DNA of 57,783 nt from Bacillota bacterium (lineage in GTDB: Bacteria; Bacillota; UBA4882; UBA10575), in NCBI GenBank assembly GCA_012838955.1, contig DUOH01000037.1, positions 1 to 57,783 on the forward strand, given 5' to 3'. Under the pieces are notes generated by a model that was given only the letters and a program-made list of their open reading frames with translations, was not told the origin of the DNA and did no database searches. The first letter of the stretch is position 1. Each line of letters begins with the position of its first letter. Below are positions 1-57,783 of this stretch, piece after piece. The position numbers were made by a program, and so were the translations under genes.

Positions 1-115
1 CGGATCAGTGGTTGAAACTTTTGTTATCTCCGATCACTTGCCAAATTAAAGCCCCTAGATAAATTGGGACTATTTACTCACACCAATTATAGCCAGCCAA
101 TGGCTAATCCGCTCT

Positions 116-697
116 TCACACCGGCAAAGTGTATCTGGTCCGGGAAGAGCGGGCCGGTTTCCGTCTGAAGAGCGAGACGATCTTCCGGCCACTCCAGGAG
201 AGTAACCCTTTGATTGCTTTATAGAGACCGCACACCACCAGTAGCCCGGCCAGTCCGTAACAGAGTCCTTCCATGGTTGTGGGAATACCGGGAGTAAAGT
301 CCCGACAGGTCTCCATAAAGACCTGCCCATCCAGGTTGGTGAGGAAGACCCAAAACCTGTTAAAGAGGTTGGCTTCTTTCAAAGCAAGATAGGACTCTTC
401 CAGGTGCTGGCCACGACGAATGATCTCTCTTAACACCTCGCCATAAGAGACGAAGACCTTGTTTTCCGCAGAAAGGTGCTGCGCCACATAGGCCTCTAAA
501 GTCAGGTCTAAGGCTTCCGCCGCCCGCCTGTACTGCATGATGGTAATCCGGGATTCGTCCAGGTGGCCGCCTAACCTCTGGATGTACTGGACAATAAACT
601 GGGGAAACTGAGCAAACCCAACCACACCGATGACCGCTAAGATTCGGTCAATAAGCCCGTCCACCAAATGGTAGAAGAAGAGGAATACTTTTTTCAT
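116..697 (-). CDS. DUF2937 family membrane protein
   Basis: A 193-residue protein of unknown function. The N-terminal part has the DUF2937 look: a hydrophobic start (FLFFYHLVDGLIDRILAVIG) followed by FPQFIVQYIQRLGGHLDE, and the run QYxQRLGGHLDE is the conserved core as I recall it. The middle is helical and charged, and a second hydrophobic segment (LCYGLAGLLVVCGLYKAI) lies near residues 145-162, followed by a basic tail. This predicts an inner-membrane protein with two membrane segments and a soluble helical section between them. The ATG at 697 has a GGGAGGG ribosome site 7 bases upstream. It reads in the same direction as the downstream genes but is separated from the histidine kinase by about 90 bases and looks monocistronic. 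Family assignment is from motif memory; function is not known. Confidence 0.75.
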   Translation of the reverse strand: MKKVFLFFYHLVDGLIDRILAVIGVVGFAQFPQFIVQYIQRLGGHLDESRITIMQYRRAAEALDLTLEAYVAQHLSAENKVFVSYGEVLREIIRRGQHLEESYLALKEANLFNRFWVFLTNLDGQVFMETCRDFTPGIPTTMEGLCYGLAGLLVVCGLYKAIKGLLSWSGRKIVSLFRRKPARSSRTRYTLPV

Positions 698-790
698 TTG
701 TGCACCCTCCCTGCTGGAAACATCTATTAATTAGAGATTACGGCAAAAAGCAGATTTTTCCTGCAAGAAAAGGTCCAATCAGCCCCTTCT

Positions 791-3472
791 TTATCTCCTC
801 CTGCTTTTCTCCAAAGCCTCCGGCAGTGTCATGGACTCCTTAATCTTCTCACTCAATTCCTCCATTTTGTACGGCTTTGTCACCATATTACAGAATCCGT
901 ATCTTTGATAATCCGACATAACCGGATCGTTGAAGTATCCACTGGATACAATTACTTTGGCTTGCGGATCAAAAGCCAAAATATGCTTAATCGCTTCTTT
1001 GCCCCCCATTCCTCCGGGAATAGTCAGATCCATAATCACTACATCAAACGGGGCAGAGCTTTCCTTTCCTTCCTTGTATAGAGCAATGGCCGCTGAGCCG
1101 TCTTCCGCCACAGAAACTTGATACCCGCAATTCTCCAAGAACTCCCGCACGGAATTCCGGATCAAAGGCTCATCCTCCATCATCAGGATCCTGCCGTTTC
1201 CTTCGGTTAACGGCAGATCTTCTTTTCTGCATTGCACGCGATCATCGGAAGCGGCGGGAAAGTATAAGTAGAAGGTGGAACCAGCGCCCACCTTTGAGCG
1301 GACTCCGATGTACCCGTCATGATTCTTCATAATATAATAACAGGTAGAAAGGCCTAAACCATTCCCCTGCTTTTTCGTGGTAAAATACGGATCAAAGATT
1401 CTGGTCAGATCCTCTTCAGGGATACCAACCCCCTGGTCCTCGATCTCCACCTTCACATAATTCCCTGGGCTCAGCATCATCTCATTCCCGGCGGCAACCT
1501 CCTGGTTATAGGCGGAGACCTTGATGATCCCGCCTTCCGGCATGGCCTGGCAGGCATTGATGATCAGGTTCTGAATGACCTGGCTAATCTGCCCCCCGTC
1601 AACTTCCACCACCCACAACTGGGGAGATAAATTATATTCACACTTAACCGCCGAGCCTCCTAAGGCAAACTCTACAGTCTCCGTAATGATCTCGGAAAGC
1701 AGGGCGGTATGTTTCACCGGCGCTCCGCCCCTGGAAAACGCCAATAACTGCTTGGTCAAGTTGGACGCTTTTAAGGCGGCCTTTTCCACTGCTTTCAAGT
1801 CTTTACTCCCATCCAACCCTTTTTCTAATTTGAAGGAAACCAGTTGGACATTGGAGAGGATCGCCGCCAAAAGATTGTTAAAATCGTGAGCAATGCCGCC
1901 AGCCAAGAGACCTAGAGACTCCAGTTTTTGAATCTTCAAGATCTCTGCGCGATTTTTCTCGGCAGCCAGTTCTTCTACTGACGCCTGCAGGGCCTCTTGG
2001 GTCTCCCGGTATACGGTAATATCTCTATTGGTTCCGGTTAACTTAAGAGGACGGCCTTTCCGGTCACTTTCCAAACTAATGCCCCGCGTCCAGATCCACC
2101 TCCACTCACCTGCTTTTGTCCTTATTTTATACTCCGCTTCATAGTATTTTTTGACCCCCTCCGTATAATCGGTGAAGGCTTGTACCAATAAAGTCCGGTG
2201 GCCGGGGTAAATATTCTGCATTAACCATTGGAAATCAAAGCTGATTTCGTCCGGTTCATACCCGAGAATCCTTTGCCAGTTTTCATCATAAACTATGGTC
2301 CCAGTGGACAAGTCCCACTCCCATAACCCTTCATCTGTTCCTTCCATAATCGCTTTGATCCGCTCCTCATTTTTTCTGATCAACTCTTCCTGCTCTTCTT
2401 TGACCAGTATCTCCGCGATTAACTTCTGATTGAGGGTGTGCAGGCGTTCCTTTTGAATTGAATTTTCCAAAGATAAGGCCAGGTGGTTAAGGTAGTTAAG
2501 CACTAAAACAGTTAAGATCTGTTTGCTCTCCACCGCCTCTCTGGGTAACAAAAGATAGCCAAAGAAAAAATCCGCCGTCCTAATCTCATAACTTTCCAGA
2601 TCTGGTGAGTCCGTCAAAGGACAGGAAAACAGGTTATAATCCTCTCCCTGAATCGCCGCGGTACACCCCAGGCAACTGCCGCTGATCGCAAAGGGACTTA
2701 TGTAACCTTTTAGGCAAAGGTGATAGTCCACATCACTCAGGATGATCCGGAGTAGACCCTCTGTAAACTCGGCTTTTCTCTCGCTCGTCGGCAAAGTCGC
2801 CAAAATACCGGATACCGCCAGCAACAGGCTGGATATTTGCTCTGTTTCACCGGTGTCAACCACCAGTCCTTTTTTAGCATCTGTTGAATAAAAAAATGGA
2901 TTATGCATGAGTTGACCTTTGACAATTAAAAGAGGATGCACACTAATAATCTCCATTAGGGTAGCGCCGTGCAAACGGTTGATATCAAATTGGCAGACTA
3001 CTGTTATTTGGTATTCTTTCAAAAGTTCGTTCACCATCATCTCGTATTCGACAAATCTTTCCACCCCCGGTATTTGAGAAGCCAACCATGTGATCTCTCC
3101 GGTTGCCCGCAACATAGTAAAACCTTCCAGACGCGCCTCTTCCACCAACCGTCTCCACTTTTGGATCATTTCTTCCGGCGAAAAGTACCCATGCGGATAG
3201 TACATACTTTGAGTGGTTCTGACCACCACTCCCTCCTCAAGTTCATAGCCACAGAGGTCAAGCTCGTCCCCACAGAACCAGCTCAAGATCTCGTCTTTGG
3301 TCAAGGAATCCGATATACAGATCACTTTTTCGTTTCTACGTATTCCGGCAATCAAAAACTGCAGGTAGAATTCTCTTTTTTCGTCCTCATTCTGGTAAAG
3401 CAGGCAGGTATGAGTGCCCGGGGGAACCGTCAGCCGGGTTAACCCTAAGTCTAGATCATGCTTTTTACCCAT
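791..3472 (-). CDS. MEDS/PAS hybrid histidine kinase with C-terminal receiver domain
   Basis: An 893-residue cytoplasmic sensor kinase with no membrane segment. Domains in order: an N-terminal MEDS (DcmR-like) sensory domain, about residues 1-190 (PPGTHTCLLYQNEDEKREF and GFTMLRATGEITWL); a cysteine-containing linker region with C-L-G-C; a PAS/PAC domain, about 370-500 (LWEWDLSTGTIVYDENW, WIWTRGISLESD); a HisKA domain with the phospho-acceptor His near residue 529 (GGIAHDFNNLLA); a HATPase domain with intact N and G boxes (NLIINACQAM, DQGVGIPEED, GNGLGLSTCYYI); and a receiver domain from about residue 765 with the phospho-Asp near residue 815 (VVIMDLTIPGG). MEDS domains are linked to C1-compound sensing in DcmR-type proteins, but here the ligand is unknown. 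No output regulator lies nearby, so phosphotransfer to an unlinked partner is likely. The start at 3472 has a weakly placed GGGAGAG site. Confidence 0.88.
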   Translation of the reverse strand: MGKKHDLDLGLTRLTVPPGTHTCLLYQNEDEKREFYLQFLIAGIRRNEKVICISDSLTKDEILSWFCGDELDLCGYELEEGVVVRTTQSMYYPHGYFSPEEMIQKWRRLVEEARLEGFTMLRATGEITWLASQIPGVERFVEYEMMVNELLKEYQITVVCQFDINRLHGATLMEIISVHPLLIVKGQLMHNPFFYSTDAKKGLVVDTGETEQISSLLLAVSGILATLPTSERKAEFTEGLLRIILSDVDYHLCLKGYISPFAISGSCLGCTAAIQGEDYNLFSCPLTDSPDLESYEIRTADFFFGYLLLPREAVESKQILTVLVLNYLNHLALSLENSIQKERLHTLNQKLIAEILVKEEQEELIRKNEERIKAIMEGTDEGLWEWDLSTGTIVYDENWQRILGYEPDEISFDFQWLMQNIYPGHRTLLVQAFTDYTEGVKKYYEAEYKIRTKAGEWRWIWTRGISLESDRKGRPLKLTGTNRDITVYRETQEALQASVEELAAEKNRAEILKIQKLESLGLLAGGIAHDFNNLLAAILSNVQLVSFKLEKGLDGSKDLKAVEKAALKASNLTKQLLAFSRGGAPVKHTALLSEIITETVEFALGGSAVKCEYNLSPQLWVVEVDGGQISQVIQNLIINACQAMPEGGIIKVSAYNQEVAAGNEMMLSPGNYVKVEIEDQGVGIPEEDLTRIFDPYFTTKKQGNGLGLSTCYYIMKNHDGYIGVRSKVGAGSTFYLYFPAASDDRVQCRKEDLPLTEGNGRILMMEDEPLIRNSVREFLENCGYQVSVAEDGSAAIALYKEGKESSAPFDVVIMDLTIPGGMGGKEAIKHILAFDPQAKVIVSSGYFNDPVMSDYQRYGFCNMVTKPYKMEELSEKIKESMTLPEALEKSRRR

Positions 3473-3663
3473 CGGTACCGTCTCTCCCTCAGATCATAGT
3501 CTCCCGGATAGTAGAATAGCCTTGCTTGATATAAGTCAATTTTGCCTACACCAAATGATTAGCACGGAAATAAGTATTTGCCATTATAAGGAATTCTAGA
3601 TATTTTCCGGACCACCTTCCTATTTTTTTGAAAAAATAATAACTTACTATTTATAATTATAAT

Positions 3664-3700
3664 AAAAAATCGTCACCCTCAAAACAGGTGACGATTTTTT
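3664..3700 (-). terminator. Bidirectional rho-independent terminator
   Basis: The arms AATCGTCACC and GGTGACGATT, embedded in A and T runs on both sides, form a perfect hairpin with a 9-base loop (extended arms 3664-3677 and 3687-3700). Read on the minus strand it ends in T6 directly downstream of the CBS-domain gene, so it should end that transcript before the histidine kinase. Confidence 0.85.
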
Positions 3701-3718
3701 ACCTCGAACCATCCTTGA

Positions 3719-4156
3719 CTAGGATGTTTTCTGTCGCGGCATTTTAAATGATTCATCCAGCATCAACCTGGCCCCGTATTCCAGAATTTCTCTCCTCCTG
3801 ATAATCCCGATAAAAATCCCGTGATCATCCACCACCGGGATAAAATTCTGTTCAATAGCCAATGACATGAGATCTTCCATCTCTGCATTAATATAGATGG
3901 GGGTATTATTCACCCGGCGCGGCACCTCATCCAAACGAATCTTTTCCGTGCTTTCCATGCTTAGACCCGGGGTATTCTTGAGCTTCCATAATAAATCGCC
4001 TTCAGTCAGGGTGCCTACGTAATGTCCGGCTTCGTCAATCAAGGGAACGGCCGTATATTTATGATATTCCATCTTTTCCAAAGCTTGCCGCATGGTACAC
4101 TTAATATGGAGATATACCACTTCTTTTTTGGGAATCAAAAAAAATGCGATATTCAT
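3719..4156 (-). CDS. Two-CBS-domain protein
   Basis: A 145-residue protein made almost entirely of a tandem CBS pair. The first repeat is about residues 20-65 (ALEKMEYHKYTAVPLIDEAGHYVGTL...GDLL) and the second about 85-130 (DLMSLAIEQNFIPVVDDHGIFIGIIRRREIL). Stand-alone CBS pairs bind adenine nucleotides (AMP, ATP, sometimes SAM) and often act as energy sensors, but no partner domain is present to say what this one controls. It carries a GGGAGC ribosome site about 9 bases before the ATG at 4156 and is followed by a strong terminator, so it is probably transcribed alone or after the superoxide dismutase gene about 210 bases upstream. Confidence 0.85.
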   Translation of the reverse strand: MNIAFFLIPKKEVVYLHIKCTMRQALEKMEYHKYTAVPLIDEAGHYVGTLTEGDLLWKLKNTPGLSMESTEKIRLDEVPRRVNNTPIYINAEMEDLMSLAIEQNFIPVVDDHGIFIGIIRRREILEYGARLMLDESFKMPRQKTS

Positions 4157-4366
4157 TTATCTTGCTCCCTTCCTCAGCTTATCTATTCTGCGCGGCCAGC
4201 AAAACTCCTGCTCTTTTTTGGTTCATTGCCTGCCTTTCTCCGTTATTTCTGTCCATCCGTCCGGCTGCGCCGGATTATGCGCTTCTCAGGCCGTCGGCCG
4301 AAACCGCTGGACATCTCTCCACAGCTTCTTGGTTATCCGGATCCGGTTTTCCGGAGATAAAGGCGT

Positions 4367-5050
4367 CTATAAAGCGGCACAAGAAGAGATTGACACGCCA
4401 GCTTGCATGGCCGCAAACAACCGGCACTCTACTTCTTCCCAGTTGACCAGGGACCACCAAGCCCTGACAAAATCCGCCCGCCGGTTTTGGTAATCCAAAT
4501 AATAGGCGTGTTCCCACACGTCCACCACCAGGATGGGAATGCTGCCCCACGCCGTCAGGTTCTGGTGCTTCTCGGCGGTAAGCGTCTCCAGCCTGCCCCA
4601 GGCCGGATTCCAGGCTAAGATCGCCCAACCGGAGGCTTCCACCTGAATGGCGGCTTCCGTAAATTGCTCCTGAAAGGGTATAAAACCTCCAAAAGCCTTA
4701 TCAAGCTGCCTCCGGGTTTCCGCTCCGGGCTGTCCGACGCTGATTGGCGTCATGATCGTCCAGAAGATACTATGCAGGATATGCCCGGAGGCGTGAAAAG
4801 CCAACTCCCTCTGCCAGTGTTTAATCTCAGCATAATTCCCTGACTGCCTGGCTTCCATTAATTTTAGTTCGGCTTTGTTCAACCCTTCTACATAGGAAAG
4901 GTGATGGCGATCATGATGAATACGTAACGTCTTTTCGCTGATCAACGGTTCCAAAGCATGATAGGTATAGGGGAGCGGTGGCAGGTGATGTTCTCCCAAG
5001 GGAACCAGAGACCTGTACATACCGGTAGCACCTAGATTATTATCCGTCAT
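4367..5050 (-). CDS. Superoxide dismutase, Fe/Mn family
   Basis: A 227-residue enzyme converting superoxide to oxygen and hydrogen peroxide. All family marks are visible: N-terminal LPPLPYTYHALEPLIS, the first metal-binding His region (RIHHDRHHLSYVEGLN), the second His in a GHILHSIFW segment (usual form GGHxNHxxFW), and the C-terminal signature DVWEHAYYLDYQNRRADF supplying the Asp and His ligands. Length is slightly above the usual 200-210 because of a short N-terminal extension (MTDNNLGATGMYRSLVPLGEHH). There is no signal peptide, so it is cytoplasmic. The metal (Fe, Mn or cambialistic) cannot be told safely from the motifs. The ATG at 5050 follows a clear TGGAGGT site. Presence in a presumed strict anaerobe implies exposure to oxygen. 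Confidence 0.95.
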   Translation of the reverse strand: MTDNNLGATGMYRSLVPLGEHHLPPLPYTYHALEPLISEKTLRIHHDRHHLSYVEGLNKAELKLMEARQSGNYAEIKHWQRELAFHASGHILHSIFWTIMTPISVGQPGAETRRQLDKAFGGFIPFQEQFTEAAIQVEASGWAILAWNPAWGRLETLTAEKHQNLTAWGSIPILVVDVWEHAYYLDYQNRRADFVRAWWSLVNWEEVECRLFAAMQAGVSISSCAAL

Positions 5051-5214
5051 TTTTTAACCTCCAGTAAGTAATGAGTATAAAACTCATTTGCCCAAACGAA
5101 AGTATGATGAATACCCTATATCCGCCGGGCTTTTCACTATGGGCAGAGTTTACGCAGGCAAAGCCCTTGAACATAATATATGTACCGTTCAGGAGTCTTG
5201 TGCCGATCGCCCAA

Positions 5215-5240
5215 TAAAAAAACCCCTCACAGAGGGGTTC
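5215..5240 (-). terminator. Rho-independent terminator after guaB
   Basis: The arms AACCCCTC (5221-5228) and GAGGGGTT (5232-5239) form a tight 8-base-pair hairpin with a 3-base loop. On the minus strand it is followed by a run of T residues, as expected for a terminator of the IMP dehydrogenase transcript that ends at 5289. Confidence 0.85.
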
Positions 5241-5288
5241 GAACTGTCTTGGAAATGCTGCGTATAGGCGATAAACGTATGCTTTTAC

Positions 5289-6797
5289 TTAGGACTCAAA
5301 ATCATTATCCTTCTTGAGGATTACATCATGAGCGCCGCCTTCCCGGATACTGACTGAGGAGACCAAGGTCAATCTGGCGGTCTTTTGAAGCTCAGGGATG
5401 GACAAAGCCCCGCAATTACACATGGTGGACTTAATCTTACTGACCGTTAAGTCCAGGTTATCCTTTAGTTTTCCGGCATAGGGTACATAACTGTCCACGC
5501 CTTCCTCAAAGGAAAGTTTATCGGAACTCCCCAGGTCGTATCGTTGCCAGTTGCGCGCGCGGTTTGACCCTTCTCCCCAGTACTCCTTGACATAGTTCAT
5601 GCCTCCCAGGCGCACCTTCCGGCCGGGGCTCTCATCAAAGCGGGCAAAATACCGTCCGAGCATGACGAACTCCGCGCCCATGGCCAAAGCTAAGACCATA
5701 TGATAGTCATGGACGATTCCCCCATCCGAACAGAGGGGGATGTAAATCCCGGTTTTTTCAAAATATTCATCCCTGGCTTTGGCCACCTCAATCACTGCGG
5801 TGGCTTGTCCGCGACCGATCCCCTTCTGTTCCCTGGTAATACAGATTGACCCGCCGCCGATGCCAACCTTGATGAAGTCTGCGCCAGCCTCAGCCAGATA
5901 GTAAAAGCCGTCCTGGTCAACAACATTACCGGCGCCCACCTTCACCTCGGGACCATACTTTTCTTTAATAAACTTAATGGTATCACTCTGCCACTCAGTA
6001 AAACCGTCCGAGGAGTCAATACACAAAACATCAACCCCGGCGTCGAGTAAAGCCGGAACCCTCTCCGCATAGTCGCGGGTATTTATCCCCGCGCCGGTCA
6101 TCAGCCTTTTATGAGCATCCAATAATTCCAGGGGGTTTTCTTTATGATCCGTGTAGTCTTTACGAAACACTAAATACCGAAGGTTTTGATCTTTATCGAT
6201 CACCGGCAGGCAGTTCAATTTGTGCTCCCAGATTAGATCATTGGCTTCTGAGAGGGTAATGCCTTCCTGGCCATAGACCAAAGAAGCAAAAGGAGTCATA
6301 AAATCCTTAATCTTCTTATCCAACGGGTCCTTACTTAAGCGATAATCGCGACTGGTCACAATCCCCACCAACCGGCCTGTGGGAGAACCATCCTCCGTAA
6401 TGGCGATGGTGGAATGCCCGGTTTCTTTAGTAAGCGCCACCACATCCGCCAGGTTTTGATCGGGTTTCAGATTGGAGTCACTGACCACAAAACCTGCTTT
6501 GTAGTTCTTCACTTTACGCACCATCTCCGCTTGGCTTTCAATCGGTTGTGATCCGTAAATAAAAGAAATACCTCCACAACGGGCCAAGGCTATAGCCATC
6601 TTGTGGTCGGAAACCGCCTGCATAATTGCTGAAGCGAAAGGAAGGTTCAGCATTAAGGAGGATTCTTCCCCTTTTTTAAACTTAACCAAAGGAGTCCTTA
6701 AGGAAACATTCTCCGGAATGCAATCTTTCCTGGTTAAATTGGGAAGCAGAAGATACTCACTGAATGTGCGGCTGGGCTCGTTATAATAATAGGCCAT
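5289..6797 (-). CDS. guaB: IMP dehydrogenase, variant resembling the Tritrichomonas enzyme
   Basis: A 502-residue enzyme for NAD-dependent oxidation of IMP to XMP, the committed step of guanine nucleotide synthesis. The catalytic loop [18 protein letters not shown] places the nucleophile at Cys319. The mobile flap carries Arg419-Tyr420 ([11 protein letters not shown]). A CBS pair (about residues 95-215, including [13 protein letters not shown] and [22 protein letters not shown]) is inserted in the TIM barrel as usual. The sequence differs from ordinary Bacillota GuaB in its N terminus ([18 protein letters not shown]), its CNCGAL segment and its ending ([11 protein letters not shown]). From memory these features, and the Cys319 numbering, match the Tritrichomonas foetus enzyme (503 residues) very closely. 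The start has an AGGAGGT site. It is monocistronic, with its own terminator. Confidence 0.95.
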
Positions 6798-7203
6798 GCA
6801 GTCAACCTCCTATAAGTGATTTAAGATCAAAAATTTATGCTATGCAAACTATTTTATCCGCCCATTCTGATATATAATTATAAATATAAAAAAGAGATTA
6901 ATCATATAAAAGACGCTGGGTGGTTACAGTTCCTTTATAAACGGCAAACAGCGGCGAAAAGAGGGCGCCGCCCTTGCTCCAGAAGAAGGTGGAGTAAATT
7001 TTATTTAGTATAGATCCAAAACTAAATTAAGTCAATAGCCATCAGCTTTCAGTAATCATTATTTCCCGATCGCGTAATCTATTATTAACCAGAATATCAA
7101 ATTGAGTAACGGCCGATGAGGGGCGTAACCTTTGTGCATGGACATTTTTCTACGTACAAAAATTACCAACAACAATCATAACGGGAAAAACGGAGGTTTT
7201 AAG
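6798..7203. other. Divergent intergenic region between guaB and the M3 peptidase gene
   Basis: About 400 bases separate two divergent genes and should hold both promoters. An AT-rich block (about 6870-6900) and a small GC palindrome near 6962-6974 (AGGGCGCCGCCCT) can be seen. I see no purine riboswitch core, no tRNA and no convincing small gene. An in-frame ATG at 7138 and a TTG or GTG further upstream could extend the peptidase, but they have no ribosome binding site. Confidence 0.5.
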
Positions 7204-8901
7204 GTGCAGACTTTTAAAGATTTCATTTATAAAAGACCGCAGATGAAAGAGGTGGAAGCCAACTTCAATAAACTACTCACCCAGTTTGAGCTTGCCCCAT
7301 CCGTAGCAGCCCAGGATGATTTGGTAAAAAAGATCAATGCCTTACGTAACGATTTTGAGACCATGGTAACACTGGTTCATATCAGGCACTCCATTGACAC
7401 CACTGATGAATATTATGAACAAGAAAACGATTATCTAGATGAGGTAACGCCTCTTTATGAGGGGCTGATCAACAAGTATTATCAGTCCCTGGTGACCTCA
7501 AAATTCCGTCCCGAACTGGAAAAAAGATGGGGCGCGCAGCTCTTCCGCATCGCCGATCTGAGGCTGAAAACCTTCTCTCCGGCGATCATCCCGGCTCTAC
7601 AAAGCGAGAACAAACTGGTCAGTAAATATAGAAAACTGCGGGCTTCCGCCAAGATCATGTTTGAAGGAGAAGAACGAAACCTTTCTCAACTGGAGCCCTT
7701 TATGGAGTCTACAGACCGCCTCCTCCGTCAAAGAGCCCACCAAGCCTTTAGTGACTTCTTTGCCGCTCATGAAGAGGAGTTTGACGAGATCTACGACCAA
7801 TTAGTGAAAGTACGGGACGGTATGGCCAGACAACTTGGGTTTACGAACTTTATAGAACTTGGTTATGCCCGCTTGTCCAGATCCGACTATAACCCGGAGA
7901 TGGTCGCCGGTTACCGGGAACAGATCCTGAAAGCCGTCGTGCCAGCGGCGACCAGGCTACGACAGAGGCAGGCAAAGAGGTTGAATTTGAAGTCCCTAAA
8001 ATACTATGATGAGTCTTTGACCTTCGCCTCAGGCAACCCTCTTCCCAAAGGAGGCCCGGATCAAATTCTGCAAAACGCCGCGCGCATGTATGAAGAGCTC
8101 TCACCGGAGACCGGCGAATTCTTCCGGTACATGGTGGACAGGGAATTGATGGATCTGGTAACCAAACAAGGTAAGGCCGGCGGCGGTTTTTGCACCTACA
8201 TCAATAATTATCAGGCCCCGTTCATCTTCGCCAATTTCAACGGTTCCGCAGGAGATGTGGATGTGCTCACCCATGAGGCGGGCCACGCCTTTCAGGTCTA
8301 CTCTAGCAGGAATTATAAAGTCCCGGAATATATCTGGCCTACTCTGGAAGCCTGTGAGATCCACTCCATGAGCATGGAGTTCTTTGCCTGGCCTTGGATG
8401 AACCTCTTCTTTGCCGCAGAGGAGAAGTACAAATTTGCCCACTTAAGCAACGCCCTGCTCTTCCTGGCTTATGGGGTGACCGTGGATGAGTTTCAGCATT
8501 GGGTTTATGCCAACCCGCAAGCCTCTCCTTTGGAGAGAAAGAAAAAATGGCGGGAGATTGAAATGAAATATCTTCCCCACCGGGATTACGAAGATAACGC
8601 TCTTCTCCAAGCTGGCGGCTACTGGTTCCGGCAAGGCCATATTTTTAGCACTCCCTTCTATTATATCGACTATACCCTGGCTCAAATCTGCGCCTTTCAA
8701 TTCTGGGCCAAATACCGTAACTCCCCCAAACAGGTCTTCCAGGATTATCTGCGGCTCTGTAAAGCCGGGGGCAGCAAATCTTTCTTGGAATTGGTGGAGA
8801 TAGCCGACTTAGCTAACCCATTCAAGGACGGAACTATTCAAACCACACTACAGCCGGTTTTGGAATGGCTCGACCGGGTGGATGAGGAGGTTTTCTCCTG
8901 A
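7204..8901 (+). CDS. M3 family oligoendopeptidase (zinc peptidase)
   Basis: A 565-residue cytoplasmic zinc metallopeptidase of the thimet oligopeptidase/PepF group, which cleaves short peptides. The zinc motif HEAGHAF puts ligands at His357 and His361 with catalytic Glu358, and the third ligand is likely Glu385 in the following EIHSMSMEF segment. The N terminus (FKDFIYKRPQMKEVEANFNKL) and the C-terminal YYIDYTLAQICAFQFW are typical of the M3 oligoendopeptidase subgroup. I chose the GTG at 7204 because a GGAGGT site lies 6 bases upstream and the resulting length fits the family. The reading frame is open upstream to about 7132, but the extra 24 residues look unlike protein. A terminator follows. 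No neighbours suggest a special role; general peptide turnover is likely. Confidence 0.93.
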   Translation: MQTFKDFIYKRPQMKEVEANFNKLLTQFELAPSVAAQDDLVKKINALRNDFETMVTLVHIRHSIDTTDEYYEQENDYLDEVTPLYEGLINKYYQSLVTSKFRPELEKRWGAQLFRIADLRLKTFSPAIIPALQSENKLVSKYRKLRASAKIMFEGEERNLSQLEPFMESTDRLLRQRAHQAFSDFFAAHEEEFDEIYDQLVKVRDGMARQLGFTNFIELGYARLSRSDYNPEMVAGYREQILKAVVPAATRLRQRQAKRLNLKSLKYYDESLTFASGNPLPKGGPDQILQNAARMYEELSPETGEFFRYMVDRELMDLVTKQGKAGGGFCTYINNYQAPFIFANFNGSAGDVDVLTHEAGHAFQVYSSRNYKVPEYIWPTLEACEIHSMSMEFFAWPWMNLFFAAEEKYKFAHLSNALLFLAYGVTVDEFQHWVYANPQASPLERKKKWREIEMKYLPHRDYEDNALLQAGGYWFRQGHIFSTPFYYIDYTLAQICAFQFWAKYRNSPKQVFQDYLRLCKAGGSKSFLELVEIADLANPFKDGTIQTTLQPVLEWLDRVDEEVFS

Positions 8902-8932
8902 ATATCCACTCGCTACCACAATCATAACTGGT

Positions 8933-8971
8933 TAGCGACCGCGCCTCTTCAAAAGGCGGGCCGCTTTTTTC
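8933..8971 (+). terminator. Rho-independent terminator after the M3 peptidase
   Basis: An imperfect GC-rich hairpin (AGCGACCGCGCCT paired with AGGCGGGCCGCT) is followed by T6 on the plus strand, about 30 bases after the peptidase stop codon. Confidence 0.75.
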
Positions 8972-9064
8972 TTGGCTAAACATTTTAATTATGGTTTTGG
9001 AAATTAGTCATTATCAACTCTAATGTATATAATAGAGTATTACTACTGAAAGGAACACGGCTCC

Positions 9065-9772
9065 ATGAAGAAAGAAGCCCTATTCCTTCAACATCTAAAA
9101 AGAAGATATGGAATTACTAATGTCCAAACCTATCTGCCTACTAATTATCTAGGATTTCATTACTATATTGGTAATACGCGGAAGAGGAAGAAGGTATTCA
9201 TTAAGAGGGAAGGATGTGTTAAGCATGCAGCCGCCCGGGAGGCCTGTATACTCAAGATCCTTAATCATCAACCAAAATCAAATTTTTTCCCCAGATTATT
9301 AGCTTATCAAGCAAAAGGCTGTTTTCCGTTTGTGGCCACCGGCTTTATTCGCGGGTTAACTCTGGATAAATTCCTCCTCTACCACCAGCCGGATCATCAG
9401 GAGAAAAAAAAGCTATTGCACGAAATGACCTTGATTTTAAATGTATTACATGGAACTAAAATCGTACACCGTGACATCAGGCCGTCCAACCTCATGGTAC
9501 AGGCAGGCCAAGATCGGCTTCGGCTTATTTTAATCGATTTTGCCTATGCCGTTCGCTTGCGACCGAATCCCCTGCCTGAATTGGCTTTCTTGGCTAAGAA
9601 CAAACCTATTCGCAGAAAACTCGGCCGGGATTTCAGGCCGGCTCAAGCTTGTTGGGACGACGCCTACTCATTCCGTAAGATCGCGCAGATCATCGAACCG
9701 CAGTGTCGTGAGAAGTTCCCACGGATCTGGTCTGCACTTTCTTCCTCCATCGGTAAAGTAGTTTTTAGGTAA
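9065..9772 (+). CDS. Small protein-kinase-fold protein
   Basis: A 235-residue stand-alone kinase-like domain without signal peptide, membrane segment or sensor domain. Visible kinase elements are a likely ATP-anchoring lysine at Lys47 (VFIKREG) with a Glu in AAAREACIL, a hinge-like ATGFIRGLTLDKFL, the catalytic loop HRDIRPSNL (Asp137, Asn142) and the metal motif as DFA (Asp158) rather than DFG. Arg139 replaces the usual Lys of HRDxKxxN. The rest is short, and the C-terminal lobe appears minimal, as in lipopolysaccharide-kinase or RIO-like small kinases. The main catalytic residues are present, so it may be active, but its substrate (protein, sugar or lipid) cannot be told. It stands alone between terminator-like sequences; a TATAAT at 9028-9033 could be its -10 box. 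A role in envelope sugar phosphorylation is only a guess. Confidence 0.7.
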   Translation: MKKEALFLQHLKRRYGITNVQTYLPTNYLGFHYYIGNTRKRKKVFIKREGCVKHAAAREACILKILNHQPKSNFFPRLLAYQAKGCFPFVATGFIRGLTLDKFLLYHQPDHQEKKKLLHEMTLILNVLHGTKIVHRDIRPSNLMVQAGQDRLRLILIDFAYAVRLRPNPLPELAFLAKNKPIRRKLGRDFRPAQACWDDAYSFRKIAQIIEPQCREKFPRIWSALSSSIGKVVFR

Positions 9773-9812
9773 GGCGGGCGCACATCCTCCGGGATGCCAC
9801 CGCTTTCTTTAT
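9773..9812 (+). terminator. Possible weak terminator after the kinase-like gene
   Basis: The segment contains CATCC and GGATG arms around a 4-base loop, with partial outer pairing of GCGG and CCGC, followed by CTTTCTTTAT. The stem is interrupted, so this is only a weak candidate. Confidence 0.4.
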
Positions 9813-9923
9813 GCCAAAAAGATCCATCGGCTTTTGGTTAATTAATAGCAGGATATTCCGGCTTTTAGCTGGAATAATATTAAAATTGCTTTGCGCGCGC
9901 ATTAATTACTAGGGGGTAAAGAT

Positions 9924-11054
9924 ATGAGGAAAAACAAATCGGTATTATGGGGTATCATCGCCATCCTTCTATGTGTGGCTGTAATCTTGCTAAACAATAA
10001 CCAAACGGAAGAGACTGGCTCCGGATCGTACAAAATCGGCATCGCCACCAGCACTGTTTCACAGAATGAAGATGAGTACAGAGGAGCGGAAGCGGCCATC
10101 GCCAAATACGGTGATCTGATTAAACACGTCACTTATCCGGACAACTTTATGCAGGAGCAAGAGACCTTCATCGCCCAAATCACCGGTTTAGCCGCTGATC
10201 CTGCCGTGAAAGCCATTGTCATCAATCAAGGGGTGCCCGGTACAGTAGCGGCCATTCGGAAGGTCAAAGAAACCCGCCCGGATATGCTCTTTCTCGTGGG
10301 CGAACCGCACGAGGACCCGCCGATGGTGGAAGAATACGCCGACCTGGCTCTGATCCCAGACAATCCGGCCCGGGGCGAATCCATTCCCCAGTTGGCCAAA
10401 GAGATGGGCGCCACCAAGCTTCTACATTATTCATTCCCGCGGCATATGTCTCTTGTCCAATTAGCGGAGAGACGCGATATTATGGAGGCAGAATGCGAGA
10501 AGCTCGGCTTGGAATTTATCTTCGTCAACGCTCCTGACCCAATGGGTGAAGGAGGCGTGCCCGCTTCCCAACAATTCATCTTGGAGGACGTACCACGGCA
10601 GGTTGCAAAGTACGGGAAAGACATCGCCGTCTTCTCCACCAACTGCGCTATGCAGGAACCCTTGATCGTCGCTTCTTTACAGACCGGCGCTATCTTCCCC
10701 GAGCAATGCTGTCCTAGCCCGACTCATGGTTATCCCGGCGCACTCGGCCTGGAGATTACCGAAGAAATGAAGGGCAACTTCCCGGCTATTGTGGAAGCCA
10801 TCAATAAAGAGATCAGCAGTAGAGGAGGAGACGGCCGCTTCGCTACCTGGCCGGTAGCCAGCGGTTACCTGCAAAGCACAGCCTGTGTTGAACTGGCCAA
10901 ACTAGCCATTGAAAAGAAGATTGATCTAAAAGATATGGAGGCAGTCGCCAAAGTAGTTGAAGAAGTCACCGGCGCTTCCATGCGCTTCAGCCGGTTGAGT
11001 GATAACGGCTGTTTCTACATGTTCCTCTCTGATTCCCTGATCTTCGGCGAATAA
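9924..11054 (+). CDS. DUF3798 substrate-binding protein of an ABC importer
   Basis: A 376-residue extracytoplasmic protein. An N-terminal hydrophobic segment (VLWGIIAILLCVAVILL) acts as signal or membrane anchor; the cysteine lies in ILLC, which is not a good lipobox. The rest resembles a periplasmic binding protein fold of the DUF3798 type: YKIGIATSTVSQNEDEYRGAE, a DPAVKAIVINQGVPGT hinge-like segment and QCCPSPTHGYPGALGLEI. Three genes for an ATPase and two permeases follow in the same direction, which identifies it as the binding component of a complete importer. Ligand unknown. The start at 9924 has an AGGGGG site 8 bases upstream. A hairpin after the stop may let this gene be expressed above the rest of the operon. 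Confidence 0.82.
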   Translation: MRKNKSVLWGIIAILLCVAVILLNNNQTEETGSGSYKIGIATSTVSQNEDEYRGAEAAIAKYGDLIKHVTYPDNFMQEQETFIAQITGLAADPAVKAIVINQGVPGTVAAIRKVKETRPDMLFLVGEPHEDPPMVEEYADLALIPDNPARGESIPQLAKEMGATKLLHYSFPRHMSLVQLAERRDIMEAECEKLGLEFIFVNAPDPMGEGGVPASQQFILEDVPRQVAKYGKDIAVFSTNCAMQEPLIVASLQTGAIFPEQCCPSPTHGYPGALGLEITEEMKGNFPAIVEAINKEISSRGGDGRFATWPVASGYLQSTACVELAKLAIEKKIDLKDMEAVAKVVEEVTGASMRFSRLSDNGCFYMFLSDSLIFGE

Positions 11055-11096
11055 GTCAGTGGATCGCAGATCCGGTTTTCTACTTGCATCCTTAGT

Positions 11097-11124
11097 ACAG
11101 AGGCCGGTTTAATCCGGCTTCTGT
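11097..11124 (+). other. Intercistronic hairpin
   Basis: ACAGAGGCCGG (11097-11107) pairs with CCGGCTTCTGT (11114-11124) with one G-T pair and a 6-base loop. No T run follows, so it looks like a partial terminator or an mRNA 3'-end stabiliser between the binding-protein gene and the ATPase gene. Confidence 0.6.
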
Positions 11125-11194
11125 GTTAATTTCCGAAAAATCCATGCCTGTCTGGGGTTTTTCTATTTTGTGAACTTTCGAGAGGGGTTAACAA

Positions 11195-12796
11195 ATGTCT
11201 GCTTCAACCTTTTTAACACTGAAGAATATCAGCAAAAGCTATTCCGGCACCCATGTATTAAAGAAGGTCAACCTATCGGTTAAAGCTGGAGAAATCCATT
11301 CTCTACTCGGAGAGAACGGCGCGGGAAAATCTACTTTAATGAATATCCTCTTCGGCATGCCTGTCATCCATGAAACCGGCGGATATAAAGGTGGGATTAT
11401 ACTGGATGGGGAAACAGTCGCCATTACCTCTCCACGGGATGCGATGAACCTAGGCATCGGTATGGTGCACCAAGAATTTATGCTCTTACCAGGCTTTACT
11501 ATCACAGAGAATATCAAATTAAACCGGGAAATCACCACCGAAAATCCGATCAGTAAAATAGTTGGCAGAAGCCTGGAGACCCTTGATGAAGAGGCCATGG
11601 CTAACGATGCCAGAGCGGCGCTGCAAAAGCTCAACCTGACTGTGGACGAGTCCCTGCCTATAGCGGGCCTGCCTGTTGGCTATATGCAATTTGTCGAGAT
11701 CGCCCGGGAGATCGATAAAAAGAACGTCCGCTTCTTGGTCTTTGATGAGCCAACCGCCGTTTTAACCGAGGGAGAGGCAAAACGCCTGCTCGATGTGATG
11801 AAACGCCTGTCCGCGGAGGGGATCGGAATTCTCTTTATTACGCACCGGCTCGATGAAGTACTGGAGGTCAGCGACACTATCACCATTTTACGCGATGGGG
11901 AGGTCGTTCACCGACTGGCGCAGAACGAAGCAAACGTGGAGCTCCTGGCCGAACTGATGGTTGGCAGAAAAATAGAACGTCCTACCCTTCCCCGACGAAA
12001 GACGGAACCCACTGACGAAGACCCTATTTTAACCATAAGGGACCTACAGGTAAAAATGCCGGGGGAGTTGGTGAAAGGGATCAACCTGAACGTTAGGCGG
12101 GGCGAGATCTTAGGCATCGGCGGACTGGCCGGCCACGGCAAGCTGGGAATCGCCAATGGCGTGATGGGCCTGTATCCAGCCACCGGCAAGGTACGCAAAG
12201 ACGATAAACCGGTAAATTTAGACAGTTCCAAATCAGCTTTGGAGAGCGGCATGGCTTTTGTCTCTGAGGACCGTAGGGGTGTTGGTTTATTATTGACTGA
12301 ATCGATTGAAATGAATATTGCCCTTACCGCCATGCAGATCCAGAATAAATTTCTCCGGCCCGGCTTCTTTTCAGCTCTCAGACTGGAAGATCGTAAGGCC
12401 ATGCGAGAGCGAGCACTCAGATTCATTGAAGAACTGGATATCAGATGCACTGGCCCGACCCAGCCGGTTCAGAGACTCTCCGGAGGTAACCAGCAAAAAG
12501 TCTGCCTAGCCCGGGCTTTTACTCTCGATCCGGACCTGCTTTGGGTCTCCGAGCCGACCCGTGGCATTGACATCGGCGCCAAACAACTAGTCCTGGATTT
12601 ATTGGTCAAATTCAATCGCGAGCGTGGCGTCACCGTGATTATGACCTCGAGTGAACTGGCTGAATTACGAAAAATCTGTGATCGGATCGCCATCGTTTAT
12701 GAAGGAAGAATAGTCGGCATCCTCCCATCAGACGCCTCTGATCTGGAATTCGGGCTACTGATGGCGGGTAAGAACACCCGAAAGGAGGTGGGTTGA
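11195..12796 (+). CDS. ABC transporter ATPase with two nucleotide-binding domains
   Basis: A 533-residue ATPase with two fused ABC domains, of the kind that energises ribose-type and nucleoside-type importers. Domain 1 (residues 1-260) has Walker A GENGAGKST, Q-loop MVHQEFMLLPGF, Walker B FLVFDEPTAVLT and the H-loop LFITHRLDE; its signature is degenerate (LPVGYMQFVEIARE). Domain 2 has a degenerate Walker A (GLAGHGKLGIANG, lacking GKST) but a full LSGGNQQKVCLARAF signature and WVSEPTRGIDIG. This asymmetry is normal for the family. It is preceded by a GAGAGGGG site, and its stop overlaps the start region of the first permease, so translation is probably coupled. Confidence 0.92.
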   Translation: MSASTFLTLKNISKSYSGTHVLKKVNLSVKAGEIHSLLGENGAGKSTLMNILFGMPVIHETGGYKGGIILDGETVAITSPRDAMNLGIGMVHQEFMLLPGFTITENIKLNREITTENPISKIVGRSLETLDEEAMANDARAALQKLNLTVDESLPIAGLPVGYMQFVEIAREIDKKNVRFLVFDEPTAVLTEGEAKRLLDVMKRLSAEGIGILFITHRLDEVLEVSDTITILRDGEVVHRLAQNEANVELLAELMVGRKIERPTLPRRKTEPTDEDPILTIRDLQVKMPGELVKGINLNVRRGEILGIGGLAGHGKLGIANGVMGLYPATGKVRKDDKPVNLDSSKSALESGMAFVSEDRRGVGLLLTESIEMNIALTAMQIQNKFLRPGFFSALRLEDRKAMRERALRFIEELDIRCTGPTQPVQRLSGGNQQKVCLARAFTLDPDLLWVSEPTRGIDIGAKQLVLDLLVKFNRERGVTVIMTSSELAELRKICDRIAIVYEGRIVGILPSDASDLEFGLLMAGKNTRKEVG

Positions 12797-12798
12797 GC

Positions 12799-13878
12799 AT
12801 GAGCAGTCCGTATAGAGGATTGGGAGTTTATGCAGAATTAACGGACCGGATAGAAAAGTCTCTTTCCAGGTTCGGTATTCCCCGTTTGATCATCTCCGGT
12901 TTTCTTTTGTTACTATTCATTTTGGCCTTGATTATGAAGATGGATTTAAAGATCTTAATCAGTGATTCCTTGGTGCGCATCGGAATGAACGGTATCTTAG
13001 TCTTGGCCATGCTGCCCTCTTTACGGTGCGGCGCCGGACTGAACTTCGGCTTACCGGTCGGCGTGATCTGTGGTTTATTAGGCGGAGTACTCAGTTTAAA
13101 TTGGAATATAACCGGCTTTGCCGGATTCTTTACAGCCATCGCTTTCTCCATTCCACCGGCTATCATCGCCGGGTACCTTTACGCCTTATTATTGGAACGG
13201 GTAAAAGGCCAGGAGATGATGGTCGGCACGTATATAGGTTTTTCGGTCGTGGCCGGAATGTGTATCTTTTGGTTAATGGCGCCCATTGATAATCCCGCTC
13301 TCATCTTTGCCATCGGTGGAAAGGGACTGCGCTATACGCTTACTTTAAACGACACTTACGCGAAGATTCTAAATAACTTTTTATCCTTTTCTCTTTTGGG
13401 AATAACCATTCCCACCGGTTTGCTCCTTTTCTTCCTCCTCTTCTGTGTCCTGATGTATTACTTCTTTCGCTCCAAGATCGGCCTGGCGATGACTGCTGTT
13501 GGCGCCAATCCGATGTATGCGGTCTCTTCCGGGATCAACGTGCGGAAGATGCGGATGAGTGGTATCATCCTTTCCACAGTCTTGGCAGCCATTGGTATTA
13601 TTGTCTATTCCCAGAGCTATGGATTCCTACAACTATATACCGCACCCTTGTATGCTGCGTTTCCGGCCATGGCGGCTATTCTGATCGGCGGGGCCTCACT
13701 TGCGCGCGCCTCCATCAGCCATGTGCTCATCGGCACCATACTTTTTCAGACCTTGCTGACCATCGCCCTACCAGTCACCCAAACCATCCTGCAAGGTTCG
13801 GATATTAGTGAGATCGCTCGGATCATTATTAGTAACGGCATGATCATCTACGCCCTGACCCGGGCGGAAAGGAGGTAA
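12799..13878 (+). CDS. ABC transporter permease, subunit 1
   Basis: A 359-residue membrane protein with about eight to ten hydrophobic segments (for example LIISGFLLLLFILALIM and LGITIPTGLLLFFLLFCV). The segment GLNFGLPVGVICGLLGG corresponds to the conserved GINxGxEGxxLxGA region of ribose/nucleoside-type BPD_transp_2 permeases. I prefer the ATG at 12799, because AAGGAGGTG lies 8 bases before it; the TTG at 12793 is too close to that site. It sits 4 bases past the overlap with the ATPase gene and 6 bases before the second permease, in one transcript. Confidence 0.9.
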   Translation: MSSPYRGLGVYAELTDRIEKSLSRFGIPRLIISGFLLLLFILALIMKMDLKILISDSLVRIGMNGILVLAMLPSLRCGAGLNFGLPVGVICGLLGGVLSLNWNITGFAGFFTAIAFSIPPAIIAGYLYALLLERVKGQEMMVGTYIGFSVVAGMCIFWLMAPIDNPALIFAIGGKGLRYTLTLNDTYAKILNNFLSFSLLGITIPTGLLLFFLLFCVLMYYFFRSKIGLAMTAVGANPMYAVSSGINVRKMRMSGIILSTVLAAIGIIVYSQSYGFLQLYTAPLYAAFPAMAAILIGGASLARASISHVLIGTILFQTLLTIALPVTQTILQGSDISEIARIIISNGMIIYALTRAERR

Positions 13879-13884
13879 CAGAAG

Positions 13885-15066
13885 ATGCAAGAGAAAACGG
13901 CGCCGCCTACTCCCCGCCTGGAAGATCGGATCCTGGCTGTATTAAGCAGAAACGCTGTGCCAGTATTCTTTGCCGTCCTTTGTCTGGGGGGGATTATCGC
14001 CGCCAGACTTGATATTAACTTTTTGGTCAATGAGGTTTTGGCCAGATTGGGCAGGAATTCCATTCTTGTCCTCTCCTTGCTGATCCCGGTCATGGCTGGG
14101 CTGGGATTGAACTTCGGCATTGTCATCGGCGCGATGGCCGGACAGATCGCCTTAATCATCATCACCCATTACCGCCTGACCGGTCTGACCGGAATCTGTA
14201 CCGCCGCTCTGCTCGCCATCCCGTTTGCTCTCCTCTTTGGCTGGTTGACCGCTTTAGTCTTAAATAAGGCTAAAGGCCGGGAGATGGTAACCGGGATGAT
14301 TCTTGGTTTCTTTGCCAACGGCCTCTATCAATTGGTCTTCTTGGTTCTGACCGGTACTGTGATTCCCATCAAAGACGAGATGCTTCTCCTCTCCTCGGGA
14401 ATCGGGGTACGTAACACAGTAGATTTGATTAATGTCGCCGGTTCCCTGGATCGAGCCCTTGACTTCCTTTGGAACGGATTAATCCTGGTTAATTGGGGTC
14501 CTCTCCGTCTCGGCCCTTGGCGCGTACCCGTCTTTACCCTGGTGCTAACCGGTCTGGTCTGTGCAGCCACTTCTTTTCTAATCAGGACCAGATTAGGCCA
14601 GCAAATGAGGGCGGTCGGGCAAGATAGCCGCATTGCGGAAGTGGCCGGTATTAATGTGGACCGGATCCGGACAACCGCCATCATCATCTCCACTATTCTG
14701 GCTTCCTGGGGCCAGTTGGTTTTCTTACAGAATATTGGCACCATGAACACGTATAACAGTCATGAACAAGTGGGGATGTTCGCTATTGCCGCCCTGTTAG
14801 TCGGGGGAGCCACCACCCGCCGGGCTACCATTTGGAATGCCCTCATCGGCGTATTGCTTTTTCACACCCTCTTTGTGGTCTCTCCTTTAGCCGGGCAAAA
14901 GATCTTCGGTATTCCACAAGTAGGTGAGTACTTCCGGGTTTTTTTAGCCTACGGAGTCATCGCTGTGGCCTTGGCCCTACACGCTTGGCAGAGCAGTCTA
15001 CGTAGAAAAACCGCCAAGCAACACGGGGAAAAAGAAAACTCTCTGGAAAGCCGACCTCAAGATTGA
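13885..15066 (+). CDS. ABC transporter permease, subunit 2
   Basis: A 393-residue multi-pass membrane protein, sister of the preceding permease. It shares the arrangement PVMAGLGLNFGIVIGAMAGQ (the motif equivalent to GLNFGLPVGVICG upstream), the KAKGREMVTGMILGFF segment (compare VKGQEMMVGTYIGF) and a C-terminal GMFAIAALLVGGAT block. The two genes presumably arose by duplication and form a heterodimer. The C terminus is a hydrophilic basic tail. Start chosen at ATG 13885, after an AAAGGAGGT site. A bidirectional terminator follows the stop. The importer's substrate is unknown; no catabolic gene sits in the operon. Confidence 0.9.
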   Translation: MQEKTAPPTPRLEDRILAVLSRNAVPVFFAVLCLGGIIAARLDINFLVNEVLARLGRNSILVLSLLIPVMAGLGLNFGIVIGAMAGQIALIIITHYRLTGLTGICTAALLAIPFALLFGWLTALVLNKAKGREMVTGMILGFFANGLYQLVFLVLTGTVIPIKDEMLLLSSGIGVRNTVDLINVAGSLDRALDFLWNGLILVNWGPLRLGPWRVPVFTLVLTGLVCAATSFLIRTRLGQQMRAVGQDSRIAEVAGINVDRIRTTAIIISTILASWGQLVFLQNIGTMNTYNSHEQVGMFAIAALLVGGATTRRATIWNALIGVLLFHTLFVVSPLAGQKIFGIPQVGEYFRVFLAYGVIAVALALHAWQSSLRRKTAKQHGEKENSLESRPQD

Positions 15067-15090
15067 AATACCGGATTCTCATCTGTATAG

Positions 15091-15119
15091 AAAAAAGCCC
15101 CAATCTATCAGGGGCTTTT
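15091..15119. terminator. Bidirectional terminator between convergent genes
   Basis: AAAAAGCCCC and GGGGCTTTT flank a loop of about 10 bases, with A/T runs on both sides. It lies between the forward permease (stop at 15066) and the reverse uxuA gene (stop at 15185), so it can serve both. Confidence 0.85.
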
Positions 15120-15184
15120 CCTGTTTAAGCCTTATAAAATCCACAGCTTCATACACGATTACTGAATTCAACGGCTTTCAGTGG

Positions 15185-16273
15185 TCAGACTCCTTCCTCG
15201 GCCTTCTTCAGCTTAGTAATGGCTTCCCATAACCCGTAGAGATAGGTGGCGCCCAATGCCCGGTCATAGAGGCCATAACCGGGCCGGGCTTTTTCGCCCC
15301 AGATCATTCTGCCGTGATCGGGGCGGATATATCCGTTGAAACCACTATCGTGCAAGGCCTTCATGATCGCAAAGAGATCCAGATCACCATACACGGTGGG
15401 ATGGGCGCTTTCATCAAAGTCCTGTGGGGCCAAGCGTTTAATATTTCTGAGATGGACAAAGGGCACCCTGCCCTGTGCGGCGAACTCTCTCGCCATGGCC
15501 GGGAGATCATTCTCCAGATTGGCGCCGAGCGAACCTGTACAAAAAGTAAGGCCATTAGATGGGTTTTTGTTTAAAGAGAAGAACGTCCGGAGATTCTGCG
15601 CATTGGTGATCACCTTCGGCAGGCCAAAGAGCGGCCAAGGCGGATCATCCGGATGGATGGCCATTTTTATCTGATATTTCTCCGCATAGGGAAGCACCAC
15701 ATCGAGGAAGTACTTCATATTAACCCAATATTGATCGATAGTTATGGACTGATAATACTCAACATCCGCCGCCATAGCGGCTAAGCGTTCTTCTTCCCAA
15801 CCAGGGAGGGAGTATCCCCCAGACTTACTAAGCATCGCCGTAGCCATCTTCAAGGGATTCATCCGCAGCACTTCTTCATGCCGATACGACATGACAAAGC
15901 TGCCGTCGGGCAATTGCCGGTGCAGATCGCTTCTAAACCAGTCAAAAACCGGCATGAAATTGTAGCACAAGCACTTGATCCCAATCATCGAGAGGTGGGC
16001 CATGGTTTTTATATAGTTTTCGATATATTGGTCCCGGGTGGGTAATCCTTTCTTGATGTCCTCGTGAATATTGACACTCTCGATCACTTCCACTTCCAGA
16101 CCGGCGGCGATGATCTCCTCCTTGAGCGCAATTAACTGTTCCAAGGGCCACACTTCACCTACAGGGACCTTCGGTAGACAAGTAGCTACTCCGCTGATCC
16201 CGGGGATCTGCTTAATCTGCTGCAAGGTGACACTATCATCTTCGCCCGGGAACCAACGTAGGATCAGTTTCAT
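15185..16273 (-). CDS. uxuA: Mannonate dehydratase
   Basis: A 362-residue enzyme that dehydrates D-mannonate to 2-keto-3-deoxygluconate in the glucuronate branch. The family pattern is clear: the start KLILRWFPGEDDSVTL, GISGVATCLPKVPVGEVW, the metal-site region AIHPDDPPWPLFGLPK, FCTGSLGANLEND, FVHLRNIKR and the end GYIRPDHGRMIWGE. It is the last gene after GH67 alpha-glucuronidase and GH3 beta-xylosidase, which supply the (methyl)glucuronic acid it would process after UxaC and UxuB (neither is in the window). Start at ATG 16273 with a GGAGGGGGGAG site. About 100 bases separate it from the GH3 gene; I see no terminator there, so co-transcription is likely. Confidence 0.95.
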   Translation of the reverse strand: MKLILRWFPGEDDSVTLQQIKQIPGISGVATCLPKVPVGEVWPLEQLIALKEEIIAAGLEVEVIESVNIHEDIKKGLPTRDQYIENYIKTMAHLSMIGIKCLCYNFMPVFDWFRSDLHRQLPDGSFVMSYRHEEVLRMNPLKMATAMLSKSGGYSLPGWEEERLAAMAADVEYYQSITIDQYWVNMKYFLDVVLPYAEKYQIKMAIHPDDPPWPLFGLPKVITNAQNLRTFFSLNKNPSNGLTFCTGSLGANLENDLPAMAREFAAQGRVPFVHLRNIKRLAPQDFDESAHPTVYGDLDLFAIMKALHDSGFNGYIRPDHGRMIWGEKARPGYGLYDRALGATYLYGLWEAITKLKKAEEGV

Positions 16274-16377
16274 GCCTCACTCCCCCCTCCACTATGGACT
16301 TGAGATTTATACCGATGACTACCGTATCGCTAAACAGCTACGGAATAACTGCGACCCCGCCGCCAAAGTATTGCCCA

Positions 16378-18573
16378 TCAATTCTCCAAGATCAGAGTCT
16401 CTCCGGACAGAATCAGGCCCGTCTCTAAAACCTCTGTTCCGGCCAGAGCATAACTTCTGGCGTCGGGTTGCCGACCGCCCACGTACAATCGGATCTCACC
16501 CGGCTCCAACCGAAAGGCGCCTGTTTCATCCACTACCGCCATTTGCCTCGGCCGCAAGGTAAATTCGACTTCTTGTTTCTCTCCGGGGGCCAAAGTCAAG
16601 CGTTTGAAGGCTTGCAACTCCCATCTGGGGGTGACGACACTCGCCTGTACATGCCTGAGATACAGTTGGATCACTTCGTCCCCGGCTACCGGCCCTTCAT
16701 TTTTAACCTGGACCAAGACTTTTACTTCTTGATCTTCTCCGATGATAAACTGGGATTTGCTAAGGGTTAAACCGGTATAAGTAAAAGTAGTGTAACTCAG
16801 CCCATAACCAAACGGGTACAAAGGTTCTTCCTGCATATACCTGTAGGTGCGGCCTTTCATACTATAATCCGTAAAAGCCGGTAACTGGTCAAGAGATTTG
16901 ACAAAAGTCACCGGTAACCTACCGGCCGGGTTGTAATCGCCGAAGATCACTTCAGCCAAAGCTCTTCCGCCCTCTTCTCCGGGATACCAAGCTTCAATTA
17001 TAGCGGGGATCTTCTCTTGCGCCCAATTAATCGCCAGCGGGCTGCCGTTGAAGAGCGCCAAAATTACCGGTTTACCCACCATCGCTACGGCCTTGAGGAG
17101 TTCTTCCTGCATCCCCGGGAGTTCCAGACTGAGCCGGTCTCCCCCGCCGTCGGAGTTAGCCACCGCTCCTTCTTCGCCCTCCAATTCCGGAGAGATCCCC
17201 AGACACATAATGGCCACATCCGCCCGTTCCACTGCGGCGATGGCCTCTGCAAACCCGCTGGTTGGCTTCTCCCCCCAGAAACCTGGGGTTGTGGTGGTCA
17301 AGTCGCAACCCTCAGCATATAGAATCCGCACTCCCGGACCGGCTACTTCCCTAATACCGGAGAGGGGTGTGACATATTGCGAAGGCACTCCGAAGTAATT
17401 ACCGAGCAGAATCTCTTTGGAATCGGCGTTTGGCCCGATCACCGCGATACTCTTGATCTCTTCCCTGTTCAATGGAAGCATGCCACCTTCGTTTTTCAAC
17501 AAAACTATGGATTCCCGGGCGGCTTGTAACGCCAAGCGGCGATGTTCCGGAGAATCGTTCACTTCATAAGGGATGTTGGCATAGGGCACATCCTCCGGTG
17601 GATCAAACATTCCCAATTTAAACCGGGTCTTTAATAACCTGGTCACTGCCTGGTCGATGGTTTCTTCTGTAATCAAGCCCTGCTCTACCGCTTTCTGCAG
17701 ATAAGTGAAGATCCGCCCGCAATTAAGGTCGCACCCGTTATTCACCGCCAATGCCGCCGACTCTTCCGGGGATGATGTGTACTTGTGATGTTTATGGATA
17801 TCCTCAATGGCCCCACAGTCCGAGACGACATGGCCGTCAAAGCCCCATTCTTCTCTCAGGATCTTCTGCAGGAGCGTAGGCGAGGCGCAAGCAGGCTCAC
17901 CGTTAACCCGGTTATAAGCCCCCATTACTGACTCCACCTTAGACTCAATTACCGCATCCCGAAAGGCCGGAAGGTAAGTTTCGCGGAGATCTTTCCGGCT
18001 GACCACCGCATCAAACTCATGCCGCAGGTTTTCGGGTCCGCTGTGGACAGCATAGTGTTTGGCGCAGGCCGCCACTTTTAAGTACTTCGGATGATCCCCT
18101 TGCAAGCCGCGAATAAAGGCTACTCCCAATCTACCGACCAGATAAGGATCCTCCCCGTATGTCTCTTGGCCCCTTCCCCACCTGGGATCCCTAAAAATAT
18201 TCAGATTCGGGCTCCAAAAAGTCAGCCCCTTGTAAATGCCTCGATCCTCTTTTCTGGCGAATTCGTGGTGTTTGGCTCTGGCCTCATCAGCAATGGCGGA
18301 GGCCACCTTCTCCACAAGCTCCTGATTGAAGGAGGCGGCCAGCCCAATGGCTTGCGGAAAGACAGTAGCCACTCCGGCCCGGGCCACCCCATGCAGACAT
18401 TCGTTCCACCAATTGTACTCCGGAATACCGACCCGGCTGAGGGCAGAAGAGAAATACACCATCTGGCTGATCTTTTCTTCCAAAGACAACCTGGCTACCA
18501 GATCGCGTACTCTCTCCTCTAAGTCTCTGTTTGGATCTCTGAAGACTGGTGATGTTACCTCTCTCTTTTCCAT
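16378..18573 (-). CDS. Glycoside hydrolase family 3, beta-xylosidase type
   Basis: A 731-residue cytoplasmic enzyme (no signal peptide) removing terminal xylose from xylo-oligosaccharides; an arabinosidase or glucosidase side activity is possible. The TIM barrel (about 25-330) has NWWNECLHGVARAG, FWSPNLNIFRDPRWGRGQE, ACAKHYAVHSGPEN and the nucleophile Asp252 in HVVSDCGAIED. The alpha/beta sandwich (about 370-580) has ESIVLLKNEGGMLPL and a Glu-rich LGISPELEGEEG acid/base region. A fibronectin-III-like domain ends the protein (LYPFGYGLSYTTFTY onward). The NECLHG and RDPRWGRGQETYGED motifs point to the xylosidase branch. Start at 18573 after CAAGGAGGT. Its neighbours are GH67 30 bases upstream and uxuA downstream. 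Confidence 0.93.
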   Translation of the reverse strand: MEKREVTSPVFRDPNRDLEERVRDLVARLSLEEKISQMVYFSSALSRVGIPEYNWWNECLHGVARAGVATVFPQAIGLAASFNQELVEKVASAIADEARAKHHEFARKEDRGIYKGLTFWSPNLNIFRDPRWGRGQETYGEDPYLVGRLGVAFIRGLQGDHPKYLKVAACAKHYAVHSGPENLRHEFDAVVSRKDLRETYLPAFRDAVIESKVESVMGAYNRVNGEPACASPTLLQKILREEWGFDGHVVSDCGAIEDIHKHHKYTSSPEESAALAVNNGCDLNCGRIFTYLQKAVEQGLITEETIDQAVTRLLKTRFKLGMFDPPEDVPYANIPYEVNDSPEHRRLALQAARESIVLLKNEGGMLPLNREEIKSIAVIGPNADSKEILLGNYFGVPSQYVTPLSGIREVAGPGVRILYAEGCDLTTTTPGFWGEKPTSGFAEAIAAVERADVAIMCLGISPELEGEEGAVANSDGGGDRLSLELPGMQEELLKAVAMVGKPVILALFNGSPLAINWAQEKIPAIIEAWYPGEEGGRALAEVIFGDYNPAGRLPVTFVKSLDQLPAFTDYSMKGRTYRYMQEEPLYPFGYGLSYTTFTYTGLTLSKSQFIIGEDQEVKVLVQVKNEGPVAGDEVIQLYLRHVQASVVTPRWELQAFKRLTLAPGEKQEVEFTLRPRQMAVVDETGAFRLEPGEIRLYVGGRQPDARSYALAGTEVLETGLILSGETLILEN

Positions 18574-18604
18574 GACAAAAACCTCCTTGTGTCCGTGATA
18601 TTTA

Positions 18605-20677
18605 TTATGGATAGATCTTCCTTCCCCGCTGATCCGGGATGCCTGTCTTCCGATAAAAATAAGTGTTGATCACATCCCGCCATTCTTTGGCGTGCTCAAT
18701 CTGGAGCTTCAGCCGGTCTAAAACGGCGGTGAACCGTTCTTCATCAAGGTAATCGCGGAGGCTCTCCCAGCTTTCTTTCAGGCCTTTAGCCTGTTCGACG
18801 CCGTCAAAATGTGTGTCATAAATATGCTGAATAATGGTTTTACCGTTTTGCAACCGATAGGTATAAGGTAGATGATGAAAGAAGAGCAACAGTTCTTCCG
18901 GGCAGGTTTGCGGCGTTTCAAACCTCATCACATTCTCCGGATGATACTGCCCGGCGAATCCTGTTCCCGTCCGCACAGTACGATCAATCCCAATCCCGGT
19001 ATGATCCGCCCGGTGATAAGTGCCCCACCGGGAGTACTCATAGCCATCAACATTGGGCCCGTAGTGATGGCCGGGGTTCACCATCCAGCCGATCCCTAAA
19101 GGCGCTGTATAATTCTCATAGATCCGCCACGAACTCATCAACATCCGGCAGATGGTTGCCACCACTACTTGCTCACTACCAAAGGTAAGCCTCACCCATT
19201 CCTCGGTGATCTCCTCCACCGGGAGATGAGGATTCCAGGCTAAACGACCAAAACCAAAAAGGTTGGCCTGAGCCAAGGAATGTCCGGTCCAGTTCGGAGC
19301 GGATCCTATATTGGCCACACCGGCTATACCGGTTAACTTCTTCTGGAACAAGGAGCCGTCCACTACTTTTTTGACAAATGAGTCCGGCCCCCGGGCATAA
19401 GTATCGAACTCCAGTACTTCTTTCCATTGGGGTACCAGATAACAAAGGTGTATCTGTTGGCCGGTGTATTCCTGAGTGATCTGCAACTCCAAGAGTTGAT
19501 TCGTCTCTTCCATGCCCCCCAGTAAAGGAGAGACCGGTTCCCTGACTTGAAAGTCCATGGGTCCGTTCTTGATCTGCAATACTACATTCTCCGCAAATTG
19601 TCCATCCAGTGGTTTGAAGTGATCATAAGCTGCTTTAGCTCTGTCTGTCGAGGTATCGCGCCAATCCTGTTGACAGTTATAGACAAAGCATCGCCAGAGC
19701 ACTAAACCGCCGAAGTCCTTCACTGCTTCGGCCAGCATATTGGCGCCCTCTGCCTGAGTCCGGTGGTAAGTAAAAGGACCGGGACGGGATTCGGAGTCGG
19801 CTTTCACCAAGAACCCGCCGAAATCCGGAATCTCCCGGTAGATCTCTGCCGCTTTCTGCCGCCACCATGCTTTTACTTCCGTAGCCAAAGGATCGGCCGT
19901 AGCCAGTCCGGCCAGTTGGATCGGGGCGGCAAAATTAATACTCAGAAACACTCTGATCCCATAGGCGCGAAAGATCTCCGCCAAAGTTTTGACCAGCGGT
20001 AACCGGTCACTGATCAACCTGGTCTCTTCTTCATACACATTAACATTGTTCACCACAATTCCATTAATCCCAATAGAAGCCAAGAGACGGGCATAATCCC
20101 GTATCCTCGTCAAATCGGGAGTTAACCCATAATTCCGATAAAAAAGAGAGTCTCCGGCGTAGCCCCGTTCCACACTGCCGTCCAGATTATCCCAGTGATT
20201 AAGCAAGCGCAGAGTATTGACTGGTTCCTCCCTAACCTCTAAATTACTCAGGTCCTGTCCGGTCTGGAGCAACCGTAAAAAATGATAACATCCGTATAAT
20301 GCTCCACGATCGGTGCGGGAGGTAATTACAATATACTCCTTCCCCTGTTGAGACAAGGTTTTAATTATATACCCTTCGTCATGAAGCGGTTTTATCTCAT
20401 CAGGAGCGCACGCCTGATCTATTAAGGGACTATCTCCATATCTCCCTAAAATCACGAATTTACTATGCAAGGCGGCGGTGGAAACAACCGGTTCCAAAGA
20501 GTTTATCCTGTTCAGGGCATAGACCAATTCTTCCCGGGCTGAATTGAGCGCCTGGGTAGTAACGGGAATCACCAAATTCTTACACCAATCCTGATAATTC
20601 TGGCGTTTACTCACACTAGCTACCTGCTCATACCTTAACCAACACTGATAATCAAGGTCTGAACGGAAAGGTTCCAT
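18605..20677 (-). CDS. aguA: Alpha-glucuronidase, GH67
   Basis: A 690-residue enzyme that removes 4-O-methyl-glucuronic acid from the non-reducing end of aldouronic acids. The core has [20 protein letters not shown], the [20 protein letters not shown] region with the probable acid Glu, and the general-base pair as an Asp in [13 protein letters not shown] and a Glu in [12 protein letters not shown]. The C-terminal region has [20 protein letters not shown] and [12 protein letters not shown]-like text ([15 protein letters not shown]), as in bacterial GH67. There is no signal peptide, so substrates must be imported. I chose the ATG at 20677; a GTG at 20692 in the same frame would add 5 residues. 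Length fits the usual 680-690. It probably starts the operon with GH3 and uxuA. Confidence 0.95.
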
Positions 20678-20702
20678 CTCCTCACCCCACACTTATAGCA
20701 GA

Positions 20703-20731
20703 ATTCTAACAGAAGCAGGCATTAACCTCAA
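20703..20731 (-). promoter_or_regulatory. Candidate promoter of the aguA-GH3-uxuA operon
   Basis: On the minus strand, TTGAGG (20726-20731) and TAGAAT (20703-20708) are separated by 17 bases, a plausible sigma-70-type promoter about 25 bases before the aguA start. It lies downstream of the terminator that follows the porin gene. Confidence 0.45.
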
Positions 20732-20766
20732 GCCTAAACTGAACCTTAAATGGGTCAATTTGCATT

Positions 20767-20792
20767 AAAGGCTCCCTCGAGTGGGAGCCTTT
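20767..20792 (-). terminator. Hairpin after the putative porin gene
   Basis: AAAGGCTCCC (20767-20776) and GGGAGCCTTT (20783-20792) form a perfect 10-base-pair stem with a 6-base loop. The T run after it is short, so it may be an incomplete terminator. Confidence 0.7.
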
Positions 20793-20813
20793 AGAGAATA
20801 TTCTCGCTTAAGT

Positions 20814-22013
20814 TTACCAGAGACCGAGCTGAACATAAGCTCCAAAGCTGCCATTGGTGCGATAGAAGACCCTCAGGCTATCCCGCCAGCTTGATGTCAG
20901 ATCATGTTTGGCATAGAACTCCAGCATGTCGTCGTCACCAAACTCTTTTTGCTCAATTTCAGTAGCATAGTTTCTATAGAAGACACCAACGGTGAACGGG
21001 GCAAAGTAATAGGAGCCATCCAGCCAGTAGGCTAAATTATCTTTCCATGTATCACTTTTCAAGGTTTTCATGAGGCGCACGTCGAATTTATATTGATGGT
21101 AGGTTAATTTGGTCCAGAGCTCATTGGTCATCTTAAATGGCGTAGCCGGATAGTTCTCTACTGGTTCGAAGTGTCTCCAATACCCGGTATATCCGTCTCC
21201 ATCCTCTTCCCTGTGGTTGAAGTCCACCTGTAGTCTAACGTCATCAGAGAATTTATAATCTGCAGCCACCACGATGATGGGGGATTTAACAGCGCTAGTA
21301 TCAATGCTTTTTTCTTTATCCCTAATTTTTGATTTTATGGTCTCCTGTTTGTATTCATCTTTGTAACCGATGGCGTATTTACCTTGGCCGAACTCGACTT
21401 CGAAAGCGGCGCCGACAAAATCCATGGGATCCCCATGGGTCTCTTCCAGAGAAAATACGGCAACTCCCCGGAAATTCTCATATGGGACTTCCACTGTCAT
21501 CTGTTTGGCAAACCTGTTGATACGCCGGTAAATGGGCGGTTCGCCGTCTTTGGCATACCGCCGGGCCACGTTCAACTTGAGATATTCGGCAAAACCAATG
21601 TCGATATCGCGGCCTTTGGCGTCAAAAGTCACGTTGAACGGTCCGGGATTATATTTTAGGTAAAAGTTCTGCACCGGGCTAGCGCTGGTTTCGTAATCAT
21701 CGTCTTCATCCTGATACACTTCAAACTGAGAGACCAGGCCCGCAGTAAACTCCTCGCTCAGCGTTAGATCCGTAAGTATCCTGAAGTTAAACCACCGGAA
21801 CTGAGCGAAGAATGTACCCTCATCAAAATCAGCATCCATAGATGCATTTTCTACACTGTAACCCGGATAATGCAGATAACCCATGATCATGTCACCGTCG
21901 ATGGTAGTGGAGATGATCTTGTCGGGTTTCTCTTCCTCGTCCTGGGCCATTGCCATATTGCCCAAGGTTAAAACCATCAGCAGACTCACAGTAAGTGCCA
22001 ACCATTTTTTCAT
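20814..22013 (-). CDS. Putative outer-membrane beta-barrel protein (porin-like)
   Basis: A 399-residue exported protein. A classical signal peptide (KKWLALTVSLLMVLTLGNMAMA, cut after AMA) is followed by an acidic region and then by many short alternating polar/aromatic stretches typical of transmembrane beta strands (FFAQFRWFNFRILTDLTL, VQNFYLKYNPGPFNVTFDAK, GKYAIGYKDEY, WLDGSYYFAPFTVGVFYRNY). The protein ends in GAYVQLGLW, with a terminal aromatic residue as in barrel proteins recognised by BamA. I do not recognise a named family. It sits between the xylan transporter and xylan enzyme genes, so a xylo-oligosaccharide channel is a reasonable guess. The start has AAAAGGAGGGT upstream. Its leader appears long and structured. 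If correct, the organism has an outer membrane. Confidence 0.65.
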   Translation of the reverse strand: MKKWLALTVSLLMVLTLGNMAMAQDEEEKPDKIISTTIDGDMIMGYLHYPGYSVENASMDADFDEGTFFAQFRWFNFRILTDLTLSEEFTAGLVSQFEVYQDEDDDYETSASPVQNFYLKYNPGPFNVTFDAKGRDIDIGFAEYLKLNVARRYAKDGEPPIYRRINRFAKQMTVEVPYENFRGVAVFSLEETHGDPMDFVGAAFEVEFGQGKYAIGYKDEYKQETIKSKIRDKEKSIDTSAVKSPIIVVAADYKFSDDVRLQVDFNHREEDGDGYTGYWRHFEPVENYPATPFKMTNELWTKLTYHQYKFDVRLMKTLKSDTWKDNLAYWLDGSYYFAPFTVGVFYRNYATEIEQKEFGDDDMLEFYAKHDLTSSWRDSLRVFYRTNGSFGAYVQLGLW

Positions 22014-23043
22014 TACCTAAACCCTCCTTTTAACATTTTCATCCGCGCACGTCTGGATGTGCGCCTCCTCCACTCCCGCCACCGCTGCTGCCTCTGGGTT
22101 AAAGATGCGGATAGTAGAGGTGTAGTCTCGTACGTGTCCCTACGTATCCATACGCTACTACAGTCAGTCTCTTCCCCCTCTTGTGTTATCCTCCAGTTCA
22201 CCACCTTTCTTTGCTTCTTCTTTTTAACAGGCCCGGCCTTTATCAACCTTCCCAGAGTCGGAACTGCGCCCGCCGGGCCTGCGGAGGCTAAACTCAACTT
22301 TAAATATACTTTATATAACAGCAAATCCTCATCTAACCGCCACTCGTAAATCTCCTGTCTTTATTTAACCTGGGGTCAATCCAACAAACAATGGTGGAAT
22401 GCGATATAGAAACCGGTTTCCATGCCATACGGATCCGGGCGGAGGACGCGCGCTGGAAAGCGCGCGCTTACTTCGCCGCGTCCCCTAAAGATCGGAGTAA
22501 AATACCTAAAATACTTGGAATCACGCTCATCAATACAACCGGCTCATCCCAGGTGACCACCTTCCGCCTGCAGTCACGCGGATGCTGCAATCATCGGTAA
22601 AAGCCTCGCCTCAGGCGCAAAAGAGCCGAATCCATCATAACCGTCTCCCGCTCAGAACTGGATCCTGTGAACGTCGGATCGCCGATATCATAAGTCCTTT
22701 AGATTTTCGTTCTCTATATACAGCAGAAGCGTGTCCAGATCTTCAGCACAAGGATACGTGCTACTGAGTTTACCCACTACTTGCTGAAGATCATTGATAG
22801 CGCCACCGCCTACCAACTAGTGCCGATGTCAAAGTTCTGGCTAGCCTATCACAGAATAAACTTTTTCTATATTTATTAAAATAATAATTAATACAATATT
22901 TAGTATTATTATATACATGCTTATTATATAATGCAGCCGGTTTTATACAATGAGGATATTTAATATTCATACCGGATAAATTTAAGCAATCGACAACCAT
23001 AGAACCCCTTTGCTCCATAAACTCTGGTTACAGTGGCGAAAAC
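22014..23043. other. Gene-free 1-kb region with several hairpins
   Basis: No reading frame here has both a ribosome site and protein-like composition. It holds, from left: a GCGCAC/GTGCGC hairpin (22045-22064) just upstream of the porin ribosome site; a repeat of TACGTxTCC (about 22131-22149); a perfect 10-base inverted repeat CAGGCCCGGC/GCCGGGCCTG (22228-22237 and 22272-22281); a LacI-type operator (22406-22423); and a GC-only 8-base-pair stem with a GGAA tetraloop on the plus strand (22447-22466). AT-rich DNA fills 22860-22970. The left 300 bases probably form the mRNA leader of the porin gene. The rest is unexplained. Confidence 0.55.
22406..22423. promoter_or_regulatory. LacI-family operator, copy 2
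   Basis: ATAGAAACCGGTTTCCAT matches the perfect palindrome before LacI regulator 1 (32693-32710) at 17 of 18 positions; its central 12 bases are a perfect palindrome. It lies about 390 bases upstream of the porin gene and is probably a target of that regulator. Confidence 0.65.
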
Positions 23044-23946
23044 CTATTCTTTAACACTGCCTACATTCAGGCCGACCACAAAATACCTCTGGAGGAACGG
23101 ATATATAAAAATGATTGGTAGCGCCGCCACCACTGTGATGGCAGCTCTTATTGAAATCGGGGTCACCAACTGCACCGCAGCCTCGCCCCCTGCCGCATAA
23201 CTGGCGGCCAAGGCTGGGTTATAATTAGCTTGAGAGATGGTAGACATCAGCTTCATCAACTCATACTGCAAGGTGCTTAGTTCCTGCCGTGATGAGCAAT
23301 ACAGGAAGGTGTCAAACCAACTATTCCAGGCCCCCACCGCGACAAATAAGGCAATCGTCGCCAGCACCGGTTTACTTAACGGCAGAATTACCTGGAAAAA
23401 GACCCAAAAGTCGCTGGCCCCGTCTATTTTTGCGGCTTCAATCAATGCCTCCGGTATGGTTTTAATATATGTTCTAACCACAATGAGGTTAAAGGCAGCT
23501 ACAATTGAGGGAAGAACATAAACCAGGAAGTTGTTGAGCAACCCGAGGTTCTTGATGAGAAAATAGTGAGGAATCATCCCAGCGTGAAAATACATGGTCA
23601 AGACAAAGGCCATCGTGATAAAACGGCGGAAGATATATTCTTTTCTGGTCAAGGTATAAGCCAACATCGCGGTGAAAAAAACATTCAAAACCATGGAAAT
23701 GACTGATCTGGCTACCGAGACCAGAAAGGCATGGAAGATCGTGCCCCCTACAAAAATGTACTGGTAGTTTTTGAACGTGAAGATCCGTGGCCAAAGATAG
23801 ATCCCTCCCCTGAGGCTATCCATGCCCTCGTTAAAAGAAACAGCAACTGTATTAGCAAAAGGATAGAGGGTCACTATCACCAAGAGCAACATAAAAACTG
23901 TGTTAAACGTATTAAAGACCACATCTCCTAATTTCACCTTTTTCAT
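23044..23946 (-). CDS. Carbohydrate ABC transporter permease, LplC type
   Basis: A 300-residue inner-membrane permease with about six transmembrane helices. It has the inner-membrane EAA-like loop EALIEAAKIDGASDFWVFFQVILPLSKPVLAT (here split: EAAKIDGASDF and ILPLSKP), which contacts the ATPase. The C terminus (FLQRYFVVGLNVGSVKE) is the typical ending of LplC/YtcP proteins of oligosaccharide importers. I use the ATG at 23946 because the GGAG ribosome site directly abuts the upstream ATG at 23955. It follows its partner permease by 12 bases. No ATPase gene is nearby; a shared MsmK-type ATPase elsewhere is expected. Confidence 0.92.
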   Translation of the reverse strand: MKKVKLGDVVFNTFNTVFMLLLVIVTLYPFANTVAVSFNEGMDSLRGGIYLWPRIFTFKNYQYIFVGGTIFHAFLVSVARSVISMVLNVFFTAMLAYTLTRKEYIFRRFITMAFVLTMYFHAGMIPHYFLIKNLGLLNNFLVYVLPSIVAAFNLIVVRTYIKTIPEALIEAAKIDGASDFWVFFQVILPLSKPVLATIALFVAVGAWNSWFDTFLYCSSRQELSTLQYELMKLMSTISQANYNPALAASYAAGGEAAVQLVTPISIRAAITVVAALPIIFIYPFLQRYFVVGLNVGSVKE

Positions 23947-23958
23947 CTGCGCCATCTC

Positions 23959-24915
23959 CTATATAAGTCTTTCTTCCCCTAGTCTTTTTGCGAGGTGATT
24001 TGCCATAAACAAAAGGGTAATATTGACCACACTCTTGAACATCCCGGCGGCGGTGGCCAGTGAATAGTTGCCGATTTGAATACCATACTTCAACGTAAAA
24101 ATATCAATCGTTTCCGACCAGTCAATCACTTGCGGATTTCCTAACAAATACTGCATTTCAAAGCCGGCGTTCAGGGTGTTGCCGATGGCCATAATCAACA
24201 GCACCATAAATGTAGATTTAATGCCCGGTAACGTAATATGGATAATCTTCTGGAAACGGGTGGCTCCGTCCACCTCGGCCGCTTCATAGAGAGCCGGATC
24301 AATCGCAGCCATCGCCGCCAGATAGATAATGGTATTCCAGCCGACCTCCTTCCAAACATAAGTGAAGCCGATAATCCACCAAAAATACTCCCCTTTACTC
24401 AACCAGAGGACCGGTTCTTCTATCAAGCGCAACTTCATGAGGACCACATTAACGATGCCGTTCTCTGTAGATAGGCAATTCGCCACCAAACCGGTGACGA
24501 TGATCCAGGATAGAAAGTGCGGTAAATAAGAAATGGTTTGCACTGAGCGTTTGAACAGGACATTTTTTATCTCATTCAATAATACCGCCAGGGTAATCGC
24601 TGTGATAAAACCAAGAGTCATGTTGATCATGCTCATCGCAATGGTATTACGTAGCACCCGCAGAAAACCCTCATCAAAGAAGAGGAATTTAAACTGTTGC
24701 AGTCCAACCCATTCCTGCTCAAAAAAGGACTTCATCGGTTTATAGTTTTGGAAGGCCATTAACCATCCCCAGATCGGTGAGTATGCAAAGATGAAGAGAT
24801 GGATTAGGAAGGGAAAGGACATAAAGATCAACTGTCTCTGGCTGACTACTTTATGCCAAAAAATCCTAGATCTTGTCTGTGTTTCAAGTTTCGTGTCAAG
24901 CATTACTTCTGCCAT
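23959..24915 (-). CDS. Carbohydrate ABC transporter permease, LplB type
   Basis: A 318-residue inner-membrane permease with six predicted helices. Family marks are FPFLIHLFIFAYSPIWGWLMAFQNYKP (in parts: FAYSPIWGWLMAFQNY), the EAA loop ALYEAAEVDGATRFQKIIHITLPGI (core EAAEVDGATRF) and the end TAAGMFKSVVNITLLFMANHLAKR. It forms a pair with the next gene and with the 550-residue binding protein upstream. The ATG at 24915 follows GGAGGAAATAAG. A long hairpin separates it from the binding-protein gene. Confidence 0.92.
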   Translation of the reverse strand: MAEVMLDTKLETQTRSRIFWHKVVSQRQLIFMSFPFLIHLFIFAYSPIWGWLMAFQNYKPMKSFFEQEWVGLQQFKFLFFDEGFLRVLRNTIAMSMINMTLGFITAITLAVLLNEIKNVLFKRSVQTISYLPHFLSWIIVTGLVANCLSTENGIVNVVLMKLRLIEEPVLWLSKGEYFWWIIGFTYVWKEVGWNTIIYLAAMAAIDPALYEAAEVDGATRFQKIIHITLPGIKSTFMVLLIMAIGNTLNAGFEMQYLLGNPQVIDWSETIDIFTLKYGIQIGNYSLATAAGMFKSVVNITLLFMANHLAKRLGEERLI

Positions 24916-25032
24916 CTTATTTCCTCCTCAAACCGTTTCAACTCGTGCCTCGTCCGGGCGCTTTCCCATACGTTCGTCAATAAGTACGGGGGGTCGGACA
25001 GGTCCCTCTCCCCTTGTCCGTGCTGATTAGAA

Positions 25033-25073
25033 GAGAGTGTCGCCAACTGTTATAGTAGTTATGCGACACTCTC
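25033..25073 (-). other. Intercistronic hairpin after the binding-protein gene
   Basis: GAGAGTGTCGC (25033-25043) and GCGACACTCTC (25063-25073) form a perfect 11-base-pair stem around a 19-base loop. No strong T run follows on the minus strand; it is likely an attenuator or RNA stabiliser that lets the binding protein exceed the permeases. Confidence 0.65.
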
Positions 25074-25135
25074 CTCTCTTCTTTATTCCATTCTGACCGT
25101 AGATTCAAGTGGGCGATGGGGACAAAAGCAAACCG

Positions 25136-26788
25136 TTATTCTTTACCGCCCCAATTCGCCAGCCGCCATTGAATCTGCTCATTAATGCGGTCTTCATAGG
25201 CTTTAATGTCCAATTTACGCATCTCCGTCACGTATTCATCCCAAACTGCGTCAAACTCCTCGGGTTTCGCCATAATGGCCATGGGTAGATATTTCATGGC
25301 TAAGTCATTCATTTTTTGCTCGGCGATCTTCGCCGGGGAACCGTCGACCAGATTAATCTGCCAGGCCGGATAATAGACGGGGTTCGGCGGGGGAGGACTA
25401 TAAAAGTCCGCCCAGGTCTGATACCCGTATTTCCTCAGGAAATCCTGTTCGTATGGTTTCAAGGTCTCAAAGAACTCTCCGGGTTGATAACCGGGGGTGC
25501 AAGCGTTTCCGTCGCTGTATGTCCCTTCCATCTTAGGGGCGAAGCTCCATAGCTTCTCCGCCATATTCGCCAATTTCCATGTTAAATCTGTGCTTCTATC
25601 TCTCTGCTCTGGAGTACGGTAGAAGACCCCGTTTTCATCCACATGATAATCCTCACCTTCAATCCCCCAGCCCAGGATCTTCTGCCATTTCTCGGTCAAG
25701 AGCGCATCCAGGAATTTAAGGAAACCTACTGGATCTTTACAGTTCTTTGTAATTCCAAACCCGTTATTTAGATTCAAAACTGTACGATCCATATACCAGT
25801 CTCTGATACTTTCGTCGTAAGTCACCGGACAAGGCGCATAGGTCCTTTCCACCATGTCCTGCATGATCAAGGAGTTGTTGGCGTTGTTGAAATTCCATTT
25901 CTGATCAAACATGCCCAACACCCGTCCACTGGAAAGTTTCGCGATATACTGGTCATAATTTAAGGTGAAGGTCTCCCTGTCGATCAAGCCCAGAGCATTC
26001 ATCTCATTCAACTTTTTATAGTATCGTTTGGCATATTCTTTATCCGCAAAGACCTCGGCCTTGAAAGTTTCTTGATCCACAACCACACCGCCGTCATTAG
26101 GATGACCGATCAAATGTTGCGGCGGATTCTTTAGGCAAAAGTTTCTCCAGCCGTAAGAGAGAATCTCAAAACCGATCGTGGGCATCCCGTTGATCTCCGG
26201 ATACTTCTCTTTATACTTTTTGATCAGGTCAAAGTACTCATCCAAGGTCTTGATTTTGGGGTAACCAAACTCCGCCAATACCGCCTTTTGAAGCCAAAAA
26301 CAAGGTCCCCAGAAATCAGTGGCCCGGTACTCGCCGTAATAGCGCCCGTAATTCGGCATGAAATAAATGTGTCCGTCATCCGGATCTTTACACATCTCCC
26401 AATAAGGTTTGTGATGCTCGTAGAGGTTGGGCGCGTGTTTTTCAATTAGATCCTCCAGTGGAATCAAGATCCCCGAATTAATAAACCTAGTATGCCCGGT
26501 CACTACATCCGGATAATCACCTCCGGCGATCATAACGCCGATCTTTTGGTCAAGGTCGCCGACTAAGAATTCCATCTTTAAAGTGACCCCTAATTCTTCT
26601 TTGATCAGCTTGATGATCTTGTTATCCGGGGTAGTAGGTTGCCCTGGTTCTGCAATAAAGATCGTAAATTCTTTAGCCTCGGGCTTCTTTGAGGTGTCAC
26701 CCCCCAACCCTGAGATGACCAGAATGAAACAGGCCACCACCACTACAACCAAACAACAAATAATCAATACTTTGCCTTTAATCTTCAT
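25136..26788 (-). CDS. Extracellular solute-binding protein, LipO/YtcQ type
   Basis: A 550-residue binding protein for an oligosaccharide importer. The N terminus is a hydrophobic signal (KVLIICCLVVVVVACFILVISG); VVAC could be a lipobox, but the hydrophobic stretch continues past the cysteine, so an uncleaved anchor is also possible. The mature part has the family features: PDNKIIKLIKEELGVTL, GDYPDVVTG, ILIPLEDLIEKHAPNLYEH, DGHIYFMPN and the C-terminal RINEQIQWRLANWGGKE. The operon order is binding protein, LplB, LplC. It adjoins a YesN/YesM/YesN cassette that commonly senses carbohydrate in such loci. Within this xylan locus an aldouronate or xylo-oligosaccharide ligand is likely. Start after AAAGGAGGGGGAAG. 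Confidence 0.92.
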   Translation of the reverse strand: MKIKGKVLIICCLVVVVVACFILVISGLGGDTSKKPEAKEFTIFIAEPGQPTTPDNKIIKLIKEELGVTLKMEFLVGDLDQKIGVMIAGGDYPDVVTGHTRFINSGILIPLEDLIEKHAPNLYEHHKPYWEMCKDPDDGHIYFMPNYGRYYGEYRATDFWGPCFWLQKAVLAEFGYPKIKTLDEYFDLIKKYKEKYPEINGMPTIGFEILSYGWRNFCLKNPPQHLIGHPNDGGVVVDQETFKAEVFADKEYAKRYYKKLNEMNALGLIDRETFTLNYDQYIAKLSSGRVLGMFDQKWNFNNANNSLIMQDMVERTYAPCPVTYDESIRDWYMDRTVLNLNNGFGITKNCKDPVGFLKFLDALLTEKWQKILGWGIEGEDYHVDENGVFYRTPEQRDRSTDLTWKLANMAEKLWSFAPKMEGTYSDGNACTPGYQPGEFFETLKPYEQDFLRKYGYQTWADFYSPPPPNPVYYPAWQINLVDGSPAKIAEQKMNDLAMKYLPMAIMAKPEEFDAVWDEYVTEMRKLDIKAYEDRINEQIQWRLANWGGKE

Positions 26789-26853
26789 CTTCCCCCTCCT
26801 TTTTTCTTCCGAGTCTTGGCGTAAAACATCATAAAATTTAATTCGCTTCTTTT

Positions 26854-26883
26854 ATTATAAAAATCCGTACTCTTCCAAAGCAA
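26854..26883 (-). promoter_or_regulatory. Candidate promoter of the LipO-LplB-LplC operon
   Basis: On the minus strand TTGCTT (26878-26883) and TATAAT (26854-26859) are 18 bases apart, about 65 bases before the start of the binding-protein gene. Confidence 0.5.
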
Positions 26884-26940
26884 TGAAGATATTAAATAAT
26901 CATTCCGGACAAAATTAAGAAAATCTTAACCAAAAAAGAT

Positions 26941-26966
26941 AAAAAAAGTTGCCCAGAACAGGCAAC
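26941..26966 (-). terminator. Rho-independent terminator of the regulator cassette
   Basis: On the minus strand GTTGCC and GGCAAC (plus-strand 26948-26953 and 26961-26966) form a hairpin followed by T7, about 100 bases after the stop of the first response regulator. Confidence 0.75.
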
Positions 26967-27064
26967 GAAGATACATATGGGGGCATCAACCTAACTCAAG
27001 CGCGTAAGAAGAGAAGGCTTTGCCTTTACATGAAGGACACGACCTCACCAGTTAGCAAGCGACC

Positions 27065-28210
27065 TTATCCTCGGCCGATCCGTTCCATGTATTCAACCGG
27101 CTTGCAACCTATATACTTTTTGAAATTCTCCAGAAAACTGTGGTAATTATTATAACCCACCTCTTCAGCAACCTCGTGGATCCTCAAAAACCCCTTCTCG
27201 ATCAGATTCTTTGCTTCATCAATCCTCAATTGATGAAGGTACTCCTGAAAACTGACGCCGAATGTTTTCAGGAAAACCTGTCCGATATAAGCAGGGTGCA
27301 TATAAAAGACCTTGGCGATCTCCTTGATCGTCAGGTTTCTCTGATAATTTTCCTTAATGTACTCTTCAATCTGAAAAATGGTATGCTTAGAATTTTTCTT
27401 TCTTAACTCATCAACGCAAGTAAAAAACTCTTTGACATACTCCCTAAGCAAGTGTTTTAATTCTTCCATCGTCAGTGTCTGTTGCTTTATGCACATGAGA
27501 TCGTAATTCCGCAAAGCAACTGAGGGACTGCCCTCCATCTCACTGATGATCCGGTTACTATGGTACATCAGATTGAGGGCAAACATCCGGCCAATCTCCA
27601 GCGACAATCCTTGATTTTCCAGGTAGGAAAGTATTGTCTCCATGGCTTCTGTCATCTTCTCCGGATCCAGCTCTTCTATGGCGTCATGCATAGCGTCTAA
27701 ATAGGAGATCATCACAGTCAGATGCCGCAGATCCTCCGTTGATACCTGAGGGAAGATGGTAGTCTCGCCCGTTGCCCATCCAGCCTGGTTCAACTCTGCC
27801 TCCAACCGAGACCGGAAGTTTAACAAATTCAGATGTTCCCGGATTTCCTGTAAGGCCGGGATCATCTCCTCCGGAAACACCGGTTTTAGAAGGTAGTGGT
27901 TAACTTGATACTTGAGCGCCCTTTGCGCGTAGCTAAAATCATCATAACCGCTGATCACGATGAATTTGGTCTTGGGGTTGACATATTCGATTACCTGTTC
28001 AATGAGGTTCAACCCATCCAATGACGGCATCCGGACGTCGGTGATGACCAGATCCGGCGTATATTTTTTAATAAATGAGAAAGCTTCTTCTCCGTCACTG
28101 CATTCACCGGCGATCCTAAATCCCAAATCTCCCCACTCAACACTGGTTTTAACTCCTTCCAAAGCCAAAGGTTCATCATCCACCAGTAAGACCTGGTATT
28201 CACAGGTCAT
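27065..28210 (-). CDS. YesN-type response regulator (receiver plus AraC HTH), 1
   Basis: A 381-residue transcription regulator. The receiver domain (about residues 3-125) has the acidic pair VDDEPLALEG, the phospho-Asp in LVITDVRMPSLDG and the Lys in YLLKPVFPEE. A variable helical middle follows, and the C terminus (about 275-378) is an AraC-type double helix-turn-helix (NLTIKEIAKVFYMHPAYIGQ and IHEVAEEVGYNNYHSFLENF, ending KKYIGCKPVEYM). It should activate the neighbouring transporter when phosphorylated by the YesM-like kinase encoded 12 bases upstream. Ribosome site GGGGGGG upstream of the ATG at 28210. Confidence 0.93.
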   Translation of the reverse strand: MTCEYQVLLVDDEPLALEGVKTSVEWGDLGFRIAGECSDGEEAFSFIKKYTPDLVITDVRMPSLDGLNLIEQVIEYVNPKTKFIVISGYDDFSYAQRALKYQVNHYLLKPVFPEEMIPALQEIREHLNLLNFRSRLEAELNQAGWATGETTIFPQVSTEDLRHLTVMISYLDAMHDAIEELDPEKMTEAMETILSYLENQGLSLEIGRMFALNLMYHSNRIISEMEGSPSVALRNYDLMCIKQQTLTMEELKHLLREYVKEFFTCVDELRKKNSKHTIFQIEEYIKENYQRNLTIKEIAKVFYMHPAYIGQVFLKTFGVSFQEYLHQLRIDEAKNLIEKGFLRIHEVAEEVGYNNYHSFLENFKKYIGCKPVEYMERIGRG

Positions 28211-28222
28211 GGTAGTCCCCCC

Positions 28223-30043
28223 CTAGACTAAAATTAAGGGTTGTCTCCTGTTGACTGGTATATCCAGAAGCACTCGGGTCCCACATTTCAACTGACTGAT
28301 CATCCTGAATTTCACTTCATCTCCATAATAAAGCTTAAGTCGACGGTAAACATTACAGATGCCAATATTCTCACTGTTACTGTCTTCCTCCGCCAGCTGT
28401 CTGCGGATCTGCTCAAGCTTTTCCCGGTCCATTCCGCTGCCGTTATCCTCCACCGTCACCCTGAGATTACCTGCGGCCAAACTAACTTCCGTCCTAATCA
28501 AACCAATTCCTTTAATGGTTTGAATCCCGTGCTTACAAGCATTTTCAATCAAGGGTTGGAGCGTCATCTTTGGGATCCTGCATGATAAAGCATTTTCCTC
28601 CGCATTAATCTCATACTGAAACTTCTCACCGAACCGGAACTTTTCGATCTTCAGATACATATCCGCGAATGCCAGCTCCTCTTCTACAGTGACCAGATCG
28701 TCTTGCCATGAGATTAACCGACGTAAAGTTTTAGCAAAGAATTTAATCACTTCAATCACTTTGCTGTAGTTGTTTTTAACACAAACTACTAAAATGGCGT
28801 TTAAGGTATTAAAGAGAAAATGCGGATTGATCTGACTTTGTAAAAAATTCAATTCCGCACGTACCCTTTCAATCTCCAGATCCTTCTTTTGCATATTAAG
28901 TTTATACACATCATTAATTAAAGAGCTAATTTTAGCGGCCATCAGATTGAAACTTCGAATCAACCCCCCAATCTCATCCTTGCCTTCCGGCATCTCAATG
29001 AGGTTAAAATGTTGATGCTCTATCCCTGCCATATGCTTGGACAGCTTCATGAGCCGATAGTTAAAAGACCTGACAATTATGAAAATAAGGAAGGTGGCCA
29101 GAAACATACTGGCCAAAGCTAAACCGAAGATGAGTAAATATGCCCTTTTCTGCGCTCTGAACATGATCCTTTTGTCAGCGATGCCAAGAATGCGCCATCC
29201 ATGCAGGTATCTGGCTTCCCCCAAATCATAATCCAGAATTATACATTCCTTCGAATTAGCCCCGAGCGCGCCGGAGAAATCCTGGGCCCCATTTCCCCCG
29301 GGAGAATGAAGACGTTCCCGAAAGTAGCTATTATACGGCGCGTAAATCACACGGTTTTCTTGATCTACCAGGCAGATATTGATATAGCCCGCCTCCCGGT
29401 TGAAGATCTCAAAAACCTGATTAATATCAATATCCACCTTCACCAAGTGTCTAAAATCCTCGGCGGGCTCCACCACATTCAACTTGCGTACCACCGTGAG
29501 ACGCTGATCACTGCTGGCAGCCCTACCCGGTACCCTCTCCTTGTATGCGCAAAGCTTGATCGGAGCGCCGGATTTGACAAAAGTCCCATACCACTCTTTC
29601 TTCCGCGCTTGCTCATCAAGGAAGAGATAATTACCCCCACTGAGCATGGTGTGGTTGGTCGTATAGATACTCAATTCACTAATATGGTTATAGATGGACG
29701 CGTACCGATTGATCCGATCACGTAAATATGTGTAATATACATCATAAAACTCGTTGACACCGGCATATCTACGCTCCAGCATCTCACAGAGGAAACGGTC
29801 ACTGGAGACGGAATGGCTGACCGCTACGGCGCTCCTCACTAAATCCTCCAAATCATACCTCGCCCTGTCCATTGAGATCCGTAAATTCTCCGTCTCCCTC
29901 TCCCTGACCATGGAAGTGACTTCATTTAAGAACACCAAATTCATTGAAACAATGGGAATCAATACGCAAAAAACATAGACCAAGATAAACTTGTATTTTA
30001 GCGGTATATCGTTAATCCGATCAAGATAAGAAGGTCGTTGCAT
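28223..30043 (-). CDS. YesM-type sensor histidine kinase
   Basis: A 606-residue membrane kinase. It has two membrane segments (FILVYVFCVLIPIVSMNLVF near residues 19-38 and YLLIFGLALASMFLATFLIF near 305-325) enclosing an extracytoplasmic sensor domain, then a HAMP-like linker (MAGIEHQHFNLIEMPEGKDEI in part). The His_kinase region carries LQSQINPHFLFNTLNAI, the class signature with the phospho-His, and the ATPase domain ends with VEDNGSGMDREKLEQI. I prefer the ATG at 30043 over the upstream start at 30145, because a GAGAGGGG site precedes it and the extra 34 residues overlap the upstream regulator's stop. It is sandwiched between two YesN-type regulators. Confidence 0.92.
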   Translation of the reverse strand: MQRPSYLDRINDIPLKYKFILVYVFCVLIPIVSMNLVFLNEVTSMVRERETENLRISMDRARYDLEDLVRSAVAVSHSVSSDRFLCEMLERRYAGVNEFYDVYYTYLRDRINRYASIYNHISELSIYTTNHTMLSGGNYLFLDEQARKKEWYGTFVKSGAPIKLCAYKERVPGRAASSDQRLTVVRKLNVVEPAEDFRHLVKVDIDINQVFEIFNREAGYINICLVDQENRVIYAPYNSYFRERLHSPGGNGAQDFSGALGANSKECIILDYDLGEARYLHGWRILGIADKRIMFRAQKRAYLLIFGLALASMFLATFLIFIIVRSFNYRLMKLSKHMAGIEHQHFNLIEMPEGKDEIGGLIRSFNLMAAKISSLINDVYKLNMQKKDLEIERVRAELNFLQSQINPHFLFNTLNAILVVCVKNNYSKVIEVIKFFAKTLRRLISWQDDLVTVEEELAFADMYLKIEKFRFGEKFQYEINAEENALSCRIPKMTLQPLIENACKHGIQTIKGIGLIRTEVSLAAGNLRVTVEDNGSGMDREKLEQIRRQLAEEDSNSENIGICNVYRRLKLYYGDEVKFRMISQLKCGTRVLLDIPVNRRQPLILV

Positions 30044-30065
30044 TTGATCGCCCCTCTCTCTTGGT

Positions 30066-31553
30066 TTATTTCCCCAAGTTTTTGAAGGTCGATGGAGAAA
30101 TCCTGGTAATAGACTTAAACTTCCGTACGAAATAATCCGGATCACGGTAACCGATGGTCCTGGCGATCTCCGCCACTTTCATGTCAGTCCTTCTCAGCAT
30201 CTTTTTCGCCTCATCAATTCTGATCCGGTGCAAATAATCACAGAACCGCAAGCCTGTACTCTTCTTAAACAATTGTCCCAGATATACCGGGCTAATATAA
30301 AACCGTTCCGCCAGCTTCTGCAGGTTTAAGTCTTGGTCGTAATTCTCTTTGATAAAATCCGTGATTTCTCCGATGATACTATCCACCTTATTCTGCTCAC
30401 TGGAACCTATGTACTCCGCCAAATCAAGGCAAAATGCAGTTACCTCTGATTTTAATCTTTCACCAGTGATCGAAGCCATCTTTTGATGAAACTCGGTAAA
30501 CCGTTGTGAAACTTCTTGGATTTCCACATCAAGCTTTAGTATTAATTTTAAAACTTCCAATTCCAAATTTTTAATACAGGCCTGTGCCACCTCAATGGCA
30601 TAACGATTCCTGGCAAAACTCTGAAATAAACTGTTGACTCTCTCCTCAATCCCGGTCGGCCGGTTCTTCTTAATCTCCTCCAGCAGACTCTCGATATACT
30701 CCTGGCAGTAGTCATAATTCAACAAATTATGCTTAATATCGGTAAAATAGACCGTACCACCATCCCCCATCAGATATTTATAATTCATGGCCATGGCGGC
30801 TTGTTTATATAGGTCCGCCAGGGACTTGTATCCTCGCCGCTGCCCGCTGATGGCCAGGGAAACACTGGAGCGGCAGTGTTTCTTCAAGAGCTCTTGTAAA
30901 CTTTCTACATATTCATGAATACTGCGTTTGATCCGCCCGGTCTGGTAAGCCTTCTCTGCCAGAAACAAACAATACCGCTGAGGATTTACAGCGAAGAAGT
31001 GATATGAAGCGGTTCGCGGCAGACTTTCCATGAGCGCCTGCTTAATCTCTTCCTCTGCTGTGGTGGACTCCGATCTCCACTGGGTTTCTTGATTAATCTC
31101 CAACAAGATACACCGGACTTCCTGATCAATGTTAGCTTCAAAGAATAAACTGTCTGGACCCGCCTCCCAATTCTGTAAGTTGATGCGGGCGCCCACACCG
31201 GTCAAGGCTTCCTGTATTTCCTCTTCATCCAAGGGCTTGAGCAGATAAGCGCTTACCCCGTACCGCATCGCGTCTTGAATATAAGTAAAATCATCGTACC
31301 CGCTTAGAATGATAAAATTCATCCTGGCGCATCCTGCTCTTCTGGCCTGTTTCAGTACTTCCAGCCCGCTCATCCCCGGCATCCTGATATCGGTAATCAC
31401 CAGTTCAGGCTGGTGGGTCAACAAGAGCTCCAGCCCATCCTGGCCGTTTGTGGCATGACCACAAATCTCAAAACCATACGTCGCCCAATCGACCATAGTA
31501 CGCAAACCTTCGATCACATAAGGTTCATCATCAATGAAGAGGACCTTTGGCAT
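30066..31553 (-). CDS. YesN-type response regulator (receiver plus AraC HTH), 2
   Basis: A 495-residue regulator, longer than the first one because of an extended middle region (about 130-385) with a partly helical, GGDEF-like-sized domain that I do not recognise. The receiver has IDDEPYVIEGL, the phospho-Asp in LVITDIRMPGMSG and AYLLKPLDEEE. The AraC HTH occupies the C terminus (DLNLQKLAERFYISPVYLGQLF and VAEIARTIGYRDPDYFVRKF, ending SPSTFKNLGK). It is the first gene of the three-gene cassette, 22 bases before the kinase start. With two regulators and one kinase, either both are phosphorylated by the same kinase, or one has an orphan partner. Ribosome site GAGAGGAAGG. Confidence 0.92.
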   Translation of the reverse strand: MPKVLFIDDEPYVIEGLRTMVDWATYGFEICGHATNGQDGLELLLTHQPELVITDIRMPGMSGLEVLKQARRAGCARMNFIILSGYDDFTYIQDAMRYGVSAYLLKPLDEEEIQEALTGVGARINLQNWEAGPDSLFFEANIDQEVRCILLEINQETQWRSESTTAEEEIKQALMESLPRTASYHFFAVNPQRYCLFLAEKAYQTGRIKRSIHEYVESLQELLKKHCRSSVSLAISGQRRGYKSLADLYKQAAMAMNYKYLMGDGGTVYFTDIKHNLLNYDYCQEYIESLLEEIKKNRPTGIEERVNSLFQSFARNRYAIEVAQACIKNLELEVLKLILKLDVEIQEVSQRFTEFHQKMASITGERLKSEVTAFCLDLAEYIGSSEQNKVDSIIGEITDFIKENYDQDLNLQKLAERFYISPVYLGQLFKKSTGLRFCDYLHRIRIDEAKKMLRRTDMKVAEIARTIGYRDPDYFVRKFKSITRISPSTFKNLGK

Positions 31554-31611
31554 AGTTTAATACCTTCCTCTCAACTTTTTGATCCGAAAGTACTATAACA
31601 ATGCGCTGCTA

Positions 31612-31630
31612 CTTAGAAACCGGTTCATCC
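31612..31630. promoter_or_regulatory. Possible degenerate LacI-type operator
   Basis: TTAGAAACCGGTTCATCC shares the AAACCGGTT core with the two better operators at 22406 and 32693, but only the left half fits well. It lies just upstream of the regulator cassette (start 31553). Weak candidate. Confidence 0.3.
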
Positions 31631-31655
31631 TCAGAAAGAATTTTCCGAAAATAAG

Positions 31656-32657
31656 TTATCCGGTAATTCTACGGCAAGTGGCCCGTTTCACTAAGCCGGT
31701 TTTGAGAATAACCGGGGCGGAATTTTTTTTATTAATAATCTTCAACACTAACTCAGCGGCGGAGACTCCCAACATATACTTGTCCTGCCTAATGGTGGTC
31801 AAATCGTAATGCTCACTCAGTTCGATATCATCAAAACCGATGATGGAAAAGTCCTCCGGTACACTGAAACCATGATCACGGATGGCTCTAATCGCACCAA
31901 TCGCCAGTATATCCTCGGCAAAAATAGCTGTTGGCTTTTCCCGCATCTTTAAGATCTTTTTCATTGCTTCATATCCGGCTTCCAACTGATATTGGCAGTA
32001 GAAGACCCAATCCGGATTGTAACTAATCTCAAATTCATCTAACACGCTCTGAAAACCGGAGAATCTCTCCCTGGCCACTTTAAATCCGTTCGGTCCGGTA
32101 ATCATGGCGATCTTTTCGTGCCCAAGCTGGCAAAGGTATCTGACGGCGGTCTTCGCTCCATTGAAATTATCCGAAGTTACATAGGAAGCGTTTTTGCCCA
32201 CCAGATCCAGGTCAATGAAGACAGTGGGCATATCGGAAGCGAGCAGCGCATCGAATTTTGACGTTTCCACCCGACCGAAGCCCATCATGATTACCCCGTC
32301 TACACTACGATTTTTGGAAATTTCCGTATACCCGAAGTCCACCCACGACCCATCCCACTTTTTATCGGTGAAGTATAAAATGTCATACCCTTTATCTCCG
32401 CACACTCTCTCGATTCCCTCAAAGACTTCCCGGAAGAAAAAGTTGTTCAAGCGTCCAGGGTCAAAAATCCCAATGGTATATGACTTATGTGTTGAAAGAC
32501 TGCGGGCCACTGAATTCGGCCAGTAATTATTCTGCTTCATGATCCTGAGCACTTTCTTCTTTGTCTCTTCTTTAACTCCGGGATGCTGGTTAATAACTTT
32601 TGAGACCGTAGCCTTCGATACTTTGGCGAGCTTCGCAATATCGTTAATTGTGGCCAT
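31656..32657 (-). CDS. LacI family transcription regulator 1
   Basis: A 333-residue repressor. The N-terminal HTH is standard (ATINDIAKLAKVSKATVSKV, then hinge helix NNYWPNSVARSLS). The effector-binding part has VDGVIMMGFGRVETSKFDAL, VTSDNFNGAKTAVRYL and the C-terminal FSIIGFDDIELSEHYDLTT (in pieces) with LTTIRQDKYMLG. I chose ATG 32657, since GGAGGAAG lies about 7 bases upstream; a start 15 bases earlier is possible. A perfect 18-base palindrome lies in its own promoter, pointing to autoregulation. The surrounding xylan genes suggest a xylose or xylo-oligosaccharide effector, an inference from context. Confidence 0.93.
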   Translation of the reverse strand: MATINDIAKLAKVSKATVSKVINQHPGVKEETKKKVLRIMKQNNYWPNSVARSLSTHKSYTIGIFDPGRLNNFFFREVFEGIERVCGDKGYDILYFTDKKWDGSWVDFGYTEISKNRSVDGVIMMGFGRVETSKFDALLASDMPTVFIDLDLVGKNASYVTSDNFNGAKTAVRYLCQLGHEKIAMITGPNGFKVARERFSGFQSVLDEFEISYNPDWVFYCQYQLEAGYEAMKKILKMREKPTAIFAEDILAIGAIRAIRDHGFSVPEDFSIIGFDDIELSEHYDLTTIRQDKYMLGVSAAELVLKIINKKNSAPVILKTGLVKRATCRRITG

Positions 32658-32692
32658 GTAATCTTCCTCCACTACATCATAAATAGGGCATC

Positions 32693-32710
32693 ATGGAAAC
32701 CGGTTTCCAT
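32693..32710. promoter_or_regulatory. LacI-family operator, copy 1 (perfect palindrome)
   Basis: ATGGAAACCGGTTTCCAT is an 18-base perfect palindrome with the central CG typical of LacI-family sites. It lies right after the -10 box of the LacI regulator 1 promoter, a position suited to repression. Confidence 0.85.
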
Positions 32711-32712
32711 AC

Positions 32713-32742
32713 ACTATATAATTTAGATATACAACCTTTCAA
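32713..32742 (-). promoter_or_regulatory. Candidate promoter of LacI regulator 1
   Basis: On the minus strand TTGAAA (32737-32742) and TATAGT (32713-32718) are separated by 18 bases, directly upstream of the perfect operator. Confidence 0.6.
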
Positions 32743-32821
32743 AGGCGGATCCTTTTTTTATTTTGCGATTATTTGGAAGAATTGTAATGTCGTAAATAAA
32801 ATGCCAGCTTATACCGGGTAA

Positions 32822-33952
32822 TTACCATATTCGGTAATTACCGCTGAGCGCTAATAGACTAAAGAAGTATAAGCAATTATCATAATAACGCCGTTTCCCT
32901 TTGCGTAACGGTGTCCGCCAAAAGGTCTCCACAAATTTTCTGGCATAAGGGCCAGTAGCCGCTAAAGAAGCAAAAGCGTTCATCGCCAAAAGGCCGACCG
33001 GATGCAAAGCCATCTCGTTCAGGGCGTCTCCTTCCACAGTGTATTTATGATACTTGGTCAGATCGTCGATGGAGCCAAAGAAGTTCTGCCATTTATTCGC
33101 CTCTTCTCTTGCCCAGTCGTCGCCTCCAAACCACTCATAATCCAGGGCGATATTCCCCACCACCCGGTAAGAATCACTGAAAAAATCGCCATGCCCTTCC
33201 TCAAACCTGGGAGTTCCGTCGTAATTGGCATACTCAGGCGCCAAACCGGTCACCGGATGGCAGGCTCTCTTCAAATAGGCCCTACTGGCCTTGGCCGCCT
33301 CCTGCCAAAACTCTTTATCTTCCGGGTTTCCCCATGAGGCAAATAACTCATAAAAATGGGGCAGATGGTATGACGGGTCCGTAAAGTCACTCTCCGGGAT
33401 AAACTTGATCAGTTTATTCTTCTTCTCCCACAGGGGAGCGGCCATCCCGTCCTCCCGGTGCAGGCACGCCCGGAGAAGCTCTTTCGCTTGTTCACTGTAG
33501 TTATAAGGTTCCGGCCCGTCTCCCCACCGGTGAGAAGCAAAGAGTAAGGCCAGGGCAAAATACTCCTCTCCGTCCGGCGCCGGGCCTTCTGCCCGCCGGG
33601 TTCCGTCCGGATTTAACGACCAAGCGAAATACCCCGCATATTTACCGTGGGCATGCCACATATACCGCTTGGTCCAGGTCCAGATCCGGTCAAACTCCTC
33701 TTTCTTATTCATCTGCACACACATCATCATCCCATAAGACATACCCTCGGTTCTGACGTCAAGGTTTCCGGTGTCCAAAATATAACCCGCGTCCGTTCCC
33801 ACCGGATAATAGATCCTGGTCTCATCATCACCGTAGAAGAGCTGCTGCCAAGTGTCATGAAGCCTTTCTTCAATTTCAGACCGGGTATAACCGCATTCCT
33901 CAAAGAGGTTACGGTATTTTCCTGTGTAAAAAGCGCCTTTTACTTCTTTCAT
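32822..33952 (-). CDS. Reducing-end xylose-releasing exo-oligoxylanase, GH8
   Basis: A 376-residue cytoplasmic GH8 enzyme that removes xylose from the reducing end of xylo-oligosaccharides. The sequence follows the Rex type closely: GAFYTGKYRNLFEECGY at the start, the general acid Glu69 in DVRTEGMSYGMMM, YFAWSLNPDGTRRAEGPAPDGEEY (in parts) and the base Asp260 in FFSDSYRVVGNIALDYEWF, followed by LHPVGLLAMNAFASLAA. The numbering of both catalytic residues is within a few positions of that I recall for the Bacillus halodurans enzyme (70 and 263). I chose ATG 33952 (GTGGAG upstream) rather than the start 54 bases earlier, which would overlap the GH43 gene. It is co-transcribed with GH43. Confidence 0.93.
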   Translation of the reverse strand: MKEVKGAFYTGKYRNLFEECGYTRSEIEERLHDTWQQLFYGDDETRIYYPVGTDAGYILDTGNLDVRTEGMSYGMMMCVQMNKKEEFDRIWTWTKRYMWHAHGKYAGYFAWSLNPDGTRRAEGPAPDGEEYFALALLFASHRWGDGPEPYNYSEQAKELLRACLHREDGMAAPLWEKKNKLIKFIPESDFTDPSYHLPHFYELFASWGNPEDKEFWQEAAKASRAYLKRACHPVTGLAPEYANYDGTPRFEEGHGDFFSDSYRVVGNIALDYEWFGGDDWAREEANKWQNFFGSIDDLTKYHKYTVEGDALNEMALHPVGLLAMNAFASLAATGPYARKFVETFWRTPLRKGKRRYYDNCLYFFSLLALSGNYRIW

Positions 33953-34002
33953 TACTCCACTTCCCCTCTGCGTTTTATATAAGCATCCGGCCGTTTGCCA
34001 GA

Positions 34003-35610
34003 TCATAATGGTGTATACTCGAACCAGTCAAAGTCGGCATAGTTATCTTCGGAGCATCCGTTACTGCTGGCGTATAGGCCGATGAAGACGCCGACAAATC
34101 CTCCTGCCACGTCTGTACTTAAAACTCTGCCGTCCACCTGTTTAGCCAGAACAGACCAGGTCCCTTCGGATTCCCCATAATAAAAATCGTACTCTTGGCC
34201 TCTGGCTTGGATCAAGAGAATAAGTCGCTGCGCGGAACAGACCGCTTCTCCGATTACCTCTTCTGCTCCGCCCGCACATTGGATCAGTTGAACCAGACGC
34301 TCGCCTCCTTTTTGGGTGACCACAAAACGCCAATGATAACTGTGGTTCTGTAACAAAACGAGGCCTGCTTCTTCCCGCTCCTGCCGGGGAGAAAACTCCA
34401 TGGCCGCTCCAGCCCAAAAATTGTGATGCTGCTGTCGTCTCCCAATGAAACTGGGGTTGACAAGTTCCTTAACAGACTCTGCCTTCAGTTTCAACCGCAA
34501 ATAACCGGGGCGCGCCGTCAAACTCCAAAAAACATCTCTGGGCGTACGCAAAAACTGCCACTCCGGACCCAAAACGCCCTCGGTGAAGTGAGTACAAGCC
34601 AAGCGAGGCTTTTTTTCGCCGATAGGCAGATCAGGCAGGGCATACTCAAACAGCACTCGCCCGTCACCGGGGCTAACCACCGGCCAACCATCCTCCCAGA
34701 CGACCGGGGCTAAAAAAGTTTCCCTCCCCAGGTTCCGATAGTACCCGCCACTCGGTCTGGAACCCAAAACCACTATCCACCATTGACCTTTCTGTGTCTG
34801 AACCAGATCTCCATGACCTACATTGACAATGGGATAATCTTTTCCCAAATGACGATGGGTTAAGATTGGGTTGGCCGGATTTCCGTAGTAAGGACCGGTA
34901 ATCCCCCCCTCGCTTCTAGCGATGGTGAGGGCGTGGTGATGGCCTGTGCCTCCTTCAGATATTAACAGATAATAACAGCCATTAACCTTATAGAGGTGGG
35001 GACCCTCCGGCCAGATCACACCAGCCATCGCCCCTTTCCATAAGGTATACACCGGTCCGACCAAGCGCATCTTCTCCAGATCCAGTTCTTGAAGCCAAAT
35101 TTCCCAATCTCCATCATACCTAACGCCGTCCGGATTCGGCCTTGTCCCTATATAGTAAGCTTTACCATCGTCGTCAAAGAACAAGGAAGGATCAATCCCA
35201 GGCGCCTCCGGCAGCCAGTAGGGGTCGGACCATGCCCCAAAAGGATCTGTGGTGGTGACAATAAAGTTTCCACCCCGGCCGACATTGGTGGTACTCACAT
35301 AAAAGACACCTTGATGGTACCTGATGGTTGGCGCAAAAATACCTTCGGATTGTTCCACTCCGTCCAGGTTCAATTGAGAAGGCCTGTCGAGTACATGCCC
35401 GATTTGGTCCCAGTTTACCAGGTCTTTACTGTGAAAAAGCGGAACACCGGGATAGTAGGCAAATGAAGAAGTCACCAAAAAATAATCCTCCCCCACCCTA
35501 CAGACGGAGGGATCAGGATAAGTTCCAGCCAACACCGGATTCCTAAAAGTCCTACCCTCTTCTATTGCTGTCCCTGCTATAAACGGTTTTTCTCTTTTTA
35601 CCATCGTCAT
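34003..35610 (-). CDS. Glycoside hydrolase family 43, beta-xylosidase/arabinofuranosidase
   Basis: A 535-residue cytoplasmic enzyme. The five-bladed propeller (about residues 20-320) shows all three catalytic acids: the base Asp in GTYPDPSVCRVG, the modulator Asp in APGIDPSLFFDDDG, and the acid Glu in VIWPEGPHLYKVNG. A C-terminal concanavalin-like beta sandwich (about 345-535; CTHFTEGVLGPEWQFLRTP, ending DFDWFEYTPL) marks the xylosidase-type subfamily with an accessory domain. Together with GH8, GH3 and GH67 it would degrade decorated xylo-oligosaccharides to monosaccharides. GGAGG lies 9 bases before the ATG at 35610; a second ATG at 35604 is possible. It precedes GH8 by about 50 bases. Confidence 0.93.
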   Translation of the reverse strand: MTMVKREKPFIAGTAIEEGRTFRNPVLAGTYPDPSVCRVGEDYFLVTSSFAYYPGVPLFHSKDLVNWDQIGHVLDRPSQLNLDGVEQSEGIFAPTIRYHQGVFYVSTTNVGRGGNFIVTTTDPFGAWSDPYWLPEAPGIDPSLFFDDDGKAYYIGTRPNPDGVRYDGDWEIWLQELDLEKMRLVGPVYTLWKGAMAGVIWPEGPHLYKVNGCYYLLISEGGTGHHHALTIARSEGGITGPYYGNPANPILTHRHLGKDYPIVNVGHGDLVQTQKGQWWIVVLGSRPSGGYYRNLGRETFLAPVVWEDGWPVVSPGDGRVLFEYALPDLPIGEKKPRLACTHFTEGVLGPEWQFLRTPRDVFWSLTARPGYLRLKLKAESVKELVNPSFIGRRQQHHNFWAGAAMEFSPRQEREEAGLVLLQNHSYHWRFVVTQKGGERLVQLIQCAGGAEEVIGEAVCSAQRLILLIQARGQEYDFYYGESEGTWSVLAKQVDGRVLSTDVAGGFVGVFIGLYASSNGCSEDNYADFDWFEYTPL

Positions 35611-35722
35611 GCCATACAACCTCCAGACTGCCACCGACGGCACTCTCCTTTGTTTTGTATATAAAGCAAAGGTCCTTTCACGGCTGCCACCAGTTTTCTC
35701 TGGCGCTACCCGTGGATGGGTA

Positions 35723-35747
35723 AAAAAAAGCCCGGCCGAAGCCGGGC
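35723..35747 (-). terminator. Strong rho-independent terminator
   Basis: On the minus strand GCCCGGC and GCCGGGC (plus-strand 35730-35736 and 35741-35747) with a 4-base loop are followed by T8. It ends the transporter operon, whose last stop is at 35766, and separates it from the GH43-GH8 unit. Confidence 0.88.
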
Positions 35748-35765
35748 ATTCTTCATATATCTATC

Positions 35766-36644
35766 TTACCCTTTTAAGGCCCCGGCCAGTGTACTCTGGA
35801 TAATCCAACGATGGCCGATTAGATACAGAATAACAGTGGGCGCTGCGGCAATAATCGCGGCTGCCGCATACCTCGGCATGTGATCCACTCCGTAGTTATT
35901 CATAAACTGCGCAATTCGCAGCTGCATGGTGAACTTCTCCAAACTGTTCAGCATGATTAAGCTTAACAAGTAATCACTCCATGACCCCATAAACACCAGC
36001 AAGGTTGCTAAGACGGTTGCCGGTTTGGCTAACGGCAACATGATCCGCAGAAAAATACCGGTGTTTCCAGCGCCGTCAATCCGTGCCGCCTCCGCCAGTT
36101 CATTGGGTAACCCGGCAAAGAAGGACCGATAGATAATAGTCCAAAATGGAATCCCAAAGGCGGTCATCGGCAAAAACAGTCCGGGGAGCGTGTCAGTGAG
36201 GTTCATGGCGCCACACAATTGATAAAGCGGAATCAAAACCATCTGCACAGGTACAAAATAGCCGGCCAAGATGACATAGAAGAAGACTTCCGTGATTTTA
36301 CTACGGTAACGAGCAAAGATATAACCGGCCATCGCCGCCACCGGTACTGTGCAAACAATCGCTCCCAAACAAACATACAAGGTGTTGAGGAGACCTTTAC
36401 CGATCTGTATCGCCTTCCAGGCTTCGGCAAAATTGACCCACCGGATTTCCGTAGGAAAACTCCAGGGATGGTAGTTATACTCCAAACGGGTCTTAAAGAC
36501 GAACATGAAAGGAAGGATCAGAGGCACAATGACGGTCAAGGCCAGTAAAACCAAGAGAGTGGTTGTAAGGATCTCCATCAGTTTTGAACGGACAGGAAAG
36601 GGCTTCGCCAGATGCGGTAGTTTTGCCGTATTATTGTTCATCAT
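35766..36644 (-). CDS. Carbohydrate ABC transporter permease, MalG type
   Basis: A 292-residue inner-membrane permease with six helices. Family marks are the N-terminal helix (LLVLLALTVIVPLILPFMFVF), the EAA loop in ELAEAARIDGAGNTGIFLRI followed by MLPLAKPATVLATLLVFMGSW, and the end STLAGALKG. The start overlaps the stop of the MalF-type gene (ATGA overlap at 36641-36644), so the two subunits are probably made in equal amounts. It forms the second oligosaccharide importer of the locus together with the binding protein at 38026. Confidence 0.93.
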   Translation of the reverse strand: MMNNNTAKLPHLAKPFPVRSKLMEILTTTLLVLLALTVIVPLILPFMFVFKTRLEYNYHPWSFPTEIRWVNFAEAWKAIQIGKGLLNTLYVCLGAIVCTVPVAAMAGYIFARYRSKITEVFFYVILAGYFVPVQMVLIPLYQLCGAMNLTDTLPGLFLPMTAFGIPFWTIIYRSFFAGLPNELAEAARIDGAGNTGIFLRIMLPLAKPATVLATLLVFMGSWSDYLLSLIMLNSLEKFTMQLRIAQFMNNYGVDHMPRYAAAAIIAAAPTVILYLIGHRWIIQSTLAGALKG

Positions 36645-37579
36645 AACGCGTCACTATCCTTTCTCTGTAAAGAAAATTGGAGAATAGTAAAGACTAACGA
36701 AAGCAAGAAGATGACCACGCCGACAGCGGCGGCTCTTCCGTATTGCCAATTAACGAACCCGTACTTATACAAGACAATCCCCAAGGTGCTGGTGGCATAA
36801 CCCGGTCCGCCGGTAGTCATCAACCAAGGTAAATCAAACAGCTTCATGCTCCCAACAATACATAAGATGGAGACGATACGCAGCGCATAAGAGGTCATCG
36901 GGATAACAATATGCCTGGCGTATTGCCAGGGAGTCGCCCCATCCAACTGAGCGGCCTCCTGTACGTCTTTGGGAATCTGTTCGATGTTGGCCATCAGATA
37001 AACAATGTAAAATCCGGAATAGGCCCAAGTCGCTACGGCAAAGATGGACCAGAAAGCCAGATCGGGGTTGCCCAAAAAATCAATCCTTGCCAACCACTCC
37101 CAGTTAAATTTGTTGGCAAGCGAAGAGATGATCCCATGTCTGGGCGCAAACACAAACCTGCCTAACATAGCCGTAATCGCTGACGGGAGAACATTTGCCA
37201 AGTAATAAATGACCCGCAATGGCTTGGTAATCTTATTCTTATAAACCGATAAGGAGAAGGCGATAAAAAAGGCGATAGGAATCTGAATAACCACACTCCA
37301 GAAAGCCCAAAGAATGGCATTTTTCAAACCAATGAGAAACTCCTCCGTTTGAAAGAGGCGGATATAATTCTGAAACCCAATGTATACTGTCGGGCCGAGC
37401 CCGGTCGAACGTGTCATCGAAAGCCGAAAAGTTTCTTCGATGGGATAATACATGAAAACTGCCAGAAACGCTACTGCGGGTGCCAGCATGATTACTTTAA
37501 AGAGCATTGTCTGCCAGTCCCGACTCTTCTTCTTTTCTTTGCCATACATCATTGTATATACTTCAACATTTGCGTTCAT
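36641..37579 (-). CDS. Carbohydrate ABC transporter permease, MalF type
   Basis: A 312-residue permease with six helices. The start is short and hydrophilic (NANVEVYTMMYGKEKKKS), then helix 1 (VIMLAPAVAFLAVFMYYPI). The EAA loop is VQEAAQLDGATPWQYARHIV. I chose ATG 37579, which has a GGAGGTG site 7 bases upstream; an earlier start would add an unlikely 15 residues. It is separated from the binding-protein gene by a 446-base gap that holds a hairpin, an unusually long gap for such an operon, so an internal promoter is possible. Confidence 0.92.
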   Translation of the reverse strand: MNANVEVYTMMYGKEKKKSRDWQTMLFKVIMLAPAVAFLAVFMYYPIEETFRLSMTRSTGLGPTVYIGFQNYIRLFQTEEFLIGLKNAILWAFWSVVIQIPIAFFIAFSLSVYKNKITKPLRVIYYLANVLPSAITAMLGRFVFAPRHGIISSLANKFNWEWLARIDFLGNPDLAFWSIFAVATWAYSGFYIVYLMANIEQIPKDVQEAAQLDGATPWQYARHIVIPMTSYALRIVSILCIVGSMKLFDLPWLMTTGGPGYATSTLGIVLYKYGFVNWQYGRAAAVGVVIFLLSLVFTILQFSLQRKDSDAL

Positions 37580-38025
37580 CGAAAACACCTCCAAATCTAT
37601 AAAAATTCCATTGCCCGGACTCAAAGTTTAAGAGCAAAACTTCTCCGGTGGCTTGCTTTCCATTGGCTTCCGTGGTTAATACCTTTATTCATAATCAACA
37701 AATAATAACTATGAAAACAAAACTTCTATAATTCTATAAAATAGACATTGGCTTAATAATAACAAATCAACAGCTTGACAAGACAACCTTGAAAAACCCC
37801 GCGGCAAAGTCTGAGCAGCTCATTCCCAGGCAATACTTGACGCGAAGCACACGCCTTGGAACTTCACACATTACATTACAAAACAAATAACTAAAATACG
37901 TAAATATACCGGAATAGGCCGGATAAGTTCGATACCAACCAAATCTGCGGCACAGGCAAGATTAAGAAGCGAGGGGGGTGGAAGACTCTTCCACGCCCCC
38001 GCTATCCTTAGTTTACCTGCTTATC
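37580..38025. other. Long gap inside the second importer operon, with hairpin
   Basis: No convincing gene is visible. A GC-rich hairpin (37973-38000: GGGGG plus GTGGAA paired with TTCCAC and CCCCC, one bulged G) follows the binding-protein gene and probably attenuates or ends transcription. AT-rich DNA around 37690-37760 could hold a promoter for the permease pair. The remaining sequence shows nothing I can name. Confidence 0.5.
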
Positions 38026-39291
38026 TTATTTCGCAGGACCTAAATTCTCTTCTACCAGCTGTTCGTAGTTGGTTAAGAGTTTCTTCACATCAGTATTGGG
38101 TAGTAAGAACTGTTGCAACGCATCATTGAGCGGGCTGGTAACCATCGGCGGTAGGTCCTGATCCCACCAGAATTGAATGGCCTCGGCTTTTCCGAAGACG
38201 GCGGAAGCCATCTCAGTCAAACGGGACGGGGCCTTCACACCCGGTACGGAACAGATCCGGCCGGGTTCGGCGGAACAAGCCTCAACGCTCATGGCGTATT
38301 TCAAGAAGCGTACCACGGCATCCTTCTTTTTCCGGGCAACTCTGGTCACGGCAAACCCGATATCAGTTTGGCCCATGATATCCGTAGCCTTACCTTTTCC
38401 ACCCTTCAACACCGGGAACGGATAGAAGCCCAACTTTTGGTCGGTAAAGCTCGGATCGGAGTACTGGGCGCACATCCAGGAGCCGGTCACGTGCATCCCG
38501 GCTTTACCGGTAGCCATTAACTGCTGAGCGTCACCATAGGCTTCACCCAACGGAGTAGCACCGAAGAAACCTCTCTTCGCCCAATCCTGATACAATTGAG
38601 CGGCTTTCACCATCGGTTCGGAGTCAAAACGGGCTTTTCTGGCTTGCGCGTCGTTGAAAGCCTCCATTCCGCCAAAACGGTTAACCAGATACATATACAT
38701 AGCCAATACAGGCCATTTATCCCGGGCGCCTACGGCAAAGGGTTGTATTCCTTTGGCTTTGAGCGCTTCCGCTACTTCTTCCATCTCTTCAATAGTGGTC
38801 GGAACTTTCAGATTATATCTGTCAAAGATATCTTCATTTACAAACACGCCAGCGATGGCAAAGAAGGGAGCCACGCCATAGATCTTACCCTTCCAGGTCA
38901 TGGCCTGCTGAGCAGCGGCGCTACCAGGAATGTCCTTCAATTCTTTCGTCATATCCAGCAAACGTCCGGCATCGGCATAACCGCCCATCACGGAACCGCC
39001 CCAACTCTGGAAGATATCAGGGAGATCGCGGTTGTTAGCCATCGCGACCTTGGTCTTATCCATCAGGCCGGGATCACCCAGTGCCATATATTCCAGTTCA
39101 ATGTCGGGATTCTTTTCCTTAAAGCCGTTGATCAGCGCTTTAATATAGGCATGCGCCGGATCATCATCCGGAAGGTCCCTACCCCATACCACCAGTTTTA
39201 CTTTGCTGGCAGCGGAGACGGAGAACATACCAACCAACATGACAACCACAAGAAGCAAAGCCAGGAAAATGGTTCTCTTGGACTTCAACAA
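38026..39291 (-). CDS. Sugar-binding protein of the second ABC importer
   Basis: A 421-residue family-1-type extracellular binding protein. The start is a TTG at 39291, with AAAGGAGG placed 7 bases upstream; the upstream in-frame ATG at 39354 has no ribosome site and would put 21 hydrophilic residues before the signal. The signal peptide (RTIFLALLLVVVMLVGMFSVSAAS) ends in a type-I cleavage site, with no lipobox. The mature part has the usual VKLVVWGRDLPDDDP start, GFKEKNPDIELEYMALG, NRDLPDIFQSWGGS, VFVNEDIFDRYNLKVPTTIEE and TGKAGMHVTGSWM. It is likely specific for a xylo-oligosaccharide. LacI regulator 2 lies immediately upstream. Confidence 0.92.
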   Translation of the reverse strand: MLKSKRTIFLALLLVVVMLVGMFSVSAASKVKLVVWGRDLPDDDPAHAYIKALINGFKEKNPDIELEYMALGDPGLMDKTKVAMANNRDLPDIFQSWGGSVMGGYADAGRLLDMTKELKDIPGSAAAQQAMTWKGKIYGVAPFFAIAGVFVNEDIFDRYNLKVPTTIEEMEEVAEALKAKGIQPFAVGARDKWPVLAMYMYLVNRFGGMEAFNDAQARKARFDSEPMVKAAQLYQDWAKRGFFGATPLGEAYGDAQQLMATGKAGMHVTGSWMCAQYSDPSFTDQKLGFYPFPVLKGGKGKATDIMGQTDIGFAVTRVARKKKDAVVRFLKYAMSVEACSAEPGRICSVPGVKAPSRLTEMASAVFGKAEAIQFWWDQDLPPMVTSPLNDALQQFLLPNTDVKKLLTNYEQLVEENLGPAK

Positions 39292-39451
39292 TACAATTCC
39301 TCCTTTTTTATGTTCAAAGATTGATGATGTTCCGCAGAATACCTTGCGGGGCAAAGATAATCCGTCCGTCCCTCACCCCCTTCGATAATCCCTCTGATTT
39401 TTCATACAATATCTTTATGAGGTAAGATCTTGATGGTAAATCATCTTTTAG

Positions 39452-39461
39452 CAAACGTTTG
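39452..39461. promoter_or_regulatory. LacI-family operator upstream of the binding-protein gene
   Basis: CAAACGTTTG is a perfect 10-base palindrome, about 160 bases before the TTG start of the importer binding protein and just after the regulator 2 stop. A near copy lies in front of regulator 2 itself. Confidence 0.65.
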
Positions 39462-39478
39462 TCGTAATCAAGAAAAAA

Positions 39479-40471
39479 TTATGCTGAGTTACGAATAATT
39501 AGATCGAAGGAAAGACATAAATTTATGCCATTTTTTTCTCTGCCTTGTAGAATTTTTGTTAAAATTTCCAAGGATTTTTTCCCCATTTCATAACGGGGTT
39601 GCCGTATGGTTGTCAGTGGAGGATTGGTGAAAGCCGAAAACTCCAAGTCATCAAAACCAACCACTGCGATATCTTTCGGAACAACTAAAGCCGCTTCATG
39701 AATAGCATGTAAGGCGCCATAAGCCATACTGTCATTTGCTGTAAACACCCCGGTGCAACCAGCATACCTGCTCAGAATCTTCTTCATTTCCCTGTAGCCG
39801 TCCTGAGAAACATAGTTTCCATAAAGCACCGGACAATCTGCCTCGGATAAACCGAACTCACTTACTGCTTTTTTAAAACCGGTGATCCGTTCGATGGTCA
39901 CTTGATTCTGAGGATTCCCGGCGATATGAGCGATTTTTTTATGTCCCTTTTCCAATAGGTGCCTGGTGGCTAGATAAGCCCCTTCCACGTTGTCTATCCA
40001 AATACAATTCATCTTCTCCTGTGGAAGATTACGTTCAATCAGAACAAAGGGTATTTCTTGCTTCAACAACGTCCGAGTAAAATTCGTATCTTGTGTATTA
40101 CTGCCTACTATGACCAGACCATCAACACTCTCCGCGACGATCATTTTTTGTAAGACATCCGTTTGCTCCAAACTGTCATAAGAATTGGAAAACAACAGCG
40201 TATACCCGGTTTTGCTGGCTACGTATTCCATCCCTTTGATGATTTGCGCATAAAACGGTTCAGAGATATCCGCCATCATTACCCCGATCATACCGGATTT
40301 TCGTGTTACTAATCTACGTGCCGCCGTGTTAGGATAATAGCCCATCTCCTCCGCTATTGCTATAATTCGTTCCTTAGTGCTCTTCCGCACACCATATTTA
40401 TTGTTTAAAGCCCGTGAAACCACGCTAGGATTCACTCCGGCACGCCGTGCGATATCTTTAATTGTTACCAT
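39479..40471 (-). CDS. LacI family transcription regulator 2
   Basis: A 330-residue repressor with a full HTH (VTIKDIARRAGVNPSVVSRA) and hinge (GYYPNTAARRLVTRKSG). The sugar-binding part shows IGVMMADISEPFYAQIIKGM, MNCIWIDNVEGAYLATRHLL and the C-terminal VVGFDDLEFSAFTNPPLTT with TIRQPRYEMGKKSLEIL. The start ATG 40471 follows TCGGAGGT. CAAACGTTT-type palindromes lie before this gene and before the neighbouring importer binding protein, so it probably controls itself and the second importer. The effector is unknown; an oligosaccharide is likely. Confidence 0.93.
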   Translation of the reverse strand: MVTIKDIARRAGVNPSVVSRALNNKYGVRKSTKERIIAIAEEMGYYPNTAARRLVTRKSGMIGVMMADISEPFYAQIIKGMEYVASKTGYTLLFSNSYDSLEQTDVLQKMIVAESVDGLVIVGSNTQDTNFTRTLLKQEIPFVLIERNLPQEKMNCIWIDNVEGAYLATRHLLEKGHKKIAHIAGNPQNQVTIERITGFKKAVSEFGLSEADCPVLYGNYVSQDGYREMKKILSRYAGCTGVFTANDSMAYGALHAIHEAALVVPKDIAVVGFDDLEFSAFTNPPLTTIRQPRYEMGKKSLEILTKILQGREKNGINLCLSFDLIIRNSA

Positions 40472-40492
40472 GGAGAACCTCCGATAGTTTCA

Positions 40493-40502
40493 CAAACGTT
40501 TA
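40493..40502. promoter_or_regulatory. LacI-family operator before regulator 2
   Basis: CAAACGTTTA, with a perfect 8-base core AAACGTTT, lies about 20 bases before the regulator 2 start. It differs from the site at 39452 by one base, which suggests autoregulation. Confidence 0.6.
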
Positions 40503-40683
40503 TTATAGATATTCTTTCCTTTTTTACGTAATCCTCCTTTATTAAAACTTTTTTTTAACTTTTTCGTAAAAAAATCTTTTCCAACTGCCTCAAAGCTTCC
40601 CGGTCCCAGCAAGAATCTGGAGCAAAGACAGGCTTTCAAACCCTCCCGCGCATAAGGAATATTTAAATCCAACCACTACCGAT

Positions 40684-40711
40684 TTTGTAGTAAACGCGTT
40701 TGTAGTAAACG
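40684..40711. repeat. Tandem 13-base direct repeat with central palindrome
   Basis: TTTGTAGTAAACG occurs at 40684-40696 and again at 40699-40711, separated by 2 bases. The junction forms the palindrome AAACGCGTTT (40692-40701). It lies between the LacI-like remnant and regulator 2; it could be a regulator binding site or a relic of a rearrangement. Confidence 0.7.
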
Positions 40712-40722
40712 AACGGTAATAT

Positions 40723-40899
40723 TTATGTAAATTCCATGTTAAGTCCATATAAATTAATTCGCACCTGATTCCTGTAATCCTCTTTATCAATAAAAAATTT
40801 TTGTTCCACCACCCGCTCCCCGATTCGTTCCTTGTAAACATGAATGGTGGTTAAAGCCGGTTTTGCGATCTTCAGGGAATAACCCACTTCCCTTTCCTT
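40723..40899 (-). pseudogene. Remnant resembling the C terminus of a LacI regulator
   Basis: Directly after the TAG of the GGDEF gene, the same minus-strand frame stays open for about 58 codons to a TAA at 40723. The translation contains KPALTTIHVYKERIGERV, very like the PxLTTIxxxxxxxGxxA hallmark near the C terminus of LacI-family regulators, and ends RINLYGLNMEFT. It has no start codon with ribosome site and no DNA-binding domain. I read it as the tail of a lost regulator gene. Alternatives are a readthrough extension of the GGDEF protein, or an unrelated small protein. Confidence 0.55.
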
Positions 40900-43170
40900 C
40901 TAATGGTTCGTCCCGGTGTTCCTTGGTCGGAGCCAACCTTCTCTTCTCTGCTTCTTCCCTTTATCCTTATAGAGCTCTCGATCGGCCTCATCCACTAATT
41001 CCTCAAGTGTGCGGGGGTGCACAGGGTTAAACATGGAAAACCCCATACTCATGCTGAGCAGATAGGGTTTTTCTTCCATTCGGCCAATCATATCCTGCAT
41101 TTTTTCTGTAAAATCTTCCCTAATGTGTTCAATGTCGGAAATATACGAAGCTGAGACAATCACAATAAACTCATCTCCTCCTAAACGGGCGATGATTGCA
41201 TCCCCGGTAAAGAACTCCTCCAAGACCTCAGCGGCTTTTCCAATGGCGAAGTCCCCTTCTTTATGACCATAGTTATCGTTTATTTGTTTCAGGCCATCCA
41301 TATCGCAGAAGAAAACATAAAAGGCACGCCCTTCCGCTTTGGCCTGCTGGTAAAAGTTCCTCCCCCGGAGAATAAAACCTCTGCGGTTATAAAGACCGGT
41401 TAATTCATCACGGACTGAAAGATCCTGTAATTCATGGTAGAGGAAGAACGTATACAGGGAGTTGCTGATCTGTTCCCGTACCATATCAAAGACCATATTA
41501 TGATTGAAGCGGTCCTCAAATACGATAAACCCGAAGTGTTTATCCCGGCTGACCAGAGACATCACCACCAATGGGTAGTCAAGATCGTGTGGATACAACG
41601 ATGCCGGGATTAATTGATGAGTTGGAAAGAGGTTATCCTCTGACAGTAAAACGGCGGCTCCATGACGGTAGGCCATAATCAACCGGGAAAACTCCGGAAC
41701 CTGCCATTCTTCGTCATTCCCCCCCTTAACCTCTGATTCATATAGAGAAACATAACAATTCCGTACTCCCAAGCTATGGATCTGCGACCCGATGTAACTC
41801 ATTAACTCATCTATACTACTGAAGGCATTATTCGTATGATAGTAAAACCGGCGTAAATAGTCCAGTAACACCTCACTCCGGTTATGATTGAAGACCGTAG
41901 CTTGGAGGAGGGCGTTTCCAATCCGCGCCTGAACCTTCTCCATAGTTGACAATACGAAAGCAGGTATATTCGGAGTAAAAGTAGTGGCCATTTGATCACA
42001 GAGTACCTTAATTAACTCCTGCAGCAAATAATAGTCTTTGGTATTTCCCGACTTTACCTGTAAATCGGCGAGAAGGTCGCTGATCAGCCGTTCAAACCGA
42101 TCAGTGGCGCCCTGAGCGCTAATATCTTTCTTCAACGTTTTCCATAATAACTCTAAGAGGTTTAAGTCTTCGCTTTCCCCTTCTACACCGGTTAGCCTCC
42201 GCCCGGGCCGGACTTGATCATCCGTCCCCGGCTCAAGTCCGTCTTTCTCCTGGAAAATCCGGGAGAGTTTTGGTAAACAGAGGTAGGTTTCGCCCGGAGT
42301 ACACCCGCACGACTGCCGAATGATCAAACGGGTGGGAATCCGTAACTCCTCCGGCACCTCTCTCCCTTTAACGAAATCCAGCGCCATTGTCATCGCGGAA
42401 AATCCTTGCTGATAAATACTTTGAGAGACCGTAGTCAAGGGGACTGATTGATACTCGATTTCATCGGCGTCATCAAAACCGGCCACCTTAAGATCGCGGG
42501 GAACGAAAAAACCGCGCTTTTCCAATTCATATAAAGCGCCGTAAATTGAAGCGTCATTAATCCCGACCAAAACCTCGATCTCAGAAAGCTTTCCCCGGTT
42601 AAGTAAGGTATGGACCGCCGAGACACCGGAATGAAAACTGAAATCACCGGGGATGATCAGTTCCGGGTCTTCCTGAATTCCGTATTCCGCCAAGGCGTCA
42701 CAATAACCGGCCAGCCGTTCTTCTGCTTCCTGGCTGACGCCGGGTCCGGAGATAAAGGCGATTCTCCGGTAACCATGGTCTTTGAGCAGATGAGATAGTA
42801 AGTTACGCATTCCTCTCCGGTTCTCCGCGCTGACTGTAGGAATTCCCGGAAACTTCGTGCCGATCCCGACCACGGGTAGGGGGTTGAAGTACCGGCATAA
42901 TTCCTCAACAGCTTGTGGCGAGCAAAAGTTTCCGATCCCGCCGGTCGCGATGATTAACCCATCGACCCTGCCCGAATTAGCCAGATAATACGTGATGTTC
43001 TGTTGCCACTCGGTGGGACTGCGCAGACTCTTTCCCACAAAGAAAATGACCCGCGCCTTTTGTTGACGGGCAGCGGCGTATAACCCATCCCTCAATTCAC
43101 GCGGATAAGCCTCTTCGTAATTACCGATCAATACACCGATAGTTAAAGGACGATTATTGACTCTTGTCAT
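40900..43170 (-). CDS. LacI-type sugar-sensor domain fused to a GGDEF diguanylate cyclase
   Basis: A 756-residue cytoplasmic protein that should make cyclic di-GMP in response to a small ligand. Residues 1-285 are a LacI-type periplasmic-binding-like domain (LTIGVLIGNYEEAYPRELRDG, GYRRIAFISGPGV, VAGFDDADEIEYQSVPLTTV) but there is no HTH ahead of it. The middle (about 330-580) looks helical and then GAF-like. The C-terminal GGDEF domain starts at RDELTGLYNRRGF; the active-site motif GGDEF is intact at residues 664-668 and preceded by ARL. The RxxD inhibitory site expected just upstream is absent (TGDA), so product inhibition may be lacking. There is no signal or membrane segment. It lies next to sugar regulators, so carbohydrate status may set c-di-GMP. 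Start with GGGAAG upstream. Confidence 0.9.
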   Translation of the reverse strand: MTRVNNRPLTIGVLIGNYEEAYPRELRDGLYAAARQQKARVIFFVGKSLRSPTEWQQNITYYLANSGRVDGLIIATGGIGNFCSPQAVEELCRYFNPLPVVGIGTKFPGIPTVSAENRRGMRNLLSHLLKDHGYRRIAFISGPGVSQEAEERLAGYCDALAEYGIQEDPELIIPGDFSFHSGVSAVHTLLNRGKLSEIEVLVGINDASIYGALYELEKRGFFVPRDLKVAGFDDADEIEYQSVPLTTVSQSIYQQGFSAMTMALDFVKGREVPEELRIPTRLIIRQSCGCTPGETYLCLPKLSRIFQEKDGLEPGTDDQVRPGRRLTGVEGESEDLNLLELLWKTLKKDISAQGATDRFERLISDLLADLQVKSGNTKDYYLLQELIKVLCDQMATTFTPNIPAFVLSTMEKVQARIGNALLQATVFNHNRSEVLLDYLRRFYYHTNNAFSSIDELMSYIGSQIHSLGVRNCYVSLYESEVKGGNDEEWQVPEFSRLIMAYRHGAAVLLSEDNLFPTHQLIPASLYPHDLDYPLVVMSLVSRDKHFGFIVFEDRFNHNMVFDMVREQISNSLYTFFLYHELQDLSVRDELTGLYNRRGFILRGRNFYQQAKAEGRAFYVFFCDMDGLKQINDNYGHKEGDFAIGKAAEVLEEFFTGDAIIARLGGDEFIVIVSASYISDIEHIREDFTEKMQDMIGRMEEKPYLLSMSMGFSMFNPVHPRTLEELVDEADRELYKDKGKKQRREGWLRPRNTGTNH

Positions 43171-43283
43171 CTTTCGTCACTTCCCACTTAGGTTACGGAC
43201 TTCATATTCAATATCGGTCATGGGAACCGATCTTTTTAAGCTCTTTAGAAAGGGGGTCATTGGTTCCACAGGCTTTACTTTAT

Positions 43284-44261
43284 TTATAATAACTCTTTCC
43301 TCAATTCCTCCGGAGACTTCGGAGACAGATAAACAAAGGGAATATCAAATACCGTGCACGCACCGGTCCGACCTTCCTTGGCCAGCCTATACACAGCCCG
43401 GGCATAGGCCACGACTACACTGGAGGTAAACTCGGGATTACTCTCCAGCGCCAAACTAAACTCCATCCTCTGTTTTGCGCCCTTTCCGGTCTGCCCGGTA
43501 TGGATGACAAATCCCCCATGTGGCATCCTGGAATGCTCCGCCCGTAATTTCTCTGCTGAAATAAAGTGTACGGTGGTGTCATACTCCGCAAAATAACCGG
43601 GCATCGTCTTGATCGCTACCTCGATCGCTTGTAAATCCGCCCCTTCTTCCGGAACCACATAACAGAGGCGTTTATGTTTTTCCCCCGCAGAGAGCTCCGG
43701 ATTCTCCCCGGCCCGTACCCTTTCGATGGCTTCGGGAACCGGTACTGTGTACTGGATCCCTTCTTTGACGCCAGGAACACGTCTGATCGCATCCGAATGT
43801 CCTTGACTGACCCCTCTCCCCCAAAAGGTATAATCTTTGCCCTGAGGCAGGACTGAACTGAAGAGCAAACGAGCCAAAGAGAAGAGGCCCGGATCCCATC
43901 CGGTAGAGATCAGACTAAGATTCCCGCCTTTCCTCGCGGACTCATCCATGCTCTGGAAATACTCTGGAATTTTGGCATGCGTATCAAAACTGTCCACAGT
44001 ATTAAAGTCCAAAGCCAACTTCGGACCTTGCTCCGGCAAGTCCGTGGCTGACCCCCCGCACAGGATCAGCACATCGATCTCCCCCTTATACTCCGGGAGT
44101 TTTGAAATATGAACCACCTTTCCTCCGGCTTGTACTTCATCTACGGGACGCCTGGTGAAGATGGCCACCAATTCCACATCAGGGTTCTGAGCGATAGCCG
44201 CCTCCACTCCCCGCCCCAGATTCCCATAACCAACGACTCCTACCTTAAACGTGCTATTCAA
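43284..44261 (-). CDS. ddh: meso-Diaminopimelate D-dehydrogenase
   Basis: A 325-residue NADPH enzyme that forms meso-diaminopimelate directly from tetrahydrodipicolinate, for lysine and peptidoglycan synthesis. Clear marks are the Rossmann start (FKVGVVGYGNLGRGVEAAI), VAIFTRRP, LCGGSATDLPEQGP, the NTVDSFDTHAKIPEYF segment, ISTGWDPGLFSLARLL, FWGRGVSQGHSDAIRRVPGV and GGFVIHTGQTG. The start is TTG at 44261, with GGAGGGA six bases upstream. No lysine-pathway gene is adjacent, so it is probably monocistronic. It is consistent with a Bacillota-type direct dehydrogenase route. Confidence 0.95.
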   Translation of the reverse strand: MNSTFKVGVVGYGNLGRGVEAAIAQNPDVELVAIFTRRPVDEVQAGGKVVHISKLPEYKGEIDVLILCGGSATDLPEQGPKLALDFNTVDSFDTHAKIPEYFQSMDESARKGGNLSLISTGWDPGLFSLARLLFSSVLPQGKDYTFWGRGVSQGHSDAIRRVPGVKEGIQYTVPVPEAIERVRAGENPELSAGEKHKRLCYVVPEEGADLQAIEVAIKTMPGYFAEYDTTVHFISAEKLRAEHSRMPHGGFVIHTGQTGKGAKQRMEFSLALESNPEFTSSVVVAYARAVYRLAKEGRTGACTVFDIPFVYLSPKSPEELRKELL

Positions 44262-44358
44262 GATGATCCCTCCGCTAATTTACAACCCATACTGTATCCT
44301 TTAGTTTTAGTTTTTTATTATACATCAAAATTCCTTCTTTTCCTAGAGTTTCTAAAGA

Positions 44359-45354
44359 TCAGTTCCTGTCTCCACCATTCTTGAAGAGAGGACCGATCCG
44401 GTCTATCCGGTTTGTCCAGATTCCTCCGGTATAACCGGCCGGTAAGTCCTGAAGATCCTCCGGGGAATCAAAGCCCTCCGACCACATACCGTCCCCGGCC
44501 ACGACGATAAAGTAAGAACCTGCGTCCTGCATACGTTTGATAAACCGGTGTGGCCACCCCCACAGCAGACACACGTATTTTTGAGGCAGATAGTAAAAGG
44601 AGTTGCGCATTGTTTTCGGTATATATCCGGTCCATCCTATAGCCAGGTACGAGAGGAAGGCACGCTTTGCAATAGCCTTGGACATCACCCGAAGGCCGGG
44701 AATTCTCTGTTGCAAAGCGGCGATGGGTTCATCTCCTCCATATACAGCAAGTAAGTCTAAGCGCTCCCTAGGCAGTTTTCCCAGATAATCCCCGAGCATT
44801 TCGCCTTCCTGTGGATCATTACTCTTGATGTGGATTAAGAACCGACGGTCCGGAAAATGGCTCAACACCTCATCGATGGTGGGCATCAATCCCACTCCCT
44901 TGCCGCGGAAGGGATACGTCCTTCCTTCATCAGCCGTATAGCCGTACCCGATATCCAAGGCCTTTAACTCAGCCATCGTGTGTTCCCTAGTCACCCCATG
45001 ACCGTTGGTGCGGTAATCCAAGACCCAATCATGAAAGACGGCAAACTGCCCGTCTGTTGTAGGTTGCACATCAAACTCCACCATGTCCGCGCCCGCCCGA
45101 AAGGCCGCTTCCATCGAGGGGATGGTATTCTCCAGGTAGGGATGTTCCGGTGGGTAAATGCGCCGGGCCGTGTTGGTCTCCCCGGTAATCCCCTCCATAG
45201 GAAAAGTCTGGCCTAATCCTCGATGCGCCAGGAGAAAAGGCTGTCCATGGCGTTTTTTGACAAATACTGAACTGTTGTTTATATAAACAAAGGCTAAAAA
45301 GAATAGAAGGAACCAGAGGAGCTTCTTCCGGATTCCTCGTTTCATTTTGCTCAT
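44359..45354 (-). CDS. Membrane-anchored glycerophosphodiester phosphodiesterase
   Basis: A 331-residue enzyme of the GDPD family, hydrolysing glycerophosphodiesters to glycerol 3-phosphate and an alcohol. An N-terminal anchor (KKLLWFLLFFLAFVYINNSS) is followed by the catalytic domain with LLAHRGLGQ, ENTIPSMEAAFRAGADMVEFD (here ENTIPSMEAAFRAG and MVEFDVQ) and FAVFHDWVLD; these give the two His and the Glu/Asp metal ligands. An insertion after the first His (about residues 45-80) is longer than usual. The catalytic domain probably lies outside the inner membrane. GGGAGGGG lies just before the ATG at 45354. The neighbours give no functional clue. Confidence 0.88.
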   Translation of the reverse strand: MSKMKRGIRKKLLWFLLFFLAFVYINNSSVFVKKRHGQPFLLAHRGLGQTFPMEGITGETNTARRIYPPEHPYLENTIPSMEAAFRAGADMVEFDVQPTTDGQFAVFHDWVLDYRTNGHGVTREHTMAELKALDIGYGYTADEGRTYPFRGKGVGLMPTIDEVLSHFPDRRFLIHIKSNDPQEGEMLGDYLGKLPRERLDLLAVYGGDEPIAALQQRIPGLRVMSKAIAKRAFLSYLAIGWTGYIPKTMRNSFYYLPQKYVCLLWGWPHRFIKRMQDAGSYFIVVAGDGMWSEGFDSPEDLQDLPAGYTGGIWTNRIDRIGPLFKNGGDRN

Positions 45355-45568
45355 TTAACCCCTCCCACCGGATAAGCTATGATCAAAACCACAATCTTCT
45401 ATAGTCACCCTTGGTCATTATCTTCTCCCCTCTTCAGGACCTGTCTCAATTAACTTACCCAGAACAGTTTTGGCGAAACGCCAATCCTTCTTATTTTGCT
45501 CATAAAGGTCCCTCCCGCCTAATCACTTGCTGAGAAAATGCAAGCTGTAAGCAGCTCCAGACTAGAAC

Positions 45569-45593
45569 AGGCCGGCGCTCTAGTCGCCGGCCT
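45569..45593 (-). terminator. GC-rich hairpin after gdhA
   Basis: AGGCCGGCG (45569-45577) pairs perfectly with CGCCGGCCT (45585-45593) around a 7-base loop, about 55 bases after the glutamate dehydrogenase stop. The minus-strand T run is poor. Confidence 0.65.
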
Positions 45594-45647
45594 GCCCGCT
45601 ATACTAATAGATCAATTCAGTTCTTACCAGATCACCCAATTCTCGGC

Positions 45648-46931
45648 TTAGACCCAACCTCTGCTCTTCACCGCTTGAGCCACCCGGTTAATGGCGATCA
45701 TATAAGCAGCATCCCGCATGTAAACTTTTTGTTTGCGGGCAAGTTCACTGACTGCAGCATAAGCAGAGGTCATCTTGGTATCCAACTTCTCCAGCACTTC
45801 TTCTTTGCCCCAGTAATAATTCATATTGCATTGGACCTGCTCAAAATAACTACAGGTCACGCCGCCTGCGTTGGCCAAAAAGTCCGGGATCAGGAAGATC
45901 CCCCGTTCTTTAATGATCTCATCCGCTTCGGTAGCAGTCGGCCCATTGGCGGCTTCCGCGAGCACCTTAACCTGTGAACTGATCTTACCTGCATTCTCTT
46001 TGGTAATCTGATTTTCCAGAGCAGCCGGGATGAGAATATCCACGTCCTGCTCCAGCCAGGCGGAACCGGGAAGCACTTCATATCGGAGGTCCTTGGCTTT
46101 TGCCTGATCAATGGAACCATAAGCATCAGTGATCGCTGTTAATTCATCAAAGCCGACTCCGTCCTTCTTCCGGTAGGTATAGGCTACTTTATCTTTAGAA
46201 TCCCAACACGAAACAGCAACTACTTTCCCGCCAAGTTCCTGATATTTCTTAATGGCGTAACGCGCCACATTGCCAAAGCCCTGCACGGAAGCGGTAGTGT
46301 TCTCCGGTTTTATCCCCAACTCCGCCAAAGCCTCGCGCAATACAAAGATCACGCCAAAGCCGGTGGCTTCGGTCCGCCCCAGGGAACCACCCATCCCCAC
46401 CGGTTTACCTGTAATAAAACCAGGGTACCGTCCGCCGTGAATCTGCTCAAACTCATCCAGCATCCAAAGCATATGTTGGGCATTGGTCATCACATCCGGC
46501 GCAGGCACATCCGTGTATGGCCCGATGTTTCTGGCGATCTGCCTCACCCAGCCCCGGCAGAGGCGTTCCTGTTCACGTTCGGTCAGATTCCGCGGATCGC
46601 AAACCACTCCACCTTTGGCGCCGCCTAATGGAATATCCACCACCGAACATTTCCAAGTCATCCACATGGAAAGAGCGCGCACCGTATCAGCGGTTTCCTC
46701 CGGATGAAAGCGAATACCACCTTTGGCCGGCCCTCTGGCGTCGTTGTGCTGAACCCGGAATCCCTTGAAGACTTTTACGGAACCGTCATCCATCTTTACG
46801 GGAATGGTGAAATGGTACTCCCGCATCGGTTGACGAAGCATCTCCCTTAGCGGTTCCTCTAAGCCGATCATGTCGGCCACTTGATCGAATTGGCGCTGCG
46901 CTGTTTGATAAGGATTGTAAGAACTACTCAT
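45648..46931 (-). CDS. gdhA: Glutamate dehydrogenase (Glu/Leu/Phe/Val family)
   Basis: A 427-residue NAD(P)-dependent enzyme interconverting glutamate and 2-oxoglutarate plus ammonia. The dimerisation/catalytic domain has FRVQHNDARGPAKGGIRFHP and SVVDIPLGGAKGGV, giving the substrate- and ammonia-site lysines, and TDVPAPDVMTNAQHMLWMLD. The Rossmann domain has TASVQGFGNVARYAIKKY, and late LAEAANGPTATEAD and PDFLANAGGVTCSYFE. Length and motifs fit the bacterial hexameric GDH II/NAD type. I start at ATG 46931 because GGGGGA lies 7 bases upstream; the TTG directly before it is less likely. It is monocistronic. Confidence 0.95.
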   Translation of the reverse strand: MSSSYNPYQTAQRQFDQVADMIGLEEPLREMLRQPMREYHFTIPVKMDDGSVKVFKGFRVQHNDARGPAKGGIRFHPEETADTVRALSMWMTWKCSVVDIPLGGAKGGVVCDPRNLTEREQERLCRGWVRQIARNIGPYTDVPAPDVMTNAQHMLWMLDEFEQIHGGRYPGFITGKPVGMGGSLGRTEATGFGVIFVLREALAELGIKPENTTASVQGFGNVARYAIKKYQELGGKVVAVSCWDSKDKVAYTYRKKDGVGFDELTAITDAYGSIDQAKAKDLRYEVLPGSAWLEQDVDILIPAALENQITKENAGKISSQVKVLAEAANGPTATEADEIIKERGIFLIPDFLANAGGVTCSYFEQVQCNMNYYWGKEEVLEKLDTKMTSAYAAVSELARKQKVYMRDAAYMIAINRVAQAVKSRGWV

Positions 46932-47361
46932 CAATGGTCCCCCTGTCTGTGAAGTAGAATATATTTATTCCTTCGATCATGACAAACCTGATAAAGACTT
47001 TCACCTTCCCAATTGGGTAAAAGGTCAACCCCCCCAATCTGGCAAGAGTTGTTTCCAAAAATCATGATCGTTGGTTTATAAACAAAATATACTTCGACAA
47101 AAGCAGATGAATTCCTCTGCTGTAGAAAAGTATACATTACCTCTCTTTCTGACAACTAGCTCATCCAGAACACCAGTATTCTTTATATAAATGCAGTTCC
47201 AATCCATCTTTTGCGGTATGCAAGAAACAGAAAATTCAAACTGCTGAAAAAAATAAAACCGGATATTACCGGTTTTATTTAGAAAGTTTATAATAGAACA
47301 AGTTTAAATGGGTGGAAGACGCTATATACCAATCCACGCCTATTTCCAGGGCGCCACCCGG
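46932..47361. other. Region between gdhA and the aldolase gene
   Basis: About 430 bases without a convincing gene. It must hold the gdhA promoter (minus strand) and contains the terminator at 47251-47280. A palindrome CCAATTGG (near 47006) can be seen. I saw no riboswitch or tRNA. Confidence 0.45.
47251..47280 (-). terminator. Rho-independent terminator of the GntR-linked cluster
   Basis: AAATAAAACCGG (47251-47262) and CCGGTTTTATTT (47269-47280) form a 12-base-pair stem; read on the minus strand it is followed by T-rich sequence. It lies about 80 bases after the aldolase stop and marks the end of the cluster. Confidence 0.85.
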
Positions 47362-47964
47362 TTATTCAGCAGATAATAAAAACATGGTATAAAAAGCGGT
47401 TTTAGCAGTCTCCTCTACTAGTTCTACAATATTCTCCGCTGCTGAAAGATCCTTACCCACTCCCACAAGGCCGTGTTCCTCCAATAGAGCCGCTTTGACA
47501 GCAGGTTCTTGAAAAGCTTCAACCACATGCGCGGCTAATTCCTGGGAGCCATCGGGAAATGCTTTTACTCTCGGCACCTTTTGCAGAATACGGCGGGCAT
47601 GAACAGTGAGTAAAGGAAGATCCTTTCGAGCGCAGGCAAAAGCCGTAGCAAACGGCGGATGAACATGTACAATCCCGCCGATGTCCGGTACTGAATTGTA
47701 GAGTCCCAAATGGAAGGCTACTTCTTTGGTGGGTTTTCCTTTACCGCTGATCAGTTCCCCTTGTTTATTAATAACCACTAAATCCTCGTAACGGAAATCC
47801 AATAATGAAGCGCCGGAACGCTTGGTGATGACCATATTACCGTCTTCAGCCAGCAAGCTTATATTACCGCCAGTAGAAGACTGCATACCAAGAGAAACTA
47901 GTCTTTTTACCACCCGAATATATTCACGGCACCCATCTGCTAAAGTCGGATAGTTCGTCATCAT
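47362..47964 (-). CDS. Class II aldolase/adducin family protein
   Basis: A 200-residue zinc-dependent aldolase-like enzyme, of the fuculose-phosphate aldolase group. Motifs are complete: SSTGGNISLL near residue 29, the phosphate-site TKRSGA, the catalytic Glu in GKPTKEVAFHLGLY, the zinc ligands HVHPPFATAFA and the third His in LLEEHGLVGVGK. Aldolases of this group cleave short sugar phosphates into a triose/aldehyde pair, often dihydroxyacetone phosphate or pyruvate, but the substrate here is not known. The start ATGATG at 47964 overlaps the stop of the lactonase-like gene, so the two are translationally coupled. It is the last gene of the cluster. A decarboxylase or epimerase of the same fold cannot be excluded. 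Confidence 0.88.
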   Translation of the reverse strand: MMTNYPTLADGCREYIRVVKRLVSLGMQSSTGGNISLLAEDGNMVITKRSGASLLDFRYEDLVVINKQGELISGKGKPTKEVAFHLGLYNSVPDIGGIVHVHPPFATAFACARKDLPLLTVHARRILQKVPRVKAFPDGSQELAAHVVEAFQEPAVKAALLEEHGLVGVGKDLSAAENIVELVEETAKTAFYTMFLLSAE

Positions 47965-48713
47965 TTGTAGATTTCCTTTTCTAAGACTTTCAGATCATGC
48001 CCTGGTAAGATCAGACTAGACCTTTTGGCAATTTTGACAAGACTATCCCACATCTCAAGATAACTGGTAAATCTGCCTATAGGTAAGAAAGGTAACTTTT
48101 CATCCGGAGCGCCTTTCAGATTTTCCTCTGTAAATACGGCATCGCCGGCTATTATATAATTACCCCCATCCGTCATGACTTCTACTGACTGATGGCCGGG
48201 GGAATGTCCGGGGGTTGGAAAAACAGTGACTCCAGGGATAATCTGCTCTTCACCTTCCACAACCGTAAAGGAAACGTCGACAAACGGGGGCTCTAAGCCT
48301 AAAACCGGAGATTCATAAGATCTATAATAAGGGGGAATTGGATCTTTAGCAAAATCCAATTCTTTTTTATGCACTATATATTCGGCATTAACAAATTCTT
48401 TCATATTATAGCAGTGATCCCAATGCAAATGAGTAAAAATGACAATGTCAATATCTTTGGGATTAACACCGATTTTCTGTAATTGACTGCAAATATCCAT
48501 TCCTTCATCTTGATAAGAACCCTTATGATGCCAATCAGCCATTTTGGTAGCAGCCATTCCCGTATCAACTAAGATCAGTTTTTCTCCGCCTTCTATTAAC
48601 CATGTTAATGCAGGGATATATACTTTTTTCCCCACATTCCTTCCTTGGGTGATATGAATACCCGTATCAACCTGGATCATTCCTGTGTTAATCGGCCGAA
48701 TACTTAATGCCAT
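47961..48713 (-). CDS. Metallo-beta-lactamase-fold hydrolase (lactonase-like)
   Basis: A 250-residue enzyme resembling the N-acyl homoserine lactonase (AttM/AiiA-type) branch of the metallo-beta-lactamase superfamily. The metal motif is TGGGENDHx-like in this form: FTHLHWDHCYN, then TPGHSPGHQSVEV, IIAGDAVFTEEN and LPGHDLKVL, giving all expected His/Asp ligands. There is no signal peptide. In this operon, opening a sugar lactone formed after oxidation is more plausible than quorum-signal degradation. I chose ATG 48713, since GGGAGGT is placed 8 bases before it; the upstream start adds 5 residues. It overlaps the aldolase gene and lies 26 bases after the Tm-1-like gene. Confidence 0.85.
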   Translation of the reverse strand: MALSIRPINTGMIQVDTGIHITQGRNVGKKVYIPALTWLIEGGEKLILVDTGMAATKMADWHHKGSYQDEGMDICSQLQKIGVNPKDIDIVIFTHLHWDHCYNMKEFVNAEYIVHKKELDFAKDPIPPYYRSYESPVLGLEPPFVDVSFTVVEGEEQIIPGVTVFPTPGHSPGHQSVEVMTDGGNYIIAGDAVFTEENLKGAPDEKLPFLPIGRFTSYLEMWDSLVKIAKRSSLILPGHDLKVLEKEIYK

Positions 48714-48739
48714 GATACTACCTCCCACTTTATTCTAGA

Positions 48740-49972
48740 TTATACTATGTTTGCTTGATGCAAAAGGTCTTGGAACTCCTCCGCCACACGCAGAGCAAAC
48801 TCTCTGTCATTAATATGAGCGTCAACTTTTATTATAGTAATATAAGGATTCTCTTTCGTGCTCTCTTCCAGCTTTTGAATAAATCCTTCGTCGGCTTCAG
48901 GGTTATAAAAAACGCCGCCCACTTTATTAGGTGCACAAAAGCCCTTTAGTGGTATAACTACCTTCACCGGTCTTTGGGTGTGGTTCAGTCTGGAGGCTAC
49001 CAGCTCAGCCACTTTAATCATTTCCTCTTTATTCGCCCGTACCAGTGTAATGTTTTTATTATGAATGATATGGGGCCGTTTTTGGTGTTCTTCCGGCATC
49101 TCTTCATATGGGCCTTGAATTATCTTCTCAAGACCACCCGGGACAATCAATTGTGGTATATTCTTCTCAATCGCCGCCATTAAGCGAGGACTATCGGAAG
49201 CAAAAATCCCATGGCAGATCCCTGCTGTAATCTGGTGTGGACTGTACTCCAACATGGCATCGAAAAAACCCTGTTTTACCAGTTCCTCCATGGCGTCCCC
49301 ACCGGGTCCGTTGGCATGAAAAGTGATAATCTCCAATCCTGCCTTCTCCAGGCAATCAACGACCTGCATCGCTCCTTTGGTTGTTGTTCCCAGCATGGAA
49401 AGGCCTACGCATATCTGGTTTGATCTCTCGACCGGCTTTGCTACTTCGATCATCCCGGCCAACGCGGCAACGGCATTTTTCAATATTTGACCAGAAATAC
49501 AATTAATGCCAAGTATATCCGTAACAGGGTTGATCATTACAATATCCTTGATTCCGACAAATCTGTGCACATCTCCAGATGTCAATGTGGAGACCATCAC
49601 CTTCGGAATACCGAGAGGAAGTACTTGCATGGCGGAAGTGCCGAGGTAGGTGCCTTGTCCACCACCCAAGCTGAGCAGACCGTCCAGTCTGCCTTCGCCA
49701 TATAGATTGCTTACCGCTTTTTTTACCCCATTCGCCATAGTTTCAATGGCAAAGTTCTTATCTCCCTTTTTGATCAGATCTGATAATTGGTTTCCACCTA
49801 ATTGCGCAATAGTCTCTCTGGTTAGATCACCTTTGATGTAAGGAACATTCAGAATTCCGACATCAATGACGATAGTATTAAAGCCCATATCCTGCGCGAT
49901 CCGACTGCAATAGTCGATTTCTTTTCCTTTAGTATCTAAGGTTCCAACTAATACTATAGTTTTTTTGGCCAT
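48740..49972 (-). CDS. Tm-1-like ATP-binding protein (UPF0261)
   Basis: A 410-residue protein of the UPF0261 family, related to the ATP-binding half of the plant virus-resistance protein Tm-1. The N-terminal part has KTIVLVGTLDTKGKEIDYCS, a marker of the family, then LSLGGGQGTYLGTSAMQVLP and VMVSTLTSGDVHRFVG, which form a nucleotide pocket. The C-terminal part has LSMLGTTTKGAMQVV, FHANGPGGDAMEELV and a VIPLKGFCAPNKVGG segment. Bacterial members have been placed in sugar-acid operons, but no reaction is firmly known to me. Its place between an importer and lactonase/aldolase genes suggests an ATP-dependent activation step. I start at ATG 49972 (AAGGTGG five bases upstream); a GTG lies 9 bases earlier. 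A 16-base-pair hairpin lies upstream. Confidence 0.88.
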   Translation of the reverse strand: MAKKTIVLVGTLDTKGKEIDYCSRIAQDMGFNTIVIDVGILNVPYIKGDLTRETIAQLGGNQLSDLIKKGDKNFAIETMANGVKKAVSNLYGEGRLDGLLSLGGGQGTYLGTSAMQVLPLGIPKVMVSTLTSGDVHRFVGIKDIVMINPVTDILGINCISGQILKNAVAALAGMIEVAKPVERSNQICVGLSMLGTTTKGAMQVVDCLEKAGLEIITFHANGPGGDAMEELVKQGFFDAMLEYSPHQITAGICHGIFASDSPRLMAAIEKNIPQLIVPGGLEKIIQGPYEEMPEEHQKRPHIIHNKNITLVRANKEEMIKVAELVASRLNHTQRPVKVVIPLKGFCAPNKVGGVFYNPEADEGFIQKLEESTKENPYITIIKVDAHINDREFALRVAEEFQDLLHQANIV

Positions 49973-50050
49973 TATAACCACCTTTATTTCCTATCCCATT
50001 TATACTACTCCTCATCCTGTCTCTGATCTAAAAGAAGGCACGCCTTCTGT

Positions 50051-50095
50051 CCAAGGGCCCACTTGACTTTCTTCCGTTTTCAAGTGGGCCCTTGG
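50051..50095. other. Perfect 16-base-pair hairpin between importer and catabolic genes
   Basis: CCAAGGGCCCACTTGA (50051-50066) pairs perfectly with TCAAGTGGGCCCTTGG (50080-50095) around a 13-base loop. Neither side has a T run, so it is not a standard terminator. It follows the binding-protein gene and precedes the Tm-1-like gene; partial termination or RNA processing is possible. Confidence 0.8.
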
Positions 50096-50102
50096 TTACA
50101 GT

Positions 50103-51086
50103 CTAGAATTTAATCTTCCAACCTTTAGGCACGCTATTGGGTTTCAAATCAGTTACATCCAACATATCCCTGGTCAACAAGTCATGATAGATCCAGGTCA
50201 TTTCCGGAACTTTCTCCCCTTTAACTAGGGATACGGCAATTTCCATAGATTGGCTGGCCATGTCAACCGGTCTGCTCAGACCTAAAACAGTAATCCATCC
50301 TTCTTCAAACAAGCTTTTGGTTAAGTCGCTCATATTAAAACCAAGGACCTTAACTTCACCGGGTTTCTTCCCGGCCGCCCGTAAAGCTTGGATTACGCCT
50401 TGGGTAAGCTGATCGGCAAAACAAGTAATGTATTCTACATCAGGATGGGCTTGAATCAGATCTTCCATTACTCTTAATCCCGCAGCCACATTACTCTCAC
50501 AATACTGGATATCTAAGATCTCAATCCCCGGGAATCTCCGGAAAACCTCTTGTTGTCCCTGTAACAATAAGGTATTTTGGTCTCCCCCTACGGGACCCGG
50601 CAAGATGATGACTTTTCCTTTTCCTTTGGAATCCAACGCCACCCACTGGGCAAAGGCGCGTCCAGTAGCAAAGAAATCAATCATGATTGTGGAGTGAATT
50701 GACGGAGCCGGACAAGGCTGATTATCATTAACAACCTTGATCCCTTGCCTAATCGCTTCTTCAATTACAGGAACACCTGCTTCCGAGTGACAGGGGTGAT
50801 AGATAATGGCGTCAACACCCTTTTGGACAACATCTTCAACTTGATTGATTTGCTTGGAGACATTGGCATAACCGCCTGCATCGTATAGAAGGGCTTTAAC
50901 TCCGAGTTTCTTCGCAGCAGTGGAGTAGCCATACCATTTCTTCTGGAAATATACATCACCCACGTTAGGCAACATTACTGCTACCACTATTTCATCCTTT
51001 GCCGCGTTTACTGCGGGCCCCATAAGGTTAAAACCGCTGAAAAGACAAGCCACAATAAGTAATACGGATATAACTGTTTTTTTCAT
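50103..51086 (-). CDS. Ribose-type substrate-binding protein
   Basis: A 327-residue exported binding protein of the Peripla_BP_4 (RbsB/TorT-like) group. The signal peptide (KTVISVLLIVACLFSGFNLM, ending near PAVNA) has a VAC cysteine, but the hydrophobic stretch continues, so cleavage at AVNA by signal peptidase I is more likely. The mature protein begins DEIVVAVMLPNVGDVYFQKKW; then QVEDVVQKGVDAIIYHPCH, the GIKVVNDNQPCPAPS segment, GKVIILPGPVGGDQNTLLLQG and VLGFNMSDLT. Unusually, the binding-protein gene is last of the three importer genes. The ligand is unknown: a sugar or polyol by family. The ribosome site is AGGGAGG. Confidence 0.9.
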   Translation of the reverse strand: MKKTVISVLLIVACLFSGFNLMGPAVNAAKDEIVVAVMLPNVGDVYFQKKWYGYSTAAKKLGVKALLYDAGGYANVSKQINQVEDVVQKGVDAIIYHPCHSEAGVPVIEEAIRQGIKVVNDNQPCPAPSIHSTIMIDFFATGRAFAQWVALDSKGKGKVIILPGPVGGDQNTLLLQGQQEVFRRFPGIEILDIQYCESNVAAGLRVMEDLIQAHPDVEYITCFADQLTQGVIQALRAAGKKPGEVKVLGFNMSDLTKSLFEEGWITVLGLSRPVDMASQSMEIAVSLVKGEKVPEMTWIYHDLLTRDMLDVTDLKPNSVPKGWKIKF

Positions 51087-51288
51087 CAGAAACTTTTCCT
51101 CCCTTTACTTCAGTGTTAAATAGGTGCTGAATTATATTCGACCATCCCAATAGCTTACTGTTTTATCCCGGCCCACCTCCTTCCAGTTCACTCGGGTATT
51201 CGCTGTATTGAAATAACCTTCCCTAGGGAAATACTTACTCTACTCTACTCTGACAAACTAAACCCATGGACTCTTCGCCTACAGTAAA

Positions 51289-52269
51289 TTACGACCTTTT
51301 CTTCTTAATCGAAGTCATGTAGACAGAGATGATGATGACTGCGCCAATCAAAACCCGCTGCACGAAAGTGGAGATCCCTAAGATATTTAAGCCGTTGGTC
51401 ATAAAACCGATAAAGAGAACTCCGAAAATAGTATTGGTTACTCCGCCCTTACCGCCAGTGAGGAGTGTCCCACCAATAACTGTGGCGCCCAGGGATTGCA
51501 TGGAATATTCCTGTCCTACTATAGGTTGTCCGGAAACCATTCTGGCGGTCAGAACAATACTAGCTAAAGCGCTTAATAACCCACTCAAGGCAAAAACAAT
51601 GATTTGTATTCGGTCAACATTAATTCCGGATAACCGTGCCGCCTCTTTATTACCGCCCACCGCATATATATATCTGCCCAGTTTGGTTTTTTTCAGAACA
51701 AAATACAAGATTAAAAAGACGACAATCGCAATAATTAACGGTACCGGGAACCAGCCTACATAACCTCCGCCTATTACAAAAAACTTATTTATTACATTTC
51801 CCGGTATATTGGTGACCGGCAATCCGTTATTAGAGATTAGAGCCAAACCGTCAGCAATATATTGCATGGCCAAGGAAGCCACAAAAGGCAATAACTTTGC
51901 TTTACCGACTAATAGTCCGGTGACACTGCCGCAAGCTAGACCCGTCAGAATACCGATGATCACTCCCGGAACCAAACCGTATTTACATAGTGACAAGGCT
52001 GTAGTCATACTGACTAGGGAAATAACGGAACCTTGGGAAAGATCAATACCGCTGGTCAACAAGACAAGTGTCTGCCCGCAAGCGACGATAAATAAAATTG
52101 ACGACTGTCTCAGCACATTACGGATATTGTTTAGGGTAAGAAATCTGTCACTGAGGAAGGTCAGGACAATCATCATAATCACAAAAGCAATAGGTATACC
52201 ATACTTATTCAAGTCCAGGTTAAATTTTCGCCCATTTATTCTGTTCGTTTCTGCAACCGCCTTTTCCAT
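51289..52269 (-). CDS. Ribose-type ABC transporter permease
   Basis: A 326-residue permease with about eight to ten helices, RbsC/XylH type. Marks are the first helix YGIPIAFVIMMIVLTFL, SSILFIVACGQTLVLLTSGIDLS (part of the conserved IDLSxGS segment: GIDLSQGSVISL), RYIYAVGGNKEAARLSGINVDR and YSMQSLGATVIGGTLLTGGKG. It ends in a short basic tail (SIKKKRS). Start ATG 52269 follows GAGGAGGAAG and lies 20 bases after the ATPase gene, so they are co-transcribed. A 200-base gap separates it from the binding-protein gene. Confidence 0.92.
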   Translation of the reverse strand: MEKAVAETNRINGRKFNLDLNKYGIPIAFVIMMIVLTFLSDRFLTLNNIRNVLRQSSILFIVACGQTLVLLTSGIDLSQGSVISLVSMTTALSLCKYGLVPGVIIGILTGLACGSVTGLLVGKAKLLPFVASLAMQYIADGLALISNNGLPVTNIPGNVINKFFVIGGGYVGWFPVPLIIAIVVFLILYFVLKKTKLGRYIYAVGGNKEAARLSGINVDRIQIIVFALSGLLSALASIVLTARMVSGQPIVGQEYSMQSLGATVIGGTLLTGGKGGVTNTIFGVLFIGFMTNGLNILGISTFVQRVLIGAVIIISVYMTSIKKKRS

Positions 52270-52289
52270 CTCTTCTTCCTCCTCAACTT

Positions 52290-53786
52290 TTACTGATTAA
52301 CGACAACCGCCTTATGCAATTTTTCTTGAGTTGCTTCCGAGCGTGGGAACTCCTCTTTGATCCTTCCTTCACTCATGACCAAAATACGATCACTCATCCC
52401 AAGCAACTCCGGCAACTCACTAGAGATCATGATGATACTTCCGCCTTCTTTTGTCAGCTCCAGCATTATCTTGTAGATTTCCACCTTGGCGCCGACATCA
52501 ATCCCACGGGTCGGCTCATCAAAGATAATAATCTTCGATTGAGAGCAGAGCCATTTGGCCAAAACAACCTTTTGTTGATTACCTCCGCTTAAGCTTTCAG
52601 CCTGCGTAAACATACTCGGCGTTTTAATACTAAGTTGATTAATTAAGTCTGTTACTGCCTCTTTCTCCTGCTTATCATTGATAAATAAACTCTTAATGAA
52701 ACGACCTAAAGCGGAATACGTAGTATTATTGAGGACAGACGCGATTAGGGATAATCCTTGATTTTTTCGATCCTCCGGTAAAAGTCCGATTCCGTAACTA
52801 ATTGCTTCTCTGGGATTTCTGATTCTTCTGGGAACCCCATTGATGATGATTTCTCCGGATTCAATGTGATCAGCTCCGAATATCGCCCTGGCCAGCTCGG
52901 TCCTTCCTGCGCCCAACAGGCCATATATCCCAAGGATTTCCCCTGCTTTCAGCTGAAAATTTATATCCTTCAATTTGCTGTTGTTAAGGTTAATAACCTC
53001 CAGCACTGTATCACCAATCGGGCGTTCTTCATAAGGAAACTGATTTGTTATACTACGTCCAACAATCATGGTGATTAATTCATCATGGGAGGTCTCCTTA
53101 ATAATTTTAGTGCCGATATAGGTTCCGTCCCGCAAAACAGTGGCGCGATCTCCGATTTCAAAGACCTCTTCCATTCTGTGACCGATATAGATGATTCCCA
53201 CACCTTGATTCCGAAGTCTCTTGATCAAGGCAAATAACTCATTGGTCTCATCTTGAGTCAATGAAGATGTAGGTTCATCCATGACGATGATCTTCGCATC
53301 CAAAGAAAGAGACTTGGCAATCTCCACGATCTGCCGTTGAGCGATGCTCAAATCCTGTACAATGCAAGAAGGATCAATATTACTGTTTATACTTTCCAAT
53401 AACTCCTTTGCTTTCTGAAACATCTGCTTTTTATCGATGAGCAGTTTGTTTTCCATTGGTTCATTTCCTAAGAAAATGTTTTCCGCCACTGTTAAGTACG
53501 GAACTAATTGCAGTTCCTGATAGATTACTGATATTCCCAGCTTTCTTGACAAATATGGTGAAATTTCCTTTACCACTTTTCCCTCGATTTGAATCTCCCC
53601 GGCATCAGGTTGATACGCTCCTGATAAGATCTTGATCAGAGTAGATTTACCGGCTCCGTTCTCCCCCAACAAAACGTGAACTTCTCCTTTTTTTAGGTCA
53701 AACGAGATATTATCCAGCGCCTTAACTCCGGGGAAAGACTTGCAAATACCTTTCATCCTCAATACTGTTTCCTTTTCATTTTCCAT
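52290..53786 (-). CDS. Ribose-type ABC transporter ATPase, two domains
   Basis: A 498-residue RbsA/XylG-type ATPase. Domain 1 has Walker A GENGAGKST, Q-loop VIYQELQLVPYLT, signature DLSIAQRQIVEIAKSL, Walker B IIVMDEPTSSLT and the His-loop IYIGHRMEEV. Domain 2 has the usual degenerate Walker A (GLLGAGRTEL), a full signature LSGGNQQKVVLAKWL and IIFDEPTRGIDVGAK. It is first in the operon and its start has CAAAGGAGGTAG upstream. About 280 bases of leader separate it from the promoter with the GntR-type operator, so a long untranslated leader is expected. Confidence 0.93.
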   Translation of the reverse strand: MENEKETVLRMKGICKSFPGVKALDNISFDLKKGEVHVLLGENGAGKSTLIKILSGAYQPDAGEIQIEGKVVKEISPYLSRKLGISVIYQELQLVPYLTVAENIFLGNEPMENKLLIDKKQMFQKAKELLESINSNIDPSCIVQDLSIAQRQIVEIAKSLSLDAKIIVMDEPTSSLTQDETNELFALIKRLRNQGVGIIYIGHRMEEVFEIGDRATVLRDGTYIGTKIIKETSHDELITMIVGRSITNQFPYEERPIGDTVLEVINLNNSKLKDINFQLKAGEILGIYGLLGAGRTELARAIFGADHIESGEIIINGVPRRIRNPREAISYGIGLLPEDRKNQGLSLIASVLNNTTYSALGRFIKSLFINDKQEKEAVTDLINQLSIKTPSMFTQAESLSGGNQQKVVLAKWLCSQSKIIIFDEPTRGIDVGAKVEIYKIMLELTKEGGSIIMISSELPELLGMSDRILVMSEGRIKEEFPRSEATQEKLHKAVVVNQ

Positions 53787-54047
53787 GATACTACCTCCTT
53801 TGTCAGGTATTCCGTCTCAGCAAACTCAATTTATTGGCCAATTCCCCCTTTTCCGCTATAAACGTTGAAAATCTACCTTAACTAACTGGGACTGTTGACA
53901 TGATTCATGAGCCAACCAAAAGAACCTGTTTACATTTTTTTACAAATAACATTGTTTGTCCAATATAGCTCTTTCTTAATATATGTAACCAAGTGTTCAT
54001 ACAAAATTTAATCAATTTTTTTATAATAACCAGATGACAAGGTGATT
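53787..54047 (-). other. Long leader of the importer operon
   Basis: The predicted transcript runs about 280 bases from the operator-bearing promoter to the ATPase start. I see AT-rich DNA, an ACAAA/TTTGT pair near 53940-53960 and no reading frame that looks coding. I recognise no riboswitch; a regulatory leader remains possible. Confidence 0.4.
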
Positions 54048-54102
54048 AGTTGGTTATACCACTTTCTATAACAAGAATACCTGATCTTACTTTTATTGTC
54101 AA
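54048..54102 (-). promoter_or_regulatory. Promoter and GntR operator of the importer operon
   Basis: On the minus strand a TTGACA -35 (54097-54102) and a TATTCT -10 (54074-54079) are 17 bases apart. Immediately downstream is the plus-strand motif AGTTGGTTATACCACTTT (54048-54065), containing the FadR/GntR-like TGGT-N3-ACCA palindrome. The identical 18 bases, in the same layout, occur before the GntR gene itself. Confidence 0.82.
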
Positions 54103-54180
54103 GAACTTTTTCACTTTTATTTCCCAACACTACCGCAGATCGCTAATAGTGTGTACAGTACTGAATGAGAATTATAAAAA

Positions 54181-54207
54181 ACCCTCCTCAATGACAAAAG
54201 GGAGGGC
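54181..54207 (-). terminator. Rho-independent terminator after the aldehyde oxidoreductase
   Basis: CCCTCC (54182-54187) and GGAGGG (54201-54206) flank a 13-base loop; on the minus strand T6 follows. It lies about 20 bases after the oxidoreductase stop. Confidence 0.8.
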
Positions 54208-54224
54208 TCTTTATACTGCTTTTC

Positions 54225-56153
54225 TTATTTACCTAATTTATTAATCTTTTCCAGATCATCCGCCACCTGCTTCAATCCAAGCTTTTCCAAGGTGGCGCGT
54301 GTCGGATAACTGGTTTCTTTATCCCAGCCATGTAGCTCATAATACTCATCAAGCAACCGATCATATTCCGCCCGATCTATTCTCCATCCTCTTAACTTGC
54401 CTGAGGGAATAGGCTCTGCTAAGTCGCGCGGCGTAGGCAGATCATCAGCCCGGGCAAAATCAGTGAATCTTAAGTTGAAGGCTTTTTCCAGGTTCAACTG
54501 TCGCATGGCAATTTCTTCGAAATCATCGACACTGACTTCCCGGCCGATCGCTGCGGAATAGAACTCCGCTATATGAGGCAGGTTAATAAAGTTGATATCT
54601 ACAGAGATTGTATTATAGTGACAGATTCCTAAAGAATTATTTATCCTGTGTGAAACCTCCATATACTTGACAAGCTGTGCCTTTCCCTCATAGGAGAGGG
54701 CGTCCAACGGATCATCAACATCAATGTTAAATACTTTCCTGGCTTTTTCCTTATCGTTATTGGGAAAAGTCTCGGTAATCAACGCGCCGGTAGTGTGACC
54801 GCCTCCTCTGGTGGAGGTGGCTGTGCCCAGACACCACCCTACAGAGCCTCGTAAAACCTCATAAAGATCCTGTCCTTTAATATGCATGGCATAATAATCG
54901 CTATCCCTGCCTATAATCTGTGCCGCCTTCGCACAGCCTTCAGCCAGGATATTACCGAAGCCCTTCCGATAGGCGATCTTCTCCGCCAGTTCCAGAGCAA
55001 CTGCGGCATCGCCCCATTCGAGTTTCATACCACCGGTATCCTTCTCCGTAATTATCCCTCGCTGATAACACTCCATGGCCCAACCAATGGCCCCGCCCAC
55101 CAGGTTCACATCCAATCCCAATTGGTTGCAGAGGGCATTTGCCTTAACCATAAAAGTAGGCTCCTCTATGGCTAATCTGGTTTGAATCGTGCTAAAAGTC
55201 TCCCACTGGTTGCTGGTGGTTTTCAACCCTTTATACGGCCCCTCGGTGATATGGAGCCGTCTTCCGCATCCTCCTACTCCGCACCCGGGAAAGCTCTCCG
55301 GGCCAATCTCATATTTTTTCACAGTTATTCTGGGATCAATCTTCTCAAATAGCTCTTCCGGGATAGACGACTCTTGAAAGTTCTTCCAATTATTCCCAGA
55401 GATCTCTTGTTTTCTTCCGTAGCAGTGTAGAGTACCGTATTTCCCTAAATTACTTCCTTCGTATAATTTCCTGTACTCCTTCACCGCCTGCATAAATCGT
55501 TCCGGTTGAGCCACTTTAATGGCATGCGACCCTTTGGCGATAATCATCTTCAGATTTTTGGAACCCATTACTGCTCCGGTTCCACATCTCCCGAAAGCCC
55601 TGTTTTTATCCTGGATAATACAGGCTCCTCTTACCAGGTTTTCCCCTGCCGGTCCTATTGATACCGCATGCAAATCCGGATCATTAAGTTCCTCCCTGAT
55701 TAGGTCAAGAGCGTCCCAGGTTGTCTTCCCCCAAAGCCGGGAAGCGTCCCTAATCTCAATCCGCTCATCCTCAATCCAGAGATAAACAGGGGTCGATGCC
55801 TTCCCCTCGATTACCAACAGGTCGTAGCCGGCATATTTCAAATGTAGTCCCACATAACTATCACTTAACCCGCTGGCCCAACCGCCGGTAACCGGACCCA
55901 GCGTACTGACGCTCATTTTATTGGCGCCAATGGCTGGAGTGCCCAATAACGCGCCTGCGCCGAAAATCAGTTTATTCATGGGATCATAAGGAGTCACCCA
56001 GGGCTGCAATTCATCATAGAGTATTTTTATGGCTATGCCTGTCGAACCAAGCCAGTCATCAATATACTTAGTAGTCGGTTCAGTGGAGATTTCTCCGTTA
56101 GACAAGTTTACCCTCAATATTTTGCCGGCATATGCATATAAATGCTCAGACAT
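54225..56153 (-). CDS. Aldehyde:ferredoxin oxidoreductase family (tungsten/molybdenum)
   Basis: A 642-residue enzyme of the AOR family, which oxidises aldehydes to acids (or the reverse) with ferredoxin. The N-terminal domain is typical: AGKILRVNLSNGEIS, LIFGAGALLGTPAIGANKMS, GPVTGGWASGLSDSYVG and the pterin-binding AFGRCGTGAVMGSKNLK. The late RGGGHTTGA and NNSLGICHYNT segments carry the last cluster cysteine. The usual CxxCxxxC cluster motif reads SFPGCGVGGCGRRLH here, with only two cysteines in a C-x4-C spacing, so one normal [4Fe-4S] ligand seems missing. The start has GGAGGTACAGAAGG upstream. It follows a ferredoxin gene by about 70 bases. The substrate is unknown. Confidence 0.9.
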   Translation of the reverse strand: MSEHLYAYAGKILRVNLSNGEISTEPTTKYIDDWLGSTGIAIKILYDELQPWVTPYDPMNKLIFGAGALLGTPAIGANKMSVSTLGPVTGGWASGLSDSYVGLHLKYAGYDLLVIEGKASTPVYLWIEDERIEIRDASRLWGKTTWDALDLIREELNDPDLHAVSIGPAGENLVRGACIIQDKNRAFGRCGTGAVMGSKNLKMIIAKGSHAIKVAQPERFMQAVKEYRKLYEGSNLGKYGTLHCYGRKQEISGNNWKNFQESSIPEELFEKIDPRITVKKYEIGPESFPGCGVGGCGRRLHITEGPYKGLKTTSNQWETFSTIQTRLAIEEPTFMVKANALCNQLGLDVNLVGGAIGWAMECYQRGIITEKDTGGMKLEWGDAAVALELAEKIAYRKGFGNILAEGCAKAAQIIGRDSDYYAMHIKGQDLYEVLRGSVGWCLGTATSTRGGGHTTGALITETFPNNDKEKARKVFNIDVDDPLDALSYEGKAQLVKYMEVSHRINNSLGICHYNTISVDINFINLPHIAEFYSAAIGREVSVDDFEEIAMRQLNLEKAFNLRFTDFARADDLPTPRDLAEPIPSGKLRGWRIDRAEYDRLLDEYYELHGWDKETSYPTRATLEKLGLKQVADDLEKINKLGK

Positions 56154-56226
56154 CCTTCTGTACCTCCTGCTGTGAAATCTGGAATAACTGGGGTGATCAC
56201 TTTATCCGACTTATTTTTCTGTCATA

Positions 56227-56514
56227 TTATTCCGCAATTTGTCTCCGCTTACTGAAAAACTCCTCCAATATCTCACGTAAAAAATCACTATGCGCGCAGT
56301 GTTCTAGGCAAAGCGGGATCTCCTCTCCTACGCAACAATCACAGGAAATACCGGCATCTCCCTCCTCCAGTAGTTCTACTATGTAACCTGCTTCCCCATT
56401 TTTCTTAATAATCTTGATGCTTGAGGCAGCAAAAGAAAAATCCCCCTGATGATGAAAAGAACATGCCAACTCGCACGTCTTACATCCACCACAGTTCGGC
56501 ATATCAAATTTCAA
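56227..56514 (-). CDS. Small ferredoxin-like protein paired with the aldehyde oxidoreductase
   Basis: A 95-residue iron-sulfur protein. The N-terminal motif CGGCKTCELACSFHH gives four cysteines for one [4Fe-4S] cluster (C-x2-C-x2-C-x3-C), and CDCCVGEEIPLCLEHC gives several more for a second. Such small HycB/DmsB-like ferredoxins are often next to AOR-family genes and take their electrons. The C terminus is a charged helix. I choose the TTG at 56514, which has AAAGGGGGA six bases before it; an ATG at 56541 would add nine residues and lacks a good site. It lies between the GntR gene (37 bases upstream) and the oxidoreductase, and probably forms one operon with both. Confidence 0.85.
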   Translation of the reverse strand: MKFDMPNCGGCKTCELACSFHHQGDFSFAASSIKIIKKNGEAGYIVELLEEGDAGISCDCCVGEEIPLCLEHCAHSDFLREILEEFFSKRRQIAE

Positions 56515-56550
56515 GATATATCCCCCTTTTCTATGTTGCATTCAGAAACA

Positions 56551-57249
56551 TCAGATTCTCTGTAACACCAGCTTCTTAATGATTTCCAGATGTTCCCGCA
56601 TCATCACAGATGATTTTTGAGGATCGCCATCTCTGATTCCTTCATATACTCCATTATGATAAAACTCGATTTTTCCCAGGGAGTCTTCATCAAGAATATT
56701 GTATTCTTGATGTATAACCAACGTTTCACCAATACTATTAATAAACTTTTCAAAGAGCGTATTCTGAGAAGCCCTGGCAATTAGGGTATGAAATTTTTTG
56801 TCTTTTTCCGAAAAATCCCCATTAATGCCCTTCTTAAGCAATTTCAGTTCTTCCTCAACCTCTTCTTTTGCTGCTTTGATCTGCTTTTTCAAGTTCTCAT
56901 CCACATTTAAGGCGGCCAACCGTGCCGCTTCCGTCTCCAGGATGATTCTCAATTCCAACATTTCAATTACAGGTTTTTTCCCAAAGACCAGAAGTGTGGA
57001 TAAGGATTCAATCAGAAAATCGGTGTTATCTTTACTTACATAAGTCCCCCCTCCATGCCTTGTGTCTAAAATCCCTACATAACTCAGGATCCTCAAAGCC
57101 TCGCGCACCGGTATCCTGCTAACTCCATAGTTCTCCGCCAATTGCCTTTCATTAGGCAATTTATCTCCGGGTTTCAGTTTGCCTTTTATAATGGCTTGTT
57201 TAATCTCGTTCACAATTTGATCGCTGATACTCAGTTTTTTAATTTTCAT
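56551..57249 (-). CDS. GntR regulator, FadR subfamily (FCD domain)
   Basis: A 232-residue transcription regulator. The winged HTH (about residues 8-72) has GKLKPGDKLPNERQLAENYG, VSRIPVREALRILSYVG and the wing RHGGGTYVSK. The helical FCD domain carries the residues expected for metal or ligand binding: ETEAARLAA, DKKFHTLIARAS, and the His in MMREHLEIIKK. FCD regulators usually bind sugar acids or other small carboxylates, which fits a cluster making acids from aldehydes. I prefer the ATG at 57249, with AGGTGA about five bases before it; starts 6-9 bases earlier are possible. It probably binds the two identical operators at 54048 and 57446 and so controls itself. Confidence 0.92.
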   Translation of the reverse strand: MKIKKLSISDQIVNEIKQAIIKGKLKPGDKLPNERQLAENYGVSRIPVREALRILSYVGILDTRHGGGTYVSKDNTDFLIESLSTLLVFGKKPVIEMLELRIILETEAARLAALNVDENLKKQIKAAKEEVEEELKLLKKGINGDFSEKDKKFHTLIARASQNTLFEKFINSIGETLVIHQEYNILDEDSLGKIEFYHNGVYEGIRDGDPQKSSVMMREHLEIIKKLVLQRI

Positions 57250-57294
57250 CCTCATCACCTGACCCTTAATGTTATGAACCCCAAATGATAAGAT

Positions 57295-57415
57295 CTAGGC
57301 GCCTATGCGGATAATTAACACATATAGCATGTTACAAATAGCGGCTGATTCCTGTAAAAATTGTTCCTGTTGCGCTTCATCGTATATTATTCGGATTTTA
57401 GCGCATAGGCCCTAG
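57295..57415. repeat. Large imperfect inverted repeat in the GntR leader
   Basis: CTAGGCGCCTATGCG (57295-57309) pairs with CGCATAGGCCCTAG (57402-57415), with a single bulge, around a 92-base interior that shows no other strong pairing to me. It lies between the GntR start and its operator-bearing promoter, so it is in the transcribed leader. It could be an RNA structure or a small transposon-like (MITE) relic. Confidence 0.7.
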
Positions 57416-57445
57416 AAGAATTAATGAATAAGTGGTATAGAAATA

Positions 57446-57500
57446 AGTTGGTTATACCACTTTTCATCTCTAAGATATACCAAAATACTGCCTTTGTCAA
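57446..57500 (-). promoter_or_regulatory. Promoter and operator of the GntR/ferredoxin/oxidoreductase operon
   Basis: On the minus strand TTGACA (57495-57500) and TATCTT (57472-57477) are 17 bases apart. The operator AGTTGGTTATACCACTTT (57446-57463), identical to that at 54048, follows directly. A nearby AAGTGGTATA (57430-57439) makes an inverted half-site pair with the operator end. Confidence 0.83.
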
Positions 57501-57684
57501 GTTTTTACAAACTAAAGACCAGTATTACTAATTTTCACCGAAAATACTTGGTATTTCCATACAAATATTCGGTTATTCTAAAAAGCGTCACCTCACAGGT
57601 GAAAAGCCCTGCAAACATTGTTTATTACTATTACTGAATCAAAAACATTTACCCTTATGCTTCGTCCCCTTATAAATACAAAAA

Positions 57685-57703
57685 CCCTCTCCGTGAGAGA
57701 GGG
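57685..57703 (-). terminator. Rho-independent terminator of the gene entering from the right
   Basis: CCCTCTC (57685-57691) and GAGAGGG (57697-57703) form a 7-base-pair hairpin with a 5-base loop; on the minus strand T5 follows. It lies about 24 bases after the partial reading frame at the right edge. Confidence 0.75.
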
Positions 57704-57726
57704 TATATATATATAAAAGAGGGGGA

Positions 57727-57783
57727 TTATCGTCGCCAATGTTGCTGATCATGCTTGGAGGATTTGTACGACGCGCCGAAGAA
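57727..57783 (-). CDS. Partial CDS, C-terminal 18 residues
   Basis: A minus-strand frame enters from the right edge and ends with TAA at 57727-57729; it encodes FFGASYKSSKHDQQHWRR. The terminator just after it supports a real gene end. Too little remains to name a product, and another frame could be the true one. Confidence 0.4.
   Translation of the reverse strand, partial: FFGASYKSSKHDQQHWRR

What the first reader, a model, noticed from the sequence alone, without database searches (positions are those of the whole stretch)
54048..57500. Two promoters with an identical 18-base GntR operator in the same layout
AGTTGGTTATACCACTTT occurs at 54048-54065 and 57446-57463. In each case a TTGACA -35 and a -10 box lie 17 bases apart just upstream on the minus strand. 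The core TGGT-N3-ACCA is the usual FadR-type GntR operator form. This links the regulator/ferredoxin/oxidoreductase unit and the importer unit in one regulon, and positions the operator to block transcription start.
Basis: seen in the sequence. Interest (0 to 1): 0.6.

Follow-up and report, generated by a model that had tools for sequence, protein, structure and literature searches.

The report
Local GntR repressor operator, two promoters
Two neighbouring promoters carry the same 18-base landing site at the same place, almost certainly so that one regulator encoded beside them can switch an importer and its enzymes on together; this is a real but ordinary bacterial control circuit, although the pathway it controls is uncharacterised.

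Summary
AAAGTGGTATAACCAACT (minus strand) lies at 54048-54065 and 57446-57463. In both promoters it follows TTGACA-N17-TATNNT with exactly 8 bases between the -10 box and the operator. No other site in the 2.52-Mb genome matches it credibly, and its 16-base core is absent from 397 other genomes of the phylum. The bare TGGT-N3-ACCA core is not enriched genome-wide, so only the full operator plus its layout is informative. The adjacent FCD-type GntR is the only one of the genome's six FCD regulators with the R28/R38/H58/G59 DNA contacts expected for TGGT boxes; Pro at position 40 is a mild counter-indication. Deltaproteobacterial relatives carry UPF0261, metallo-beta-lactamase, class II aldolase, ferredoxin-like and AOR genes in a row. 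Here they are split between the two transcripts, which supports one regulon independently of the operator. The most likely mechanism is local, autoregulated repression with a carboxylate inducer. No orthologue of the GntR was found, so phylogenetic footprinting was impossible, and binding is untested. Verdict: supported; a new member of a known kind; low to moderate interest. The uncharacterised conserved pathway is the more interesting part.

The parts
57446..57463 (-). Operator O1 (AAAGTGGTATAACCAACT) in the gntR promoter
   Evidence: exact match; genome uniqueness
57472..57500 (-). Promoter P1: TTGACA-17-TATCTT, 8 bases before O1
57430..57439 (+). Extra half-site AAGTGGTATA, inverted relative to the minus-strand half of O1, 13 nt from it; candidate auxiliary half-site or 5' RNA hairpin, at gntR only
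   Evidence: 10/10 match in 7 of 20000 shuffles of the flank; RNA stem
56551..57258 (-). GntR family regulator with FCD domain, proposed local repressor
   Evidence: Pfam GntR 1.8e-22 and FCD 4.1e-20; contact residues
56227..56541 (-). Ferredoxin-like small Cys-rich protein
   Evidence: weak HydN/ferredoxin-like NCBIfam matches; conserved partner of AOR
54225..56153 (-). Tungsten-type aldehyde:ferredoxin oxidoreductase (AOR)
   Evidence: Pfam AFOR_N/AFOR_C; PDB relatives
54182..54202 (-). Terminator-like hairpin ending the gntR-fd-AOR unit
   Evidence: the number found is near the shuffled expectation, so position is the argument
54048..54065 (-). Operator O2, identical to O1, in the importer promoter
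54074..54102 (-). Promoter P2: TTGACA-17-TATTCT, 8 bases before O2
52290..53786 (-). Sugar-type ABC transporter ATPase
51289..52269 (-). Sugar-type ABC permease
50103..51086 (-). Periplasmic-binding-protein-type solute-binding protein
   Evidence: Peripla_BP_4
48740..49981 (-). UPF0261 (Tm-1-like) protein
47961..48728 (-). Metallo-beta-lactamase-fold, lactonase-like hydrolase (real start probably the ATG at 48713)
47362..47964 (-). Class II aldolase-family protein

Best explanation
The two identical sites are operators for the GntR/FCD protein encoded at 56551-57258. A dimer bound at about +2 to +20 of each promoter would block RNA polymerase. It would thereby repress its own transcript (gntR, ferredoxin-like gene, AOR) and the importer transcript (ABC transporter, UPF0261, lactonase-like gene, aldolase). 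A substrate-derived carboxylate, held through the metal site in the FCD domain, would release it. The regulon appears confined to these two neighbouring transcripts. Shown: site identity, layout, uniqueness, domain composition, contact residues and gene-neighbourhood conservation. Inferred: binding by this protein, repression rather than activation, and the nature of the inducer.
For: Identical 18-mer in identical register with two consensus -35 boxes. Sites are restricted to the regulator's own cluster genome-wide. TKGT-N3-ACMA is the FadR-subfamily consensus, and Arg at position 28 and Gly at 59 correlate with G in the box (PMC4494728). The window GntR has R28, R38, H58 and G59; none of the five other FCD regulators of this genome has all four. 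E. coli PdhR shares R28, R38 and G59. FCD metal ligands D153, H157, H201 and H223 are invariant in an alignment with relatives and align with CgLldR 2di3. UPF0261-MBL-aldolase-fd-AOR lie in a row in L030 and L034, and sugar ABC genes sit beside fd-AOR in L032 and L039, so the two transcripts probably belong to one pathway.
Against: Pro at HTH position 40 correlates with avoidance of G/C in the box. There are only two sites, with no orthologous promoters to footprint. No binding or expression data exist. The 11-bp core alone is not enriched in the genome.
Confidence: 0.85

Rival explanations
1. The operator is bound by a different regulator of the same genome, and the adjacent GntR is incidental.
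For: Nine GntR-family proteins over the cut-off are encoded, six of them with FCD domains; Pro40 in the window GntR.
Against: The other five FCD regulators lack one or more of R28, R38, H58 and G59. The sites occur nowhere else, and one sits in the promoter of the window gntR itself.
Confidence: 0.08
2. The shared sequence acts in RNA, as a 5'-end hairpin that stabilises or regulates the transcripts.
For: At gntR the operator and the half-site at 57430-57439 fold into a terminal stem (z -1.85 for the whole leader).
Against: The importer leader forms no such stem and folds no better than shuffles (z 0.17). No Rfam family matches above its gathering score. The shared part is a DNA-palindrome-type GntR site.
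Confidence: 0.04
3. Chance repeat, or a remnant of duplicated promoter DNA.
For: -35 and -10 boxes are shared as well as the operator.
Against: Of 58 identical positions in 111 aligned, roughly half fall in the boxes and operator, and the rest is near background. Shuffles give 0 of 100 with two matches.
Confidence: 0.02

Closest known systems
PdhR/LldR/FadR-type GntR-FCD repressors and their TGGT-N3-ACCA operators
   Same: GntR+FCD domains, R28/R38 (and G59 in PdhR) contacts, operator with 3-nt spacer, FCD metal ligands, operator in the regulator's own promoter
   Different: The protein is only distantly related (PDB matches by phmmer at E 1e-13 to 1e-15; NCBIfam PdhR 115 bits against a cut-off of 330), controls a different pathway, and has Pro at position 40
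NanR of E. coli
   Same: FCD family, and the half-site TGGTATAA matches NanR's TGGTATAW box (PMC4494728); 107-bit NCBIfam match (cut-off 260)
   Different: NanR uses direct repeats; here the boxes are inverted (TGGT-N3-ACCA)
AOR gene clusters of Deltaproteobacteria (L030, L034)
   Same: UPF0261, MBL, class II aldolase, ferredoxin-like protein and AOR in a row
   Different: Branched-chain-amino-acid-type ABC transporter instead of sugar-type, all genes in one row, no GntR relative detected in the fetched loci

Membership tests
FadR-subfamily (GntR-FCD) regulator | N-terminal GntR winged helix plus C-terminal FCD domain | tested here: met
   Pfam GntR 1.8e-22, FCD 4.1e-20, both over cut-off
FadR-subfamily (GntR-FCD) regulator | Operator TKGT-N3-ACMA | tested here: met
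   TGGT-ATA-ACCA at both promoters; consensus from PMC4494728. That this protein binds it is not shown.
FadR-subfamily (GntR-FCD) regulator | DNA-contact residues Arg28, Arg38, Gly59 of the HTH domain | tested here: met
   R38, R48 and G69 of the window protein; Pro at position 40 is atypical for G-containing boxes
FadR-subfamily (GntR-FCD) regulator | FCD metal ligands Asp/His/His/His | tested here: met
   D153, H157, H201, H223 invariant, aligned with 2di3
FadR-subfamily (GntR-FCD) regulator | Demonstrated binding to the operator and ligand-induced release | not testable with these tools
   needs gel shift or footprint
PdhR, LldR, NanR, GlcC, FadR equivalogs | NCBIfam equivalog/subfamily score cut-off | tested here: not met
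   115, 112, 107, 97 and 48 bits against cut-offs of 330, 311, 260, 301 and 189-249
Aldehyde:ferredoxin oxidoreductase (AOR) | AFOR_N and AFOR_C domains | tested here: met
   PDB relatives 1aor, 9mqx

The most novel reading that the evidence does not exclude
The two operators delimit the regulon of an uncharacterised catabolic pathway that is conserved across phyla (UPF0261 + lactonase-like hydrolase + class II aldolase + tungsten AOR with its ferredoxin-like partner), with a regulator of new specificity. The GntR ligand would then give the substrate class and an entry to the function of UPF0261.
Probability: 0.6. Interest if true: 0.45.

Novelty: new member of a known kind. Interest (0 to 1): 0.27.

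Why it matters
It defines a two-transcript local regulon and thereby assigns an importer, an AOR and the poorly understood UPF0261 family to one pathway. The regulator's inducer would be a direct handle on the unknown substrate.

Tried and rejected
(1) Core TGGTN3ACCA as a genome-wide regulon marker: not enriched. (2) Third TGGTTATACCA in the genome: inside a miaA-like gene. (3) Orthologous GntR clusters for footprinting: none at E<=1e-38 in the class or E<=1e-42 in the phylum sample, and none in genome contigs. (4) G007 has the AOR at 89% identity, but its upstream ferredoxin-like gene is only partial, no importer follows, and no TGGTN3ACCA lies beside it. (5) GntR-UPF0261 pairs in the same family (L067, L068): different regulators (30-33% identity), with no TKGT-N3-ACMA site upstream of them. 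(6) Riboswitch or other RNA family: no Rfam match above gathering score. (7) Papers on UPF0261 or AOR-GntR regulation: nothing directly relevant found.

Full report
Observation. The 18-mer is exact at both stated places. On the minus strand the two promoters read TTGACA-N17-TATCTT-N8-AAAGTGGTATAACCAACT (57500 downwards) and TTGACA-N17-TATTCT-N8-AAAGTGGTATAACCAACT (54102 downwards). The -35, -10 and operator are therefore in the same register, while the remaining sequence is largely different. The promoter pattern TTGACA-N17-TANNNT occurs only at these two places in the window, both strands counted.

Chance. In the genome (2.52 Mb, 98% complete) no other credible copy exists, and the 16-base core is absent from 397 other genomes of the phylum. 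The 11-base core TGGTN3ACCA by itself is not informative: 41 genome sites against 59 for the reversed control. The motif argument therefore rests on the full 18-mer and its layout, not on the core.

Genes. The minus-strand order is gntR-FCD, ferredoxin-like protein, AOR, a terminator-like hairpin, promoter and operator 2, then ABC ATPase, permease, binding protein, UPF0261, lactonase-like MBL protein and class II aldolase. From the predicted starts, P1 has a leader of about 200 nt and P2 one of about 280 nt.

Which protein binds. The published FadR-subfamily consensus is TKGT-N3-ACMA, with Arg28 and Gly59 of the HTH correlated with G in the box, and Pro40 anti-correlated (PMC4494728). The genome encodes nine GntR-family proteins over the cut-off. 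Six have FCD domains. Only the window protein has R28, R38, H58 and G59 together. It also has Pro40, which is a mild counter-indication. FCD metal ligands are intact, so a carboxylate effector is likely from knowledge of the family.

One regulon. Relatives of the AOR at 60-67% identity were fetched from genome contigs. In L030 and L034 the same genes that are split between two transcripts here (UPF0261, MBL, aldolase on one; ferredoxin-like, AOR on the other) lie in a row in one direction, behind a branched-chain-type ABC transporter. In L032 and L039 sugar-type ABC genes sit beside fd-AOR. This is evidence, independent of the operator, that the two transcripts serve one pathway.

Mechanism. 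The predicted start sites lie about 7 bases after the -10 boxes, so the operator covers roughly +2 to +20. This is a position for repression by blocking polymerase; it is inferred, not shown. At gntR a further half-site (57430-57439) matches 10 of 10 bases in inverted orientation (7 of 20000 shuffles of that flank). Additional half-sites are known in this family, at 7-12 nt from the site centre. Here the distance is about 20 nt, so it may instead be a 5' hairpin in the RNA.

Limits. No orthologous GntR cluster was found, so conservation of the operator could not be tested. Nothing here measures binding.

Verdict. Observation confirmed, interpretation supported. It is an ordinary local repressor circuit and a new member of a known kind. 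The conserved but uncharacterised AOR/UPF0261 pathway is the part worth following.

Noticed in passing
L030:7045-11917, L034:7081-11914, window 47362-56541: UPF0261, MBL lactonase-like, class II aldolase, ferredoxin-like and AOR genes recur together across phyla with different transporter types: a probable uncharacterised catabolic pathway.
   Followed up: partly
window 57259-57465: The gntR leader can fold a 5'-terminal stem (operator plus half-site) and a long-range stem (about 57295-57310 with 57401-57416); no Rfam family matches.
   Followed up: partly
window 48710-48725 and 53783-53798: The start regions of the MBL gene and the ABC ATPase gene share the 16-base stretch GGAGGTAGTATCATGG; the MBL protein probably starts at the ATG at 48713, not at the GTG at 48728.
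   Followed up: yes
window 50051-50095: A 15-16-base inverted repeat (CAAGGGCCCACTTGA / TCAAGTGGGCCCTTG) without a T-run lies between the binding-protein and UPF0261 genes, possibly an mRNA-stabilising or attenuating hairpin.
   Followed up: no
L047:1-2456 (G007): A same-family genome keeps the AOR at 89% identity, but with only a partial ferredoxin-like gene upstream and no importer or operator beside it: patchy distribution of the cluster.
   Followed up: partly
L067:5889-8158, L068:8107-10825: Other genomes of the family pair a different FCD-GntR (about 30% identity) directly with a 40%-identical UPF0261 gene.
   Followed up: partly
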